NCBI RefSeq assembly: GCF_940670685.1
Contig: NZ_OW711693.1
Location: 2,046,001 to 2,110,000, forward strand
Source of the DNA: Anaeropeptidivorans aminofermentans
GTDB taxonomy: Bacteria > Bacillota > Clostridia > Lachnospirales > UBA5962
DNA length: 64,000 nucleotides
Reading direction: 5' to 3'
Each line of letters begins with the position of its first letter. Position 1 is the first letter of the stretch. This document shows, piece by piece, positions 1 through 64,000 of this stretch. The notes below the pieces were generated by a model. That model searched no databases, was not told the DNA's origin, and was given only the letters and a program-made list of their open reading frames with translations. The position numbers were made by a program, and so were the translations under genes.

Positions 1-216
1 CTTATTATTACAGCCATGGGGGGATTTTTAGGCATACTTGCCGGCTGGGGCGGCGGAATAGCAGTGGGGAAATATATGGATATCAACGCTGTTCTCAATT
101 CCCAGGCTATACTGATATCTGTATTGATTTCTGCGGTGATAGGAATTGTCTTCGGAGTATATCCTGCCAATAAAGCCGCAATGCTTGATCCTATAGAAGC
201 TTTAAGATATGAATAA
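1..216 (+). CDS. ABC transporter permease, FtsX/MacB type (C-terminal fragment)
   Basis: Only the last 71 codons lie in the window; the 5' part is before base 1. The visible peptide has two hydrophobic helices (around [13 protein letters not shown] and [17 protein letters not shown]) and ends in [17 protein letters not shown], the typical tail of FtsX-fold permeases of MacB/LolC-like ABC exporters. In this family the permease works with a separate ATPase to move peptides or small molecules outward. The next gene, 39 bp downstream on the same strand, is a TolC-family protein, which fits a MacB-TolC type arrangement. The family assignment is firm; the substrate is unknown. Confidence 0.85.
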
Positions 217-255
217 TTATTCTCTCAGAGGAAAAAACTTACGGAGTGATACGAT

Positions 256-1362
256 ATGAAAATTATGAGACAACTATTTTTATTGGCTCTTATAGCTGCT
301 ATGCTTTCGTCAAATTGCCTTGTATTTGCCGAAAGCGCAAGCCCGCTCGAAACCCTTACGATAAAGGATGCGGCAAAAAAAGCCATAGAAAATGATACAA
401 ATATAAAAAACGCTGAGGAAAGCCTTGAGCTCTACGATGACAAAATGAAAAAAGCTACAGATACTTATCTTTCGGCGACAACTACAGACGCAATACTGAA
501 TGCAAGCATAAATATGATGAACCTGGACTTAAGCCGTGCTTTAAGCATTAAAAATATTGATTCCCAAAAGGAAAATGTCGAATATAACATACAAAAATAT
601 TTCAATACAATTATCAATGCGGAAAAAAGCGCTGAACTTTACGAAGAATCCCTTGCAATACAGAAAAAGAAGCTTGATATTTCCAAAGTAAAGCTTGAGC
701 TTGGCAAAATAAGCCAAAATGATTATGACAAGGAAGCGGCCGCTTACGAACAGAGCCTCATGTCAAAGGAAGCTTATTTAAGCACCATAAACAAGGCCTA
801 CAGAGACCTTAACAGCTATATGGGAAAGCCCCTTGATACTACATATGAGCTTGTTTTAGAACTTGAATATGAAGTCGTACCCGAAGTAAACCTTACGGCC
901 TATACTGATACTTTTGTAAATAAAAGCTTATCCGTCCAGCAGGCAAAAGACAGTATGACTGTGGCTGAATATCAGCTTGATAATTATACGGAGCCTTACA
1001 ATACGGTAACAGGGCTTGTCAGCGAATCTTACGGTGAATATGAGCAGCTTCTTTCAAGCTTTAATCAGGCCTCCAGAAGTTATTCCGATACAGTGGAAAA
1101 AGTAAAAAAGAGCGTTATTGATTCTTATAACAGTTTGAGAGAATCCGAAGTTACTATAAAATCAAAGGAAATGGAGCTTGAAGAAGCATATAAACAGCTG
1201 GAAATATTAAAAACAAAGCTTGAGCTTGGCAAAATAACCCAGATTGAATATGACGAGCAGGCTTATGATATAAAAAATAAAGAAGAAAATTTAAGAAAAG
1301 AGAAAAATAATTATGCTCTTTCGGCAATCGCATTCCTAAGCCCTAACCTCCTTGTTTCTTAA
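256..1362 (+). CDS. TolC-family (outer membrane efflux-like) coiled-coil protein
   Basis: 368 residues with an N-terminal signal peptide (hydrophobic segment LFLLALIAAMLSSNCLVFA, cleavage likely near residue 25). The rest is long amphipathic helix. It shows the internal duplication typical of TolC/OEP proteins: KLDISKVKLELGKISQNDYD near residue 137 and LEILKTKLELGKITQIEYD near residue 315. It is shorter than Gram-negative TolC (about 420-490) and no clear beta-barrel segments are visible, as expected if no outer membrane is present. RBS GGAGTGAT precedes ATG 256. It follows an FtsX-type permease, so it is likely the extracytoplasmic part of that exporter. A strong hairpin at 1394-1438 follows the stop. 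Confidence 0.8.
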   Translation: MKIMRQLFLLALIAAMLSSNCLVFAESASPLETLTIKDAAKKAIENDTNIKNAEESLELYDDKMKKATDTYLSATTTDAILNASINMMNLDLSRALSIKNIDSQKENVEYNIQKYFNTIINAEKSAELYEESLAIQKKKLDISKVKLELGKISQNDYDKEAAAYEQSLMSKEAYLSTINKAYRDLNSYMGKPLDTTYELVLELEYEVVPEVNLTAYTDTFVNKSLSVQQAKDSMTVAEYQLDNYTEPYNTVTGLVSESYGEYEQLLSSFNQASRSYSDTVEKVKKSVIDSYNSLRESEVTIKSKEMELEEAYKQLEILKTKLELGKITQIEYDEQAYDIKNKEENLRKEKNNYALSAIAFLSPNLLVS

Positions 1363-1393
1363 TAAAAAGCTTATAACAAGCATCTCTACTCCT

Positions 1394-1438
1394 AGAAAGC
1401 ATAAGGCCCGGAAAACTATTCCGGGCCTTATGCTTTCT
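1394..1438 (+). terminator. Hairpin terminator after the TolC-family gene
   Basis: Perfect 18-bp stem (1394-1411 with 1421-1438) and a 9-nt loop. The stem is GC-rich at the top and A/T-rich at the base, but only a short T-rich stretch follows because the IS200 element begins at 1441. It is probably the exporter operon terminator. Confidence 0.75.
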
Positions 1439-1440
1439 GC

Positions 1441-2174
1441 ATTGTATCTCATACAATAAACCACCTGCTATGCAGGTGGAGGGAAAATGCTTTAGCTTCA
1501 AGAAAAATACCCCCTGTGATAAAATAAAGTGGGTTTGCCAACCACAATTATTAGATCATAGGAGGTGTGTCCGATGGACAAAAATAGTTTATCACATACA
1601 ACCTGGGAATGTAAATATCATCTGGTATTTGCTCCAAAGTATCGAAGACAAATAATTTATGGAAGATTAAAGGCGGATATAGGAAAGATACTTAGAGAAT
1701 TATGTGAAAGAAAAGGTATAGAAATAATAGAAGCAGAATGTTGTAGTGACCATATACACATGTTAGTCAGAATACCACCTAAATATAGTGTATCAGAGAT
1801 AATGGGATATTTGAAAGGAAAGAGTTCTTTAATAATATTCGATAGACATGCAAATTTAAAATATAAATATGGGAATAGACATTTCTGGTGTAGAGGATAT
1901 TATGTTGATACAGTAGGTAAAAATGCGAAAAAAATAGAAGAATACATTAGAAATCAAATACAAGAAGATAAAGTAGCAGATCAAATTTCATTGTTAGAAT
2001 ATATTGACCCGTTTACGGGGGAGCCAGTGAAAGGAAATAAAAAATAAACCGCTTTAGCGGTTATTGGGAAGTAAATGCGGTTGGCAAACCGCTTCGATGC
2101 GTCCTCAGACGCATGCCAGTAAGAGCCCCTTATAGGGGCAGAGCAAACTACCGGCTAAGCCGGTAGTTATGATT
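1441..2174 (+). mobile_element. IS200-type insertion sequence, copy 1 (734 bp)
   Basis: Boundaries come from comparison with the inverted copy at 37002-37735: the two share sequence from 1441 to 2174 and diverge on both sides, giving 734 bp each. Features fit the IS200/IS605 group, which transposes as single-stranded DNA. There is one Y1 HUH transposase, no terminal inverted repeats, a subterminal hairpin at the left end (1461-1479, CCACCTGC/GCAGGTGG, loop TAT) and one at the right end (2146-2168, AACTACCGGC/GCCGGTAGTT, loop TAA). Further hairpins lie at about 1527-1543, 2047-2062, 2078-2095 and 2098-2140. There is no tnpB. The exact cleavage sites cannot be fixed because the target tetra- or pentanucleotide is not duplicated in this group. 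Confidence 0.92.
1574..2047 (+). CDS. tnpA: IS200/IS605-family transposase TnpA (Y1 HUH)
   Basis: 157 residues from ATG 1574, which has GGAGG at 1561-1565 at good spacing; the in-frame GTG at 1565 lies inside that RBS. The protein has the HUH metal-binding pair (H60 and H62 in DHIHMLV) and the catalytic tyrosine Y124 in EEYIRNQIQ. TnpA of this family cuts and rejoins single-stranded ends at the subterminal hairpins. The protein is identical to that of the second copy at 37129-37602, so both are probably intact and recently moved. A hairpin at about 1527-1543 lies just upstream of the RBS and may limit translation, as known for IS200. Confidence 0.95.
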   Translation: MDKNSLSHTTWECKYHLVFAPKYRRQIIYGRLKADIGKILRELCERKGIEIIEAECCSDHIHMLVRIPPKYSVSEIMGYLKGKSSLIIFDRHANLKYKYGNRHFWCRGYYVDTVGKNAKKIEEYIRNQIQEDKVADQISLLEYIDPFTGEPVKGNKK

Positions 2175-2251
2175 AAATAATTTTAAATTTTAATGAAATA
2201 ATATTATTGAGAATATATTTTTATTTTAAGCCCTATAGCGTTTTTATATCT

Positions 2252-2375
2252 GGGCAGTGCTTGAAAACCAAAAATCAAAGAATATTTTAGCTAAAAATAT
2301 GAATTTAAGAATTTTTGATGATAAGGCTACTTTTTCCGGCAAAATAGACTAAGGTTTCGACTTTTCAGACACCCC
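2252..2375. repeat. Palindromic repeat, family 2, copy 1
   Basis: The right end (GCAAAATAGACTAAGGTTTC then CTTTTCAGACACCCC, about 2332-2375) is related to the right end of the repeat at 15618-15838. The left end (GGGCAGTGCTTGAAAA) is a degenerate inverted version of it. The interior is A/T-rich with a small inverted repeat around 2285-2310. No ORF lies inside. It sits between the IS200 copy and msrAB, so the msrAB promoter must lie at or after its right end. Confidence 0.5.
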
Positions 2376-2468
2376 TTAAAACTATAAAAATATATACCAT
2401 TATCGACGAATGCCCTTTCTTATGATAAAATTATGATACTTAGAAAATAAAATATAAGAGGTGATAGT

Positions 2469-3419
2469 ATGGCAGTAATTTACCTTGCAGGCGGCTGTTT
2501 TTGGGGTATGGAAAAATATATACAATTAATTAAAGGCGTGGAGAAAACTGAAGTTGGATACGCTAATGGAAATACAGAAAACCCTACTTATGAAGAGGTT
2601 TGCAGAAATAATACAGGGCATGCGGAAACGGTTAAAATAGAATATAATAAGGAAATACTCCCTCTGGAGTTTCTGTTGGATATGTTTTTCGATGCCATAG
2701 ACCCTACTTCCGTAAACAAGCAAGGGGGCGATATCGGTACACAATATAGAAGCGGCATATATTACACCGAACCCTCGGATTTACAAATAATCGAAAATAA
2801 AATTAAAGAGGTGCAAAAAAAATACACAAAGCCTATTGCAACAGAAGTCGCCCCTCTTTCAAATTTCTATTCAGCGGAAGAATACCATCAGGATTATCTC
2901 CTAAAAAATCCCGGAGGATACTGTCATATAGGCAATGACTTATTTGAAAAAGCCGCTAAAGCAGAAGCTCTCAAAAGCAAATATGCTCCTAAAGATAAAG
3001 AAGCACTGAAGAAGGAGCTTACAGAGCTTCAATATAATGTTACGCAAAATAGTTCAACAGAACCGCCTTTTAATAATGAATACTGGAACCTTTATAAAAA
3101 AGGCATCTATGTTGATATTACCACGGGAGAGCCTTTATTCGTTTCAAGCGATAAATTTGATTCCGGCTGCGGCTGGCCAAGCTTTTCAAGACCCATATCC
3201 GATGACCTTATTTATGAAAAGACTGACCATACTTTAGGAATGGTGAGAACCGAGGTTAGAAGCCAAACGGGAAACGCTCACTTAGGCCATGTTTTCAATG
3301 ACGGTCCTAAAGAGCTCGGCGGCCTTCGCTATTGCATAAACAGCGCTTCTCTTCGATTTATTCCCGAAGAAGATATGGAAAAAGAGGGATACGGCCATCT
3401 GCTTCATATTGTTAAATAA
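2469..3419 (+). CDS. msrAB: Bifunctional peptide-methionine sulfoxide reductase MsrA/MsrB
   Basis: 316 residues, RBS GAGGTG before ATG 2469. Residues 1-155 form MsrA, with the catalytic cysteine in [10 protein letters not shown] (Cys10), which repairs the S-epimer of methionine sulfoxide. Residues about 175-316 form MsrB, with [21 protein letters not shown] and the catalytic cysteine in [14 protein letters not shown]; it reduces the R-epimer. The two CxxC pairs that bind zinc in many MsrB proteins are absent ([13 protein letters not shown] and [13 protein letters not shown] stand at those places), so this is the zinc-free type. It is likely cytosolic, since no signal peptide is seen. It is monocistronic between mobile DNA on both sides. 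Confidence 0.96.
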
Positions 3420-3768
3420 TAAGGATTAATAATCAACAGAATTAACCTTATTGGGGCTGATGTAACTTCGTCCTGTGGCCCTATGCTCTGGGTGCATTCC
3501 GTATTGTAATAAAGGTAATTTCACTATGTTTAAGAAGGAAATCCGCATTTTCAAGTAATACAAAAATATACGGGTTTAGAGAACAGGACCGATGCGGGCT
3601 TCAGCCGCTGGGAATTGATATCTTTGCGTATTTATAGTAAATTTCTTATAAAGAAGTAACAAAAACCTATTCACTACAGATTCACCGTTACCAAACAAAA
3701 AACAAGTTTGATAACGATAAGAAAATGCTCACTTAAAAAGATTTGCAGGCTTGCGCCCAATGCTATTT
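3420..3768. other. Gene-free stretch after msrAB
   Basis: No ORF with a usable start and RBS is found on either strand. From 3633 the sequence matches the left arm of repeat family 1. At 3539-3560 there is a fragment similar to that family's core (AAGGAAATCCGCATTTTCAA). A small hairpin lies at 3693-3719 (CGTTA-CAAAC with GTTTG-TAACG). The stretch ends in the strong terminator at 3769-3812, so it could be the long 3' untranslated part of msrAB or an untranslated RNA. Confidence 0.5.
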
Positions 3769-3812
3769 AGTTAAGGAGCAAACTTCCAAGTTTGCTCCTT
3801 AACTATTTTTTT
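3769..3812 (+). terminator. Strong rho-independent terminator
   Basis: Perfect 15-bp stem (3769-3783 with 3790-3804, AGTTAAGGAGCAAAC and its complement), 6-nt loop and a run of seven T. Plus-strand orientation. The nearest upstream gene is msrAB, 350 bp away. Confidence 0.85.
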
Positions 3813-4576
3813 GTGCCATGCATTTATTTAGCTAAAACTTTTGTTTTTGTCGACCATTTGGGAAAATTAAAATCAATTTCCCATACTGTTTATGAGCTAT
3901 TAAATTAAGGAAATTGAGATATTGCGATCCATGTCGCGGTATAATCGGCAAATAAAAAACAGGGGGTGATAGTTTTTGCCGTGTCCCCCCTGTCCATATA
4001 CTTATATATTTTTTTTGAAAAACCCGCTAAAAACGTATGCTGTACGCCGAAAAATATATACCCCTACAAGTGTTCCACAGGGGGCAAACAGTTAAAGCCC
4101 ATGTAATTTTCTTAACAAGCCTAAAATAAGTATAAGATTTCTCCCCGCTTTTCACAGTCAACCGATATCTAAGGTTATCCGCAGATACTCAACAAGTATC
4201 ATTAACACCTAAAATGTAATTAATTCCCATGCGAAAAATCAATGCCGCGCGCTGTTTATGGCGCAGGACACGGCTATTAAGTTAAGGGAATTGAAATATA
4301 GCCTTGTGATTTGGCCGTACAAGAATTATTAGCCGATTACATAATAAAAGCAAGTTCAGCCTTAAACTGTTCTTGCTTTTTTATTATTCAATACCGTCTT
4401 GAATGGTCAGAACTTCAAGGAGAAGTAAAGGCAGTCGAGCAAGTCAGAAAGAGCGTTTACGACATTATGAGAGCGGAACAACGGGAACGGCAACCGCGCA
4501 GGGCACAGGACATGGGACTCTATAATCCAACCTTTTCGCCTATCCAGACGGTCAAGGGGTGGGTATTTTGCGGAGT
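3813..4576. other. Decayed mobile-element DNA, no intact gene
   Basis: No complete gene is recognised. Two imperfect direct repeats (3896-3925 and 4273-4302, 26 of 30 bases by eye) both read in frame as AIKLR(K/E)L(R/K)Y, so they look like related coding remnants; the second is preceded by ATGGCGCAGGACACG at 4258. A hairpin with a G/C stem lies at 3959-3992 (CAGGGGG and CCCCCTG). A terminator lies at 4346-4382. Confidence 0.45.
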
Positions 4577-4595
4577 TTATATCTTCCCCCTATAA
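4258..4595 (+). pseudogene. Coding remnants, possibly from a mobilisation gene
   Basis: An open stretch begins MAQDTAIKLRELKYSL at 4258 and stops after about 24 codons. A second frame runs from TTG 4311 across a terminator hairpin (4346-4382) to 4595. In it, residues such as ELQGEVKAVEQVRKSVYDIM followed by a basic, glutamine-rich part look like genuine coding sequence. The composition is richer in G+C than the flanks. The style resembles C-terminal helices of conjugative-element relaxases, but this is a guess from appearance. No RBS is seen and a terminator lies in the frame, so it is not treated as a gene. Confidence 0.3.
4346..4382 (+). terminator. Hairpin terminator inside the relic region
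   Basis: Stem AAAAGCAAG (4346-4354) with CTTGCTTTT (4372-4380), a 17-nt loop and T-rich continuation. Plus-strand orientation; the adjoining gene has been lost. Confidence 0.65.
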
Positions 4596-4780
4596 TATTT
4601 TATTATATCACCAATTGTAAAGACAACACACATGATTACTATAGAAGACAAGGGGTCAATTGAGAAAAAGGAGGAAGAAAAATCTCTACCTTTAATGATT
4701 GAAAATATATAATGCATTATAGCCGTTACACCTATGATGATAACCCATTCTAGTAAAATTCTTTTTAAGAGTTTTTTCAT
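4577..4780 (-). CDS. Small two-helix membrane protein, unknown function
   Basis: 67 residues: a basic start (MKKLLKRILLEW), a first membrane helix (VIIIGVTAIMHYIFSII), a short polar loop, a second helix (SIVIMCVVFTIGDIIKYY) and a basic tail. AAGGAG precedes the ATG at a spacing of five, so translation is plausible. I do not recognise the family. It lies inside the nested repeat structure 3633-5246 and may be a cargo gene of that element or a survivor of it. No terminator follows on its own strand. Confidence 0.6.
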   Translation of the reverse strand: MKKLLKRILLEWVIIIGVTAIMHYIFSIIKGRDFSSSFFSIDPLSSIVIMCVVFTIGDIIKYYRGKI

Positions 4781-4856
4781 ACTCGCTCCTTATTAGGTTA
4801 TTTATTTTTTAGTATTATATCATACCATCGTAAAGACTGATACTTTCTTTGTGTAA

Positions 4857-5027
4857 AATATCTGTGATAACATTGCTGAATATATAAGTACTGTTCGTTT
4901 GCCTTATCACCCAAAGGCAGACCAAGAAATTGATATTAGTTATACCATAGCTACCCGCCCAAAACAACGCCGGAATGAGAAATGGCAGCAATCAAAATTT
5001 TTTATCCATAAAAATGGTTGTGCATAA
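4857..5027 (+). pseudogene. ORF remnant without a start codon
   Basis: A 56-codon open frame with no ATG, GTG or TTG near its 5' end. It contains coding-like residues (LPYHPKADQEIDISYTIATR then PKQRRNEKWQQ) and is followed by a terminator-like hairpin at 5036-5087. It is probably the C-terminal end of a gene whose start was lost. The family is not recognised. Confidence 0.3.
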
Positions 5028-5035
5028 ACAAACAA

Positions 5036-5087
5036 ATAATAAAAAAGCCCTCGTCCATTCTGTGAAATTTGGACGGGGGTACTTTTT
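5036..5087. terminator. Hairpin terminator, usable on both strands
   Basis: Arms CCCTCGTCCA (5048-5057) and TGGACGGGGG (5070-5079) with T-rich tracts on either side. On the plus strand it would end the remnant frame 4857-5027; on the minus strand it would be a second stop for rny transcripts. Confidence 0.55.
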
Positions 5088-5252
5088 CGTCACAGCTTTT
5101 TTCTTAACTAAATGACATTGGGCTTGCGCCTGCATCCTTTTCCAAGTTCGCGTAGTATAAAAACACGGACTTCTTTCGGAAATAGTATATTTTTGAATTC
5201 TCGCGAATATATGGTTTTATTACTGTTTAACTTTAAATTTACTATACATCAC

Positions 5253-5283
5253 AAAAAAAGGAGCTGTTTTTAACAGCTCCTTT
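5253..5283 (-). terminator. rny terminator
   Basis: 12-bp stem AAAGGAGCTGTT (5257-5268) with AACAGCTCCTTT (5272-5283), loop of three. On the minus strand it is followed by a run of T (the A tract at 5253-5259). It lies just after the rny stop codon. Confidence 0.9.
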
Positions 5284-5287
5284 ATAA

Positions 5288-6838
5288 TTATTTTGCATAT
5301 TCAATAGCTCTTGTTTCACGGATAAGATTAACCTTAATCTGACCGGGGTATTCAAGCTCTTCTTCTATATTCTTTGAAATTTCTCTGGCTAATATAGTAA
5401 GAGAAGCATCGTCTACCTCTTCAGGTATAATAACAACCCTAAGCTCTCTTCCGGCTTGTATAGCAAAGGATTTTTCAACGCCTTTGTATTTGTCGGCTAT
5501 GTCTTCAAGCTTGTGTAAACGCTTAATGTAGCTTTCAAGAGTTTCTCTCCTTGCTCCAGGTCTTGCAGCGGAGATAGCGTCCGCTACCTGAACGATTACA
5601 GAGATTATGTTAGTAGGCTCTACATCACCGTGATGCGCCTCAACAGCATTTATAATTATATCAGACTCACGATATTTCTTGCATAATGCAGTACCGATCG
5701 ACACGTGAGTGCCTTCTATATCGTGGTCCACGGATTTTCCGATATCATGCAGCAGACCTGCCCTCTTTGCCAAGGTAATATCAGCCCCCAGCTCTCCGGC
5801 AATCAGTCCGCTTAAGTGTGCTACTTCAATGGAGTGTTTTAGCACATTTTGTCCATAACTTGTCCTAAATTTCATTTTACCAAGAAGTCTTATAAGTTCA
5901 GGGTGAAGACCATGCACACCTGTTTCAAAGGTTGCCGCCTCTCCGTCTTCACGAATCATGACTTCAACTTCTTTTCTGGCTTTTTCAACCATTTCTTCAA
6001 TTCTTGCAGGGTGAATTCGACCGTCTACTATAAGCTTTTCAAGGGCGATTCTTGCTACTTCCCTTCTCATGGCGTCAAACCCTGATAAAATAACAGCCTC
6101 AGGCGTGTCATCAATTATTAAATCAATGCCCGTTAAAGATTCAAGCGTTCTAATATTTCTGCCTTCTCTACCGATGATTCTTCCCTTCATTTCGTCATTG
6201 GGAAGAGAAACTACCGAAACAGTGCTTTCTGTAACATGGTCTACCGCACATCTTTGGATAGCCCCGCTTAAAATATCTATAGCTTTTTTATCGGCTTCAA
6301 GCTTGGCTTTTGCTTCCATATCTTTTATAAGCAAAGCAGTTTCAACCTTGATTTCGTCTTTAACAGATTCAAGAAGGTGATCCTTGGCCTGCTCTCTGGT
6401 TAAACCAGACAATTGTTCAAGTATATCCTTCTGTTCCGCAATTTTCTGCGCAAGCTCTTCTTTCTGCTTTTCAACTGCATCTACTTTTCTTTGAAGCTGT
6501 TCCTCTTTTCTCTCAAGAGAATCCATTTTTTTATCCAAACTTTCTTCTTTTTGGATTAAACGCTTTTCGCTTCGCTGCAGTTCGTTTCTTCGTTCTTTAA
6601 ATTCTTTTTCATATTCGTTTTTTGTACGTATGCTTTCTTCTTTGGCCTCAAGAAGCAATTCCTTCTTTTTAGCTTCGGAATCGGCCGTAGCTCTTTCTAT
6701 TATGCGCCCCGCTTCTAATTCAGCGGATCCTATCTTGCTTTCACCAATTTTCTTCCTGTAAAGAAAACCTGCAAAAAAACCGACAACAATGCCGACAGCA
6801 ATCATAATAAGGCTACCTACTATGCCATTTTCAAACAT
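5288..6838 (-). CDS. rny: Ribonuclease Y
   Basis: 516 residues from ATG 6838. The GGAGG at 6851-6855 sits 11 nt from that ATG, and the GTG at 6850 overlaps the RBS, so the ATG is preferred. The order is an N-terminal membrane helix (about 8-27), a long charged coiled coil (about 30-150), a KH domain ([20 protein letters not shown]) and an HD domain with the metal-binding HD in [13 protein letters not shown]. RNase Y is the membrane-anchored endonuclease that starts mRNA decay in many Bacillota. It is monocistronic with its own terminator at 5253-5283. Confidence 0.97.
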
Positions 6839-7122
6839 AGTCCAAAACACCTCCTCATTATTTAGTTTTCAAAGTGCGTTTGAGACTTACTCTCCTAATA
6901 TGCAAATAAACGTTGTACTATCCTATCAATATAAATATATAAACTATATAATGGGCATTATTCCCTAATTGATATTTTCGTACAAATATATAGTGAATAG
7001 AAAAATTTTTCTAACACTTTAATTATTGTATTACTTTTTGAATTTCCTGTCAAGAAGGTTAAAGCTATGGAGAATTTTTTTAACAATAATGACCATAAGT
7101 ATAACTAATTACTTATTTGTTT

Positions 7123-7917
7123 TTATGAATTTGAATCATTCTGCTTTGGTATTAGGCCCTGATTATTTTTATAAATAAAATATCGATTAAGAAACCATAA
7201 TGCTGCCGCAAGGTCAAAATACAAATTTATAATACTAAATAAAAATACAATGATTTCTTCTATGAAAGAATATCCCGGAAAATTAGAAAAAAGATATAAG
7301 ATGTATTCCTCTATGTAGATGGTTACTTGGCTGAACAGCACTACAATAATAAAAAGCCCTAAGGCCTTCCAAAACAGCCCCCTTAAAGAAGCAAGAGACT
7401 CTTTTAAGGCTTTAAAGCCGAAAGTATTATCTGCCGCCCCTACTATATTGGGCGCAGCATGAAGGACTATACCGAGATAAACACCCGGAAACACAAAAAA
7501 CATAGTGCCTAAGACCACGATCACAAAATTAAGCAAAGCCGTATAAATATGCTTAAATATCCTTCCGATAGAGCTGTTTATAATGTCTGAAAAAGAGGCT
7601 TTTTTAGATTCAGCCTCCCTTTTTATAATAATGCCCAATCCTCCGCCAATAAGAGGAGGAAATACTACGGCATATATTAATAGCATAACCAGGGCTTTAA
7701 GCCTTAGGTGTATATCATTTTGCCCTATTCCCATGACGCTTGTCAGCATTAAATAATTAATATCGTCTTGCATTATGAGGCCAAAGACCTGCATTGGTAT
7801 AATTATAAGAGCAGCAAGTAGAAAAATACCTTTAAAATTGCGCAAATATATGCCAAAGCCCATATTAAAAGCTTCTTTTATGCTTAAAATATCACTATTA
7901 ATGTTTTTAGTATTCAT
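7123..7917 (-). CDS. Multi-pass membrane protein, unknown function
   Basis: 264 residues with about six hydrophobic segments (for example IFLLAALIIIPMQVFGLIM, LVMLLIYAVVFPPLIGG, FVIVVLGTMFFVFPGVYLG). An N-terminal soluble stretch ending FNMGFGIYLRNFKG precedes the first helix. This layout resembles the membrane domain family of glycerophosphodiester phosphodiesterases and YciC-like proteins, which is only a suggestion. No catalytic motif is visible. It lies 22 bp after the AEC-transporter gene and is likely co-transcribed with it. Confidence 0.7.
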   Translation of the reverse strand: MNTKNINSDILSIKEAFNMGFGIYLRNFKGIFLLAALIIIPMQVFGLIMQDDINYLMLTSVMGIGQNDIHLRLKALVMLLIYAVVFPPLIGGGLGIIIKREAESKKASFSDIINSSIGRIFKHIYTALLNFVIVVLGTMFFVFPGVYLGIVLHAAPNIVGAADNTFGFKALKESLASLRGLFWKALGLFIIVVLFSQVTIYIEEYILYLFSNFPGYSFIEEIIVFLFSIINLYFDLAAALWFLNRYFIYKNNQGLIPKQNDSNS

Positions 7918-7939
7918 TTAATCAATCCTTTTATATTTA

Positions 7940-8860
7940 TTATAATAATAAAGTTAATACAGGCAGTGTAATAACGCTTAAAACCGTACTTAAAAATACA
8001 AGCCTGGAGGCTTCAACGCTGTTTTGTCCATGGCGTTCCGATAAAATAGCAAGAATTGTCGCTGCCGGCATTCCCGTAATCATAAAAAGTGTTCCCAGCA
8101 TAATCTCATTCTTTATAAAAGGAGAAAAAACAGCATATATGCATAAAGGCATTAATATGAGCCTTGCAGCTGAAACAACATAGGCCTTCCAGCTTGTCAA
8201 AGATTCTTTTAAATCATTTTGAGCAAGAAAGGCACCTATTACAAGCATGGAAACAGGGGTTGTAAGATTACCCATGGAGGTAAAAGCTTTTAATATAGTA
8301 TCGGGAAGCTTAATGGAAAAACAAAACATCATAAAACCTAAAACTGTGGCAATTATTGGAGGGCTCAAAAATAATTTGCTCCATTTGGGCTTTTCCCGTG
8401 TTGTATCGTTTGAAGTAAGTATCCTTACCCCTAAGCTGAAAGAAAGTATATTAAAAACAACAGTACACATGGCAATATAAAAAACTGCCTCTTCACCGTA
8501 CATTGCCCCTATTACAGGTATGCCCATATATGCTGTATTGGGAAATACCATCATAAATATCCAGATACCCTTCTGGTCAAGAGGCACATTAAAGAGCTTT
8601 CCCAATAGTACCCCTGAAATAATCCCAAATATATGAATACCGAAGGTAATAAAAAGTAACAGTATCCCATTTTTAAAAAGCTCTAGTTCGAATTCTCTCT
8701 GCATAGATACAAGTATCATTAACGGGAATGTTACATTCACCAATAATCCTGATAAAACAGAAATTCCATCTCCATATATAATCCCTTTTTTATAGCAAAT
8801 ATATCCTATGGCCATAAAAATACATAAAATACCGATACTGTTTAAAACCGGAAAAAACAT
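7940..8860 (-). CDS. AEC-family (auxin efflux carrier-like) transporter
   Basis: 306 residues, about ten membrane helices in two halves, with the family's broken-helix pattern and proline-rich turns (VNVTFPLMILVSM, VFPNTAYMGIPVIGAMYGE, ITGMPAATILAILSERHG). RBS GGAGG precedes the ATG. The family exports or imports small organic anions such as malate and other carboxylates. The substrate here cannot be read from the sequence. It is the first gene of a two-gene unit with the membrane protein at 7123-7917. Confidence 0.9.
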   Translation of the reverse strand: MFFPVLNSIGILCIFMAIGYICYKKGIIYGDGISVLSGLLVNVTFPLMILVSMQREFELELFKNGILLLFITFGIHIFGIISGVLLGKLFNVPLDQKGIWIFMMVFPNTAYMGIPVIGAMYGEEAVFYIAMCTVVFNILSFSLGVRILTSNDTTREKPKWSKLFLSPPIIATVLGFMMFCFSIKLPDTILKAFTSMGNLTTPVSMLVIGAFLAQNDLKESLTSWKAYVVSAARLILMPLCIYAVFSPFIKNEIMLGTLFMITGMPAATILAILSERHGQNSVEASRLVFLSTVLSVITLPVLTLLL

Positions 8861-9269
8861 AATAATAATCCTCCATCAGATAATATTATTGCGTAATTAG
8901 GGTGTATTAATCTTGTGTCCGCCTTTTATGAAAAATATTTTCCTTCCAGAGCAAGTTATGTAAAACTTGGAACTATGCATTTTTAGTTCAAAATAATGAA
9001 AATGCCGCTTCAGCAATTTGCATCTGCTCCAGGGCATCAGGCTTCTTCTAAAACACCCTTCAATCTCTCTGTTGCTTTTCTGATTGTACTATATATGATA
9101 ACATTTATGTATTCATATTTAAAGTTCTAATGGAAAAATATATAAACTTGCTCTATAAAGCCTTATAAAATAATTTTTTAAGCTCTGTAGCAGTGCAGGA
9201 GAAAATATAGTATAATTTTACTAATAATAAAAGCTTATAGTATAAGTTTATAGATAAAGGAAGGTAACA
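8861..9269. other. Intergenic region between divergent genes
   Basis: It holds the promoters of the AEC transporter (minus) and of the small membrane-protein/reductase pair (plus). A TATAAT at 9211-9216 lies 54 bp before the small ORF, without a clear -35 box. No repeat of either family and no ORF was seen. Confidence 0.5.
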
Positions 9270-9446
9270 ATGAATAAAAAATGGCCGGATGAAACTATAA
9301 TGATAATATTATTTATGGCTACGATGTTATTTGGGCATACTTATATTTTTAAAATATCGCCCTACGATAGCAACGCATCTGCTATTTTATTTTTATCGGC
9401 GATAATTGCAGCAGGATTATATTGGGTTGGCAGGAAACAGCAATAA
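9270..9446 (+). CDS. Small membrane protein (58 residues)
   Basis: ATG 9270 follows AAGGAAGG at good spacing. The peptide has a short charged N-terminus (MNKKWPDET), a helix (IMIILFMATMLFGHTYIF), a polar turn (KISPYDSNAS) and a second helix (AILFLSAIIAAGLYWVG) ending RKQQ. That is a clean two-helix hairpin with positive ends. The family is not recognised. The gene ends 28 bp before the reductase and no terminator lies between, so the two are probably one transcript. Confidence 0.65.
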   Translation: MNKKWPDETIMIILFMATMLFGHTYIFKISPYDSNASAILFLSAIIAAGLYWVGRKQQ

Positions 9447-9474
9447 TTAAACTAATTAACTGGTGGAGAATAAA

Positions 9475-10200
9475 ATGAATAAAACAGTCTTTGTAACAGG
9501 CTCCTCAAGGGGCATAGGGTTTGAAACTGCAAAAATATTTGCAGAAAACTCTTTTAATGTAATTATAAATGCAAAATCAAGTATGGAAGAGCTTTCAAAT
9601 GCCCTTAATATTCTTAAAAAAATAAATGAAAATATTATAAGTATTCCGGGAGATGTTTCAGATTATAATAAGGCTTCAGAAATCTTTGATAAAATAGAAG
9701 AAGCCTTCGGCGGCGTGGATATATTGATAAACAATGCCGGAATCTCTCATTTCTCCCCTTTTAATGATACAAATCCTGAAATATGGGATACCATTATAAA
9801 GAATAATCTTTTTTCCGCCCTTAACTGTACAAGGCTTTCCATGGGCTATATGATTCATCAAAAAAGCGGCTCCATAGTCAATATTTCGTCCATATGGGGC
9901 GTAAGCGGAGCGTCCTGCGAAGCCGTCTATTCTGCCTCAAAAGGCGCCGTAAACGCTTTCACAAAGGCCATGGCAAAAGAGCTTGGTCCAAGTAATATAT
10001 GTGTAAATGCCGTTGCCTTAGGCGTAATCGATACGAACATGAATCATTTCTTATCTTGTGATGAAAAGAAAGCTTTAAAAGATGAAATACCCCTTGGCCG
10101 CTTTGGAAGCCCCAGAGAAGCTGCAGAATTAACATATTCTATCGTAAAAAATAAATATCTTACAGGCCAAATTATAACCTTCGACGGCGGAATGATATAA
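9475..10200 (+). CDS. ymfI: SDR-family reductase, likely elongation factor P 5-aminopentanone reductase
   Basis: 241 residues from ATG 9475 (GGTGGAG six bases upstream; the GTG at 9463 overlaps it). It has the Rossmann motif TGSSRGIG, NNAG, a serine in VNISSIWG and the catalytic YSASK. The stretch SSIWGVSGASCEAVYSASKG and the following AKELGPSNICVNAVALGVID match the sub-family that in Bacillus subtilis (YmfI) reduces the 5-aminopentanone group on EF-P. The fallback is a FabG-like 3-oxoacyl-ACP reductase. It is followed by a strong terminator. Confidence 0.8.
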   Translation: MNKTVFVTGSSRGIGFETAKIFAENSFNVIINAKSSMEELSNALNILKKINENIISIPGDVSDYNKASEIFDKIEEAFGGVDILINNAGISHFSPFNDTNPEIWDTIIKNNLFSALNCTRLSMGYMIHQKSGSIVNISSIWGVSGASCEAVYSASKGAVNAFTKAMAKELGPSNICVNAVALGVIDTNMNHFLSCDEKKALKDEIPLGRFGSPREAAELTYSIVKNKYLTGQIITFDGGMI

Positions 10201-10240
10201 AAGGAGCTGCTGCAAAATTTATTTGCAGCAGCTCCTTTTT
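10201..10240 (+). terminator. Terminator of the ymfI unit
   Basis: 16-bp stem, AAGGAGCTGCTGCAAA (10201-10216) with its complement (10222-10237), loop of five, then T residues. It begins directly at the stop codon. Confidence 0.92.
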
Positions 10241-10375
10241 CATTTAAAGCCTATAGGGTTTAACAAGACCCCATAGGAACAATAGTTATTTTACTGTTTT
10301 TCCAAAAAAGTTTGAAATACGCCATTCTCTGCAAAAACGCAAAGCCTGTGGCACCAAAAACTTTTCTCCCATTTC

Positions 10376-10400
10376 AAAACCGGGATAACCCCCGGTTTTT
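10376..10400 (-). terminator. Terminator at the end of the mur/fts cluster
   Basis: Stem AAAACCGGG (10376-10384) with CCCGGTTTT (10391-10399). Base runs on both sides make it usable on either strand. It sits nine bases past the ftsW stop. Confidence 0.85.
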
Positions 10401-10408
10401 ATGTATCG

Positions 10409-11575
10409 TCATCCCTTTGAATATCTGGAAATATTAAGGACTATGCCTACAGAAAATAATAATATGGCTATAGATGTTCCGCCGTGGCTTATAAAAGGAA
10501 GAGGAACCCCTGTATTGGGTATGCTGTTGGTTACAACAGCGATATTTACAAGAACTTGACTTCCTATCATGAGCCCTACCCCTGCGGCTACAAGAGAGCC
10601 GTATAAGTCTGGGGCATTAATGGCTGTTTTTAATATTCTCCAAAGGAGAACTCCGAAAAGAAATAACACCAGCCCAGCTCCCACAAGCCCCAGCTCTTCA
10701 CATATTATGGAGAAAATAATATCATTATGGGCCTCTGGAATAAATCCAAGCTTCTGACGGCTTTGCGTAAGGCCAAGACCGAATATTCCCCCGGAAGCTA
10801 TGGCATATAAGGACTGTATCGTCTGAAAGCCTTTATCCGTAGGGTCTGAAAAAGGATCCAGCCATGCGGTAAACCGCTTGCTTCGATATCCTGTTCCCGT
10901 TGCAAGAAGTATTACAAGGGCAACCACACCTAAAACTGCCACTATAACAAATATGGCCGTATATGGACTTGCAATAAATATCATTCCGGCTCCTATAATG
11001 GTGATGATAAGCGCCGTACTTAAGTTTGAAGTACCTACGGCAATGATTCCTGCGCAAATGCCGATGGTTCCGCCGAGAAAGGCAAGGCCTTTCAAACTGC
11101 TTGCGCTGTTTTTATATGTAGATATTATCTGGGCCACAAAAAGTATAATGGAAATTTTAGCAAGCTCCGAAGGCTGGAACTGTGTAAGCCCCGGTATAGG
11201 CAAGGGAAGCCACCTTCTTGCTCCTCCTGATTCTTTTCCAAATAAAGATGTTATAATAAGAAGTATGATAGAAACAATATAAAATAAAGTTCCGAACTTT
11301 TTCAAATATCTATAGTTGATATTTGACATAAAAAGCATAGCGGCAACCCCTATAATTGCCGCAAACGACTGAGAGCGTACAAGGGAATACATATTGTTCC
11401 CGAACTTAGAGCTGGTAGACGCTACATAATAGCTTGAGCTAAAGACCATAACAATGCCTATCAGCACAAGGAGAATTACGGTTATTAAAATCGTATAGTC
11501 TATGTTCCTGACCTCTATTACTTTTAAATCTGATCTGGAAGCCGAGCCCCTTTTTGAATTCCCTGTATTTGCCAT
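10409..11575 (-). CDS. ftsW: FtsW/SpoVE/RodA-type peptidoglycan glycosyltransferase (SEDS)
   Basis: 388 residues, about ten membrane helices. SEDS hallmarks seen are GGARRWLP, FQPSELAKIS, the long loop around LTQSRQKLGFIPEAHNDIIFSIICEE and the end FISHGGTSI. SEDS proteins polymerise glycan strands from lipid II with a class B PBP. It is the last gene of the mur/fts cluster after murD, with two class B PBPs upstream. Which SEDS protein (FtsW or the sporulation type SpoVE) cannot be decided by sequence alone; in Clostridia this locus often carries spoVE. RBS GGGAG before ATG 11575. Confidence 0.93.
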   Translation of the reverse strand: MANTGNSKRGSASRSDLKVIEVRNIDYTILITVILLVLIGIVMVFSSSYYVASTSSKFGNNMYSLVRSQSFAAIIGVAAMLFMSNINYRYLKKFGTLFYIVSIILLIITSLFGKESGGARRWLPLPIPGLTQFQPSELAKISIILFVAQIISTYKNSASSLKGLAFLGGTIGICAGIIAVGTSNLSTALIITIIGAGMIFIASPYTAIFVIVAVLGVVALVILLATGTGYRSKRFTAWLDPFSDPTDKGFQTIQSLYAIASGGIFGLGLTQSRQKLGFIPEAHNDIIFSIICEELGLVGAGLVLFLFGVLLWRILKTAINAPDLYGSLVAAGVGLMIGSQVLVNIAVVTNSIPNTGVPLPFISHGGTSIAILLFSVGIVLNISRYSKG

Positions 11576-11589
11576 CAGGCAATCACTCC

Positions 11590-11790
11590 CTTATATAGTA
11601 CATTAAGGTTTATTTCTAAGAAATAAATTTTAATTAAAGTAAAGCAAAGGCAAAGCCGCTATAAAAACTGTTCTCTATAATTCAAAAACACGGAGTTTCT
11701 TCGAAAACAGTATAATTTTGAATTATTTCGGATATATATTTTTTCAGGATTTATTTGCTTTACTATACTTGCTTTTAAATTTATAAGCTT
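11590..11790. repeat. Palindromic repeat, family 1, copy between murD and ftsW
   Basis: The core 11677-11726 (ATTCAAAAACACGGAGTTTC, then AGTATAATTTTGAAT) forms a hairpin and matches the cores at 5158-5200, 38320-38358, 53644-53689 and 63731-63780. Flanking arms AGTAAAGCAAAGGCAAAGCC (11638-11657) and GGATTTATTTGCTTTACT (11747-11764) pair. The outer ends are degenerate. It lies inside the mur/fts transcription unit. Confidence 0.6.
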
Positions 11791-11823
11791 ATAAATCGTT
11801 TCCTATCGTTAACAAATTTGTTT

Positions 11824-13179
11824 TCAGTTTGCTAAGGATAAAGCATATTCCTTGAAAAGCCGCCCTCTCTGCTCGTAATTATCGAACATACCCCAACTGG
11901 CACAGGCAGGAGATAAAAGAATTGCTTCCCCTTCTTCAGCCTTTGAAAAAGAAATATTAACGGCCTCTTCCAAGGTTTTGGCCCTTGTAATATTATAAAA
12001 GCCCTGTTCCTTGCAGGCCTTTTCTATTTTATCAGCCGTCTCACCTATAAGCACAAGCTCTTTTATTTTACCTGAAAAATTCTGAATCCACTCGGTATAA
12101 TCGGCATTTTTATCGTACCCGCCCCCTATTAAAACCGTAGGCTTTTTCATTGCCTGTATGGCTTTAATGGAAGAATCAGGGTTCGTGCCCTTAGAGTCAT
12201 TAAAGAAGTCAACGCCCTTTATGGTTTTAACAAATTCTATTCTATGTTCCACAGCCTTAAAGTTCTTTAAGGCTTCTCTTACGTATTTTACCGGTACGTC
12301 CATGCATATAGCCATCATAGAAGCCGCCATTGCGTTTTCGTAATTATGCACGCCGAATATTTTTAATTCGTCTATGTTAATTACTTCTTCTTTGCTCCCC
12401 AGGGCATGGATACAAATAATATCATCTTTTAAGAAAATACCCTCTGAAAGACTTCTTTTTGAGCTAAAGAAAAATACCTTGGCAGAAGTCTTTTCTGCCA
12501 TTTTTCTGCAAGCCTCATCTTCATAGTTCAAAATTAAATAATCGTCTTTATTTTGATTGAGAAAAATCCGCTCTTTTATATTTATATAATTTTCCATGGT
12601 TTTATGCCTGTCTAAATGATCTGGCGTAATATTTAATACTGACGACACATGCGGCCGGAAATCTTTTATCTTTTCAAGCTGAAAGCTTGAAAGCTCACAC
12701 ACGCAAAAAGAGCCTTCATCCATTCTCTCGGCTTCATTTGAAATAGCATTTCCTATATTTCCTACCACAAATGTTTTAGGATTATAAGATTTTAAAATTT
12801 CTCCCAAAAGAGCGGTGGTGGTGGTTTTTCCGTTAGTTCCCGTTATAGCGGCAATAGGGGCCTTGCAAAATAGATACCCAAGCTCTATTTCACTTATAAC
12901 AGGAATCCCCTTTTCTTCCGCTGCTTTTAAAAAGGGAAGGTCCGCAGGAACTCCGGGGCTTAATACAATAAAATCAAAACCTTCTGTTGTTTCAGGATTT
13001 TTCCCCGTTAATATATTTATGCCGCTTCCGGAAAGAGAAGAAATAACTTCTTTAAGCTCCGATGCATCCTTTTTATCTTGTAACACTACATTTCCATTAT
13101 GGCTTTTTATAAGCTTTGCTGCTGCGATGCCACTTTGGGCCATGCCGCATACAAGAATGTTTTTATTTGAAAAGTCCAC
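11824..13179 (-). CDS. murD: UDP-N-acetylmuramoyl-L-alanine--D-glutamate ligase
   Basis: 451 residues, GTG start with GGAGGAAT upstream. N-terminal UMP-binding Rossmann part (LVCGMAQSGIAAAKL), ATP site AAITGTNGKTTTTALLG near residue 113, the Mur-ligase segment LNITPDHLDRHKTMENY and the C-terminal domain with FFNDSKGTNPDS. It adds D-glutamate to UDP-MurNAc-L-Ala in the cytoplasm. It lies 16 bp after mraY and about 250 bp before ftsW, a gap that holds a family-1 repeat. Confidence 0.97.
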   Translation of the reverse strand: MDFSNKNILVCGMAQSGIAAAKLIKSHNGNVVLQDKKDASELKEVISSLSGSGINILTGKNPETTEGFDFIVLSPGVPADLPFLKAAEEKGIPVISEIELGYLFCKAPIAAITGTNGKTTTTALLGEILKSYNPKTFVVGNIGNAISNEAERMDEGSFCVCELSSFQLEKIKDFRPHVSSVLNITPDHLDRHKTMENYINIKERIFLNQNKDDYLILNYEDEACRKMAEKTSAKVFFFSSKRSLSEGIFLKDDIICIHALGSKEEVINIDELKIFGVHNYENAMAASMMAICMDVPVKYVREALKNFKAVEHRIEFVKTIKGVDFFNDSKGTNPDSSIKAIQAMKKPTVLIGGGYDKNADYTEWIQNFSGKIKELVLIGETADKIEKACKEQGFYNITRAKTLEEAVNISFSKAEEGEAILLSPACASWGMFDNYEQRGRLFKEYALSLAN

Positions 13180-13195
13180 TGATATTCCTCCAAAA

Positions 13196-14167
13196 TTAAA
13201 ATATGCCTGCTGTTCCCAAATAGCCTACAAGGCATAAAATTGCTGTTATTACATAGAAAAGCGTTACAATTCTGGTTTCTTCCATGCCTTTCAGCTCAAA
13301 ATGATGGTGTATGGGGGCCATTCGGAAAAAGCGCTTGCCTTTTGTGGCCTTAAAATACCCCACCTGTATGATTACTGAAAGTACCTCTACAACATATATC
13401 AGCCCGATAATGGGAAGAAAAAGCGGAAGCTTTAATATAATAGCCATGGAAACTACAAAGCCGCCTAAGGCAAGGGAGCCGGTATCGCCCATAAATACCT
13501 TTGCCGGGTGGGCATTGAAAAGGAGAAAGCCTAACAAGCTTCCTGTCGCAGCTCCTGCAACGGGCAATGTTCCGCTTCCTACAGCCCATGAAACAAAAAT
13601 GAAAAACGTAGATACAAGGGCCGTTACACCGGAGGCAAGGCCATCGAGACCGTCGGTTAAATTAACGGCATTTGCAGTACCTATAATAATAAAAAGGAGA
13701 AAAGGAATATAAAGCCCGCCTAAATCAAGCATTTTATCCGTAAAAGGAATATGCATTTTTTCATAATCGCCGTATTGAACGATAAAGTATATCATGGCAA
13801 TGCTTACGGCAAACTGCAATATAATTTTCTGATATGCCCTGAGACCTAGATTCCTTTTTTGAACTACTTTGATATAATCATCAAGAAATCCGATGAGGCC
13901 AAATCCTAAAGTTGAAAACACCACAAGCTTTGCCTCAAAATTATCTTGCAGAAAGAAAAACGAGGATATAATAAAGGATATTATAATGATTATGCCGCCC
14001 ATAGTCGGCGTTCCGGCCTTTTTAAGATGGGAATTCGGCCCATCCTCTCTGATGTTCTGCCCAAATTTTATTTTGGTTAAAAAAGGGATGAAAACAGGGC
14101 ATAAAACAATATTCACACAAAAAGCGATTAAAATAGCAAGCACTGCCATATCTAAAGTATATTCCAT
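13196..14167 (-). CDS. mraY: Phospho-N-acetylmuramoyl-pentapeptide transferase
   Basis: 323 residues, ten membrane helices. Family motifs: an Asp-rich site in GFLDDYIKVVQKRNLGL, NAVNLTDGLDGLASG, FMGDTGSLALGG and the histidine motif APIHHHFELKG. MraY moves phospho-MurNAc-pentapeptide onto undecaprenyl phosphate to form lipid I. The start is one base after the murF stop (GAGGTGTTAAAATG), so the two are translationally coupled. Confidence 0.98.
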   Translation of the reverse strand: MEYTLDMAVLAILIAFCVNIVLCPVFIPFLTKIKFGQNIREDGPNSHLKKAGTPTMGGIIIIISFIISSFFFLQDNFEAKLVVFSTLGFGLIGFLDDYIKVVQKRNLGLRAYQKIILQFAVSIAMIYFIVQYGDYEKMHIPFTDKMLDLGGLYIPFLLFIIIGTANAVNLTDGLDGLASGVTALVSTFFIFVSWAVGSGTLPVAGAATGSLLGFLLFNAHPAKVFMGDTGSLALGGFVVSMAIILKLPLFLPIIGLIYVVEVLSVIIQVGYFKATKGKRFFRMAPIHHHFELKGMEETRIVTLFYVITAILCLVGYLGTAGIF

Positions 14168-14168
14168 T

Positions 14169-15542
14169 TTAACACCTCGTTAGTTTTTCGATGAGCTTTT
14201 CAAATTCCATTCCTCTTGAAGCCTTCACAAGGACTGTATCACCTTTAGATAATATGTCAAGGCCCTCATTCATAAAATCATCTCTTGATTCAAAATAATA
14301 TAAATCTTTTTTACAGCCCTTTGCTTTCATTTCTTTTAAAGCCCCTTCATATGACGCCTTTGAAAGCGCCCCTATGAATACGGCTACATCTATATTCATG
14401 CCTATCATATCTCTTCCAAGGTCATAATGAAGCCTTTCTCCATCGTCGCCAAGCTCTTTCATGTCCCCGAGAACGGCAACCTTCCTGCCCTCTGCCATTT
14501 CAAGTATTTTTAAAACAGACATTACAGAAACAGGGTTTGCATTATATACATCATTGATAATGGTATACTTTTCAAGGCGGATAATATCCATTCTGTTTTT
14601 AGAGGGCTTGAATTTAGCAATGCCCCTGGCTATTTCTTCTGAGGAAAGACCGAATAGAAATCCTGCGGCTGCTGCCCCTAAGGCATTATCCACCATATGC
14701 TCTCCCGCAACGGGAATATACACGGGAAATTCAATATCCCCATGAACAAAAACAGCATTTATTCCATCTATTCCTTTATGCTCTATATTTTTAGCGTATA
14801 CATAGGCATTTTTATCTTTTCTTGAAAAATAATAATTGCTTATTCCGCAAATATTAAGCTTTGAAAGCATATCGTCGTCCATATTCAATATGGCTCTCCC
14901 GCCTTTGGGCATAAAATCGAACACTTCGGATTTCGCCTTCAGTATTCCCTCTCTTGTACCGCCTAAATTTCCGATATGGGCAATGCCGATATTTGTTATC
15001 AGGGCAACAGAAGGCGTTGCTATCCTGCTTAAATTATGGATTTCTCCAAAGCTATTCATTCCCATTTCCAAAACAGCGATTTCGATATCTTCTTCAAACT
15101 GAAAAACCATCAATGGAAGCCCTACTTCATTATTTAAGTTTCCGTCGGTTTTTAACACCTTATATTTTTCCGATAGAACCTCAGCGGTTAAATCCTTTGT
15201 GCTGGTTTTTCCGGCACTTCCCGTTACGGCTACAATAGGTATATTAAACATTTTCCTATAATATGCCGCTAAATCCATAATGGCTTTATTGGAGTCTTCT
15301 ACCAGTATATAAGGCAATTGTGTATTTATGCGTATTTCCGATAAAAGGCAGCTGGCCCTCTTTTCTATGGCCATATGCAAAAACAGATGCCCGTCAAAAT
15401 TAGGCCCTTTTATGGGAATAAAAAGCTTATTTTCAATGCTTTTTCTTGTGTCTGTAGAAACGCCTTCTATGATAAGGCTTTCATCATTATTATAAATTTC
15501 TCCTTTAACAGCTTCTGCTATCTGTTTAAGGCTAAGCTTCAT
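14169..15542 (-). CDS. murF: UDP-N-acetylmuramoyl-tripeptide--D-alanyl-D-alanine ligase
   Basis: 457 residues. The ATP site is VAVTGSAGKTSTKDLTAE near residue 106, followed by LEMGMNSFGEIHNLS and the C-terminal NDVYNANPVSV and LGDMKELG motifs typical of MurF. It adds D-Ala-D-Ala to complete the pentapeptide. GGAGGT precedes ATG 15542. It is coupled to mraY downstream and separated from murE by a 306-bp gap holding a family-2 palindromic repeat. Confidence 0.97.
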   Translation of the reverse strand: MKLSLKQIAEAVKGEIYNNDESLIIEGVSTDTRKSIENKLFIPIKGPNFDGHLFLHMAIEKRASCLLSEIRINTQLPYILVEDSNKAIMDLAAYYRKMFNIPIVAVTGSAGKTSTKDLTAEVLSEKYKVLKTDGNLNNEVGLPLMVFQFEEDIEIAVLEMGMNSFGEIHNLSRIATPSVALITNIGIAHIGNLGGTREGILKAKSEVFDFMPKGGRAILNMDDDMLSKLNICGISNYYFSRKDKNAYVYAKNIEHKGIDGINAVFVHGDIEFPVYIPVAGEHMVDNALGAAAAGFLFGLSSEEIARGIAKFKPSKNRMDIIRLEKYTIINDVYNANPVSVMSVLKILEMAEGRKVAVLGDMKELGDDGERLHYDLGRDMIGMNIDVAVFIGALSKASYEGALKEMKAKGCKKDLYYFESRDDFMNEGLDILSKGDTVLVKASRGMEFEKLIEKLTRC

Positions 15543-15617
15543 TAATATTACCTCCGCTTGGAAATAAAGGAATTAACTTTATACCCTTTTTATCCTAAGA
15601 ATGGTTTGAACCAGACA

Positions 15618-15838
15618 GTGTCTGAAAATAATCGAACCTTAGCATATTTTGCAAGAAAACGCGAATTCCAAAAGAAAAACGAGAAATAGCATACCCTTGC
15701 ATTTTTGCTTTATGCAAAAATGTTGAGCCTAAAGGTTTGCCGAGTGCAAACCTTTAGGGCATATTTTGGGTATTTTCAATGAAGAAGTCACGTTATTATA
15801 GCAAAATAGACTTTTGTTTGGACCTTTCAGGCATGCCC
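15618..15838. repeat. Palindromic repeat, family 2, copy 2 (murE-murF gap)
   Basis: The ends are inverted repeats: GTGTCTGAAAATAATCGAAC... at 15618 and ...TTTGGACCTTTCAGGCATG at the right, each next to a TATTTTGC/GCAAAATAG block. Two nested perfect hairpins lie inside: 15700-15722 (CATTTTTGC/GCAAAAATG) and 15728-15758 (CCTAAAGGTTTGC/GCAAACCTTTAGG). Neither is followed by a T run. It fills the 306-bp gap 15543-15848, which has no ORF. Confidence 0.6.
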
Positions 15839-15848
15839 CAGCCAAAGC

Positions 15849-17300
15849 TTAATCTTTCAAAGCTTCGTTTGCGATTTCCCAATCATCAAAATGAATGGTC
15901 TTGTCGGCAAATATCTGATAATTTTCATGGCCTTTTCCGGCTATGATAACGCTGTCGCCTTTTTCTGCCATTTTTATGCCGTAAAATATCGCTTCTTTTC
16001 TATCTACTATTTTTATATAGTTTCCTTCTGCTTTTTTAACTCCAGGCTCTATATCGTCTAAAATTTGGGAAGGAATCTCCGTTCTGGGATTATCCGACGT
16101 AATTATGGAAAAATCACTTAATTTACCGCTTATTTCTCCCATAATAGGTCTTTTTGTTCTGTCTCTGTCGCCGCCGCAGCCGAATATGGTAATTACTTTT
16201 CCTTTTGTAAATTCTCTTACGGCACAGATAATGTTTTCAAGGCTGTCAGGCGTATGGGAGTAATCTACATACACCCCTATCCCCTTATCATTGGGTACGC
16301 TTTGGATTCTTCCCGGAACTCCATGAAGGTTTTCAAGAGCTCTTTTTATAATATCTATGGGAATATCCATAGCAATGGAACAAGTAATTACACCCAAGGC
16401 ATTATATACGGTAAATCTTCCCGGAATGGGTATGGAAAATTCCACAGCATCTCCATTTATGGATACATCAAATTTTATCCCATTATTATAATATTTTACA
16501 TTATATGCTTTTATATCCGCAGGCTTCTCTATGCCGTAGGTTATTATTTTTCCTGCGGTGCATTCCTGCATATATAGGCTATATGCATCGTCTGAATTTA
16601 TTATGGAAATGTCACACGCTTTGAAGAGCTTGCCTTTTGCTTCTTTATAGGCTTCCATAGAGCCGTGAAGGTCAAGATGGTCTTGGGTAAGATTGGTAAA
16701 CTCCCCTATATCAAAATGAATCCCCGCAACTTTATGAAGTTCAAGAGCATGGGAGGTAACCTCCATGATTACGTCATCAATGCCCTTTTCTGCCATATGG
16801 CTAAAAATATGCTGAAGCTCCATAGGGTCTGGAGTTGTGCTTGTGTCAAATTTTATATCAACAGGCTCTCCCATGGCGGTAACCCCTATGGTTCCTATAA
16901 TGCCAGTTTTACGGCCGTATTCTTTTAAGATAGCTTCTAAAAAATAAGTGCTTGAAGTTTTTCCGTTTGTGCCTGTAATGCCTATAAGCCTGAATTTTTC
17001 AGAAGGATTCTTATAAAAGCTCTGAGCCATAAAGGACCAGGCTTCCCTGCTGTTTTGCACCTTGATATAGGTTGCATCTGGGATATATTCTTCTAAATCC
17101 TTTTCGATTACAAAGGCTACGGCTCCCTTATCATAGGCATTTTGAATGAATTTATGGCCATCTACATGAAAACCGCTGATGCATATGAATAAGGAGTTAT
17201 CAGAGGCCTTTCTGGAATCGGTTTCAATGGTCCTAATTTCTTTATCTTCACCTTGAATCAATTTGTACTCAACGTCTTTTAAAATATCAAATAGCTTCAT
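15849..17300 (-). CDS. murE: UDP-MurNAc-tripeptide synthetase, meso-diaminopimelate type
   Basis: 483 residues. ATP site GITGTNGKTSSTYF at about 107-120, Mur-ligase motif NLTQDHLDLHGSMEAY, and at 403-406 the specificity motif DNPR (in TSDNPRTEIP). In characterised MurE enzymes DNPR goes with meso-diaminopimelate, while lysine-adding enzymes have a different tetrapeptide. GAGGTG precedes ATG 17300. The 213-bp gap to spoVD upstream holds no obvious gene or terminator. Confidence 0.97.
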   Translation of the reverse strand: MKLFDILKDVEYKLIQGEDKEIRTIETDSRKASDNSLFICISGFHVDGHKFIQNAYDKGAVAFVIEKDLEEYIPDATYIKVQNSREAWSFMAQSFYKNPSEKFRLIGITGTNGKTSSTYFLEAILKEYGRKTGIIGTIGVTAMGEPVDIKFDTSTTPDPMELQHIFSHMAEKGIDDVIMEVTSHALELHKVAGIHFDIGEFTNLTQDHLDLHGSMEAYKEAKGKLFKACDISIINSDDAYSLYMQECTAGKIITYGIEKPADIKAYNVKYYNNGIKFDVSINGDAVEFSIPIPGRFTVYNALGVITCSIAMDIPIDIIKRALENLHGVPGRIQSVPNDKGIGVYVDYSHTPDSLENIICAVREFTKGKVITIFGCGGDRDRTKRPIMGEISGKLSDFSIITSDNPRTEIPSQILDDIEPGVKKAEGNYIKIVDRKEAIFYGIKMAEKGDSVIIAGKGHENYQIFADKTIHFDDWEIANEALKD

Positions 17301-17513
17301 ATAAACACCTCGGCAAGAATATTTCTTACATTTATCCTGAGCACCCGTTATATGCCCAATATTAGTAACTTATTTTGAAGCATGGGGTTGTTTCAATTGG
17401 TATCAGCAAGCCGGACTGTAAATTCTGATATAATCCAGACAGCTTCTCATTCGGCCATAAGCCTTTCATGTATCAGAGTATATTATATTTTATTTTCCTA
17501 TAAAAACCAAGTT

Positions 17514-19472
17514 TTATTCTAAAGAAATTTCCGTGTAAAGCTTTATTTTTGAGCCGGCATTGACATTTTCGTAGGCTTTTGGGAATTGTTTGTTTACGGT
17601 TTCCCCTCCGCCTACGACTTCCCACTCTAAACCAAGGCTTTTAAGCTCCTTTTGGGCGTCTTTAATGCTCATGCCTTCTAAATCAGGTATTATAACCTCT
17701 TTAACCTCATCAAGCAATATTTCTTCATCGTTATATATAGGTTCTATACCCATATAAGGAAGTGCGTTCTGCAGAAGCTCTTTCATAACGGGCCCTGCAA
17801 CTGTTCCGCCGTAATACACACCCTTGGGCTCGTCAATAAGTACAAGAGCCATTACCTGGGGATCTTCTGCCGGCGCAAAGGTAAGAAAAGATGAAATATA
17901 TTTGCCCGACCTCCTGGGAAGCTTTTCGCTTGTCGCTGTTTTTCCGCCTATTCTGTAGCCGGGAAGATAAGTTTTATTCCCTGTTCCATAATAAACAACG
18001 CTTTCAAGAGCTTCCTTCATGGCTTCGCTTGTTTCTTTGGATATGACCTGCTCTCCTTTTCCGTAATCAAATTCTTCGATAATGTTTCCGTCTTTATCGA
18101 GTATCCTGGTTCCAAAATGGGGAGTTATCAGATAACCTCCGTTTACGCATGCAGATGCGGCGCGCATAAGCTGAAGGGGCGTTATCTGGAAGGACTGGCC
18201 GAAGCTCATTGTCGCAAGCTCCACAGGGCCTACGTTTTCAAGCTTATGGGTAATGCCCTTGGCTTCTCCCGGAAGGTCTACACCGGTTTTTACATTAATA
18301 CCAAATTTATCAAGATATTGGTAAAATGTTTCTGCACCCAACTTTTCTGCAATCTGCATAAATACAGGGTTGCAGGAGTTTTGTATGCCTTCGAGAAATG
18401 TCTGGGTGCCGTGGCTTCTGGGGTGACGCCAGCATTTTATAAATCTGTCGCCTACGGTGTAGCCCCCTGTGCATACATATCGTGATTCACTTGTTACGAT
18501 GCCTTCTTCAATGCCTGCTGCGGAAGTTACTATTTTAAATGTAGAGCCCGGCTCATATGTATCGTTAATACTGAAATTTCTCCACATTTGGTTTAAATGA
18601 TTGTTTTTTTCTTCTTCGGTTAAGCTGCCCCAAATAGCGGCAAGCTCCGGGTCATTAATGGTAAAGGGGTCGTTTAAATCAAAATCCGGTTTATTAACCA
18701 TAGCATATATTTCGCCGTTTTGGGGATTCATTAAAATTACTGCACCTTTTTTAGCATCTTTAAATTCCAGCGCTTTATCAAGTATCTGTTCAGCATACTG
18801 CTGAATTGTAACGTCTAAGCTTGTAACAAGATTATAACCATCAACGGGTGCCTGCCTGTATTTTTGGCTAAAGCTCAGCTCCCTTCCTAAAACATCTGTT
18901 TCTGTAAGTATTTTACCGCTTTCTCCCATAAGATATTTGTCATATTTTGATTCAAGGCCAATAATTCCCTGATTATCTTTACCTGCAAAGCCGATGACCT
19001 GAGACGCAAGGTTTGAATAAGGATAAATCCTTCTGATATCTTCGTCTATGACGACCCCTTTCAGCTGCAGGGCCATGATTTCATCTGCTATTTCCTTATC
19101 GACCTTTGTTTTTATTCTTTCCAGCGCAACATTTTTCTCTATTTTCTTAAGAACATCTTCATATTCCAAGTCAAGCCTTTCAGCCAATATCTTCGCAACC
19201 ATTTCCGGGTCCTGTATCTGATTATGGATAACAGACACGGAGGAAACCGTTTCCGTAGTGGCAAGCTCCACCATGTTCCTATCAAGAATCTTCCCTCTGT
19301 CGGGCTTTATAAGCCGGTCTCTCGTCTGCTGTTCATAGGCAAGGGCCTGAAGGTATTCCCCTTCGAAATACTGGATATAAAATATTCGAAACAAAAGCAG
19401 AAGGAGAATTATAAAAATGGCAAACATTATAAAAATAAGCTTTCGTTTTATAAGCATATTGGGCTTATCCAT
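17514..19472 (-). CDS. spoVD: Class B penicillin-binding protein, SpoVD-like
   Basis: 652 residues from the ATG at 19472; the ATG six bases upstream is too close to GGGAG. N-terminal membrane helix (KLIFIMFAIFIILLLLLF), dimerisation domain, transpeptidase with the catalytic STFK (about 310-313) and SCN (about 366-368). The third motif, normally KTG, reads KTA (GGKTATSEKLPR). One PASTA domain ends the protein (VIIPDLEGMSIKDAQKELKS). The single PASTA and the second position after another class B PBP fit SpoVD, which makes spore cortex in Bacillus. It could also be a vegetative septal PBP. Confidence 0.88.
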   Translation of the reverse strand: MDKPNMLIKRKLIFIMFAIFIILLLLLFRIFYIQYFEGEYLQALAYEQQTRDRLIKPDRGKILDRNMVELATTETVSSVSVIHNQIQDPEMVAKILAERLDLEYEDVLKKIEKNVALERIKTKVDKEIADEIMALQLKGVVIDEDIRRIYPYSNLASQVIGFAGKDNQGIIGLESKYDKYLMGESGKILTETDVLGRELSFSQKYRQAPVDGYNLVTSLDVTIQQYAEQILDKALEFKDAKKGAVILMNPQNGEIYAMVNKPDFDLNDPFTINDPELAAIWGSLTEEEKNNHLNQMWRNFSINDTYEPGSTFKIVTSAAGIEEGIVTSESRYVCTGGYTVGDRFIKCWRHPRSHGTQTFLEGIQNSCNPVFMQIAEKLGAETFYQYLDKFGINVKTGVDLPGEAKGITHKLENVGPVELATMSFGQSFQITPLQLMRAASACVNGGYLITPHFGTRILDKDGNIIEEFDYGKGEQVISKETSEAMKEALESVVYYGTGNKTYLPGYRIGGKTATSEKLPRRSGKYISSFLTFAPAEDPQVMALVLIDEPKGVYYGGTVAGPVMKELLQNALPYMGIEPIYNDEEILLDEVKEVIIPDLEGMSIKDAQKELKSLGLEWEVVGGGETVNKQFPKAYENVNAGSKIKLYTEISLE

Positions 19473-19507
19473 AGGCATTGCTCCCTAATATAAAATATAG
19501 ATTGATT

Positions 19508-19716
19508 TGCTAAAGCAAAACAAGATTAAAGTAGTAACAAAACCTGTTTCTCATAAACGGTTTAAATATATAAAAACGCTATATCTAAGCCATTCGTTGT
19601 CAACAAAGATGAAAAGAAGTTTGTTAACTTTACTTAGCTTCACTGTAGGTGTTTTCAGGTTCACTAAGTATAAAATATACAGTTTTTGCTACTGTGATTA
19701 CTTTGTTTCACTATAT
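19508..19716. repeat. Palindromic repeat, family 1, long variant
   Basis: Ends AAAGTAGTAACAAAACC (from about 19528) and TTTTTGCTACTGTGATTAC (to about 19702). The inside shares TCATAAAC(G/A)G, CTATATCTAAGCCATT and TTTTCAGGT(T/C)CACTAAG with the copy at 46098-46308, so these two form a longer sub-type of about 210 bp. It lies between pbpB and spoVD. Confidence 0.6.
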
Positions 19717-19824
19717 TTATTATTCTATTAGGGAGATTAGGCCTGTATGCAGAAAAACCTCTTTATCGTTAACAAAGTTGAAAACCGTTAACAATAAAAA
19801 GGCGCTTACCCAATATAAACAATA

Positions 19825-19853
19825 AATTCGGGAAACAGTATGCCTCCCGAATT
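19825..19853 (-). terminator. Hairpin after the first class B PBP gene
   Basis: Stem AATTCGGGA (19825-19833) with TCCCGAATT (19845-19853), followed on the minus strand by TTATTGTTT. It may reduce read-through into spoVD. The T tract is imperfect, so the strength is uncertain. Confidence 0.5.
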
Positions 19854-19906
19854 CGTGCTAAGTTTACATAGCCATCAAACTTAAAAGAATCATTTGTAAA
19901 TTAAAA

Positions 19907-22252
19907 TTAATTTGATTTTTCAGTATATATAACTATTTCAGTGCCTTTTTGAATTTTTATCTCGCTTATAAGCTGGGAAACTACCTTTTCTTCCTGTACC
20001 TCGGAAGAATCTTCGGGTGGAGTTTCGGTTTCCTGAGTGCTGCTTCCAAGGGGCGCTTCATTTTTGGCTGAATTAACCTTATTTTCAATAATTACGGGAA
20101 CTAAGCCGGCTTTTACAACAATTTCCTGAGCCTGGTCCTTTGTCATTCCAACAACATTTGGAACAAGAACGATATCCTGACCATCACCTTCCTCTTCAAT
20201 TGTAATAAATACTTTGCTTCCCTTGGCTACCCGGGTTCCCGAAGCCGGAATTTGATTTTTGACTTTAGAACCGCTTCCTGTTACTTCGTAAGTTAACCCT
20301 AGATAGTTTAAGCTGTTGATTGTTTCTGAAATACTCTTTCCTGTATAGTCTTCAATCATAAGCGTATCTTCATAAAGCCCTGATTCACTTTTTTCTGCTT
20401 CTTCTGACGGCGGTATTTTCTTGTATTGGATTATAAAGCTGGTTAAATCCCTTGCCATAGGGATAGTCTTTGCATTTGCACCGTCGTAATTTGTTGATCT
20501 GTCTATAATGGAAAGTATGATGTATTGAGGGTTATCGGCCGGAAAATATTCCATAAATGTTAAGGTAAGGGCTTCGCTTCCGTCTCCTACCTTTATACCC
20601 TGCTGGGCTGTACCTGTTTTTCCGCCTATTTTATAGCCTTCAATAGCCGCTTTCTTTCCTGTTCCCCCTTCTTCCACAACAGACGTAAGGGCCTCTCTCA
20701 TCCAGCTTGAGGTTTCTTCTGAAATGATTCTTCTTTGAACCGTAGGTTCGTTTTCTGAAACTATATTTTTGTTTTCATCTACTACTCTTGAAACTACATA
20801 GGGCTTCATCAAATTCCCACCGTTTATAACAGAGGAAAAGGCCGTTATCATCTGTATAGCCGTCATATTAAAGCCTTGGCCCATGGCACATACCCCAAGC
20901 TCTACAGGATTCAGCTGAGAAAGGGTATAATAAAGGCTTGTGCCTGTTCCGCCTTCTCCCGGAAGGTCTATTCCCGTCTTTTCGCCTACGCCATAGTCCT
21001 TTTGATATTTATAATATTTTTCTCTTCCGAGCTTTTCTACGATGTCCATTACACCTACATTGCAGGAATGGGCAAGAACCTCTTTCACATTCTGATGGCC
21101 GTGGCCTGCACTCCAGCAGGGTATTCTTACCCCAAGAATATATTTTTCACCGCCGCAGTAAAATGAATCATTAGGCGTTATTACGCCTTCTTCCAAGGCG
21201 GCTGCAACTACAAGGGGCTTATAGATGGAGCCTGGTTCAAATGTATATGAAATATTAAAATTCTTCCATATGGAATATAAGGCTTCTGTCCTTTTTTCGC
21301 CTTCAAGAAGCTCAAGATTGACTCTTAAATCCTCCTTATTGATAGATGCGATATCAAAGGGGTCATTAAGGTCATAAGAAGGATATTGGGCCATGGCTAT
21401 AATCTCGCCGGTATTCGGCGCCATAACCAATATAGCCGCATTTTCCGATTCGGCCTCTTTGCCGTATTTTTCAACAAGGCGCTGAGCTTCCTGCTGTATC
21501 ATTAAATCAATGGTTGTAACAACCGTATAGCCCTTTACAGGGTCTATTTTTTCCGTTACGGCATTATTGTCTTTATCATAAAGGCGAACCATCCGCCCTG
21601 CTTTTCCGCTAAGCTCGTCGTTATACTGGGCCTCTATCCCCCAGTTGCTGTTATCTCCTCTTGTAAAGCCGATAAGAGCAGATGCAAGATTCTTTCCCGG
21701 GTACCGTCTTAAAGTGTCTTCCTCAAACCAAATATAGCCCGAAACCCGCTGTTCAAGCTCTTCTTTCTTTTTTCCGCTGACATTTTTCTTAATTCTAAGA
21801 TAATTGCTTTCTGCGTTGGAGGTTAAATACCCTTCAAGGGTTTCTATGGGGATTTCAAGAATTTCATTAATGGCTGAAAAAGCATTGTTTTGATATTCAG
21901 CCTGTTTATCTTCATCAAGGCTGTCTCTTCTTTCAAGAAAAACCTTAACGTCAAATATTACATTATATACCGTAGTGCTTACTGCAAGGGCCTGGGTATT
22001 TTCATTCCTGTCTAAAATATCCCCTCTGTTGGGCATAATTGTTCTATCCACCGCGTTTTTAGTTACCTGCTGAATAATGGCTTCTCTTTCGTATGCGTTT
22101 CCAAACTCTGCTTTTATGTAAAATATTCTTACAGTAAGCCCCACGAAACACAAAATAAAGCAAAATATAATAAACTTTAGTTTTCCGGCTCTTTTTTTTC
22201 TTTGAATTTCTATGGATCTTCTGTCCATAGATTTATTATTTCTATTTCTCAT
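19907..22252 (-). CDS. pbpB: Class B penicillin-binding protein with two PASTA domains (FtsI/PBP2B-like)
   Basis: 781 residues from ATG 22252; the in-frame TTG nine bases upstream overlaps the AGGGAA site. Basic N-terminus, one membrane helix (FIIFCFILCFVGLTVRIFYI), dimerisation domain, then the transpeptidase domain with GSIYKPLV (catalytic Ser), SCN and GGKTGTAQ. The C-terminus has two PASTA domains (YTGKSISETINSLNYLGLTY and VPNVVGMTKDQAQEIVVKAG); the second carries an acidic, proline-rich insert (about 735-760). It is the expected septal transpeptidase, directly after ftsL. Confidence 0.93.
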   Translation of the reverse strand: MRNRNNKSMDRRSIEIQRKKRAGKLKFIIFCFILCFVGLTVRIFYIKAEFGNAYEREAIIQQVTKNAVDRTIMPNRGDILDRNENTQALAVSTTVYNVIFDVKVFLERRDSLDEDKQAEYQNNAFSAINEILEIPIETLEGYLTSNAESNYLRIKKNVSGKKKEELEQRVSGYIWFEEDTLRRYPGKNLASALIGFTRGDNSNWGIEAQYNDELSGKAGRMVRLYDKDNNAVTEKIDPVKGYTVVTTIDLMIQQEAQRLVEKYGKEAESENAAILVMAPNTGEIIAMAQYPSYDLNDPFDIASINKEDLRVNLELLEGEKRTEALYSIWKNFNISYTFEPGSIYKPLVVAAALEEGVITPNDSFYCGGEKYILGVRIPCWSAGHGHQNVKEVLAHSCNVGVMDIVEKLGREKYYKYQKDYGVGEKTGIDLPGEGGTGTSLYYTLSQLNPVELGVCAMGQGFNMTAIQMITAFSSVINGGNLMKPYVVSRVVDENKNIVSENEPTVQRRIISEETSSWMREALTSVVEEGGTGKKAAIEGYKIGGKTGTAQQGIKVGDGSEALTLTFMEYFPADNPQYIILSIIDRSTNYDGANAKTIPMARDLTSFIIQYKKIPPSEEAEKSESGLYEDTLMIEDYTGKSISETINSLNYLGLTYEVTGSGSKVKNQIPASGTRVAKGSKVFITIEEEGDGQDIVLVPNVVGMTKDQAQEIVVKAGLVPVIIENKVNSAKNEAPLGSSTQETETPPEDSSEVQEEKVVSQLISEIKIQKGTEIVIYTEKSN

Positions 22253-22294
22253 AACAATCAATTCCCTAAATATAGTGTTATAGCCTTTAGTCTA

Positions 22295-22822
22295 TTATTT
22301 AAATAGCCCTAAGCTGCCGAGAAATCCACTGGAGGCAAGTTTCGTTTCTTCCTTGGGATTCGTCGTTTCAGTATCGTAATGGATGGTATAGCTTTGCTTG
22401 GGAACATTAATATATCTTATTTGATGAGGCTGAGGCTCGGACATTTTAAGCTTTGTTCTTGCTATTTCCTCAATTTTATCCAAATCCATTGTTTCGGAAA
22501 CTTCCACCGTAAGATTTGCCGTATTAGACTGTTCTTCCTTTAAGAGAGTCAAACGCTTATTATTTTCAAGCTTTTGTCTGTTTGTATTTGAGATGGCAAG
22601 AACACATATAAAAGCACAGGCAAATATTACTCCTATTATGAGATAAGCCGCTAACCCTATGCTTGAACCGGGATTCTCCGCACGGACATATTTGGGGCCT
22701 TGCTTCTTTCTCTTTTTTATCCGTCTTTTAACCTTTTCTTCCGGCTTAAAATCATAGGCCGTAGAGGTACTGTTATAATCATTATTTCTGTTATAGTAAG
22801 CATTTTTCCTTGCCTGAGCCAT
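22295..22822 (-). CDS. ftsL: Cell division protein FtsL-like
   Basis: 175 residues from ATG 22822 (AAGGAG ten bases upstream; a TTG at 22828 is the other choice). A basic cytoplasmic N-terminus (RRIKKRKKQGPKY) leads into one membrane helix (AAYLIIGVIFACAFICVLAIS) and a short extracytoplasmic coiled coil (RQKLENNKRLTLLKEEQSN). The end is IEEIARTKLKMSEPQPHQI, the typical FtsL/DivIC tail. FtsL helps to activate the septal synthase. Its place between rsmH and the PBP gene supports the call even though overall similarity in this family is low. Confidence 0.88.
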   Translation of the reverse strand: MAQARKNAYYNRNNDYNSTSTAYDFKPEEKVKRRIKKRKKQGPKYVRAENPGSSIGLAAYLIIGVIFACAFICVLAISNTNRQKLENNKRLTLLKEEQSNTANLTVEVSETMDLDKIEEIARTKLKMSEPQPHQIRYINVPKQSYTIHYDTETTNPKEETKLASSGFLGSLGLFK

Positions 22823-22836
22823 ATACAATCATCTCC

Positions 22837-23769
22837 TTACAGCTTTTCCGCCACTCTAAGCTTCGCACTCCTTGATCTGCTATTGATATCTATTTCGTCT
22901 TCCATTGGGATAATGGGTTTTCTTGTTACTATTTTTACAGAAGGCTTTTTACTGCATACACATATAGGAAAATCACTGGGGCATGTGCACGGATTTTCAA
23001 GAATTTTAAATGCATTTTTAATAATCCTGTCTTCCAGCGAATGGAAGGTTATGATGCAAAGTCTTCCCCGGGGATTAAGCCTGTCCACAATGTCGTTAAC
23101 CGCCTGCTTTAATATTTCAAGTTCCTGATTCACTTCTATTCTTATGGCTTGAAATGTTCTTTTAGCCGGATGGGGCCCATCTTCCCTTGCCTTTTTAGGG
23201 ATAGCCTTTTTAATTATGCTCACAAGCTCAAAGGTCGTTGTGATGTCTTTATTTTCTCTTTCTTTTACGATAAACTGGGCTATGCGCTTTGCCCAGCGTT
23301 CTTCCCCGTAAGCATCAATAATTTCTGTAAGCTTTTTTTCATCATATTGATTGACGATTTCAAAAGCTGACAAATGCTTTCTCTTATCCATACGCATATC
23401 TAAGGGAGCGTCCTGCATATAGGAAAATCCTCTTTCTCCTTCGTCAAGCTGAAACGATGACACCCCTAAATCAAGAATAGCCCCATCTATTTTTTCTATA
23501 GAAAGCTCGTCCAATATAGTTTGTATATGGGAAAAATTATTTCTTACATAAGTTACATTTTTAAAATCTTTCAGCCTTTCTTTAGCGAAATTTATGGCAA
23601 AATCGTCTTGGTCTATGCCCAAGAGCCTTCCCTCTTGTGATAGTCTTTTGCATATTTCAAGGGAATGGCCGCCGCCGCCAAGGGTTCCGTCTACATAAAT
23701 GCCATTCGGCTTTATATTAAGATACTCTATACTTTCATTTAAAAGCACAGAGGTATGTGAATATTCCAT
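22837..23769 (-). CDS. rsmH: 16S rRNA (cytosine-1402 N4)-methyltransferase
   Basis: 310 residues, start ATG 23769 after AGAGGTG. N-terminal [13 protein letters not shown], the SAM-binding [12 protein letters not shown], then [33 protein letters not shown] and [18 protein letters not shown]. This is the complete set for RsmH (MraW), which methylates C1402 in the ribosomal P site. It follows mraZ, as in nearly all dcw clusters, and ends 15 bp before ftsL. Confidence 0.98.
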
Positions 23770-23825
23770 ATTACACCTCTTCCTAAGGCTTCCGGTATGA
23801 TTTCTGTTTTGATATGAGTAAAAAT

Positions 23826-24257
23826 TTATATGCCAAGCTGTGCCATTCTGTCAGCCAGCTCTCCGTCAATAAAATCTGATTCACTGTTATAAGCTTCCCA
23901 GCTTTCCTTTGACCATATTTCTATTTTCGTAGTAAGCCCTACAGATACTATTTCCTTTATAATCTGTGCATATTCTCTTAAGTTTGAAGGAATCAATATT
24001 CTGTTTTGATTATCAGGCTCGCATTCAACGGCACCGCCTATAAAAAACCTCTGAAATCTTCTTACCCCTGCATCTGATGAGGGAAGGGATTTCAGCTTGT
24101 CCGTAAAGATGGTCCATTCAGAAATGGTGTATATAGAAAGGCATTTATCAAGGCTCTTGGTGATAATAAAGCGCTCTCCAAGGCCCTCTCTAAATTTAGA
24201 GGGGACGATCAATCTGCCTTTTCCGTCGAGGCTATGCTGATATTCGCCTAGAAACAT
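23826..24257 (-). CDS. mraZ: Transcriptional regulator MraZ
   Basis: 143 residues from ATG 24257; GGTGG lies five bases upstream and [19 protein letters not shown] is the normal MraZ beginning. Two AbrB-like halves, the second around [19 protein letters not shown]. MraZ binds repeats in its own promoter and represses the dcw cluster. It is the first gene of the cluster, behind a good promoter (24311-24339) and candidate operator boxes. Confidence 0.97.
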
Positions 24258-24264
24258 TTTATCC

Positions 24265-24293
24265 ACCACTTCATATCAAATTCAAACCACTTT
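24265..24293 (-). promoter_or_regulatory. Candidate MraZ-binding boxes
   Basis: On the minus strand AAAGTGGT (24286-24293) and AAGTGGT (24265-24271) lie 21 bp apart between the promoter and the mraZ start. MraZ boxes in other bacteria contain GTGG-type repeats spaced by about one helix turn. Here a middle repeat would be missing and the second overlaps the RBS, so the call is tentative. Confidence 0.35.
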
Positions 24294-24310
24294 ACTCTAC
24301 TATTAACCCC

Positions 24311-24339
24311 ATTGTAATATATCTAAAATGAAATTTCAA
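24311..24339 (-). promoter_or_regulatory. Sigma-A type promoter of mraZ
   Basis: On the minus strand, TTGAAA (24334-24339), exactly 17 bp, then TACAAT (24311-24316). Transcription would begin near 24304, about 47 bases before the mraZ start. Confidence 0.75.
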
Positions 24340-24457
24340 CAGAAATTTAATGAAAGTTTATGCTCTTAAACTGCAAAAAACTGTTTTTTTAAGCAAATCA
24401 TATTAAAAAAGAACCCATATCTATAAAAATACCGGTTCTAAAAAATTTTTTTAGGCA

Positions 24458-24487
24458 TAAAAAAAGAGAGGTTACCCTCTCTCTTTT
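24458..24487 (-). terminator. Terminator of the rimP-ribF operon
   Basis: Stem AGAGAGG/CCTCTCT with loop TTAC. The A run at 24458-24465 gives a T run on the minus strand. It sits nine bases past the ribF stop. Confidence 0.88.
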
Positions 24488-24495
24488 ATGTATAT

Positions 24496-25410
24496 TTATA
24501 TATTAAAATATTCTTTTGCCTTTTTAGTATCCATAGCCATTTGGTCTTTAAGAGCGTCTACGCTATGAAATTTTTCTTCCTTGCGTATCATCTTATAAAA
24601 CTCAACCTTTACAAACTCTCCGTATATTTCTTCATTAAGACCAAGCACATAGGTTTCAACAGTTTTTATCTTTCCGTCAACTGTGGGATTGCTTCCTACG
24701 TTTGTTACGCCAAAATATTCTTTATCTTTTCTGTATACCTTGGAAGCATATACGCCGTCTAAAGGAAGCAGCTTATCTTCATGGGGTATCAGATTGATTG
24801 TGGGAAAGCCTAAGGTTCTGCCTATCTTTCTGCCGTAAACCACATTGCCTGTTACATAGTAGCATCTGCCAAGCATTTCATCGGCTGTATCAATATACCC
24901 GTTTATAATATAATCTCTTATATTAGAGGAGCTTATTTTTTCATTATTAAAAAAACAATGGGGAATGGGAATGGTTTTATAGCCATATTTTTCTTCAAAG
25001 GATTTTAAAACTTCAATATCCCCCTTTTGCTTTCTGGCAAAGCGGTAACCCTCTCCTACAACAATAATACGACTTCCGAGTTTTTCTATTAGTATTTCTC
25101 TTATGAAGTCTTCAGGCTCCTTCTGAGAAAAATCAATTGAAAAAGGATAGTTAATAAATACGTCTATATATGCATTTTCCAGTAGGTTCTTCTTTTCTTC
25201 AAGGGTATAAATGGGCTTTATTTTTATGCCTTTCAAGGCTTCTTTAGGGTGCGGCCAAAAAGACAGCACCACGCCTGTAAGGCCTAAATCTTTTTTATGC
25301 TCTATAACCGATTCAATAAGCTTCATATGCCCTTGATGCAAGCCGTCAAAATTGCCTATTGTAACCACCGTATCATTAAGTTTAAAATCTTCTGTATCAT
25401 AATAAATCAA
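24496..25410 (-). CDS. ribF: Bifunctional riboflavin kinase / FAD synthetase
   Basis: 304 residues, TTG start at 25410 with AAGGTGAT seven bases upstream. Residues 1-180 are the adenylyltransferase half with GNFDGLHQGH (the HxGH motif) and SSSNIRDYI. Residues about 190-304 are the flavokinase half with GRKIGRTLGFPTINL, GVYAS and NVGSNPTVDG. It makes FMN and FAD from riboflavin. It is the last gene of the translation-factor operon, a common position after truB, and is followed by a terminator. Confidence 0.97.
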   Translation of the reverse strand: MIYYDTEDFKLNDTVVTIGNFDGLHQGHMKLIESVIEHKKDLGLTGVVLSFWPHPKEALKGIKIKPIYTLEEKKNLLENAYIDVFINYPFSIDFSQKEPEDFIREILIEKLGSRIIVVGEGYRFARKQKGDIEVLKSFEEKYGYKTIPIPHCFFNNEKISSSNIRDYIINGYIDTADEMLGRCYYVTGNVVYGRKIGRTLGFPTINLIPHEDKLLPLDGVYASKVYRKDKEYFGVTNVGSNPTVDGKIKTVETYVLGLNEEIYGEFVKVEFYKMIRKEEKFHSVDALKDQMAMDTKKAKEYFNI

Positions 25411-25479
25411 AATATCACCTTGCTCTATCTATGGCATCTATTAAAAGCGAAATTTAAGCTGAAGGCTTAATTTAACTCT

Positions 25480-26388
25480 TTAAATATTGCTTAAGTCGGT
25501 TAATATGGTAACCGGCTTTACAAATTCTCCCTCAAGCTTATATATTCCTATAAACTTTTTTTCATAATTATAAAGCTTATATCTTCCCTCTGAAGCAAGG
25601 CCTGTTTTGTCAAACAAATATCCTGTGCTTATTTTATTGCCGTTATATAAATATTTGTTGGCTTCTTCCCGAACAAATATACTTTTCATATTATATAGAG
25701 CCTCATCAGGCGGTATAATAATGCTCTCTATATCGCCCTTTTCAGCTAATTCCTTAATGACTTCCAGCTTAATGCTGTCTTTTATAAAAAACTTACCGCA
25801 TTGTATCCTTGTAAGGGCTTCCATACAGCCGCCGCAGCCTAAAAGCTTTCCAATATCGTGGCAAAGGGTTCTGATATAGGTTCCCTTGGAACAAAGAACG
25901 TCCATGCTGATGGTATAATCGTTAATAAATTCAATATTTTCAATGGCATAAATATGTATGGCTCTCGGCTTACGCTCAATCTCCACACCTTTTCTTGCAA
26001 GCTCATAAAGCTTCTGCCCGGAAACCTTTATGGCTGAATACATGGGAGGAATTTGCTCCTGCTCTCCTGCGAAGGATAAAATAGCCTTTAATATTTCATC
26101 ACGGTGAGGAATTTCATCCTTTTGACAGATAATATTGCCCGTCATATCCTGGGTATCTGTTTCTATACCAAGGCGCAAAAGAGCCCGATAGCCCTTTGTT
26201 CCGCCTTGGATATAGTCTGCAAGCTTTGTAGCTTTGCCAAGACATACGGGAAGCACCCCCTCCGCTTCCGGGTCGAGAGTTCCTGTATGTCCTGCTTTTA
26301 TTTTAAGGGTTCTTTTGATTATGGCCACAACATCATGCGATGTATAGCCTTTTTCCTTATATATATTGATGATGCCGTCATTCGTCAT
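25480..26388 (-). CDS. truB: tRNA pseudouridine(55) synthase
   Basis: 302 residues from ATG 26388, which overlaps the nrnA stop by 11 bp; a longer in-frame start upstream would lie deep inside nrnA. It has NIYKEKGYTSHDVV, the catalytic Asp motif GHTGTLDPEAEGVLP, YSAIKVSGQKLYELARKG and RTLCHDIGKLLGCGG. The C-terminal PUA-like part is short. TruB makes psi-55 in the T arm of tRNA. Confidence 0.97.
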   Translation of the reverse strand: MTNDGIINIYKEKGYTSHDVVAIIKRTLKIKAGHTGTLDPEAEGVLPVCLGKATKLADYIQGGTKGYRALLRLGIETDTQDMTGNIICQKDEIPHRDEILKAILSFAGEQEQIPPMYSAIKVSGQKLYELARKGVEIERKPRAIHIYAIENIEFINDYTISMDVLCSKGTYIRTLCHDIGKLLGCGGCMEALTRIQCGKFFIKDSIKLEVIKELAEKGDIESIIIPPDEALYNMKSIFVREEANKYLYNGNKISTGYLFDKTGLASEGRYKLYNYEKKFIGIYKLEGEFVKPVTILTDLSNI

Positions 26389-27343
26389 TTTTAAGCTCTC
26401 TTTCAACACGGCTTACAGCTTTGGAAAGTGCCGTAAGGACATCTTCTTCCATGGAGCAGCCTGCCGCATAGATATGGCCCCCGCCGCCGAATTCCACAGC
26501 GATTTTACTTACATCAATGCCTGTGGATCGGAAGCTTATTTTTATATCTCTTTCAGCCTTTTCATAAGCAAAAACTGAAACGGCAGCACCCCGAGTATTA
26601 ATCATATATTCAGCTATGCCTTCAAGGGCTCCTGATTTGACAGAAAACTCCTGCAACTCAGCCTGAGTAACATAGCTTGATACAATGCCGTTTTCCATAT
26701 TCATTTTGCTGATGGCTCTGGAGAATATTTTTGCTTCGTTGAAACTGTGCCTGCTCATGATTTCCGTATAAATATCTGTAAAAGGGATTCCGTATTCATA
26801 AAGGCTTATAATGGTTTTTAAAGTTTCAGGGGAAGTGCTTTGAAACCGAAGCCCCCCTGTATCAAAAACAATGCCTGCATATAAAGCGGAAGCAATATCA
26901 ATATCTATATTGTCAAAAATTCTAACAAGCTTATATATCATTTCAGATGTAGACGAAGCCTCAGGCTCTATAATATTATACTGACCGAAATAATTATTAC
27001 TTGCATGATGATCGATTACAAGCTTTTTTTCGGCTCTTTCAAATACCTCTAAAGCCTTTCCGACTCTTCCTATATCCCCGCAGTCAACGGCAATAAATAA
27101 ATCAGGGTTTAAATCACTGTAGGAATCCCTATAGATATACTCCGTACCCTTAATGAAGGAATATCTGCTTTGATAATCGTCTATAAGAACTCTGCATTTT
27201 ATCCCCAATTTATTGATGCTCACGGCAAGTGCAAGACTAGACGCCACCGCGTCCCCGTCAGGGCTAATATGACCGGCAACCACTATATCATTAGAATTTC
27301 GGATAAGCTCCGAAACTTCCTCATAGGTGTTGTTTTTTTTCAT
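26378..27343 (-). CDS. nrnA: DHH-family phosphoesterase, NrnA-like oligoribonuclease/pAp phosphatase
   Basis: 321 residues. DHH domain with HISPDGDAVASSLAL, VDCGDIGR and DHHASNNYFG; DHHA1 domain at the end with FGGGGHIYAAGCSM. NrnA degrades very short RNA and removes phosphate from pAp. Its position between rbfA and truB is conserved in Bacillota. GGAGG overlaps the rbfA stop codon, so translation is coupled. Confidence 0.95.
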   Translation of the reverse strand: MKKNNTYEEVSELIRNSNDIVVAGHISPDGDAVASSLALAVSINKLGIKCRVLIDDYQSRYSFIKGTEYIYRDSYSDLNPDLFIAVDCGDIGRVGKALEVFERAEKKLVIDHHASNNYFGQYNIIEPEASSTSEMIYKLVRIFDNIDIDIASALYAGIVFDTGGLRFQSTSPETLKTIISLYEYGIPFTDIYTEIMSRHSFNEAKIFSRAISKMNMENGIVSSYVTQAELQEFSVKSGALEGIAEYMINTRGAAVSVFAYEKAERDIKISFRSTGIDVSKIAVEFGGGGHIYAAGCSMEEDVLTALSKAVSRVERELKNDE

Positions 27344-27345
27344 GA

Positions 27346-27714
27346 TTAGTCCTCCCGAGGCTTGTTGGCTTCATCGATAAGCTTTGAAATCTTTATACTG
27401 TATTCCATAGAGTCATCAATGACAAATTTAAACTCGGGCGTATTTCTTAAGTTTATTCTTCTTGCAATCTGCCCTCTTATAAAGCCGGCCGAGCTTTTAA
27501 GAACATCTAAAGCTTCCTTTTTTTCATGGTCACTTCCCATAATGGAAATATGAACTTTGCAATAGCTTAAGTCGCTTGTAGTATCAACCTTTGTTACGCT
27601 TACGACTAAAGGAAGCCTTGGATCTTTTATTTCACTGCGTATAATATCTGAAACCTCTCTTAAAATCTCGTCGTTTATACGCATGATTCTATTTTTATTG
27701 CTGGGTCGTTTCAT
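27346..27714 (-). CDS. rbfA: 30S ribosome-binding factor A
   Basis: 122 residues from ATG 27714 (GAGGTG six bases upstream). The KH-like fold is marked by RINDEILREVSDIIRSEIKD near the start and RTPEFKF-type residues (RNTPEFKFVIDDSMEYS) near the end. RbfA helps to mature the 5' end of 16S rRNA. It lies between infB and nrnA in the usual order. Confidence 0.96.
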   Translation of the reverse strand: MKRPSNKNRIMRINDEILREVSDIIRSEIKDPRLPLVVSVTKVDTTSDLSYCKVHISIMGSDHEKKEALDVLKSSAGFIRGQIARRINLRNTPEFKFVIDDSMEYSIKISKLIDEANKPRED

Positions 27715-27736
27715 ATTTAACACCTCTCATGAAGGC

Positions 27737-30541
27737 CTATCTTGGTATTTCCTCCATAATATAAGCCTCTACTATGTCGCCTTCTTTTATATCATTGAAG
27801 TTGTTGAATGAAAGGCCGCATTCATAGCCTGTGTTAACTTCTTTAACATCGTCTTTGAATCTCTTAAGAGCTCCAAGCTCTCCTTCGTGTACAACGATGC
27901 CGTTACGCACAATTCTTACCTTAGAGTTTCTTGCAATCTTTCCGTCGGTTACGTAAGAACCACCGATGGTACCTACGCCGGAAGCCTTGAAAAGCTGCCT
28001 TATTTCTGCATGACCTGTAACCTTTTCCTTAAATACAGGGTCTAAAAGGCCCTTCATTGCAGTAGTAATATCCTCAATTGCATTATAAATTATTCTATAA
28101 AGCCTCATATCTACCTTTTCAGCATCGGCAACAGATTTTGCCATGTTTTCAGGTCTTACGTTAAAGCCGATAATAATGGCATTTGAAGCAGAAGCAAGCA
28201 TAACGTCGGATTCTGTTATGGCACCTACGCCGCCGTGAATCGTACGGATACGAACCTCATCATTTGAAAGCCTTTCAAGGCTGTTCTTTACCGCTTCCAC
28301 AGAACCTTGAACGTCTGCTTTTATAATGATATTAAGCTCTTTTACATTGCCTGATTTAATCTGGTTGAATAAATCATCAAGGGAAACCTTCTGAGGGGTG
28401 TTTTTAATCATATCCTCTCTTCCCTGAGCATGAACACTTTCAGAAACCTGACGGGCATGTCTTTCGCTCTGAGCAACATAGAACATATCTCCCGCCATAG
28501 GTACGTCATTTAAGCCGATGATTTCAACAGGGATAGACGGGCCTACTTTTTTAACCCTTGTACCCTTATCGTCTGTCATTGCTCTTATTCTTCCGTAGCA
28601 AGAGCCTATAACAATAGGGTCTCCTATTTTAAGGCTGCCGTCCTGAACAAGCACAGTTGCAACGGGACCTCTGCCCTTATCAAGTTTTGCTTCAATAACG
28701 GTTCCTCTGGCTCTCTTGTTGGGGTTCGCCTTAAGCTCACGTATTTCGGCCACAAGAAGAATCATTTCAAGCAGCTGGTCGATTCCTGTTTTCTGTGTGG
28801 CTGATACAGGCACACAAATCGTAGAACCGCCCCAGTCCTCTGTCAAAATACCATACTCTGTAAGCTCCTGCTTCACTCTATCGGGATTCGCAGAAGGCTT
28901 ATCTATTTTATTAATAGCGACAATGATTTCAAGATTTGCGGCCTTGGCATGATTTATCGCCTCTATAGTCTGAGGCATAACGCCGTCGTCCGCCGCCACT
29001 ACAAGAATGGCAATATCCGTAACCTGAGCGCCCCTCATTCTCATAGCTGTAAACGCCTCATGGCCGGGAGTATCGAGAAAAGTAATAGGCTTATTATTGA
29101 TGTTTACTGTATAGGCACCGATATGCTGGGTTATGCCCCCTGCTTCTCCTTCCGTAACATGGCTTTTTCTTATGGAGTCGAGGAGGGACGTTTTTCCGTG
29201 GTCAACATGGCCCATAACTACAACTACCGGAGGGCGTTCAACAAGGTTTGCATCGTCGTCTTCATCTTCTTTGAAGGCCTCTTCTAAAATATCTATTTCG
29301 TCGGCAGGCTCTACAATAATATCAAAAGATTCCGCTATATTTGAAGCAGTATAAAAATCAACTTCCTGATTTATGGTAGCCATAATGCCTATTTTCATAA
29401 GGGGCTTTATAATATCAGATGTCGGCCTCTTCATTTTATCAGCTAAATCCTTAACTGTTATACTCTTGCCTATCTGAATTATCTTAATCTCTTCGTTGTC
29501 TTCTTCCAGCATTTTAGCCTCTTCCAATTCCCTCTGAGCTTGCAAAAGTTTTTTCTTTTCTCTTTTGGCGTTCTTTTTCGGATTTGTTTTAGGCTTAGCC
29601 ACAAGTTTTGGAGCCGGCTTCTTTAAAACAACTTCTGCCTTTGGCTCTGTCTTTTCTTCAAAAAACTTATCTTTGGGATCTTTATTTTTCTCATGCCTTT
29701 TTAAGCCTTTTTGAGGATCTTTCTGATTCGGTTTTGCCGCGGTTACAAGCTCTGTTTTAGAGCTCTTCGGCGCTCCGCCGGGCCTTTGAAAACCGCCCTG
29801 CTGGGGCCTGCGCTGTCCATAAGGCTGATCCTTGCCCTGATCCTTACCGCCATCGGAAGAAGGCGTATAGGGTCTTCTATTTTGGCCTTGATAAGGGGTT
29901 CTGCCGTCCTGGGGCCTTGATTGGTCATTTGGCCTTGGCCTATCCTGATAAGGCCTCTGAGGACGCTGACCTTGATTATTGTAAGGTCTCTGGCCTTGGG
30001 TACCTTCTTGCCTTGGCTGGCCTTGGCCCTGATTCTGGCTGTAACTTCTCTGCTGCGTACCTTGATTCTGGCTATAGCTTCTTTGCTGACCTGACTGGCC
30101 TGTTCCTGCAGGCCTTGGTCTGTCTTGAGAATATCTGTTATTGTTATAGCCTTGATTTCTATCCTGATAGCTTCTGTTTTGCCCTTGGTTTTGACCCTGG
30201 CCCTGATTCCCCTGAGGAGAAGGTCTTCTTTGTCCTCTGTCTTGACCTTGGTTAGAAGCTCCCTGCCTTTGCTGATAGCTTCTGCCTTCAGAAGGTCTAT
30301 TCTGCTGATGATGCTGCTGATTTTCAGCAGGTCTTGGCTTAGGCTCCTCTTTTGCTGGCTGGGGTTTAGATGCCCCTGATGAAGCATTTTTGAAAAAATC
30401 CTTAACTGTGTTTATTTCATTAACATCAAGATTAGATGCCGGTTTTTTATCTTTTATCCCTAAACGTTCGATACAGTTTAACAGCTCCTTGCTGCTTATA
30501 TTTAACTCTTTAGCGAGCTCATGCACTCTGATTTTCGACAA
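27737..30541 (-). CDS. infB: Translation initiation factor IF-2
   Basis: 934 residues, TTG start with GGAGGTG five bases upstream. The order is an IF2 N-domain (1-50), a low-complexity stretch of about 200 residues (56-258) rich in Gln, Gly, Arg, Pro, Ser and Tyr (with QRSYSQNQG repeated), a Lys-rich part (about 260-335), a second IF2_N domain (about 357-410), then the GTPase domain with GHVDHGKT (444-451), DTPGHE and NKID, and the domains that bind initiator tRNA. IF-2 brings fMet-tRNA to the 30S subunit. The disordered linker is long for a Bacillota IF-2 and its repeats give spurious long ORFs in other frames. Confidence 0.97.
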
Positions 30542-30571
30542 ATTGCCACCTCCGTTTTAACCCTTAAGGAA

Positions 30572-30874
30572 TTACTCCCTTAAAAACAACAATATCCTAT
30601 CTGCCAAGCCTTTATCAATTATTACGGCAACCGGCCTGTTATTCTTTCCTATGGCCCTGCTTATTTCATCACGCAAGCCCCAGACAACATTGGGTATCTT
30701 GTAATAATCAGACTTGTTTGAAAACTTCTTTTTCGTGTTGTCAGATGCATCCGAAGCAATAATAACAAGCTTGGCCTGCCCTGACGATATAGCTTTTTCG
30801 CAGGCCCCCTCTCCTGTTACAACTAAGCCCGCCTTTTGACTTATGCTTAAATATGAAAGAGCCTTTTTATCCAT
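30572..30874 (-). CDS. ylxQ: L7Ae/L30e-family RNA-binding protein (YlxQ-like)
   Basis: 100 residues with the L7Ae-type core (LSISQKAGLVVTGEGACEKA, KLVIIASDASDNTKKKF, GKNNRPVAVIIDKGLADRI). The start codon overlaps the end of ylxR by eight bases. The YlxQ family probably binds kink-turn RNA; its role in the cell is not well defined. The location between ylxR and infB is the conserved one. Confidence 0.93.
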   Translation of the reverse strand: MDKKALSYLSISQKAGLVVTGEGACEKAISSGQAKLVIIASDASDNTKKKFSNKSDYYKIPNVVWGLRDEISRAIGKNNRPVAVIIDKGLADRILLFLRE

Positions 30875-31151
30875 TTGCGTTACCTATATGCTTTTCAAGC
30901 TCGGTTTTAAGCTTCTCATATATTTCTTTGGGTACGGCTGATTTGAAAGACCTTTCAAGGCCTTTGCTCTTATGAGCCTTTTCAAAGCATTCCGTGCTTT
31001 TGCATATATAAGCGCCCCTGCCTGACTTCTTCCCTGTTTCATCGACAAAAAATTCACCTTCCTCGTTTTTAACGATTCTAATAAGCTCCTTTTTTGCCTT
31101 CATCTCCTGGCAACCGGTACATTTTCTTAAAGGCAGCTTTCTTTGCTTCAT
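30867..31151 (-). CDS. rnpM: YlxR-family protein (RNase P modulator RnpM)
   Basis: 94 residues from ATG 31151 (AGGTGG five bases upstream). The family motif RKCTGCQEMKAKKELIRIV is near the start and GRGAYICKSTECFEKA follows. The YlxR fold is a small nucleic-acid-binding domain; members bind the RNase P RNA and change its activity. It lies between nusA and ylxQ. Confidence 0.94.
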   Translation of the reverse strand: MKQRKLPLRKCTGCQEMKAKKELIRIVKNEEGEFFVDETGKKSGRGAYICKSTECFEKAHKSKGLERSFKSAVPKEIYEKLKTELEKHIGNANG

Positions 31152-31166
31152 AACAACCACCTGTTC

Positions 31167-32336
31167 TTAATTATAATCATTATCTTCTATATCATTTTCA
31201 TAATATTGAACGTAATCCTGTTCATAAGAGGCGTCATCTAAATTATATTGCCCGTTAAAGTACATATCGTACTCTTCTTCCGTAAGGAAGCCCGGTTCTT
31301 TAGCGGAAGCCTCACTTTTAATATTGATTTTCCAGCCGGTAAGCTTTGCGGCAAGCCTTGCATTCTGCCCTTCTTTACCGATGGCAAGGGAAAGCTGATG
31401 GTTTGGAACAATAACCTTTGCACTTTGAGTAGCAGGATCGGTGATAACGGCCAATACTTTACTGGGGCTTAAAGCAGACGCTATATATTCTCTTGGGTCT
31501 GAACTCCAGTTAATAATATCTATTTTCTCTCCGTTAAGCTCGTTTACGATGATATTTACCCTGTATCCATTCTGTCCTACACAGGCGCCTACGGCGTCTA
31601 CGTCGGGATTATTGGAATATACGGCAATTTTACTTCTGGAGCCTGCTTCTCTCGATATGGATTTAATTTCAACAATGCCTTCAAATATTTCGGGAACCTC
31701 ATGTTCAAAAAGCCTTTTTACAAGCTCAGGATGGGTTCTTGAAACATTAATAAGGGGGCCCTTTGAAGTTTGCTTTACTTCAACGACGTATACCTTTATT
31801 CTTTGGGAAGGCCTGTATTCTTCTCCTGCAATCTGCTCATTTGCAGAAAGCATTGCGTCGACCTTTCCTAAAACGATTATAATATTCTTTCCTTCTTTTC
31901 TTTGAATAATGCCTGTTACAATGTCCTTTTCCTTCGTAATATACTCACTGTAAAGGATCTCTCTTTCAGCTTCCCTGAATTTCTGAACAACTACCTGTTT
32001 TGCCGTCTGAGCGGCGATTCTTCCGAAATTCTTAGGGGTAACGATAATATCAACAATATCTCCTAATTCATAAACGGGGTTTATTTCCTTCGCATTTTCC
32101 AGGGAAATCTCCATAAGAGAATCTTCTACGGTTTCAACTGCTTCCTTCTGAACGAAGCACTGTACGTCTCCCGTTTCCCTGTCGATTTTAACTTTTACAT
32201 TTTGATTGTTTCCGAAATTTTTCTTGCATGCGGTTATAAGCGACGTTTCTATTGCTTCAAATATGACATCTGCATCTATACCTTTTTCCCGAACAATTTG
32301 GTTGAGAGCCTCAATTAATTCTGAATTGTTGCCCAT
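31167..32336 (-). CDS. nusA: Transcription termination/antitermination factor NusA
   Basis: 389 residues. N-terminal RNA-polymerase-binding domain (about 1-130), S1 domain (about 135-200, EKDIVTGIIQRKEGKNIIIV), then two KH domains with GACVGQNGYRVNIIVNELNGE and LAIGKEGQNARLAAKLTGW. It ends in an acidic tail without the C-terminal repeats of proteobacterial NusA, as usual in Bacillota. It controls pausing and intrinsic termination. RBS GGGAGG; 20 bp after rimP. Confidence 0.98.
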   Translation of the reverse strand: MGNNSELIEALNQIVREKGIDADVIFEAIETSLITACKKNFGNNQNVKVKIDRETGDVQCFVQKEAVETVEDSLMEISLENAKEINPVYELGDIVDIIVTPKNFGRIAAQTAKQVVVQKFREAEREILYSEYITKEKDIVTGIIQRKEGKNIIIVLGKVDAMLSANEQIAGEEYRPSQRIKVYVVEVKQTSKGPLINVSRTHPELVKRLFEHEVPEIFEGIVEIKSISREAGSRSKIAVYSNNPDVDAVGACVGQNGYRVNIIVNELNGEKIDIINWSSDPREYIASALSPSKVLAVITDPATQSAKVIVPNHQLSLAIGKEGQNARLAAKLTGWKINIKSEASAKEPGFLTEEEYDMYFNGQYNLDDASYEQDYVQYYENDIEDNDYN

Positions 32337-32356
32337 TTTCTATAAACCTCCCTTTA

Positions 32357-32821
32357 CTAAAAAATTACACTAAGTCTGCAAGAAGCAATGTCGCTAAGCT
32401 TAAAGCTTAAAACCTTACCATCTTCATCTTCTATCGTCACTGTTTCTTCTTCAAGGCCTAAAAGCTTTCCCTGAAATGCTTTTACTTTATCTACTGACTT
32501 ATAAAGCTTAATATCTACAATCTCGCCTTTATATTTTTCATAATCCTCGGGCTTTTTAAGGGGTCTGTCAATGCCCGGAGAGCTTACCTCAAGGATATAA
32601 GCTTGTTCAATAGGGTCGTTTTTGTCAAGTATAGCGCTTGTTTCCTTGCTTATAAGTTCACAGTCGTCTATAGTAATTCCGCCTTCTTTGTCTGCATAAA
32701 TCCTTAAATACCAATTAGGTCCTTCTTTAACAAACTCAATATCATAAAGCTCGTATCCATTATTTTCAAAAATAGGCAGAATAGAATTTTTTATTATAGA
32801 TACAACGTCCTTTATAGCCAT
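32357..32821 (-). CDS. rimP: Ribosome maturation factor RimP
   Basis: 154 residues from ATG 32821, with AAGGGTGAT upstream. The frame is open 20 codons further but that part lies in the leader. It has YELYDIEFVKEGPNWYLRIY and VSSPGIDRPLKKPEDYEKYKG, the RimP signature. RimP helps 30S assembly. It is the first gene of the operon. Confidence 0.96.
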   Translation of the reverse strand: MAIKDVVSIIKNSILPIFENNGYELYDIEFVKEGPNWYLRIYADKEGGITIDDCELISKETSAILDKNDPIEQAYILEVSSPGIDRPLKKPEDYEKYKGEIVDIKLYKSVDKVKAFQGKLLGLEEETVTIEDEDGKVLSFKLSDIASCRLSVIF

Positions 32822-32858
32822 AAAATCACCCTTTTCATTCTTTACTGCTACACCAATA

Positions 32859-32888
32859 AACAAGAGTGGGTATATACCCACTCTTGTT
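32859..32888 (-). promoter_or_regulatory. Perfect 30-nt palindrome in the rimP-nusA leader
   Basis: A 15-base arm ending in GAGTGGGTAT is followed at once by its complement. In RNA it folds into a long hairpin about 15 bases from the predicted transcription start and about 40 bases before rimP. No long T run follows on the minus strand (TTTATTGG), so it is a weak terminator at best. It could be an attenuator, a stabilising 5' hairpin or a protein-binding site. Confidence 0.6.
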
Positions 32889-32909
32889 AGGAAAAAATCT
32901 GCTTAATCC

Positions 32910-32938
32910 ATTATAACACCTGCATAAGCCAAATGCAA
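32910..32938 (-). promoter_or_regulatory. Promoter of the rimP operon
   Basis: On the minus strand, TTGCAT (32933-32938), 17 bp, then TATAAT (32910-32915) with a TG one base before it (extended -10). Predicted start near 32903. Confidence 0.8.
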
Positions 32939-33199
32939 TATATATTATAAGCTATAAATTAAAATATTATAAGGATTTCCATGGATTCAGCCTGCTTTTC
33001 GTTTTGGAAATAAAACTATCTGCATAAAATACCTTCCATAATAATAGAAATCGATTTTAAAATAATAAGAAAAAACCAACTTTTACCTGATTTTATACGT
33101 ATCCATTACTGAAAGTTTTATTCCCTTATGAAAATATGCTATAATTAAGCTATATTTACCGTATTTAAAACAAAATCATCATATAAGGAGATCATTACT

Positions 33200-33904
33200 A
33201 TGCTTGAAGTATATAACCTTACAAAAAGGTATAAAAAGACTACCGCTGTTGACAATATAAGCTTTTCCGTAGCCTCTGGGGAGATTTCCATTCTCCTTGG
33301 CCCAAACGGTGCAGGCAAAAGCACAACGATAAAGTCTATCAGCGGCCTGATAAATTATGACGGTGAAATAAAGATTAACGGATTTAAAAATACGTCTACA
33401 GACGCAAAAAGAATTTTTTCATACGTACCTGAAATACCGCATCAATTTGAATATCTTACGGTTATGGAGCATTGCGATTTTATAGCAAAGGCCTATAAAG
33501 TTCCTGAAGCATCGGAAAAAATCGAAAGATACTTAACTCTTTTTGAAATGGATGATAAAAAAGATAAGCTTGGAAAAGAACTTTCAAAGGGAATGCAGCA
33601 AAAGCTCAGTATCATATGCGCTCTTATTACGGAGCCTAAATTTATTATGTTTGATGAGCCTCTTGTAGGCCTTGACCCCAAAGCCATCAGAACATGCAAA
33701 GGCCTTTTTGAAGAATTAAAAGAAAAGGGCGTCTCCATTTTAATCAGCACCCATATTATTGATACCCTTGAGGAAATATGGGATAAAGTAATTATACTAA
33801 ATCAAGGCCAAGTCGTTTTTGAAAGAACAAGAAAGGACTTCGAATCCGAGTATTCCGGAAAAAGCCTTGAAGAAATCTTTTTCAGTATTACGGAGGGCAA
33901 TTAA
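33200..33904 (+). CDS. ABC transporter ATP-binding protein
   Basis: 234 residues: Walker A GPNGAGKST (about 38-46), Q loop, signature LSKGMQQKL, Walker B FIMFDEPLVGLDP and the switch histidine in ISTHI. ATPases of this short single-domain type pair with ABC-2-like permeases. The next gene starts at the base after its stop. AAGGAG precedes ATG 33200, and a TGCTATAAT element at 33137-33145 may be the extended -10. The transported compound is unknown. Confidence 0.96.
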   Translation: MLEVYNLTKRYKKTTAVDNISFSVASGEISILLGPNGAGKSTTIKSISGLINYDGEIKINGFKNTSTDAKRIFSYVPEIPHQFEYLTVMEHCDFIAKAYKVPEASEKIERYLTLFEMDDKKDKLGKELSKGMQQKLSIICALITEPKFIMFDEPLVGLDPKAIRTCKGLFEELKEKGVSILISTHIIDTLEEIWDKVIILNQGQVVFERTRKDFESEYSGKSLEEIFFSITEGN

Positions 33905-35524
33905 ATGGGTCTTCTTATCTCTATAGGAATAAAACAAATCAAAAATTATCTAAAATCAAATAAGCTGGCTCTTCTTATGGTAATTTTCTTTATAGGAATG
34001 TTTGCCTTGAGCTTTGTAAGCCAGGATATGAATAACGTAATGCCTTACGGGGCCCCTGAACTAAGCATCGAGGCAGCAGGATTCATCATTGCTCTTGCCG
34101 CCCTTCTTTTGAGCTTTGCCCAGGCTGGAACTTTGCTGATTTCAAAGGCAGAGGCAAATATGTTTTTTGTATCCCCCATAAAAGAGCATAATATTTTAAT
34201 CTATATCTTTTTAAAAGGTTCTTATCAGTTATTTTTATTCTTATTGGTGTTTACTAATTTCAATATAAATATCATAAGGCCATATTATCACTTAAATAAT
34301 ATTCAGTTTCTAATGCTCTATCTTTGGGAGGCGCTCCTTGTTTTAACGATTATTATGTCAGGTATTTTTCTTCTGATGGTAAGAAATAAAAATCTTTTCA
34401 TCTACAGGGCATTGGAAGTAATTGTCTTCGGAGGGACTGCTCTTATACTCATCGGCTTTTTATTAAGCTATAACTCTATAGGGGCAACCAATATAGAAAG
34501 CATATTAGAAAATGTCTTAAGCCCTAAAATTTTCAATGAATATTTCTCTAAAGATATATGGAAATTTGTACCTATATCAGGATTATTTATAAATGCCGCT
34601 AAAATAGTAACTGCCCCTGATTTATCCGCTTATTTATCCATAGGGGGAATCATTCTTATAAATATCATATTTATTCTCTCCCCTTATTACATTAAAGTAA
34701 ATATGGCAGAGCCGGCCCTTGAAATAGCCGAAAAGAACTTTAACAGAAGGCTCCGTAAAAAAAGCGGCCAAAGCATCAGTATAACCAATAAAGTAAAAGA
34801 TTCCATTCCTATAAGGTTTACAGGATATAAGGCAATCATTTCAAAACAATGGATAGACTACAGAAGAAGCAGCAAGCTTTTTCTTTCCTCAAATGTTCTA
34901 AATATAGGCCTTGTAATGGCCATATATTTCGTTATCCTTAAAGTTACAAACTGGAGCGTAGAATCCGGGGGCGGCATAGACAGCTTCCCTTTAAGCACTT
35001 TTATGACTTATTTTTTCATATTTATCATTATGATTATTTCTCTTTTTATTGTTTCGCCGTTACCCAAGGATATATTAAGCCCTGCAATATTTCTCATACC
35101 TGAGAAATCCTTCAAAAAAATTGTCGCTATTTCTGTTGTAAGTAATTTTGAAATTTTTGCAAAGGCTGTACTTCTTTTCATATTTGGATACGGTTCGGGA
35201 ATAGCTTTTGGTGTATCAATGGTCATAGCATTAATGTACTTTTTTATTTTGAGCGCTTCAGGCTTTATAGACCTTTTTGCTTATTCCGTATTTCTTGATG
35301 CCCCTCTTATGCTTCTTCGGTCTATGGTTGCGGGATTTTTAAAATCCATAGTGCTTTTAATTATTCTTGGCATATACGCAGCTTTTGTAATAATGGGATA
35401 TACTTCAAACGGAGAATTCATTTTGATTCATATTCCTGCATTAGTTATCTGTGCCATTGTTACTTTTGTAATTGATGCTCTTGTCATATTTATATCAGAA
35501 GGCATCATCGACAATAGACAATAA
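33905..35524 (+). CDS. ABC exporter membrane subunit
   Basis: 539 residues, about twelve hydrophobic segments, with a central soluble stretch (about 275-310) rich in Arg and Lys. It starts directly after the ATPase stop codon, so the two are one transcriptional and probably translational unit. The size and layout match the large clostridial putative ABC exporter family that sits next to short ATPases. No extracellular enzyme domain is seen. Function (drug, peptide or lipid export) cannot be told. Confidence 0.85.
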   Translation: MGLLISIGIKQIKNYLKSNKLALLMVIFFIGMFALSFVSQDMNNVMPYGAPELSIEAAGFIIALAALLLSFAQAGTLLISKAEANMFFVSPIKEHNILIYIFLKGSYQLFLFLLVFTNFNINIIRPYYHLNNIQFLMLYLWEALLVLTIIMSGIFLLMVRNKNLFIYRALEVIVFGGTALILIGFLLSYNSIGATNIESILENVLSPKIFNEYFSKDIWKFVPISGLFINAAKIVTAPDLSAYLSIGGIILINIIFILSPYYIKVNMAEPALEIAEKNFNRRLRKKSGQSISITNKVKDSIPIRFTGYKAIISKQWIDYRRSSKLFLSSNVLNIGLVMAIYFVILKVTNWSVESGGGIDSFPLSTFMTYFFIFIIMIISLFIVSPLPKDILSPAIFLIPEKSFKKIVAISVVSNFEIFAKAVLLFIFGYGSGIAFGVSMVIALMYFFILSASGFIDLFAYSVFLDAPLMLLRSMVAGFLKSIVLLIILGIYAAFVIMGYTSNGEFILIHIPALVICAIVTFVIDALVIFISEGIIDNRQ

Positions 35525-35585
35525 GCACAGAAGACCAGAATATTCAAAAGGGTCTTCCACTATAATTTTTGTACAATTTATGCTA

Positions 35586-35613
35586 TTGACAAGGTTTGCT
35601 TTCTATGTAAAAA
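35586..35613 (+). promoter_or_regulatory. Likely promoter of pfp
   Basis: TTGACA (35586-35591) matches the -35 consensus exactly; TAAAAA (35608-35613) lies 16 bp downstream as a weaker -10. It would give a leader of about 145 bases. Confidence 0.5.
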
Positions 35614-35762
35614 TACAGTGGTATTGATTTTTATAATAGTTGAAGAAAATTCAAAGCAGTATTTTTTCTTCAGTAAACGGCATTTATATAAATCTTAATT
35701 TATATAATCCATAAATAAGATTCTCACAATATAATTCCAAAAGACAAAAGGAGTGTTTTTTA

Positions 35763-36992
35763 ATGGGCAGGAACATACTGATGGCTCAGTCCGGCGGACC
35801 TACCTCAGCCATAAATGCAACAATATCCGGGCTTATAGAGCAGGCAATAAAGGAGCCTTCCATAGACAAGATTTATGGTGCAAAGCATGGTATAAAAGGT
35901 GTATTAAATGAAGATTTTATCGACCTTGGAGAAGCCTTTGGAAACCCGACAGACATCATGCGTCTCTATCATACCCCCTCGGCTGCATTAGGCTCATGCC
36001 GCTATAAATTAGCGCTTCCGGAAAAAGACGATTCCGATTATGCCTCTATACTTCGTATCTTCGATAAATATGATATCGGCTTCTTTGCTTATGTCGGCGG
36101 AAACGACTCTATGGACACGGTAGATAAATTAGGCAAATATTTAAAAGCAAAAAACCGCGACGATATTATTGTAATCGGTGTTCCTAAAACCATAGATAAC
36201 GACCTTGTATCTACAGATCACTGCCCCGGCTACGGTTCTGCGGCTAAATATATCGGTACAACCTTCACAGAGCTTGAAAGAGACTGCCGCGTATATGACA
36301 CAAAATCCGTAACTATCGTTGAAGTAATGGGAAGAAATGCAGGGTGGCTCACAGCTGCCTCCGCGCTTTCAAGAATTCACGGCGGAATGGGTCCAAACCT
36401 TATTTATCTTTGCGAAACAGTTTTTGACAGTGAAAAATTCCTTGAAGACATAAAGGAAGCTTTCACAAAAACAAACGGCGTATTAGTAGCTATAAGCGAA
36501 GGAATAAAGGGTAAAAGCGGAAAATATGTTTCCGAAGAAGATTCAGAAAACGCTTTCGTAGACGCTTTCGGTCATAAGCATATTGCAGGTTCTGCAAGAG
36601 TTCTTGAAAAGCTTGTTATGAATGAGTTAGGCTATAAAGTACGCCCCATAGAATTAAGCCTTATTCAAAGAAGTGCCGCACATCTTGCAAGCGCCACAGA
36701 CTTAAGAGAATCTAAAAACTTAGGTATCAGAGCCGTTAAACATCTTGTAGAAGGCAAAGGAAACATCATGGTAAGCCTTGAAAGAATTTCCGACAGTCCT
36801 TATGAAATCAAGCTTGGCTATGCTCCTGTAGATTCCATAGCAAACAGAGAAAAGAAAGTACCTCTTGAATGGATCAGTGAAAGCAAAAACGACGTTACAC
36901 AAGAACTTATGGATTATATGCTTCCTCTTATTCAGGGAGAAGTTCCAAGCTTCTTTGAAAACGGAATCCCTAAGCATAAAATATTATTCTAA
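35763..36992 (+). CDS. pfp: 6-phosphofructokinase, diphosphate-dependent type
   Basis: 409 residues, RBS AAAGGAG. Substrate-binding motifs are AQSGGPTSAINATI, GGNDSMDT, PKTIDNDL and MGRNAGWLTAAS. The residues that separate PPi-using from ATP-using enzymes are the Asp after GG-N (GGND instead of GGDG) and the Lys in PKTIDND (Gly in ATP enzymes); both are of the PPi type. The enzyme interconverts fructose 6-phosphate and the 1,6-bisphosphate reversibly. Monocistronic; the second IS200 copy begins nine bases after its stop, where its terminator would be expected. Confidence 0.92.
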   Translation: MGRNILMAQSGGPTSAINATISGLIEQAIKEPSIDKIYGAKHGIKGVLNEDFIDLGEAFGNPTDIMRLYHTPSAALGSCRYKLALPEKDDSDYASILRIFDKYDIGFFAYVGGNDSMDTVDKLGKYLKAKNRDDIIVIGVPKTIDNDLVSTDHCPGYGSAAKYIGTTFTELERDCRVYDTKSVTIVEVMGRNAGWLTAASALSRIHGGMGPNLIYLCETVFDSEKFLEDIKEAFTKTNGVLVAISEGIKGKSGKYVSEEDSENAFVDAFGHKHIAGSARVLEKLVMNELGYKVRPIELSLIQRSAAHLASATDLRESKNLGIRAVKHLVEGKGNIMVSLERISDSPYEIKLGYAPVDSIANREKKVPLEWISESKNDVTQELMDYMLPLIQGEVPSFFENGIPKHKILF

Positions 36993-37001
36993 GAGCTTTT
37001 A

Positions 37002-37735
37002 AATCATAACTACCGGCTTAGCCGGTAGTTTGCTCTGCCCCTATAAGGGGCTCTTACTGGCATGCGTCTGAGGACGCATCGAAGCGGTTTGCCAACCGCA
37101 TTTACTTCCCAATAACCGCTAAAGCGGTTTATTTTTTATTTCCTTTCACTGGCTCCCCCGTAAACGGGTCAATATATTCTAACAATGAAATTTGATCTGC
37201 TACTTTATCTTCTTGTATTTGATTTCTAATGTATTCTTCTATTTTTTTCGCATTTTTACCTACTGTATCAACATAATATCCTCTACACCAGAAATGTCTA
37301 TTCCCATATTTATATTTTAAATTTGCATGTCTATCGAATATTATTAAAGAACTCTTTCCTTTCAAATATCCCATTATCTCTGATACACTATATTTAGGTG
37401 GTATTCTGACTAACATGTGTATATGGTCACTACAACATTCTGCTTCTATTATTTCTATACCTTTTCTTTCACATAATTCTCTAAGTATCTTTCCTATATC
37501 CGCCTTTAATCTTCCATAAATTATTTGTCTTCGATACTTTGGAGCAAATACCAGATGATATTTACATTCCCAGGTTGTATGTGATAAACTATTTTTGTCC
37601 ATCGGACACACCTCCTATGATCTAATAATTGTGGTTGGCAAACCCACTTTATTTTATCACAGGGGGTATTTTTCTTGAAGCTAAAGCATTTTCCCTCCAC
37701 CTGCATAGCAGGTGGTTTATTGTATGAGATACAAT
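37002..37735 (-). mobile_element. IS200-type insertion sequence, copy 2 (734 bp)
   Basis: Inverted copy of 1441-2174, same length and same transposase. Its left end (near 37735) directly abuts the T tract of the mgsA terminator, and its right end (37002) lies nine bases past the pfp stop. The same subterminal hairpins are present (37008-37030 and 37697-37715). The near-identity of the two copies indicates recent movement. Confidence 0.92.
37129..37602 (-). CDS. tnpA: IS200/IS605-family transposase TnpA (second copy)
   Basis: 157 residues from ATG 37602, identical to the protein at 1574-2047, with the HUH pair in DHIHMLV and catalytic Tyr124 in EEYIRNQIQ. The GGAGG box is at the same distance as in copy 1. 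Intact reading frame, so probably active. It transcribes towards pfp. Confidence 0.95.
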   Translation of the reverse strand: MDKNSLSHTTWECKYHLVFAPKYRRQIIYGRLKADIGKILRELCERKGIEIIEAECCSDHIHMLVRIPPKYSVSEIMGYLKGKSSLIIFDRHANLKYKYGNRHFWCRGYYVDTVGKNAKKIEEYIRNQIQEDKVADQISLLEYIDPFTGEPVKGNKK

Positions 37736-37736
37736 T

Positions 37737-37763
37737 AAAAAGGACGCTTTTGCGTCCTTTTTT
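37737..37763 (-). terminator. mgsA terminator
   Basis: Stem AAAAAGGACGC (37737-37747) with GCGTCCTTTTT (37752-37762), loop TTTT. It starts at the mgsA stop codon. The IS200 copy begins right after its T tract. Confidence 0.9.
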
Positions 37764-38158
37764 TAGTTTAAAAGTTCTTTAAAATCATCTATGCCGTCTT
37801 CAATAGCTCTAAGCATTACCAAAGCCCCTGTAATATTCGTAGCAAGGGGTATATTATAAACATCGCATAATCTTAAAAGAGCATTTACATCGGGTTCATG
37901 AGGCTGAGAAGTAAGAGGGTCTCTAAAGAATATAACCAAATCCATTTCCCCTTCCGACACCTTAGCCCCTATCTGCTGGTCTCCTCCGAGGGGGCCGGAA
38001 TTAAAACGGCATACGGGAAGGCCCGTCTCTTCTATTATTATTTTTCCGGTAGTCCCTGTTGCAAAAAGCTCATGGTCCTGTAAAATCTCCTTATGCTGCT
38101 GTACAAATTCAAGCATCGTTTCCTTCTTTTTGTCATGGGCAATTAAAGCTATTTTCAT
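37763..38158 (-). CDS. mgsA: Methylglyoxal synthase
   Basis: 131 residues. Family motifs: [39 protein letters not shown] and [17 protein letters not shown], including the catalytic Asp in GGDQQ. It turns dihydroxyacetone phosphate into methylglyoxal and frees phosphate, a bypass of lower glycolysis. A glycolytic enzyme (pfp) is its convergent neighbour beyond the IS element. Start ATG 38158 after CGGAG. Confidence 0.97.
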
Positions 38159-38274
38159 TCTATTCTCCGTTCCCCTTATTATATTTTTATGCTGTATTTC
38201 ATATGGAATGGTTTAATATTATGCCAATAAGTATCATAAGATTCTCTGTCTTAAGTATATCATAAAGTATTATG

Positions 38275-38386
38275 TATAGTAAAATAATTTAATTACAGTA
38301 ACAAAAGCCATTCACTAAAGACTCAAAATACAGATTTTTTTGGAAACAGTACATTTATTGCTCTCTAGCTTAAACTTCACCTATAT
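38275..38386. repeat. Palindromic repeat, family 1, truncated copy
   Basis: The left arm TATAGTAAAATAATTTAATT then CAGTAACAAAAGCC and the core 38320-38358 (ACTCAAAATACAGATTTTTT, GGAAACAGTACATT) match the family. The right arm is mostly lost. It lies between ilvB and mgsA. Confidence 0.55.
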
Positions 38387-38407
38387 AAGTTTATTCCTTT
38401 TCATAAT

Positions 38408-38442
38408 AAAAGACTTAAGGGGATAAATCCTTAAGTCTTTTT
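38408..38442 (-). terminator. Terminator of the ilv-leu operon
   Basis: Stem GACTTAAGG (38412-38420) with CCTTAAGTC (38429-38437), loop of eight, A and T runs on both sides. It lies five bases past the ilvB stop and is usable on both strands. Confidence 0.9.
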
Positions 38443-38446
38443 AAAA

Positions 38447-40111
38447 TTATTCCATTACAATCTGGTCTATTCCTGCCCCCGGAGGAACCATAGGATACAC
38501 CATTTCATCGGCACTGATTTCAAAATTAATGACTACAGGCCCTTTATGACTTATGGCTTCCTTTAAAACAGGCTCTACCTGCTCTTTCTTTGTAACATGA
38601 AAGGCAAGGCATTTATAAGCCTTTGCAAGCTCTGCAAAATCTGTGGTTCTGTTGATGGTAGTATGGGAATATCTTTTGTCGTAGAATAAACTTTGCCACT
38701 GGCGGACCATTCCGAGGGAATGATTATTTATAATTGCCACTTTCACATTGGAATTATATTCAACAGCCGTTGCAAGCTCAATATTATTCATTCTGAAACA
38801 GCCGTCACCTGCGATATTAAATACGGTTCTTTCAGGATTTCCTATGGAAGCCCCGATACTTGCCCCGAGGCCATAGCCCATTGTTCCCAAACCGCCGGAG
38901 GTAAGAAAAGTTCCGGGTTTTTCTCTTTTAATATACTGGCAGGCCCACATTTGATGCTGCCCGACTTCCGTAACAACGATATCGTCTTTATTGATAAGCT
39001 CGGATATTGTTTCGAGGATATACTGAGGTTTAAGCCCTTCTGTATTTTCATATTTAAGAGGATATGCTTCTTTAAGGTGAAGAATATGCCCCGTCCATTC
39101 CTTATGCTTCTTTTCTTCTATTCTTGGCAGTATCCTTGAAAGGGAAAGCTTTAAATCCCCCACAACGGAACAATAACTTACGATGTTTTTATCAATCTCC
39201 GCAGGATCAATATCGAAATGAAGTATTTTAGCATTAGGGGCAAATTTATTCACATCACTTACTACCCTGTCGGAAAATCTTGTTCCCAAAGCGATAAGCA
39301 AATCGCATTCCATAGCCCCTGTATTTGAAGCCTTTGTTCCGTGCATGCCTATCATACCCGTATAATAAGGATTATCAGAGGGAAATGCGCCTATCCCCAT
39401 AGAAGTAAGGGTAACAGGGGCATCAATTTTTTCAACAAAAGCTCTAAGCTCTTTTTCAGCTTCCGAAAGAATAACGCCGCCGCCTGCAATGATAAAAGGG
39501 CGTTCCGCTTCGTTTATAAGCCTTGAAGCTTCTTCAATATCCCTTTCTTTAAGCCTATCGGATACGATTTCCGGCTTTTTAGGGATTTGCGGAACGTATT
39601 CGCACATGGCCGCCGTAGCATCTTTTGTAATGTCGATTAAAACAGGACCTTTTCTGCCGCTTTGAGCTATATAAAACGCCTTCCGTATGGCATCTGCTAT
39701 TTTTTCCACGTCTTTTACAATAAAGCTGTGCTTCGTGATAGGCATGGTGATTCCCGTTATATCAATCTCCTGAAAACTATCCTTTCCCAGAAGATTTTTC
39801 CCTACGTTTCCTGTAATAGCAACCATAGGAACGGAATCCATATAGGCCGTCGCTATCCCTGTAACGAGATTTGTAGCCCCGGGGCCGCTTGTGGCGATGC
39901 ATACACCCACTGTCCCCGTTGAACGGGCATACCCGTCGGCAGCATGAGCCGCCCCTTGTTCATGGCTTGTAAGATAGTGATTAATCTCGTTTCTATATTT
40001 ATAGAGGGCGTCGTAAATAAACAATACGGCCCCTCCCGGGTAGCCGAAAACCGTATCCACCCCTTGCTCTTTTAAACATTCTATTATAATTTCAGCTCCT
40101 GAAATTAACAT
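38447..40111 (-). CDS. ilvB: Acetolactate synthase, large subunit
   Basis: 554 residues. Thiamine diphosphate enzyme: the catalytic Glu in SHEQGAAHAADGYAR, FAD-binding middle domain, and the ThDP motif GDGCFRMNNIELATAVEYN. It forms 2-acetolactate and 2-aceto-2-hydroxybutyrate, the first common step for valine and isoleucine. The regulatory subunit ilvN is the first gene of the same operon, so the two subunits lie at opposite ends of it. AGGAGG precedes ATG 40111. Confidence 0.97.
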   Translation of the reverse strand: MLISGAEIIIECLKEQGVDTVFGYPGGAVLFIYDALYKYRNEINHYLTSHEQGAAHAADGYARSTGTVGVCIATSGPGATNLVTGIATAYMDSVPMVAITGNVGKNLLGKDSFQEIDITGITMPITKHSFIVKDVEKIADAIRKAFYIAQSGRKGPVLIDITKDATAAMCEYVPQIPKKPEIVSDRLKERDIEEASRLINEAERPFIIAGGGVILSEAEKELRAFVEKIDAPVTLTSMGIGAFPSDNPYYTGMIGMHGTKASNTGAMECDLLIALGTRFSDRVVSDVNKFAPNAKILHFDIDPAEIDKNIVSYCSVVGDLKLSLSRILPRIEEKKHKEWTGHILHLKEAYPLKYENTEGLKPQYILETISELINKDDIVVTEVGQHQMWACQYIKREKPGTFLTSGGLGTMGYGLGASIGASIGNPERTVFNIAGDGCFRMNNIELATAVEYNSNVKVAIINNHSLGMVRQWQSLFYDKRYSHTTINRTTDFAELAKAYKCLAFHVTKKEQVEPVLKEAISHKGPVVINFEISADEMVYPMVPPGAGIDQIVME

Positions 40112-40190
40112 ATATACCTCCTAACCTTAAAGCTTTATAGACCGGCCGGCTCTGAACTAAAATAAATATATACGCCATAAGAAGGCACTC

Positions 40191-40234
40191 ACTTAAAAAT
40201 GATTTATAAGTATACGCTGATATCGTTTTTAAGT
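40191..40234. repeat. Hairpin in the ilvD-ilvB spacer
   Basis: Arms ACTTAAAAATGA (40191-40202) and TCGTTTTTAAGT (40223-40234) form a 12-bp, A/T-rich stem with one wobble. There is no T tract, so it may mark mRNA processing or be a repeat remnant. Confidence 0.45.
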
Positions 40235-40265
40235 TCGCTGAATATATATTAATTAATTAGGGGCT

Positions 40266-41942
40266 TTAGTCATTTTTTAAAACTGCACCTGTATTTGCGC
40301 TTGTAACAAGCTTTGCATACCTTGCAAGATAGCCTGTTGTAATGCTGGGCTTTTTAGGCCTCCATGTCTTTCTTCTTTCAGAAAGGGTATCTTCGGATAC
40401 ATCAAGCTCTATGGTTCCTGCATTGATATCAATATTTATAATGTCCCCTTCTTCAACAAGACCAATATTGCCGCCTTCGGCAGCTTCAGGGGATACATGG
40501 CCTATGCTTGCCCCTCTGGAAGCACCTGAAAATCTTCCGTCGGTAATAAGAGCAACGTCTTTATCAAGACCCATTCCTGCAAGGGCAGAGGTAGGCGAAA
40601 GCATTTCTCTCATGCCCGGGCCGCCTTTCGGACCTTCATAGCGGATGATAACAATATCGCCTTTATTGATTTTACCGCCGAAAATAGCTTCTATGGCTTC
40701 CTCTTCGGAATTGTACACTCTTGCGGGGCCGCTGTGCTTAAGCATTTCAGGGGCTACCGCAGACCTTTTTACAACACAGCCTAAAGGCGCAAGATTCCCC
40801 TTTAATACGGCAATGCCGCCGGTTTCGGAATAAGGATTTTCAACTGGCCTTATAACATTTGGATTTTTATTGGAGAATTTCTCTATGTTTTCTCTTATGG
40901 TTTTTCCCGTAACCGTCATTAAGTCAAGGTTCAGAAGGCCTTTTTTCGCAATTTCCTTCATCACCGCCTGTATGCCGCCGGCAGCGTTAAGCTCTTCAAT
41001 ATGATGAGGGCCCGCAGGGGCAAGCTTACAAAGATTCGGTGTTTTTGCACTGATTTCATTGGCTATTTCAAGGTCTATAATGACCCCTGCTTCATAGGCA
41101 ATTGCCGGAAGATGAAGCATTGAATTGGTGCTGCATCCCAGGGCCATATCGATTGTAAGGGCATTCATAAAAGCTTCTTCCGTCATAATATCCCTTGGCT
41201 TTATATCTTTTTTTAAAATATCCATTATGGCAAAGCCCGCTTCCTTGGCAAGCCTGATTCTGGCGGCGTAAACGGCAGGAATGGTTCCGTTTCCGGGAAG
41301 GCCCATGCCCAAGGCTTCTGTCAGACAGTTCATGGAGTTTGCCGTATACATTCCTGCGCAGGAACCGCAGGTAGGACAGGATGAATTTTCAAAATCTTTC
41401 AATTCTTCGTCGTCTATTTTTCCTGCTTTATATGCTCCTACGGCTTCAAATGTATTCGAAAGGCTTACTTCCGTAACATCTGTCACAGGGCCTACTTTTC
41501 CTGAAAGCATAGGGCCGCCGCTTACAAATATGGAAGGAATATTCACCCTTGCCGCCGCCATAAGCATTCCGGGAACAATTTTATCGCAATTGGGTATCAG
41601 AACCATCCCGTCAAAACCATGAGCCATAGCCATAGTTTCAACACTGTCTGCAATCAGCTCTCTGCTGGGCAGGGAATAGCGCATTCCCACATGACCCATG
41701 GCGATTCCGTCACATACACCGATGGCCGGAACCTCAATGGGTGTTCCGCCTGCGGCAAGGATTCCTCTTTTCACAGCTTCTGCTATGGTGTCAAGATGAA
41801 TATGGCCGGGAATAACCTCGTTATGGGCATTTACTACGCCGATTAAGGGCCTTCTGAGCTCTTCGTCCGTATAGCCCATTGCCTTAAATAATGAACGGTG
41901 GGGAGTACGCTCCGAACCTGATTTTACTCTATCACTTATCAT
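40266..41942 (-). CDS. ilvD: Dihydroxy-acid dehydratase
   Basis: 558 residues. Iron-sulfur ligands are visible in [13 protein letters not shown] and [20 protein letters not shown], and the conserved [21 protein letters not shown] near the C-terminus holds the catalytic serine. It dehydrates dihydroxy-isovalerate and dihydroxy-methylvalerate to the keto acids. AAGGTGG precedes ATG 41942. A 222-bp spacer with a hairpin separates it from ilvE upstream. Confidence 0.97.
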
Positions 41943-42083
41943 AAATATTCCACCTTTTTAATTTATACTAAGGGAGCTAAAAAAATTATGCAAGCCTGCG
42001 CCTGTAAATAGTTTTTAAAGCGAGCGCCTCCTTATGGCTGACAAAGAAGTTTCATCTTTATTAACTATAACGGTTTTTTGAGG

Positions 42084-42119
42084 TATACGGAAGCCAAGTA
42101 TTCATCTAACTTCCGTATA
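42084..42119. repeat. Hairpin in the ilvE-ilvD spacer, next to a family-1 arm
   Basis: Perfect 10-bp stem TATACGGAAG (42084-42093) with CTTCCGTATA (42110-42119). From 42134 the end sequence TATAGTAAATTTAAAGCC of repeat family 1 follows, about 19 bp from the ilvE stop codon. The rest of a family-1 copy is not clear here, so this looks like a decayed one. Confidence 0.45.
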
Positions 42120-42164
42120 TCTGTACCGGCAATTATAGTAAATTTAAAGCCATGCTTTTATCAG

Positions 42165-43049
42165 CTACTGGTAAAGGTCTGTTCCGTTGCTGTTTCTGTA
42201 TTCTCTGTAGGCATTGAGAAGCTTTTCCGTAATAGGTCCGCAAACACCGTTTCCGATTACTCTGTCGTCTACGTTTGTAACAGCTATGAGCTCCGCAGCG
42301 CTTCCTGTAAGAAATACTTCGTCGGCGTTATATACGTTAAAAAGGGTAAATTCCTTCTCGCATACTCTATAGCCTTCCTTCTCGGCAAGCTCCATAACGC
42401 ATTTTCTTGTGATTCCGTCAAGAGCGCCTATGTATATGGGAGGCGTATAAATCACACCGTCTTTTATAATAAAGATATTGTCTCCGCTTCCTTCTGCCAC
42501 AACGCCGTTCTGGTTAAGGAATATAACCTCATCGGCCCCTGCTCTGTTGGCTTCAATTACGCCGAGAATATTATTGATATAATTAAGGGATTTAATCTGA
42601 GGGTCAATGTTATTAGAGCTGTTTCTTCTTAAAGAGCAGGTCACAAGCTTAAGGCCTTTTTCATAAACCTCGTCGGAAAAAAGCTGTATATTGGCTGCGA
42701 TGCAGATTATGGAAGGCTTAGGGCAGGATCTTGGATTAAGCCCAAGATTTCCCTTTCCTCTTGTAACAACAAGACGGATATAACCGTCCTTTAAATTATT
42801 TTTTCTGCAGCTTTCAAGAATGATTTCTGCCATTTCCTCTTTGGTCATGGGAAGATTCAGCATAATAGCTTTTGCAGCGGCAAATGCTCTGTCCACATGC
42901 TCCTGAAGCTTAAATACTCTTGAATTGTAAACTCTGATGCCTTCAAAGAAACCGTCTCCGTATAAAAGGCCGTGGTCAAATACAGATACTTTGGCTTCTG
43001 ATTCCTTAACAAATTCGCCGTCTAAATATATTAAACTATCACTTGACAT
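42165..43049 (-). CDS. ilvE: Branched-chain amino acid aminotransferase (class IV)
   Basis: 294 residues from ATG 43049 (AAGGGG eight bases upstream; the GTG at 43058 overlaps it). Class IV PLP fold: YGDGFFEGIRVYN, IRLVVTRGKGNLGL, the PLP lysine in QIKSLNYINNIL, and GSGDNIFIIKDGVIYTPP. It carries out the last step to valine, leucine and isoleucine. D-amino acid aminotransferases share the fold, but the operon settles the role. Confidence 0.94.
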   Translation of the reverse strand: MSSDSLIYLDGEFVKESEAKVSVFDHGLLYGDGFFEGIRVYNSRVFKLQEHVDRAFAAAKAIMLNLPMTKEEMAEIILESCRKNNLKDGYIRLVVTRGKGNLGLNPRSCPKPSIICIAANIQLFSDEVYEKGLKLVTCSLRRNSSNNIDPQIKSLNYINNILGVIEANRAGADEVIFLNQNGVVAEGSGDNIFIIKDGVIYTPPIYIGALDGITRKCVMELAEKEGYRVCEKEFTLFNVYNADEVFLTGSAAELIAVTNVDDRVIGNGVCGPITEKLLNAYREYRNSNGTDLYQ

Positions 43050-43203
43050 ATTTTGCACCCCTTAATTTAATGTATTGTAAAGTTCCTTAAATAAGCTATG
43101 GAGTCTAAGAAAGCGTCAGCTTAAATAAAAAGGAAATTCCCAATAAGTTATATTTGTTCTCTATGTATAGGTTTGACAAGAGCATTTCCGTCAAACTATG
43201 AAT

Positions 43204-44274
43204 CTATAATAAACCAGCTATTACATCGCCCATTTCTGAGGTCGAAAGAAACTTTTCGCCCTTTCCGGCAATGTCTTTTGTCCTATGCCCTGATTCAAGG
43301 GCCTTTTCTACTGCATTTTCTATTGTCTTTGATTCCTCTTCAAGCATAAAGGAATATTTAAGCATCATGGCCGCCGAAAGAATTGCAGCAACCGGATTGG
43401 CAATACCTTTGCCCGCAATATCGGGAGCGGAGCCATGGATAGGCTCAAACATTCCGAAATTGTCCTCGTTCAGGCTTGCTGAAGGGAGAAGGCCTATGGA
43501 ACCAGTAATCTGGCTTGCTTCATCGGATAAAAGATCCCCGAACATATTTGTCGTAACAATCACATCAAACTGGCTTGGGTCTCTTACAAGCTGCATAGTG
43601 GCATTGTCTGCAAGCATGTGGTTAAGCTCTATATGAGGATAATCCTTGGCATATTCATTGACAATCTCTCTCCAGAAAAGAGAGGATTCCAAAACATTGG
43701 CCTTATCGATGCTTGTTACCTTTTTACTTCTTTTTTCGGCTATTTCAAAAGCCGTTTTCAGTATTCTTTTGACTTCTTTTTCAGAATACAGTTCCGTGTC
43801 GTAAGCGCATTTGCCTTTTTCCGTTTCTTTTCTGCCCTTCTCACCGAAGTAAATGCCTCCGGTAAGCTCTCTTACAACCATGATGTCGATTCCTTTATCG
43901 GAAATCTCATCTTTTAAAGGGCAAGCGTCTTTTAATGTTTTATAAAGTATTGCAGGGCGGAGATTAGCGTAAAGGCCAAAGGCGTATCTAAGGCCTAAAA
44001 GCGCTTTTTCCGGCCTTTTATCAAGGGGCATATGATCCCATTTATATCCGCCTACGGCACCCAAAATAATGGCATCGCTTTCTTTGCAAATATCCAATGT
44101 TTCCTTTGGGAGAGGTTCACCGAATTGATCTATGGCGGCTCCCCCTGCTATGGTATATTTAAAGTTAAATTTATGGCCGAACTTTTCACCTATTTTATGA
44201 AGAACCTTAACAGCCTCTTCCACGACCTCCGGGCCGATACCGTCTCCGGGCACAAGGGCTATATTATATTCCAT
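43204..44274 (-). CDS. leuB: 3-isopropylmalate dehydrogenase
   Basis: 356 residues: [12 protein letters not shown] at the start, [29 protein letters not shown], and the metal- and substrate-binding [20 protein letters not shown] and [15 protein letters not shown]. It oxidises 3-isopropylmalate. With citramalate as the entry compound the same enzyme can act on 3-methylmalate. AAGGAG precedes ATG 44274, 20 bp after leuD. Confidence 0.97.
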
Positions 44275-44293
44275 AATTCCATCTCCTTTAAGG

Positions 44294-44788
44294 CTATGCC
44301 TTAAGATTTTCTCTGGTCTTTTGAATAAGGCCGCCGGATTTCATGATATCCTGCATAAATTCAGGAAAGACTTCGGATTTATACACTTCGTTTTTTGTGA
44401 TGTTCTTTATTTCTCCGGTGTTAAAATCTATTTCAACTTCGTCTCCCTGTTCAATCCCTGCCGCAGCGGCATCACATTCGATGATAGGAAGACCGATATT
44501 AATTGCGTTTCTATAAAATATTCTTGCAAATGTATTTGCTATGACGCAGCCTACGCCGTTTTCCTTTAATACAAGGGGCGCATGCTCTCTTGAAGAGCCG
44601 CAGCCGAAGTTCTTCCGGCCAACAACGATATCGCCTTTTTTCACATTCTTTGAAAAATCAGGGTCGATGGGCTCCATAGCATATACAGAAAGCTCTTTTA
44701 TATCTGTTATATTCAAATATCTTGCGGGAATGATAATATCCGTATCGATATTATCGCCGTATTTAAAGACTTTTCCTCTTGTTTTCAT
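44294..44788 (-). CDS. leuD: 3-isopropylmalate dehydratase, small subunit
   Basis: 164 residues, the short form found in many Bacillota and archaea. [18 protein letters not shown] is the swivel-domain loop. [20 protein letters not shown] is the standard N-terminus. It works with LeuC to isomerise isopropylmalate and, in the citramalate route, citramalate. GGAGG precedes the ATG; LeuC ends two bases upstream. Confidence 0.97.
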
Positions 44789-44790
44789 AG

Positions 44791-46050
44791 CTATACCTCC
44801 TCTGGATCAGTAATTCTTCCCGTAAGGGCAGAAGCGGCGGCAACGGCAGGGCTTGCCAGATAGACTTCCGATTCAGGGTGCCCCATACGTCCTATGAAAT
44901 TCCTATTGGTGGTGGAAACGGCTCTTTCGCCCTTTCCCAAAATACCCATATGGCCACCCAAACAAGGGCCGCAGGTAGGTGTTGAAAGCACTGCCCCTGC
45001 TTTCACGAAAGCTTCTGCAAGGCCTTCTTTTATAGCCTGAAGATAAATATCTTGGGTTCCCGGCAGGATAATCACTCTTATGCCTTTTTTCACTTTTTTG
45101 CCCTTTAATATTTCTGCCGCGATTCTAAGATCGGATATTCTTCCGTTGGTACAGGAACCGATAACCACCTGATCAATTTCAACCGTTCCCACATTATCGA
45201 TGGTTCTCGTATTATCCGGTGAATGAGGAAATGAAACCGTAGGCCTTAACTTCGATAAATCGATGGTATAAACTTCGTCATATTGAGCGTCTTTATCCGC
45301 TTCATAAATTATATAAGGTTTATCTGAACGTTCTTTTATGTATTCAATGGTAACATCATCAACAGGGAAAATGCCGTTTTTGCCGCCGGCTTCAATAGCC
45401 ATATTACAGATGGTAAACCTGTCGTCCATGGAAAGATATTGTATGCCGTCTCCCGTATATTCCATGGATTTGTAGCGGGCGCCGTCTACGCCGATTAGTC
45501 CGATAATGTGAAGGATAATATCTTTTCCGCTTATCCATTTAGCAGGCTTATTGATAAGCTCGAATTTTATGGCGGAAGGAACCTTGAACCATGCCTTACC
45601 CGTTGCCATGGCGACAGCTAAATCCGTACTTCCGACGCCGGTCGAAAATGCACCTAATGCGCCGTAAGTACAGGTATGGGAATCGGCTCCGATAGAGGTA
45701 TTGCCGGGGAGAATCAGCCCTTTTTCCGGTATAAGGCAATGCTCAATGCCCATTTCGCCTACTTCATAATAATTTGTTATCTCCTGCTCTATTGCAAATT
45801 CCCTCATGGTAAGGCACATCTGTGCGGTTTTTATATCCTTGTTGGGGGTAAAATGGTCTGGTATAAGGACCACCTTATCTTTATCAAAAACCTCTTCCAC
45901 GCCTATTTTTCTAAACTCTTCAATTGCCATGGGAGCAGTAACATCATTGGCGTGGGCTAAATCGAGGCTTGCCTCTATAAGCTGATTCGCGCTTACCTCT
46001 TTTAAACCCGCATGGGCCGCCAATATTTTTTGGGTCATTGTCATTGCCAT
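44791..46050 (-). CDS. leuC: 3-isopropylmalate dehydratase, large subunit
   Basis: 419 residues from ATG 46050 (AGAGGTGG upstream; a longer frame in front has no RBS). Aconitase fold with [4Fe-4S] ligand cysteines in [27 protein letters not shown] and [13 protein letters not shown]. The length fits the bacterial/archaeal short LeuC. It pairs with the adjacent leuD. The spacer between it and cimA is filled by a family-1 repeat. Confidence 0.97.
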
Positions 46051-46097
46051 ATAATCCACCTCTTTTTCTATATATAAGAACAAACATAACTTCTTCC

Positions 46098-46308
46098 ATA
46101 GTAAAATAGCTTTAAGGCAGTAGCAAAATCCTATTTTTCATAAACAGCTTAACTATTATAAAAGCACTTATATTAAGCCATTTTCAGCCGACAAAAATGA
46201 AAGAATTTTTGTTGGCTATAGGGAAGCGTTCACCTGAAAACACTTTTTCAGGTCCACTAAGCATGAAATATACAGTTTTTGTTACTGTAATTAAATTATT
46301 TTACTATA
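46098..46308. repeat. Palindromic repeat, family 1, long variant (cimA-leuC spacer)
   Basis: Ends ATAGTAAAATAGCTTTAAGG at 46098 and TTAAATTATTTTACTATA up to 46308, which is one base from the cimA stop codon (46310-46312). It shares its interior with the copy at 19508-19716. A GACAAAAAT/ATTTTTGTTGGC hairpin is at its centre. No terminator tract is seen. Confidence 0.65.
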
Positions 46309-46309
46309 T

Positions 46310-47902
46310 CTATAAATACACCTTGAATTTCTCTTCAAAATCCTTAATCAGCTTATATTCTATGCTATCTACAAGGGCAATCCAGCTGGCCTCTATAATA
46401 TCATCCGATACACCGACGGTAGTCCAGCTGGAAGAGCCGTCTGTGGACTCAATAAGAACTCTTACCTTTGATTCGGCGGCGGATTTTCCGTCTAAAACCC
46501 TTACCTTGTAATCTGTCAGGTGAACGTCCTTAAGCTGAGGATAGAATACCTCCAAGGCCTTTCTTAAAGCTTTATCCAAGGCATCTACCGGGCCCACCCC
46601 CTGAGCCGCGGTAATTTCCTTTTTCCCGTCTACAATTACATTTATAATAGCGCAGGCGGAAGAGCAGGAAGGCGCCAAAGGCCTTTCGCATATGGTTTTA
46701 AAGTTTACAAGCTCAAAAAGGGGCTTGTATTTTCCAAGGCTCTTTCTGATTACAAGCTCAAAGGCACTTTCAGCGGCTTCAAATTGATACCCCTGATGCT
46801 CAAGCTCTTTGAGCCTATCCATGATTTCTTTGGTTTTTTCCGAATCTTTTTCAAGGCTCGGGTCAATCTTTTGTATTTTTTTAAGTATTGTGCTTCTGCC
46901 TGAAACCTCGCTTGTAAGAAGCTTCCTTTCATTTCCCACAAGGTTCGGCTCAATATGCTCGAAGCTTCTTGAATTTTTAGAAACCCCGTCAATATGCATT
47001 CCGCCCTTATGAGCAAATGCTGCCTTTCCCACATAAGGCTCTCTTTCATAAAGAATCACATTGGAAACGTCCGAAACAAGCCTTGCCGTTCTGCTTAAAT
47101 GCTGCATCTGGTCTGGGCTTATAACGGGATAGCCCATTTTAAGCTGCAAATTTGCCATTACAGTGGAGAGATTCGCATTTCCGCATCTTTCTCCGAATCC
47201 TGTAAAAGTCCCCTGAATATGTATAGCGCCCGCGGAAACGGCCATAATGGAATTGGCTACCGCCATTCCGCAGTCATTATGACAGTGGATTCCGATATCG
47301 GTTCTAAGTTCTTCTTTTACGGCAGAAGTAATTTCATAAATCTCCATAGGCATGGTTCCGCCGTTGGTATCGCATAATACAAGGCATTTTGCGCCGCCGC
47401 CCCTTGCCGCCTTTAAGCAGCTTATAGCATATTCTTTATTATTTTTATAGCCGTCAAAAAAATGCTCGGCATCAAAAATAACTTCCTTTTCTTTGTCGGT
47501 AAAAAAGCTTACCGTATCATAAATCATATTGAGATTTTCCTCAAGCTCCGTCTTTATAATATCTGTCACATGAAAATCCCATGTTTTACCGAATATGGCA
47601 ACAGCTTCCGTATTTGCTTCAATTAAGGATAATACATTTTCATCGTCAAGAGGCGTTGTGTTTTTTCTTCTTGTAGAGCCGAAGGCAATAATTTTTGCGT
47701 TTTTAAGATTCAATTGCTTTACCTTCTTAAAAAACGCTAAATCCTTAGGGTTTGACCCCGGATTTCCTGCTTCGATATAATCTATGCCTATTTCGTCAAG
47801 GGCCTTAACTATTTTAAGCTTATCCTCAACCGAAAATGAAATCCCCTCTGCCTGCGCCCCGTCTCTTAATGTAGAGTCAAATAAAATTATTTTTTTATTC
47901 AC
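46310..47902 (-). CDS. cimA: Citramalate synthase
   Basis: 530 residues from GTG 47902 (GGGGG eight bases upstream; a GTG six bases earlier is too close). DRE-TIM barrel with FDSTLRDGAQAEGISFSVED, the metal-binding GIHCHNDCGMAVANS and a C-terminal LeuA dimer regulatory domain (about 400-530). DSTLRDGAQAEGISFS and YIEAGNPGSNPKD are typical of the CimA branch, not of LeuA or homocitrate synthase. It condenses pyruvate and acetyl-CoA to (R)-citramalate, giving 2-oxobutyrate for isoleucine without threonine. Confidence 0.92.
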   Translation of the reverse strand: MNKKIILFDSTLRDGAQAEGISFSVEDKLKIVKALDEIGIDYIEAGNPGSNPKDLAFFKKVKQLNLKNAKIIAFGSTRRKNTTPLDDENVLSLIEANTEAVAIFGKTWDFHVTDIIKTELEENLNMIYDTVSFFTDKEKEVIFDAEHFFDGYKNNKEYAISCLKAARGGGAKCLVLCDTNGGTMPMEIYEITSAVKEELRTDIGIHCHNDCGMAVANSIMAVSAGAIHIQGTFTGFGERCGNANLSTVMANLQLKMGYPVISPDQMQHLSRTARLVSDVSNVILYEREPYVGKAAFAHKGGMHIDGVSKNSRSFEHIEPNLVGNERKLLTSEVSGRSTILKKIQKIDPSLEKDSEKTKEIMDRLKELEHQGYQFEAAESAFELVIRKSLGKYKPLFELVNFKTICERPLAPSCSSACAIINVIVDGKKEITAAQGVGPVDALDKALRKALEVFYPQLKDVHLTDYKVRVLDGKSAAESKVRVLIESTDGSSSWTTVGVSDDIIEASWIALVDSIEYKLIKDFEEKFKVYL

Positions 47903-48014
47903 ATACACAACCCCCTTACTTATACCAATTCAATTTTATTCCTTCTGAATTTTTGAAGCAAAAGCACAAGTTCCAAATGCTTTTATAAAAAATTCAGCTT
48001 AACTTCGTATGTAT

Positions 48015-49391
<1,377 letters not shown>

Positions 49392-49910
49392 TTAGTATAT
49401 TGAGTCTTCCTCTTCCTCTATTGAAAGGCTGCCTCTTCCGAGCCCTGCAAGGCCTGTTCTTGCTATTTCCTTTATTCCGTATCCGCTTACAAGCTCGCAG
49501 AAGGCTTCAATCTTGCTCTGGTCCCCTGTGATTTCAACGGTTATGGTTTCCGAGGAAACATCAATAATATTTGCCCTAAATATATCAACAATGCCTACAA
49601 TCTCTGTTCTCGTATTGTTATTTGCTTTGATTTTTATAAGGGCCAGCTCTCTTAAAACCGATGTGTTTTCCAATAGCTCAATAATTTCAATTACATCCAC
49701 CAGCTTTTCAACCTGGCGTGTAATCTGCTTTATCGCTTGGTCGTCGCAAATCGTTGTCACGGTGATTCTCGTAAGCTCCCCATTGCCTATGACCCCTGCA
49801 CTGAAGCTTTCTATGTTAAAACCCCTTCTTGTAAATAATCCTGATATTCGGCTTAGGGTGCCCGCCTGATTATTCACAAGAATTGACAATATATGCCTTT
49901 TCAAATTCAT
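49392..49910 (-). CDS. ilvN: Acetolactate synthase, small (regulatory) subunit
   Basis: 172 residues from ATG 49910 (AGGAG five bases upstream). N-terminal ACT domain (HILSILVNNQAGTLSRISGLF, FSAGVIGNGELTRITVTT) and a C-terminal domain (RANIIDVSSETITVEITGD). It binds valine and activates the large subunit. It is the first gene behind the T-box leader, about 50 bases after the leader terminator. Confidence 0.96.
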   Translation of the reverse strand: MNLKRHILSILVNNQAGTLSRISGLFTRRGFNIESFSAGVIGNGELTRITVTTICDDQAIKQITRQVEKLVDVIEIIELLENTSVLRELALIKIKANNNTRTEIVGIVDIFRANIIDVSSETITVEITGDQSKIEAFCELVSGYGIKEIARTGLAGLGRGSLSIEEEEDSIY

Positions 49911-49958
49911 CACCTCTCCTGCTTTTAATGCTGAAACTTTTATATTTAGATTTTTGTA

Positions 49959-50254
49959 TAAAAAAACTCGCTCCTACGTATGTAGGGGCGAGGTATATTC
50001 GCGGTACCACCCTATTTTGCCTTCGTTTAAAAGACATCTTATCAGGTTCTATCAAACCCTTGCCTGTAACGGGGCGTCCGTCCTTCCCTACTTAGATATG
50101 TTCAAGAAGGATGCTCGTGAGGGAGAATTTTATGGGCTGCTACAGGCTTGCACCAAGCGCCTGCTCTCTGAAAACAGTTGGCATAAAACTAAACTCAGTC
50201 ATTGCATTTGATTACTTAATCACTTTCTTTTAGTGTTTAAGTTTTTGAAATGTT
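49959..50254 (-). promoter_or_regulatory. T-box leader of the ilv-leu operon
   Basis: On the minus strand the T-box consensus AGGGTGGTACCGCG is exact (50000-50013), followed by the terminator stem CTCGC-CCTAC with GTAGG-GCGAG (49967-49992) and a T run (49960-49966). Upstream are the stem I features AGAGAGCAGG and GGTGCAAGCCTG (about 50135-50170). Folding the base of stem I by eye puts ATC (50110-50112) in the specifier loop, which would read tRNA-Ile; this is less certain than the T-box itself. The UGGU of the box fits a tRNA with discriminator base A. Uncharged tRNA binding would let transcription continue into ilvN. Confidence 0.95.
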
Positions 50255-50261
50255 ATCAAAC

Positions 50262-50290
50262 ATTCTAGCAAAATGTTTATAAAAAGTCAA
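50262..50290 (-). promoter_or_regulatory. Promoter of the T-box/ilv-leu operon
   Basis: On the minus strand, TTGACT (50285-50290), exactly 17 bp, then TAGAAT (50262-50267). Transcription should begin near 50254, at the start of the T-box leader. Confidence 0.85.
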
Positions 50291-50390
50291 TGAAAATAAT
50301 TCACATGATTTTCAAATTTATCGGAGAGTTTTTAGCATTTTTATCTAATTGCCTGTATATAAGATTTAATAAGCGATTTAAGCTTATGAT

Positions 50391-51251
50391 TTAATTTTTA
50401 GAACTGCTTTGCCTTAAATACCTGTCGGCCTGCTGAGCAGCTATAAGGCCCTCTCCTACGGCATTACTTATCTGATAAGGCCAGCCTGTACAGTCACCGC
50501 AGGCATAGACGCCTTTTAAATTCGTTTCCATATAGCGGTTTACGACAATCATGCCGTCTTCCACTGCGATTCCCGGAAGAAGGCTGTTTGCCGGGGTAGA
50601 TTCTTTTACAAAAAATGCGCCGCTGCATTTGATAGGGCCTTCGCTTGTATCAAGGGCCTCTACGAAATCGCCGCCTTTTACGGAAACAGGCTTTGCCTTT
50701 AATATCTTAACTTTAGAGTTTATATTGGAAGGCTCTCCATATAGAGGAATAAAATAAGTATTTCCTGCAATATCCGCAAGAAAATTCACGTCTTCCTCAG
50801 CCTCTTTTATCTCTCCGACTACCACAACGTCCTTATTTCTATAAAGCATTCCGTCACAGGTTGCGCAGTAGCTTACGCCTCTGCCGAGGAACTCTTCTTC
50901 GCCGGCTATTTTCTTTCCCTTTTTTATGCCGGTAGCTAAAATTACGGTTTTAGCCTGATAGAAGTCATTTTCAAAATTAATGCCGAAAAAATCCCCCATA
51001 TCAAGAACTTGAAGAACGCGGCCTTTTTTTATCTCTATTTCCTGATTTTTAGCATGGTTAAGAAATGAGTCCAGCATTTCTTTTCCTGTCATTTCCGGCA
51101 TTCCCAAATGGTTATTTACTTTTTCCGCCCTGTATAAAAAGCTCGTTTCAATTCCCCTTGTAAATACGGCGGCATTTCTGTTTCTCGCTTTTAAATTTAT
51201 GGCAGCGGAAAGCCCTGCCGGACCTCCGCCTATTATAATTGCGTCGTACAT
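50391..51251 (-). CDS. Thioredoxin reductase-like FAD/NAD(P) oxidoreductase
   Basis: 286 residues, a little shorter than TrxB (about 310). FAD site IIIGGGPAGLSAAINL at the start, the redox-active pair in GVSYCATCDGMLY, a NAD(P)-domain in which the usual GxGxxA reads VVVVGEIKEAEED, and the C-terminal FAD motif GVYACGDCTGWPYQISNAVGEG. The GxGxxA glycines are thus partly lost, which suggests the electron donor may not be NADPH, as in the ferredoxin- or F420-type thioredoxin reductases known in anaerobes. AAGGAG precedes ATG 51251. Monocistronic, divergent from topB. Confidence 0.88.
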   Translation of the reverse strand: MYDAIIIGGGPAGLSAAINLKARNRNAAVFTRGIETSFLYRAEKVNNHLGMPEMTGKEMLDSFLNHAKNQEIEIKKGRVLQVLDMGDFFGINFENDFYQAKTVILATGIKKGKKIAGEEEFLGRGVSYCATCDGMLYRNKDVVVVGEIKEAEEDVNFLADIAGNTYFIPLYGEPSNINSKVKILKAKPVSVKGGDFVEALDTSEGPIKCSGAFFVKESTPANSLLPGIAVEDGMIVVNRYMETNLKGVYACGDCTGWPYQISNAVGEGLIAAQQADRYLRQSSSKN

Positions 51252-51417
51252 GAAAGCCTGTCTCCTTATTTTTTATTTATATTTAAGGATATTATAATAT
51301 ATTTTTATATGCTTTGCTACATTAAGAAATTTATTCTGCCGAAATCCGGCAAGCTAATTGTGCTAATCTATGATAAATTATGTTATACTATAAAAAAACA
51401 AAAAGGTGATTAAAATA

Positions 51418-53595
51418 ATGAAATCATTAATTATAGCAGAAAAGCCCTCTGTGGGACGGGATATAGCAAAGGTTTTAAAATGCAATAAAAAAGAAAACGG
51501 CTTTATGGAAGGCAATACTCATATTGTTACATGGGCCTTAGGGCATCTTGTAACCTTGGCAGACCCTGAAGCCTACGATGATAAATATAAGTCCTGGGAT
51601 ATAGACCATCTGCCCATCATTCCTGAAAAGCCTGAGCTTATCGTAATAAAGCAGACCTCTGCTCAGTTTCGGACAGTAAAGGCCCAAATTGGCCGAAAAG
51701 ACGTTTCGGAAATCATCATCGCAACCGATGCAGGCCGTGAAGGCGAGCTTGTGGCAAGATGGATTCTTGAAAAAGCCGGCAATAAAAAACCTGTAAAAAG
51801 GCTGTGGATTTCTTCCGTAACTGACAAGGCTATTTTAGAAGGCTTTAAGAATTTAAAAGACGGGAAAAACTATATTCCTCTTTATAATTCCGCAAAGGCA
51901 AGGGCCATTGCCGACTGGGTAGTGGGCATCAATGCCACAAGGGCATTAACTGCAAAGCATAATGCTCAGCTTTCCTGCGGAAGGGTTCAGACCCCTACCA
52001 TAGCCATTGTAAACGCTAAAGAAGAAGAAATCAGGTCCTTTAGGCCGAAGGATTACTACACGATAAAATTGAATTATAAAAACACCGATTTTACTTTAAA
52101 AAATAAAGACGGTTCCTTTCGTATCTTTGATAAAAATTACGCCGACGGGCTATTAATCACTTTAAAGGGTAAAGAAGCCGAAATAAAATCCATTGATAAA
52201 AAAAGACATTCTTTGAAAGAATCTGGGCTTTATGATTTAACTTTGCTCCAAAGAGATGCCAACAGGCTTTTTAATTTTTCAGCCAAAGAAACATTAAATA
52301 TTATGCAGTCTTTATATGAAAGGCATAAAGTCGTAACCTACCCCAGAACAGATTCAAAATATATCTCTCAGGATATTGTGCCCACGATACCTGAAAGGCT
52401 TAAGGCAATACGTTTCGGCGGATATAAAAAGTTCGTGGGAGAAATTCAGAAAAACGGCATAAAGGTAAGTAAATCCTTTGTAGATGATTCAAAGGTTTCC
52501 GACCACCACGCCATAATACTCACAGAGGAAGCTGCAAATATTTCGGATTTTACCGATAAGGAAATGAAAATATATGATCTTATAATTAAACGCTTTCTTG
52601 CAGTCTTCTACGCCCCTTATGAATATGATGAAATGACTGTAACAGCTTCTTGCTCCGGTGAAACTTTTATAGCAAAGGGCAAAAATATAATTTCCTTAGG
52701 CTATAAAGAAATTTACGGAAAAGAGCTTAAAGAGGAAGACAGCGAAAGCGATTTAAAAGACCAGCTTATGCCAACCTTTGAAAGAAGCGAAAAATTCACC
52801 TTGCAAAGATTGCAGATGGATACAGGAAAAACAAAGCCTCCTGCCTATTTTACCGAAGGAACTTTACTTGCCGCCATGGAAAATCCAAAGGCTTATATAA
52901 AGTCTTCCGATAAGGAAATATCAAAAACCCTTACGGAAACGGGAGGCCTTGGAACCGTTGCAACGAGAGCCGATATCATCGACAAGCTTTTTTCAAACTT
53001 CATGCTTGAAAAAAGAGGAAATTCCATATTTGTAACATCAAAAGGAAAGCAGCTTCTCAGTCTCGCCCCTAAGGATTTGAAAACCCCTGATTTGACAGCC
53101 AAATGGGAACTTGAGCTTAATAAAATAGCCGAAAATAAGCTCAATAAAGATGTATTTTTAAGCGAAATAAACGAATATACGAGAAAAATAATAAAAGAAA
53201 TAAAAACCTCCGACGGAAAATTCCGCCATGATAATATTACAGGGAAAAAATGCCCGGAATGCGGGAAATTTCTGCTGGAAGTCAATGGGAAAAAGGGTAA
53301 AATGCTTGTCTGCCAGGACAGAGAATGCGGATACAGAAAATCCATATCCTTTAATTCAAATACAAGATGCCCTGAATGCCATAAAAAAATGACAATTACA
53401 GGAGAAGGCGCAGACAGGAGATATATCTGCTCCTGCGGATTTAAAGAAAAGGTAGACGCCTTCCACGAGAAGAGAGCATTAGAAGGAAATAAGATGTCTA
53501 AAAAGGATATTGATAAATACCTGAACAAACTAAATAAAGATGAAAAGCCGGAAAATTCCGCAATCGCCGATGCCTTAAAGGGGCTTAAGCTATAG
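51418..53595 (+). CDS. topB: DNA topoisomerase III
   Basis: 725 residues from ATG 51418 (AAAGGTG nine bases upstream; the GTG at 51406 is inside that site). TOPRIM domain IIAEKPSVGRDIAKVLK with ATDAGREGELVARW, active-site tyrosine in VVTYPRTDSKYIS, and QLSCGRVQTPTIAIV. The C-terminus has two zinc-ribbon-like parts (CPECGKFLLEV with CQDRECGY, and CPECHKKMTI with CSCGF). Type IA enzyme that decatenates DNA. Some clostridial copies come from conjugative elements, but nothing around it shows transfer. A 139-bp repeat begins one base after its stop. Confidence 0.95.
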   Translation: MKSLIIAEKPSVGRDIAKVLKCNKKENGFMEGNTHIVTWALGHLVTLADPEAYDDKYKSWDIDHLPIIPEKPELIVIKQTSAQFRTVKAQIGRKDVSEIIIATDAGREGELVARWILEKAGNKKPVKRLWISSVTDKAILEGFKNLKDGKNYIPLYNSAKARAIADWVVGINATRALTAKHNAQLSCGRVQTPTIAIVNAKEEEIRSFRPKDYYTIKLNYKNTDFTLKNKDGSFRIFDKNYADGLLITLKGKEAEIKSIDKKRHSLKESGLYDLTLLQRDANRLFNFSAKETLNIMQSLYERHKVVTYPRTDSKYISQDIVPTIPERLKAIRFGGYKKFVGEIQKNGIKVSKSFVDDSKVSDHHAIILTEEAANISDFTDKEMKIYDLIIKRFLAVFYAPYEYDEMTVTASCSGETFIAKGKNIISLGYKEIYGKELKEEDSESDLKDQLMPTFERSEKFTLQRLQMDTGKTKPPAYFTEGTLLAAMENPKAYIKSSDKEISKTLTETGGLGTVATRADIIDKLFSNFMLEKRGNSIFVTSKGKQLLSLAPKDLKTPDLTAKWELELNKIAENKLNKDVFLSEINEYTRKIIKEIKTSDGKFRHDNITGKKCPECGKFLLEVNGKKGKMLVCQDRECGYRKSISFNSNTRCPECHKKMTITGEGADRRYICSCGFKEKVDAFHEKRALEGNKMSKKDIDKYLNKLNKDEKPENSAIADALKGLKL

Positions 53596-53596
53596 A

Positions 53597-53735
53597 TATA
53601 GTAAATTTAAAGTTAAACAGCAGCAAAGCCGTATATTCACACAGGCTCAAAAATGTACCGTTTCCGAAGGAAATCCGTGTTTTTGAGCCTGATGGGAATA
53701 GGCTTTTGCTGCTTCTTTATATGAAATTTACTATA
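53597..53735. repeat. Palindromic repeat, family 1, intact 139-bp copy
   Basis: Inverted ends TATAGTAAATTTAAAGTT... (left) and ...ATATGAAATTTACTATA (right) pair over about 35 bases, including AGCAGCAAA/TTTGCTGCT. The core hairpin 53644-53689 has stem GGCTCAAAAA/TTTTTGAGCC around GTTTCCGAAGGAAATC. The same length as the copy at 63688-63826 but in the opposite orientation. It begins one base after the topB stop codon. Confidence 0.75.
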
Positions 53736-53764
53736 AATCACAGGATTATATCATCTAAATATTT

Positions 53765-53798
53765 AAAAAGGTTATGCCTAATTGGCATAACCTTTTTT
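53765..53798 (-). terminator. smpB terminator (bidirectional)
   Basis: Stem AAAAAGGTTATGCC (53765-53778) with GGCATAACCTTTTT (53784-53797), loop of five, A and T runs on both sides. It is shared by the convergent topB and smpB. Confidence 0.92.
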
Positions 53799-53804
53799 AT
53801 GATT

Positions 53805-54275
53805 TTATTGAAGATTTCTAATTTTAAATTCCTTTTCAGCCTGTCGTTTCACATCTTTTTTCGCAATGGTTTCTCTCTTGTCGTAGAGCTTCTTTCCCCG
53901 GGCTATGGCAATGTCTATTTTCACAAGGCTTTTAAGAATATAAATCCTCGTAGGTACTATTGTAAAGCCGTCGAGAGCAACGGCCCCCATAAGCTTATTG
54001 ATTTCTTTTTTGTGAAGCAGAAGCCTTCTTTTTCTCAAAGGGTCCTTATTGAATATATTGCCGTGTTCATAAGGGCTTATATGCATGTTATATACGAAGG
54101 CTTCGTTATTTTCTATTTTTACGAAGCTATCCTTTAAATTGCATTTGCCTTGCCTTAGGCTTTTTACCTCTGTTCCTATAAGCTCTATTCCTGCTTGAAA
54201 AGTTTCCTCTATAAAATATTCATGATATGCTTTTTTATTTTGTGCTATTAATTTTACTCCTGTATTCTTAACCAT
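53805..54275 (-). CDS. smpB: SsrA-binding protein
   Basis: 156 residues: [51 protein letters not shown] and the basic tail [19 protein letters not shown]. SmpB binds tmRNA and brings it to stalled ribosomes. GGAGG precedes ATG 54275. The ssrA gene itself is not seen nearby. Confidence 0.98.
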
Positions 54276-54413
54276 ATTTCCTCCGAATTAAAAGACTTAA
54301 AAGTAATTGTTGTAAATGCATGTACTAAAGATTATTATATAAGTATGTGCTTTTAGTTTAACCTGTTAATAATTATATTACCATCTTTAGATAAAATAAA
54401 CAATGGAGTGATT

Positions 54414-55340
54414 ATGATGAAATCAAGAAATCTTTTCTATACAAATGAGTATGAAAAAAAATATAAGCGTTTAAGAATTATTTTCATTGTTTTATTGATT
54501 CTTTTCGGTATCTTTATTTATAAAAATATAAACTATATATTGTTTAAATATTTTGTTTCATATAATTATGCTTATACCGACGCTTTAGACAATGTCTATA
54601 TAGACGCTCTTGGGGAAGATAACTTTAAATCTTATGCCAAAAATTTCGATGAAATGGTGATTGCCGTTGTATCCGACCATATAGGGGACGCGGCGGAAGA
54701 CAGGTATACGTATCTCTATACCCCAAGCCAATACAAAGATTCAAAGGAAAAGACTAAAGAAAAGGCTGAGGAAGCTGAAATTAAAGAGCTGAATGAAGAT
54801 ACCGTATATCTGTATTTGCCTAATATGTCTAAATACACTACGGAATTTGCAAAGGAAAATAAAGAAAACTATCAAAATTATAAAAATATTGTAATAGACC
54901 TTAGGGATAACACCGGCGGAGCGCTGGATCCTACTTATGAGCTTTTGGATTATTTTCTTCCCAAAGGGAAACTTATGGCAGCAGAAAATACCCGGCTTTT
55001 TCTTACCAGCAGAAAAATAAAATCCAAAAACAATACTTATTTCGAATATGAAAATATAATCTTACTTGAAAATTCAAACACTGCAAGCGCCGCCGAAACA
55101 TTCATAATGGCCCTTAAGGAAAATCTCGATAATGTAACCGTCATGGGAGAAAAGTCTTTTGGAAAAGGAATCGGTCAGTATACCTTGTCATTAAAAGGCG
55201 GCTACGCTGTAAAAGCCACAGTAATGGAGCTTGAAACTCCTTCCGGCAATTCTATCCATAAATCTGGAATAGAGCCTGATGTAAAATATGTAAGAGGCGA
55301 TGTAATTAAAAAAGCCTTAAGCTATATTAACAGCAAATAA
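54414..55340 (+). CDS. Membrane-anchored S41-family peptidase
   Basis: 308 residues from ATG 54414 (GGAG five bases upstream). N-terminal membrane helix (RIIFIVLLILFGIFIYKNI), then a short extracellular region and an S41 (C-terminal processing/tail-specific) peptidase core: IVIDLRDNTGGALDPTYELL, LLENSNTASAAETFIMAL with the catalytic Ser in TASAAE, and VMGEKSFGKGIGQ with the Lys. No PDZ domain is present, so it is shorter than CtpA/CtpB (about 450). Substrate unknown; in spore formers related proteases act in signalling. Confidence 0.88.
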   Translation: MMKSRNLFYTNEYEKKYKRLRIIFIVLLILFGIFIYKNINYILFKYFVSYNYAYTDALDNVYIDALGEDNFKSYAKNFDEMVIAVVSDHIGDAAEDRYTYLYTPSQYKDSKEKTKEKAEEAEIKELNEDTVYLYLPNMSKYTTEFAKENKENYQNYKNIVIDLRDNTGGALDPTYELLDYFLPKGKLMAAENTRLFLTSRKIKSKNNTYFEYENIILLENSNTASAAETFIMALKENLDNVTVMGEKSFGKGIGQYTLSLKGGYAVKATVMELETPSGNSIHKSGIEPDVKYVRGDVIKKALSYINSK

Positions 55341-55360
55341 TTTATCATAACTAAAACCTA

Positions 55361-55393
55361 AAAAGACAGTGCATATAAAAGCGCTGTCTTTTT
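55361..55393 (+). terminator. Terminator after the S41 peptidase
   Basis: Stem AAAAGACAGTGC (55361-55372) with GCGCTGTCTTTT (55381-55392), one G-T wobble, then T residues. Confidence 0.8.
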
Positions 55394-55431
55394 ACGTCTG
55401 CATACTCTTTGATTTTTTTGCTTACTCAGAG

Positions 55432-55596
55432 TTAAAACATATCCCTTACATCTTCCATTAAATCTTCTGCCTTTTTAAGCGCATTTTTTCCTGATCTCAT
55501 TGCGTTTCTTCTGCTTTTCTTATCGCTCATGCCAATAGCGGCGGCAGCTAAACCCATAAGAGAACCAGCTATAATGCCCCTTGCAAATCTATTCAT
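55432..55596 (-). CDS. Small glycine/alanine-rich protein (54 residues)
   Basis: ATG 55596 follows GGAGG at a spacing of about eight. The N-terminal half is a hydrophobic, glycine-rich helix (RGIIAGSLMGLAAAAIG) and the rest is basic then acidic (SDKKSRRNAMRSGKNALKKA, ending DVRDMF). The pattern of a glycine-zipper helix plus a charged amphipathic tail resembles YtxH-like proteins; that is a suggestion. It is the gene after gerW on the same strand, 230 bp downstream. Confidence 0.65.
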   Translation of the reverse strand: MNRFARGIIAGSLMGLAAAAIGMSDKKSRRNAMRSGKNALKKAEDLMEDVRDMF

Positions 55597-55826
55597 AATC
55601 AAAACCCTCCTTTTTAAATTTTCGATAATAGTATTTGTTTATTGCTTAAAAATATACTTTATTAAATTTAACAAATTTGGGTCTTTGGGCGCTTACTAAG
55701 ATTTGTGTGTACTTCTATTAATGGGTTTTTATAAAGAGAATTTTTAAATTAATCCTTCTTAAAAACCTGTTATTTTTTTAATATAGTAAAAGGCATTACT
55801 ATATTAAAGCAACGCCCTTTCAAAAC

Positions 55827-56276
55827 TTATTCTTCAATTTCTCTTACGATAGTCTCTTTAATGATTCTTTCCTCCGGTTCGCTTTCTGATTTTTTTCCAT
55901 CGTCTTTCAAATTTTCTTTATCTCTGGGGGTGAAAATGCTTCCCAGATTAAATTTGCTGACGATTCCCGGAGCCATATCTATGAGCTTACTTACCGCATC
56001 TTGATTTTTAACATTCACAAGCTGAACGGTATTATCTTTAATTACGATTACTGCGGAAGGCGTTATTTTTGCTCCCAAGCCGCCCATGTCGGAATTCTTT
56101 TTATCTTTTTCGCTTCCGTTTACTGCCCCTGCGGCTACGCCGAATATGACGTCAACAAGAGGAAGCATTATGGTTCCTCCTATATTTACAGGCTCGCCTA
56201 CTACTGTTTTTGTAGATACAAAATCGTCCATTTTGCTGAATAAAGTTTCAAGACTGTTGTTTAAATTATTGTCCAT
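55827..56276 (-). CDS. gerW: GerW-family sporulation protein (YtfJ-like)
   Basis: 149 residues. Conserved core: VVGEPVNIGGTIMLPLVDV, FGVAAGAVNGSEKD, GLGAKITPSAVIVIKDNTVQ. It ends in a charged tail (about 115-149). Bacillus GerW is made in the forespore and needed for normal germination. The gene upstream encodes a DUF2953 protein like B. subtilis YtfI, so the ytfI-ytfJ pair is conserved. This is the clearest sign that the organism makes spores. Confidence 0.93.
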   Translation of the reverse strand: MDNNLNNSLETLFSKMDDFVSTKTVVGEPVNIGGTIMLPLVDVIFGVAAGAVNGSEKDKKNSDMGGLGAKITPSAVIVIKDNTVQLVNVKNQDAVSKLIDMAPGIVSKFNLGSIFTPRDKENLKDDGKKSESEPEERIIKETIVREIEE

Positions 56277-56291
56277 TATTTACACCCTTCC

Positions 56292-57125
56292 CTATAAAAA
56301 ATATTTTTTCACCAGTTTCCAAACAGGCTTTTTAAGTACAAATCTAATAAATAAAATACATAATCGTCCTAAATATATATTACCTTTAGAATCAATGGAA
56401 AGATTGATTTTTTCTTCCTGAAAATCGGGCGTTACCTGAATATAATAGGGCTTTTTTATCCATGCGTTAAAAACCGACAAAGCGCCTATAGCATATGCCG
56501 TATGATCAGGGCTTTCAAAGCCTATTCTGCCCTTTAGAAAGAAAATTTTAACTTTAAAGGTTTTTAAGGATTTTTTCAAAAAATCCTTCCCTAATCTAAT
56601 CAGCTCATCTCTATCAGGATAGTTATAATAGTATTTGATTTTTTCCACTATATTATTTATGGTATTTATAATGCCTGAAGACTCGGAAGCATCTTCAAGG
56701 TCAATTTCTATATCTTCTGTTTCAGTATCTACTGATTTTATATCTTTTTCTGCTGTTTTTTTGCTTTTTTTATGGGCTTTTTCACTTTTTTCATTAAGCT
56801 CAGGTTCTTTTACAATGTTTTCTTCTTTATTATTTGATGGTGTATCTTCTTCTTTGATTTTTTTAATTTTTTTTCTTTTTCCAAGACGAATACCCATGAT
56901 TTTAAATTCACTTTTTTTGTCATTTTCTTTATATTGAAATTTAAAAGAAAGTAGCTTAAAAAGCCAGCTTAAATATAAGGTAAACTCTTTATTCTCATCA
57001 TATATCCCGAATGTTTTATATCTTATCGGAACTGCTATAAATAAAATTCCTGTTGCTAAAATCAAAGAGATTAAGCTTATGAATATTATAAATATTATTT
57101 TCAATATTAAAAAAATAACAGTCAT
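56292..57125 (-). CDS. DUF2953-family membrane protein (YtfI-like)
   Basis: 277 residues. One N-terminal membrane helix (IIFIISLISLILATGILFIAV), a beta-rich beginning (FTLYLSWLFKLLSFKFQY), a highly charged middle of about 80 residues rich in Lys and Glu, then the DUF2953 end (KVKIFFLKGRIGFESPDHTA, YIQVTPDFQEEKINL). Function unknown. It lies 15 bp before gerW. The charged middle looks disordered. Confidence 0.85.
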   Translation of the reverse strand: MTVIFLILKIIFIIFISLISLILATGILFIAVPIRYKTFGIYDENKEFTLYLSWLFKLLSFKFQYKENDKKSEFKIMGIRLGKRKKIKKIKEEDTPSNNKEENIVKEPELNEKSEKAHKKSKKTAEKDIKSVDTETEDIEIDLEDASESSGIINTINNIVEKIKYYYNYPDRDELIRLGKDFLKKSLKTFKVKIFFLKGRIGFESPDHTAYAIGALSVFNAWIKKPYYIQVTPDFQEEKINLSIDSKGNIYLGRLCILFIRFVLKKPVWKLVKKYFL

Positions 57126-57139
57126 TTAAACGGCTCCGA

Positions 57140-57823
57140 TCAATTTTTACTTTTTCTAAGCTTAAGAGCTACAGCCGAAAAGAACACAAATAAAAAGGAT
57201 ATAAAAAGAAATAGGCCCCCTACCGCCTTAAAAATATCAATAAAAAAGTTTAAAGGGACAATATTGATTAAAAGGTCCTGCTGAGGGTCAAGTATCCATA
57301 AGTCATTACTGAAAAACATTTCATGAAAAGCAGTAAAATTACTATCAAAATCCCCAACAATAAAGATAATTGACAAAAGCCCTATAGCCATAATAGAAGT
57401 TAACCCAAAAATCCACGCTCTTAAATAAGTATCCAATGTCTTCTTGTCGGAAAATATAAAGGCGCTGAAAAATGTAATCAGAAAAATAATAAAGCTTATT
57501 TTTCTTACAGTAAAGCCAATATTAAAAAGCAATTGCACATCGACCATATGCTGCTTTTCCTTTTCATTGAAGAATTCCCTGTTTTCTCCGTTTATATAGG
57601 AATTTATAACAAGGTCTTTACTTTCTCCTTTCATATAGGAAAAAAGCTTTTCCGTAACATTTTTAAGGTCAAGCTCCGATATGCCTATGGTCTCGTAAAC
57701 ATTATTTTTCTCATATTCATATTTATAGAAATTATAGCTGAATGTAGGAATTTCTATAGCAGAACATAAGATTAAAATAATGAGAGAAAGCGTATTTATA
57801 AAAGCCAATGGATATTTAAACAT
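57140..57823 (-). CDS. DUF1461 integral membrane protein
   Basis: 227 residues, about five helices. The family fingerprint is present: an extracellular part after helix 1 with VTEKLFSYMKG, and near the end FTAFHEMFFSNDLWILDPQQ followed by DLLINIVPLNFF. Members are known only as conserved membrane proteins of unknown function. It starts four bases after the end of the small gene 57827-58138 and ends 15 bp before the DUF2953 gene. Confidence 0.9.
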   Translation of the reverse strand: MFKYPLAFINTLSLIILILCSAIEIPTFSYNFYKYEYEKNNVYETIGISELDLKNVTEKLFSYMKGESKDLVINSYINGENREFFNEKEKQHMVDVQLLFNIGFTVRKISFIIFLITFFSAFIFSDKKTLDTYLRAWIFGLTSIMAIGLLSIIFIVGDFDSNFTAFHEMFFSNDLWILDPQQDLLINIVPLNFFIDIFKAVGGLFLFISFLFVFFSAVALKLRKSKN

Positions 57824-57826
57824 ATA

Positions 57827-58138
57827 TCACCCGTTAATCATATTAGTTTTAAAATCATCAAAACAATTGTATCTTGCGTAATACTCTCCCAAAATATTTG
57901 CAGCTGATTCTTTACGGTCTATGCCGTCTTGAGAAATGCCTATTACCAAAAGCTCTTTGTTGGAATAAAAGGGCTTTGTTATTTCAATGCTGTGGTAAAT
58001 CTCTATTAAATTCCTGCTGTTTTTATTTATGCAAATAAGATAAACGCCCAAACAAGGGATATCTTTCTTAAGCAAATCCAGCGTAGCTGAACTTTCTTTT
58101 ATTCTGGGGCTTATATATAAATTATCTGAAAACTCTAT
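57827..58138 (-). CDS. Small soluble protein, unknown function, probable ATA start
   Basis: The first standard in-frame start is a TTG at 58075 with no RBS. The frame is open up to a TAA just before GGAGG (58147-58151), and exactly eight bases after that GGAGG stands ATA (58138). Translation from there gives 103 residues beginning MEFSDNLYISPRIKESSATL (if ATA is read as Met), a natural N-terminus. The body alternates beta (CLGVYLICIN, LLVIGISQDG) and helix, ending CFDDFKTNMING. Not recognised. It heads the unit with DUF1461, DUF2953 and gerW. Confidence 0.6.
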   Translation of the reverse strand: MEFSDNLYISPRIKESSATLDLLKKDIPCLGVYLICINKNSRNLIEIYHSIEITKPFYSNKELLVIGISQDGIDRKESAANILGEYYARYNCFDDFKTNMING

Positions 58139-58464
58139 AAAAATCCCCTCCCCTTAATAATACCCTTCTCCCTTAAAACAAATGCTTTCTGAGAGAATAG
58201 AAAACAACTCTTTTAAGAAATTAAATAATTTCTTACTTTATTATTTACTATAAATGGTAAACTTAGCATATACCATTTGTCAAGAAAAATAAAGGCTTGT
58301 CCATGCGTATTTTATACTCAGTTCACTTTTATCGCTAACAAAGTTATTTCCGAATTTGTTAAGGATAAAAATAAGTTTATACTACAGAAGAAATATAGAT
58401 TTTACATAATATACTTACTCTCATGTAAAATCTATATTCTAAATTCAGTAAAGTCAATATTTAT
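58139..58464. other. Gene-free stretch with an A/T-rich hairpin
   Basis: 326 bp, no ORF with an RBS. A perfect 16-bp A/T-rich stem lies at 58392-58407 and 58423-58438 (AATATAGATTTTACAT and its complement, loop 15), near the end of the CmpB-type gene; without a clean T run it is a possible terminator. The promoter of the gene at 57827-58138 must be in the left half. Confidence 0.5.
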
Positions 58465-59436
58465 TTAGTCTTTTTTATTATCATCTTCCTTTTCTCTTCT
58501 TTTTAAACCTATGCGTTTTTTAAGGGCCTTAAAAGACTCTATATTTTCGAAAGGCTTAAAATTAGGAAAGGCGTTTAAAATTCTTCGCTGTACGAAAGTA
58601 TGGGTATCGATTTTATTAAGGTATTTTGTTTTCTTTTCATTGATGCTCTTTATAATTTCAGAAATCCTCTGGTCATTGTATATTTCATCTGCAACAACTT
58701 CTTTTGCTTCCTTCCACTTTTCCATTATAGCGGACATATCAAGCTCCGAAGAAACAAGGCTTTCAAGTCTGTTACGGAAATCATTTTTAAGATTGCCGTA
58801 CTTCTCAATAAACTCTTCTGTTTTCGTATAAAAATGAGTTTTAATAAACTGCTCTTTGATTTCTCCGCCTATGCTTGAAAGCTCCGCAAGTATTTTTCGA
58901 AGGCTTATGAGATTGTATATGGTAATAAAGGTATCTACGGTGACAACCGCTATAAACATATATATTACTATATTGGCTTTTACAGGGTCCGCCTTTGATA
59001 TAATTTCCGTTAAAAACGGAACCACCCATTGCATCATTACTACGCATAATGCGCCCCAGCAAAGAGAAATGGATAAACAGACCCGGCCTTTAATATTAAA
59101 TCTTTTATAGCTGTAATCCCACCATTTTGCCTTGAAAAGGCCTTCCAAAAGTGCGGCAACAACATATTCTAAAACGGAAGCCAATATAAGACCCCCAAAA
59201 AACAAGGCAATTGCATTGTCCTTTATGCCGTCCAAAAAGATGATGATTGTAACCATTCCCGTCCCGTATATAGGGCAGATTGGCCCGTTGAGAAAGCCTC
59301 TGTTGATAAATTTCTTTTCAGCATAAGAGCAGCGGCAAGTTTCCATTATCCAGCCCATAAAGCTGAAAATAATAAAATAAAGCGCAAGGTAATATACATT
59401 ATGATTTAAAAATGTGTAATTATTAAGCATCCACAT
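58465..59436 (-). CDS. CmpB-type membrane protein (putative ABC transporter permease, DUF1113)
   Basis: 323 residues. The first 190 hold about five helices with the family marks FMGWIMETCRCSYAEKKFIN, RGFLNGPICPIYGTG and WWDYSYKRFNIKGRVCLSIS. The remaining third is a soluble, charged helical tail. The family is named after a presumed ABC link, but no ATPase is next to it and the real function is unknown. GGAGG precedes ATG 59436. Confidence 0.9.
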   Translation of the reverse strand: MWMLNNYTFLNHNVYYLALYFIIFSFMGWIMETCRCSYAEKKFINRGFLNGPICPIYGTGMVTIIIFLDGIKDNAIALFFGGLILASVLEYVVAALLEGLFKAKWWDYSYKRFNIKGRVCLSISLCWGALCVVMMQWVVPFLTEIISKADPVKANIVIYMFIAVVTVDTFITIYNLISLRKILAELSSIGGEIKEQFIKTHFYTKTEEFIEKYGNLKNDFRNRLESLVSSELDMSAIMEKWKEAKEVVADEIYNDQRISEIIKSINEKKTKYLNKIDTHTFVQRRILNAFPNFKPFENIESFKALKKRIGLKRREKEDDNKKD

Positions 59437-59452
59437 ATACTTCCTCCAGAAG

Positions 59453-60739
59453 CTATAGTTTTATAAGATGATCCCTTAACATATTATTTAAAGCGATAAT
59501 GATGCCGTTTTTACCGTGCTGATAAGTAAGCCCTCCCTGAAAAAAGGCGGCATAAGGCGGCCTTAAGGGACCGTCTGCACTGAGCTCTATACTGCTTCCT
59601 TGAATAAATGCCCCTGCTGCCATGATAATATCGCAGTCGTAGCCGGGCATGGCCCATGGTTCCGGCGAAACATAGCTGTCTACGGGAGCTGCAGACTGTA
59701 TTCCCTTGCAAAAAGATATGAGGTTTTCAGGATTATCCATAACTACCGCCTGAACAATGTCTGAGCGCTCCGCATCATAAGAAGGATAAGCCTTAAATCC
59801 AAGTCTTTCTGTAAAGGCAGCAGCAAAAACCGCATTTTTAAGGCTTGCGGAAACCACTGTCGGAGAAAGGAAAAGCCCCTGTAAAAGCCTTGAAGTAATG
59901 CCCAATGAAGGGCCTGCTTCCTTGCCTATGCCGGGAGCGGAAAGCCTGAAGGACGCATTTTCAACATACTCTCTTTTTCCGCAGATATAGCCCCCTACGG
60001 GAGATATACCGCCGCCGGGATTTTTAATCAAAGAACCGGCAATCATATCAGCACCTAAATCGCTGGGTTCAATTATATCTACGAACTCTCCGTAACAATT
60101 GTCTACTAAACATATAATATTATTATTAATATTCTTTATAAGCTTAATGAGCTCTCCTACTTCTTTAACAGAAAGGGAGTTTCTTAAGGAGTATCCTCTG
60201 GAACGCTGTATGGTAACAAGCTTTGTTTTTTTGCTTACAATTTTTTGTATTTCAGTATAATCAGGATGGCCCCCCTGATTTAAAGGAACTTCTTTATAAA
60301 TAATACCGTTATCGATTAAGGAGCCTCTTGTTTTATTGATTCCTATAACCGTACGCAGGGTATCATAAGGTGCGCCGCAAATAGATATAAGCTCGTCTCC
60401 TGATTTTAAATTTCCAAAAAGGGCAAGGGTAAGGGCATGAGTTCCTGAAATAATTTGGCTTCTTACAAGGGAGTCCTCCGTATTAAAGACATCGGAATAG
60501 ATGGCTTCCAAAGTATCTCGCCCAATATCATTATAGCCATATCCTGTACTGCTGCTAAAATGAATATCGCTTAATCTATTTTTCTGCATTGCATGGAGAA
60601 CCTTAAGCTGGTTATATTCTGCTCGTTCGTCTATTTTTTTATATATTTCTGAAAGGGAATCTTCAATTTCTCTTGCAATCCTGAGAAGCCTTTCGTCAAT
60701 GGCAAATTTATCAATTAAGTATCTTTCGGTGCTGGTCAT
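59453..60739 (-). CDS. PLP-dependent enzyme, methionine gamma-lyase/aluminium-resistance family
   Basis: 428 residues. Cys/Met-metabolism PLP fold: STGYGYNDIGRDTLEAIYSD, SQIISGTHALTLALFG, VDNCYGEFVDIIEPSDLGAD and the PLP lysine in GSLIKNPGGGISPVGGYICG. The family (also called YnbB in Bacillus) almost always lies next to miaA, as here; the start overlaps the miaA stop by four bases. The true reaction is not established; a carbon-sulfur lyase role is inferred from the fold. Confidence 0.9.
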   Translation of the reverse strand: MTSTERYLIDKFAIDERLLRIAREIEDSLSEIYKKIDERAEYNQLKVLHAMQKNRLSDIHFSSSTGYGYNDIGRDTLEAIYSDVFNTEDSLVRSQIISGTHALTLALFGNLKSGDELISICGAPYDTLRTVIGINKTRGSLIDNGIIYKEVPLNQGGHPDYTEIQKIVSKKTKLVTIQRSRGYSLRNSLSVKEVGELIKLIKNINNNIICLVDNCYGEFVDIIEPSDLGADMIAGSLIKNPGGGISPVGGYICGKREYVENASFRLSAPGIGKEAGPSLGITSRLLQGLFLSPTVVSASLKNAVFAAAFTERLGFKAYPSYDAERSDIVQAVVMDNPENLISFCKGIQSAAPVDSYVSPEPWAMPGYDCDIIMAAGAFIQGSSIELSADGPLRPPYAAFFQGGLTYQHGKNGIIIALNNMLRDHLIKL

Positions 60740-61698
60740 TTTATAATACCGTCCTGTTTTATTATATTAATTACTTCATTTGTCAATTCATTGATATCTT
60801 CGTGTTTTAATACATCCAGCCAAATAGCTTCATTCTGATGCTTAAACCATGTAATCTGCCTTTTGGCAAAATGCCTTGTACTTTGTTTCAGGGTATCTAC
60901 GGCTTCTTCTAAAGTGCATTCACCGTCAATGTATCTTATGATTTCTTTATAGCCTAACCCCTGCATAGAAATAAGAGACCTGTCGTAGCCCATATGAAGA
61001 AGGCCGTGAACTTCTTTTACAAGACCTTCTTCTATCATTTGATCCACTCTTTTATTAATCCTGTCATAAAGAATATCCCGATTCATATGAAGAACAAACA
61101 TAAAATCATGATATGCTTTATCACGGCTTTTTTCGTTTTTATTGTGTTCTGAAATTTTAGTGCCCGTTTCGTGATAAAACTCTAAAGCTCTTATCACTCT
61201 TTTTATATTGTTAAAATGAATTTTTTCGGCAGCTTCCGGGTCGACTTTAAAAAGCATAGTATGGATATATTCTTTTCCCTTTTCTTCTGCAAGGGTTAGA
61301 AGATGATTTCTATAAGAATCATCAGCTTCCTTTTCCGCCGAAGAAAAATCCGTGCCATAAAGAAGAGCGTTAATATAAAAACCCGTCCCCCCTGCAATAA
61401 TCGGGATTTTTCCCCTTTCGGAAATATCCTTTATGGCATTTTCAGCCATTTCCTTAAAAATAGCTACAGAAAAGGGCTCGTCCGGATAAAGCACGTCAAT
61501 AAGATGGTGTTTTATTTCCGAAAGCTCCTTCTCGGAGGCTTTTGCGGTGCCGATATTCATATATTTATAAACCTGCATGGAATCTGCGGATATAATTTCA
61601 CCGTTAATTTTTTTAGCCAGCTCAATAGCCAAGGCGGATTTTCCCGAAGCCGTAGGCCCAGCTATAATTAGGACGGACTTTTTTTCTTCTGAATTCAT
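60736..61698 (-). CDS. miaA: tRNA dimethylallyltransferase
   Basis: 320 residues: P loop IIAGPTASGKSALAIELAK, ISADSMQVYKYMNIGTAK, IAGGTGFYINALLYG and the C-terminal QGLGYKEIIRYIDGE with TRHFAKRQITWFK. It adds the isopentenyl group to A37 of tRNAs reading UNN codons. Its ATG directly follows the mutL stop. Confidence 0.98.
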   Translation of the reverse strand: MNSEEKKSVLIIAGPTASGKSALAIELAKKINGEIISADSMQVYKYMNIGTAKASEKELSEIKHHLIDVLYPDEPFSVAIFKEMAENAIKDISERGKIPIIAGGTGFYINALLYGTDFSSAEKEADDSYRNHLLTLAEEKGKEYIHTMLFKVDPEAAEKIHFNNIKRVIRALEFYHETGTKISEHNKNEKSRDKAYHDFMFVLHMNRDILYDRINKRVDQMIEEGLVKEVHGLLHMGYDRSLISMQGLGYKEIIRYIDGECTLEEAVDTLKQSTRHFAKRQITWFKHQNEAIWLDVLKHEDINELTNEVINIIKQDGIIK

Positions 61699-63588
61699 TT
61701 ACTGTATCCTTTTAAACATTTTTTCTATTTCGTATTTTTTAAGCTCTATTACCGTAGGCCGTCCATGAGGGCAGGTAAATGGATTTTCAAGCTTTAAAAG
61801 CTCATCTATAAGATTTTTCGCCTCCATATAGGAAAGCCTGTCGTTTCCCTTTACGGCAGCTTTACAGCTCATCATGGCAACAGCATCTATTTTAGTATCG
61901 TATACATTGTCAAGCTTTGAGCCTTCCTCCGAAAGCATGTCTATAATATCCATAAAAAACTTAGGGCTTGCAGGGTCTTTTAAAATAAAAGGTACTGCCA
62001 AAAGAGCAAAGCTTTCATCGTCAAAGGCCTCTATTTCAAATCCAAATTCCTCAAAAAGCGCCATATTGTTCATAAGAACTTCCCTTTCTTTCTGAGATAA
62101 ATCTACCCCTAAAGGGCTTAGAAGCCTTTGAGAAATAATATCCTTGGATTTAAACTTTTTCATAAGCTTCTCAAATAAGACCCGCTCGTGAGCCGCATGC
62201 TGGTCTATGAGAAAGATGCTTTCGTTCTGCTCCACAATCCAGTATGTATTAAAAAACTGACCTATAATCCTGAAATTATTAAAAAAAGGCTTAACATAGG
62301 GTTCAGGTGCAGGCTTTTCATTTTCCTCTTTAGAGGAATAGTACTTAGGCTGAGCTTCTCTTACAAAGCTTCCTTCCTGCTCTTTATTTTCTTTGTAAAT
62401 ATCCTTTACAATTTCACTGATGTTTATGGAATGCCGGGGCTTTTCTTCTTTATAATAGTCTGCTTCTTTTTCGTTATTATCAATATTTAGTAAGGGGCTG
62501 TTATAAACTTTATTATTATCTTTATGATAATTCTCAATTTGATAAGAGCTTTCGGCAAAAGGATTTTTCGTGGTTTTAACCTCGTAGCTCGGTATTAGGT
62601 TCTCCTTTTTTAAGGCAGTATCTACCGCCTCAAAAAACAAATCAAATATCCGTCTTTCGTCGCTGAATCGTACCTCAAGCTTCGTCGGATGAACATTGAC
62701 GTCTACTAGCCTTGGGTTTATGGTAAGGTTCAAAACAAAAACGGGAAACTTTCCTATAATTATTTTCGTTTTATAGGCTTCTTCCACGGCAGACTGAATA
62801 ATATCTGATTTTATAAAACGGCCGTTAATAAAAATATTACCGTAGCTTCTGTTGCTTCTGTTGATTTCAGGGTGGCAGATATAGCCTTCTATTTTAAAAT
62901 CGTCTTTTGAATGCTCTACTTTTATAAGCTTTTTAGCCACGTCCTTACCGTATACGTTGAATATAACAGTCTTTAAGTCGCCGTTTCCGTTGGTATATAA
63001 TATTTCCGAATCATTTACAACATACCGGAAGGAAATATGAGGGTGGCCTAAGGCTACTTTGTTCATAATATCCGAAATATAGCCGCTTTCAGTTCCCGGC
63101 TTTTTCAAGAATTTGCGCCTTGCAGGCGTATTGAAAAATATATTTCTTACCTTTATGGTAGTTCCGTCGACAGCACCGATATCCTGCTCGGCCGTTACTT
63201 TGCCGCCTTCTATTTCAAGGCGCTTTGCCGTAATCTGAGAAGGAGTTTTTGTAATAATCTCAATTTGTGAAACGGAAGCAATAGAAGAAAGCGCCTCTCC
63301 TCTGAAGCCTAAGGTCATTACCCTTTCCAAATCGTCCATGTTTGAAATTTTGCTTGTGGCATGGCGCATAAAGGCCGACAAAACCTCATCCGAAGGAATA
63401 CCGCCTCCGTTATCGCTTACCCGTATGAGGGAAATACCCCCTTCTTTGGTTTCGACGGTAATGCTTTTGGCTCCTGCGTCTATGGAATTTTCCACAAGCT
63501 CTTTTACTACGGAGCTTGGTCTTTCCACCACTTCACCGGCAGCTATTTGGTTTATTATATTGTCTTCCAATATCCTTATATTATCCAT
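61699..63588 (-). CDS. mutL: DNA mismatch repair protein MutL
   Basis: 629 residues. GHKL ATPase: NSIDAGAKSITVE, RVSDNGGGIPSDE, HATSKI, GFRGEALSSIAS. The C-terminal domain carries the endonuclease motif DQHAAHERVLFEKL, plus the downstream SCKAAVKGND and FTCPHGRPTVIEL, so this MutL can nick DNA itself, as in bacteria without MutH. The linker (about 335-430) is polar and disordered. It lies after mutS in the usual order. Confidence 0.97.
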   Translation of the reverse strand: MDNIRILEDNIINQIAAGEVVERPSSVVKELVENSIDAGAKSITVETKEGGISLIRVSDNGGGIPSDEVLSAFMRHATSKISNMDDLERVMTLGFRGEALSSIASVSQIEIITKTPSQITAKRLEIEGGKVTAEQDIGAVDGTTIKVRNIFFNTPARRKFLKKPGTESGYISDIMNKVALGHPHISFRYVVNDSEILYTNGNGDLKTVIFNVYGKDVAKKLIKVEHSKDDFKIEGYICHPEINRSNRSYGNIFINGRFIKSDIIQSAVEEAYKTKIIIGKFPVFVLNLTINPRLVDVNVHPTKLEVRFSDERRIFDLFFEAVDTALKKENLIPSYEVKTTKNPFAESSYQIENYHKDNNKVYNSPLLNIDNNEKEADYYKEEKPRHSINISEIVKDIYKENKEQEGSFVREAQPKYYSSKEENEKPAPEPYVKPFFNNFRIIGQFFNTYWIVEQNESIFLIDQHAAHERVLFEKLMKKFKSKDIISQRLLSPLGVDLSQKEREVLMNNMALFEEFGFEIEAFDDESFALLAVPFILKDPASPKFFMDIIDMLSEEGSKLDNVYDTKIDAVAMMSCKAAVKGNDRLSYMEAKNLIDELLKLENPFTCPHGRPTVIELKKYEIEKMFKRIQ

Positions 63589-63687
63589 TTTTTACCTCAA
63601 TTAATCCTTTATGGTAAAATTAGTTAAAAACTACTTTACCCTGCATTGCTACTGAATTAAGCCTTAGAATTAAACATTACAACTATG

Positions 63688-63826
63688 TATAGTAAATTTT
63701 TTATAAAGCAGTAACAAAAACCAATTCTTTAAAAACATAAAAATACGGATTTCCTTCAAAAGCAGTACGTTTTTGAGTCTATAGGCATATACGGTTTTGT
63801 TACTGTTTAATTTTAAACTTGCTATA
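63688..63826. repeat. Palindromic repeat, family 1, intact 139-bp copy (mutS-mutL spacer)
   Basis: Starts TATAGTAAATTTTTTATAAA and ends TTTTAAACTTGCTATA. Inner blocks GTAACAAAAACC and GGTTTTGTTAC pair. The core 63731-63780 carries ACGGATTTCCTTC and AGTACGTTTTTGAG, the reverse complement of the core at 53644-53689. The spacer holds no terminator, so mutL is read through it. Confidence 0.75.
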
Positions 63827-63846
63827 TATAAAATATAAAATTTTAT

Positions 63847-64000
63847 TTAAGCTTCGTCATTTACCTCGGATACTTTACTTTTAATATCGTATAATGCCAT
63901 TAAAGCTTCTCTTGGGGTAAGGGCATCAATGTCCATATTTTTAAGCTCTTCTATGATGATATTTTTCTTGCTGGAGTTGGTAGAAGAAGGCTTTTTCTTT
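63847..64000 (-). CDS. mutS: DNA mismatch repair protein MutS (C-terminal fragment)
   Basis: Only the last 51 codons are in the window; the gene continues past base 64000. The tail ELKNMDIDALTPREALMALY then DIKSKV is the standard MutS C-terminal helix motif (LTPREAL). A polar, lysine- and serine-rich linker precedes it. mutL follows after 258 bp, as in most Bacillota. Confidence 0.93.
   Translation of the reverse strand, partial: KKKPSSTNSSKKNIIIEELKNMDIDALTPREALMALYDIKSKVSEVNDEA

Follow-up and report, generated by a model that had tools for sequence, protein, structure and literature searches.

The 64,000-nucleotide stretch of Anaeropeptidivorans aminofermentans DNA analyzed here (the window) contains two full-length copies of a 139-bp non-coding element, referred to as family 1, and both lie in opposite orientation exactly where an earlier note on this DNA had placed them. 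The first copy (53597..53735, plus strand), which is close to the consensus and 97% identical to other copies, immediately follows a topoisomerase gene (51406-53595), starting right behind its stop codon, and is convergent with smpB (53805-54275). The second copy (63688..63826, minus strand) is located upstream of mutL (61699-63588, minus strand) and has diverged, with 86% identity to its nearest copy. The element has near-perfect terminal inverted repeats (TIRs) of 12 bp and extended ends of 28 bp. In the first copy, the left end (53597..53624, plus strand) has the bipartite form TATAGTAA-N14-AGCAGC, a putative transposase-binding end, and the right end (53708..53735, minus strand) carries the bipartite repeat in inverted form. 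The TA target site would correspond to 53597..53598, with its duplicate at 53734-53735, as deduced from nested insertions of sister copies (see below). Both copies have TATAGTAAATTT ends. The second copy has decayed: one core flank reads ACATAAAAAT instead of CTCAAAAA, and one end reads TATAGCAAGTTT. The computed fold of the first copy has -55.5 kcal/mol (z -9.2 versus shuffles; z about -9 to -10 when computed as RNA or DNA), and the second copy folds less well (z -1.9 on one strand and -5.0 on the other).

Further repeats of this kind are spread over the window. All six intervals previously listed as related or decayed copies (5158-5246, 11590-11790, 19508-19716, 38275-38386, 46098-46308, and 49181-49275) coincide with interspersed repeats, which belong mostly to sister families. 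They comprise a truncated or composite copy of a miniature inverted-repeat transposable element (MITE) with a family 1 end (5103..5246, minus strand), a decayed internal MITE fragment (11635..11767, minus strand) and, with no strand assigned, a copy of the ~231-bp sister family (19511..19715), a decayed MITE fragment (38275..38367), another ~231-bp copy with TATAGTAAAATA ends (46098..46308), and a copy of the ~107-bp sister family with a TATAGTAAATTTGCTTTTC end (49181..49286). That list lacked a truncated copy at 3633..3758 (minus strand), which belongs to the 231/341-bp sister families and has a family 1 end. The end fragment claimed at 42134 is a mere 16-base match and is unsupported as a copy. 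The window also holds a T-box leader (Rfam RF00230; 49981-50211, minus strand) upstream of the gene region for the small subunit of acetolactate synthase. At 256-1362 it has a domain of the Outer membrane efflux protein (OEP) type, although the genome appears to be a Clostridia genome.

A scan of the whole 3.76-Mb genome for further copies, as proposed in the earlier note, revealed a dispersed family: the exact 12-base end TATAGTAAATTT occurs 513 times (255 + 258), compared with three occurrences of a reversed-pattern control. A DNA search with the 139-bp query gave 522 candidates at first look, and the best 40 matches extended over all or almost all of the query at 92-100% identity. Since exact ends exceed the control to this extent and the best matches are so similar, chance is excluded. 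Elements bounded by family ends were then clustered in two genome samples plus the window (864 kb, about one quarter of the genome). This census yielded 74 elements of about 139 bp, accompanied by sister families of about 231 bp (18 elements), 82 bp (6), 106 bp (5), 107 bp (5), and about 341 bp (4); the 82-bp form corresponds to the 139-bp form minus its middle. Scaled up from this sample, family 1 would comprise roughly 300 copies. Non-coding repeats with a depth of at least 5 account for 8.1% of the 864-kb sample, an upper-range figure obtained with permissive scoring. A repeat of another sort, a tandem array with units of about 243 bp that are 82-89% alike, was observed at genome positions 2931614-2933046 (L077 11614-13046). 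The search for the 139-bp sequence in 38 relatives led to matches in its own genome only, plasmid and phage collections gave no match, and a literature search on the TIR string and on Defluviitaleaceae repeats returned nothing relevant.

All families have one end in common, which consists of TATAGTAA, fourteen free bases, AGYARC, and then AAA. Allowing at most one mismatch, TATAGTAA-N14-AGYARC is present 631 times in the genome (303 + 328) and not once in the control. Counts in 391 further genomes from the order are at background in almost all cases, and those of four (G005, G041, G018, and G015) lie above it. When named genomes other than the own one were searched for the end in a 21-base version, it was detected in the Defluviitaleaceae MAGs WRAW, WRBA, and WRBF (the records G041, G005, and G018), as well as in one Oscillospiraceae MAG; the NCBI taxonomy places Defluviitaleaceae within Lachnospirales. 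In these MAGs the bipartite ends bound palindromic MITEs of about 104-264 bp. The Defluviitaleaceae MITEs resemble those described here in their bipartite ends and palindromic bodies, but differ in their interiors (108, 162, and 164-264 bp), number only 5-25 ends per genome, and gave no match to the family 1 profile. Outside the Defluviitaleaceae records, a MITE of about 104 bp with the same bipartite ends was seen in an Oscillospiraceae MAG (L172 1252-1356).

The family has been mobile in the past. Element flanks were joined with one TA kept, and the joined site was compared with the rest of the sample. At least eight copies are nested inside other repeats whose uninterrupted homologues, which are homologous, not identical, are 81-90% identical and ungapped at the junction, with exactly one TA duplicated. 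They include an 82-bp copy (genome 3441608-3441689; homologue 90% identical, target GTTATC) and copies of the 139-bp class at genome 411551, 369470, and 2916653 (homologues 81-86% identical). These junctions show that the elements jumped into TA and that exactly these 2 bp were duplicated, a target duplication of the kind that the earlier note had advised to look for. No identical pair exists among 96 distinct copies, a set that combines sampled with best-scored copies and so represents part of the genome, and only nine of the 96 are at least 98% identical to another copy. The family shows no sign of very recent activity, and given the lack of identical pairs, recent jumping is unlikely.

A transposase gene with matching ends, likewise suggested as a check, was not found in the own genome, but was found in relatives. 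In the own genome DDE_3 gave no match, DDE_Tnp_1 was absent, and the searches for an IS630 transposase and with a related IS630 transposase as query led to no credible match and no match, respectively. The best weak IS630 matches were read by eye, from their translation, as remnants of IS3-type transposases, and a further weak match is located in an unrelated coding sequence. Two IS3-type transposase remnants lie side by side at genome 1305497-1307089 (L086). In relatives, the same end with the same spacing flanks IS630 genes (DDE_3 or NF033545 matches), namely in G015 at L121/L194, with TATAGTAAGATGTTCTTGAAAAAGTAAC type ends at both flanks, and at L199 (1078 bp), and in G038 at L188 (886 bp). 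Further G015 loci have single ends, and the shuffled-sequence control for ends flanking IS630 genes gave 1 in 84 kb. At L121/L194, L199, and L188 a TATAGTAA-like outer block, fourteen bases, and AGTAAC flank a DDE_3 transposase; these elements differ from the MITEs in that they encode a transposase and in their interior and the bases between the blocks, and the relatives' IS630 elements have TATAGTAA plus AGTAAC, but not the whole TATAGTAAATTT. Because the searches of the host genome yielded no IS630 transposase, the helper is deduced from these relatives, which belong to other families of the same order. A MITE helper in the same genome is usual but not required, and helpers are often lost.

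TIRs, the exact TA duplication, hundreds of dispersed copies, and ends as in the IS630 elements of relatives agree with the earlier description as a non-autonomous, MITE-like family, and the family is without coding capacity, as was also stated there. We therefore regard the 139-bp element, with a probability of about 0.9, as a MITE derived from an IS630 (Tc1/mariner-type) insertion sequence, and we infer that an IS630 transposase of the host lineage moved these elements. Transposases of the Tc1/mariner/IS630 type use TA targets only, and the ISY100 transposase binds its ends via two helix-turn-helix motifs (PMC2170065). By analogy, the two conserved blocks of the end may represent two transposase contact sites.

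Other helpers have to be weighed against this assignment. Within the sampled part of the genome, Y1 is the one transposase type that was seen intact: the window has two IS200-like TnpA genes, and the sample holds two further IS200-like copies. This would suit the REP-like alternative of the earlier note, i.e., a REP/BIME-like family mobilized by a Y1 transposase of the IS200 type. However, the IS200-like elements, including those of the window, have unrelated ends with hairpins of their own, and the repeats possess terminal inverted repeats and TA duplications. REPs are not known to have terminal repeats with a 2-bp target duplication, and Y1 single-strand transposition (IS200/IS605) makes neither terminal inverted repeats nor TA duplications. 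This origin appears extremely improbable. A helper from another DDE family with a TA target, e.g., an IS427-type IS5 element, could be considered, since some groups of the IS5 family likewise produce short duplications; the absence of DDE_Tnp_1 from the genome and the occurrence of the bipartite end on IS630 genes make it very unlikely. As for the IS200-like elements themselves, the two in the window (1441-2177 and 36999-37735; Y1_Tnp, 160 aa) are 99.9% identical, another type is found at genome 503801 and 2915692, and all four copies adjoin inverted-repeat, terminator-like hairpins.

The stable fold also raises the question of a domesticated regulatory or RNA element, whose hairpin would be kept for transcripts (stability, RNase III processing, or termination). 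With genes predicted by a simple codon-usage caller, 66 of the 69 near-full copies lie between genes, two in predicted genes, and one at an edge, compared with 66% of random TA sites inside genes. Intergenic copies are found between codirectional (48), convergent (11), and more rarely divergent genes (7), a distribution in keeping with such a role. Moreover, compensatory double changes are twice as frequent as in column shuffles (151 versus 75 +/- 6.5), shuffles that ignore relatedness; subfamily inheritance and arm-to-arm correction of the palindrome can, however, also yield such changes. Departures at Watson-Crick pairs, counted on the fold of the consensus sequence (the RNAalifold consensus of 96 copies is poor), comprise 214 G-U and 181 A-C pairs; as G-U barely exceeds A-C, neither strand's RNA is favoured. 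The orientation relative to codirectional genes is without bias (24:24), and an Rfam search with the element gave no match. We thus consider an RNA function improbable, and ascribe the hairpin to the nearly inverted-repeat body of the element. Copies would persist mostly between genes because selection removes insertions in genes.

The known system that comes closest is the RUP element (repeat unit of pneumococcus) together with IS630-Spn1. RUP has about 107 bp and over 100 copies, and is alike in its intergenic location, TA target, and IS630-like ends (PMC2229807, PMC3049150). In contrast to RUP, the family described here has another sequence and length, several sister families, and more copies, and no IS630 helper was found in the host genome. 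The Correia/NEMIS elements of Neisseria are likewise small, with TIRs and TA at the termini, occur in long and short forms that differ by an internal segment, and give long-stem transcripts (PMC2229807); the likeness is one of description, and the present family is without sign of strand-specific RNA selection.

According to the IS630 reading, a transposase supplied in trans would bind both 28-bp bipartite ends, with the outer TATAGTAA at the cleavage site and the inner AGYARC block, excise the MITE, and join it to a TA dinucleotide, which would thereby be duplicated. The helper was probably lost or present transiently, and the swarm may now be decaying. More tentatively, and with considerable doubt, we suggest that the several MITE families of this genome (a few hundred copies, about 8% of the DNA in the sample) form an orphaned swarm: all would have depended on one bipartite IS630 end and expanded with a helper that has since disappeared, and the palindrome would be kept at the DNA level, by arm-to-arm correction or as a hairpin needed for transposition, and not by RNA function.

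The family is a new, very abundant case of a known kind, the RUP-like MITEs of the IS630/Tc1-mariner type; unusual are the non-coding repeat load, about 8% of the sample, and the missing helper. With it, the Clostridia gain a well-bounded and very abundant family of IS630 MITEs, whose clear bipartite end has been conserved across MITEs and IS630 elements from different families. It also provides an example of a large MITE load seemingly outlasting its transposase. Since MITEs account for much of the DNA between the genes in this genome, stretches of this sort should not be taken for regulatory RNAs.
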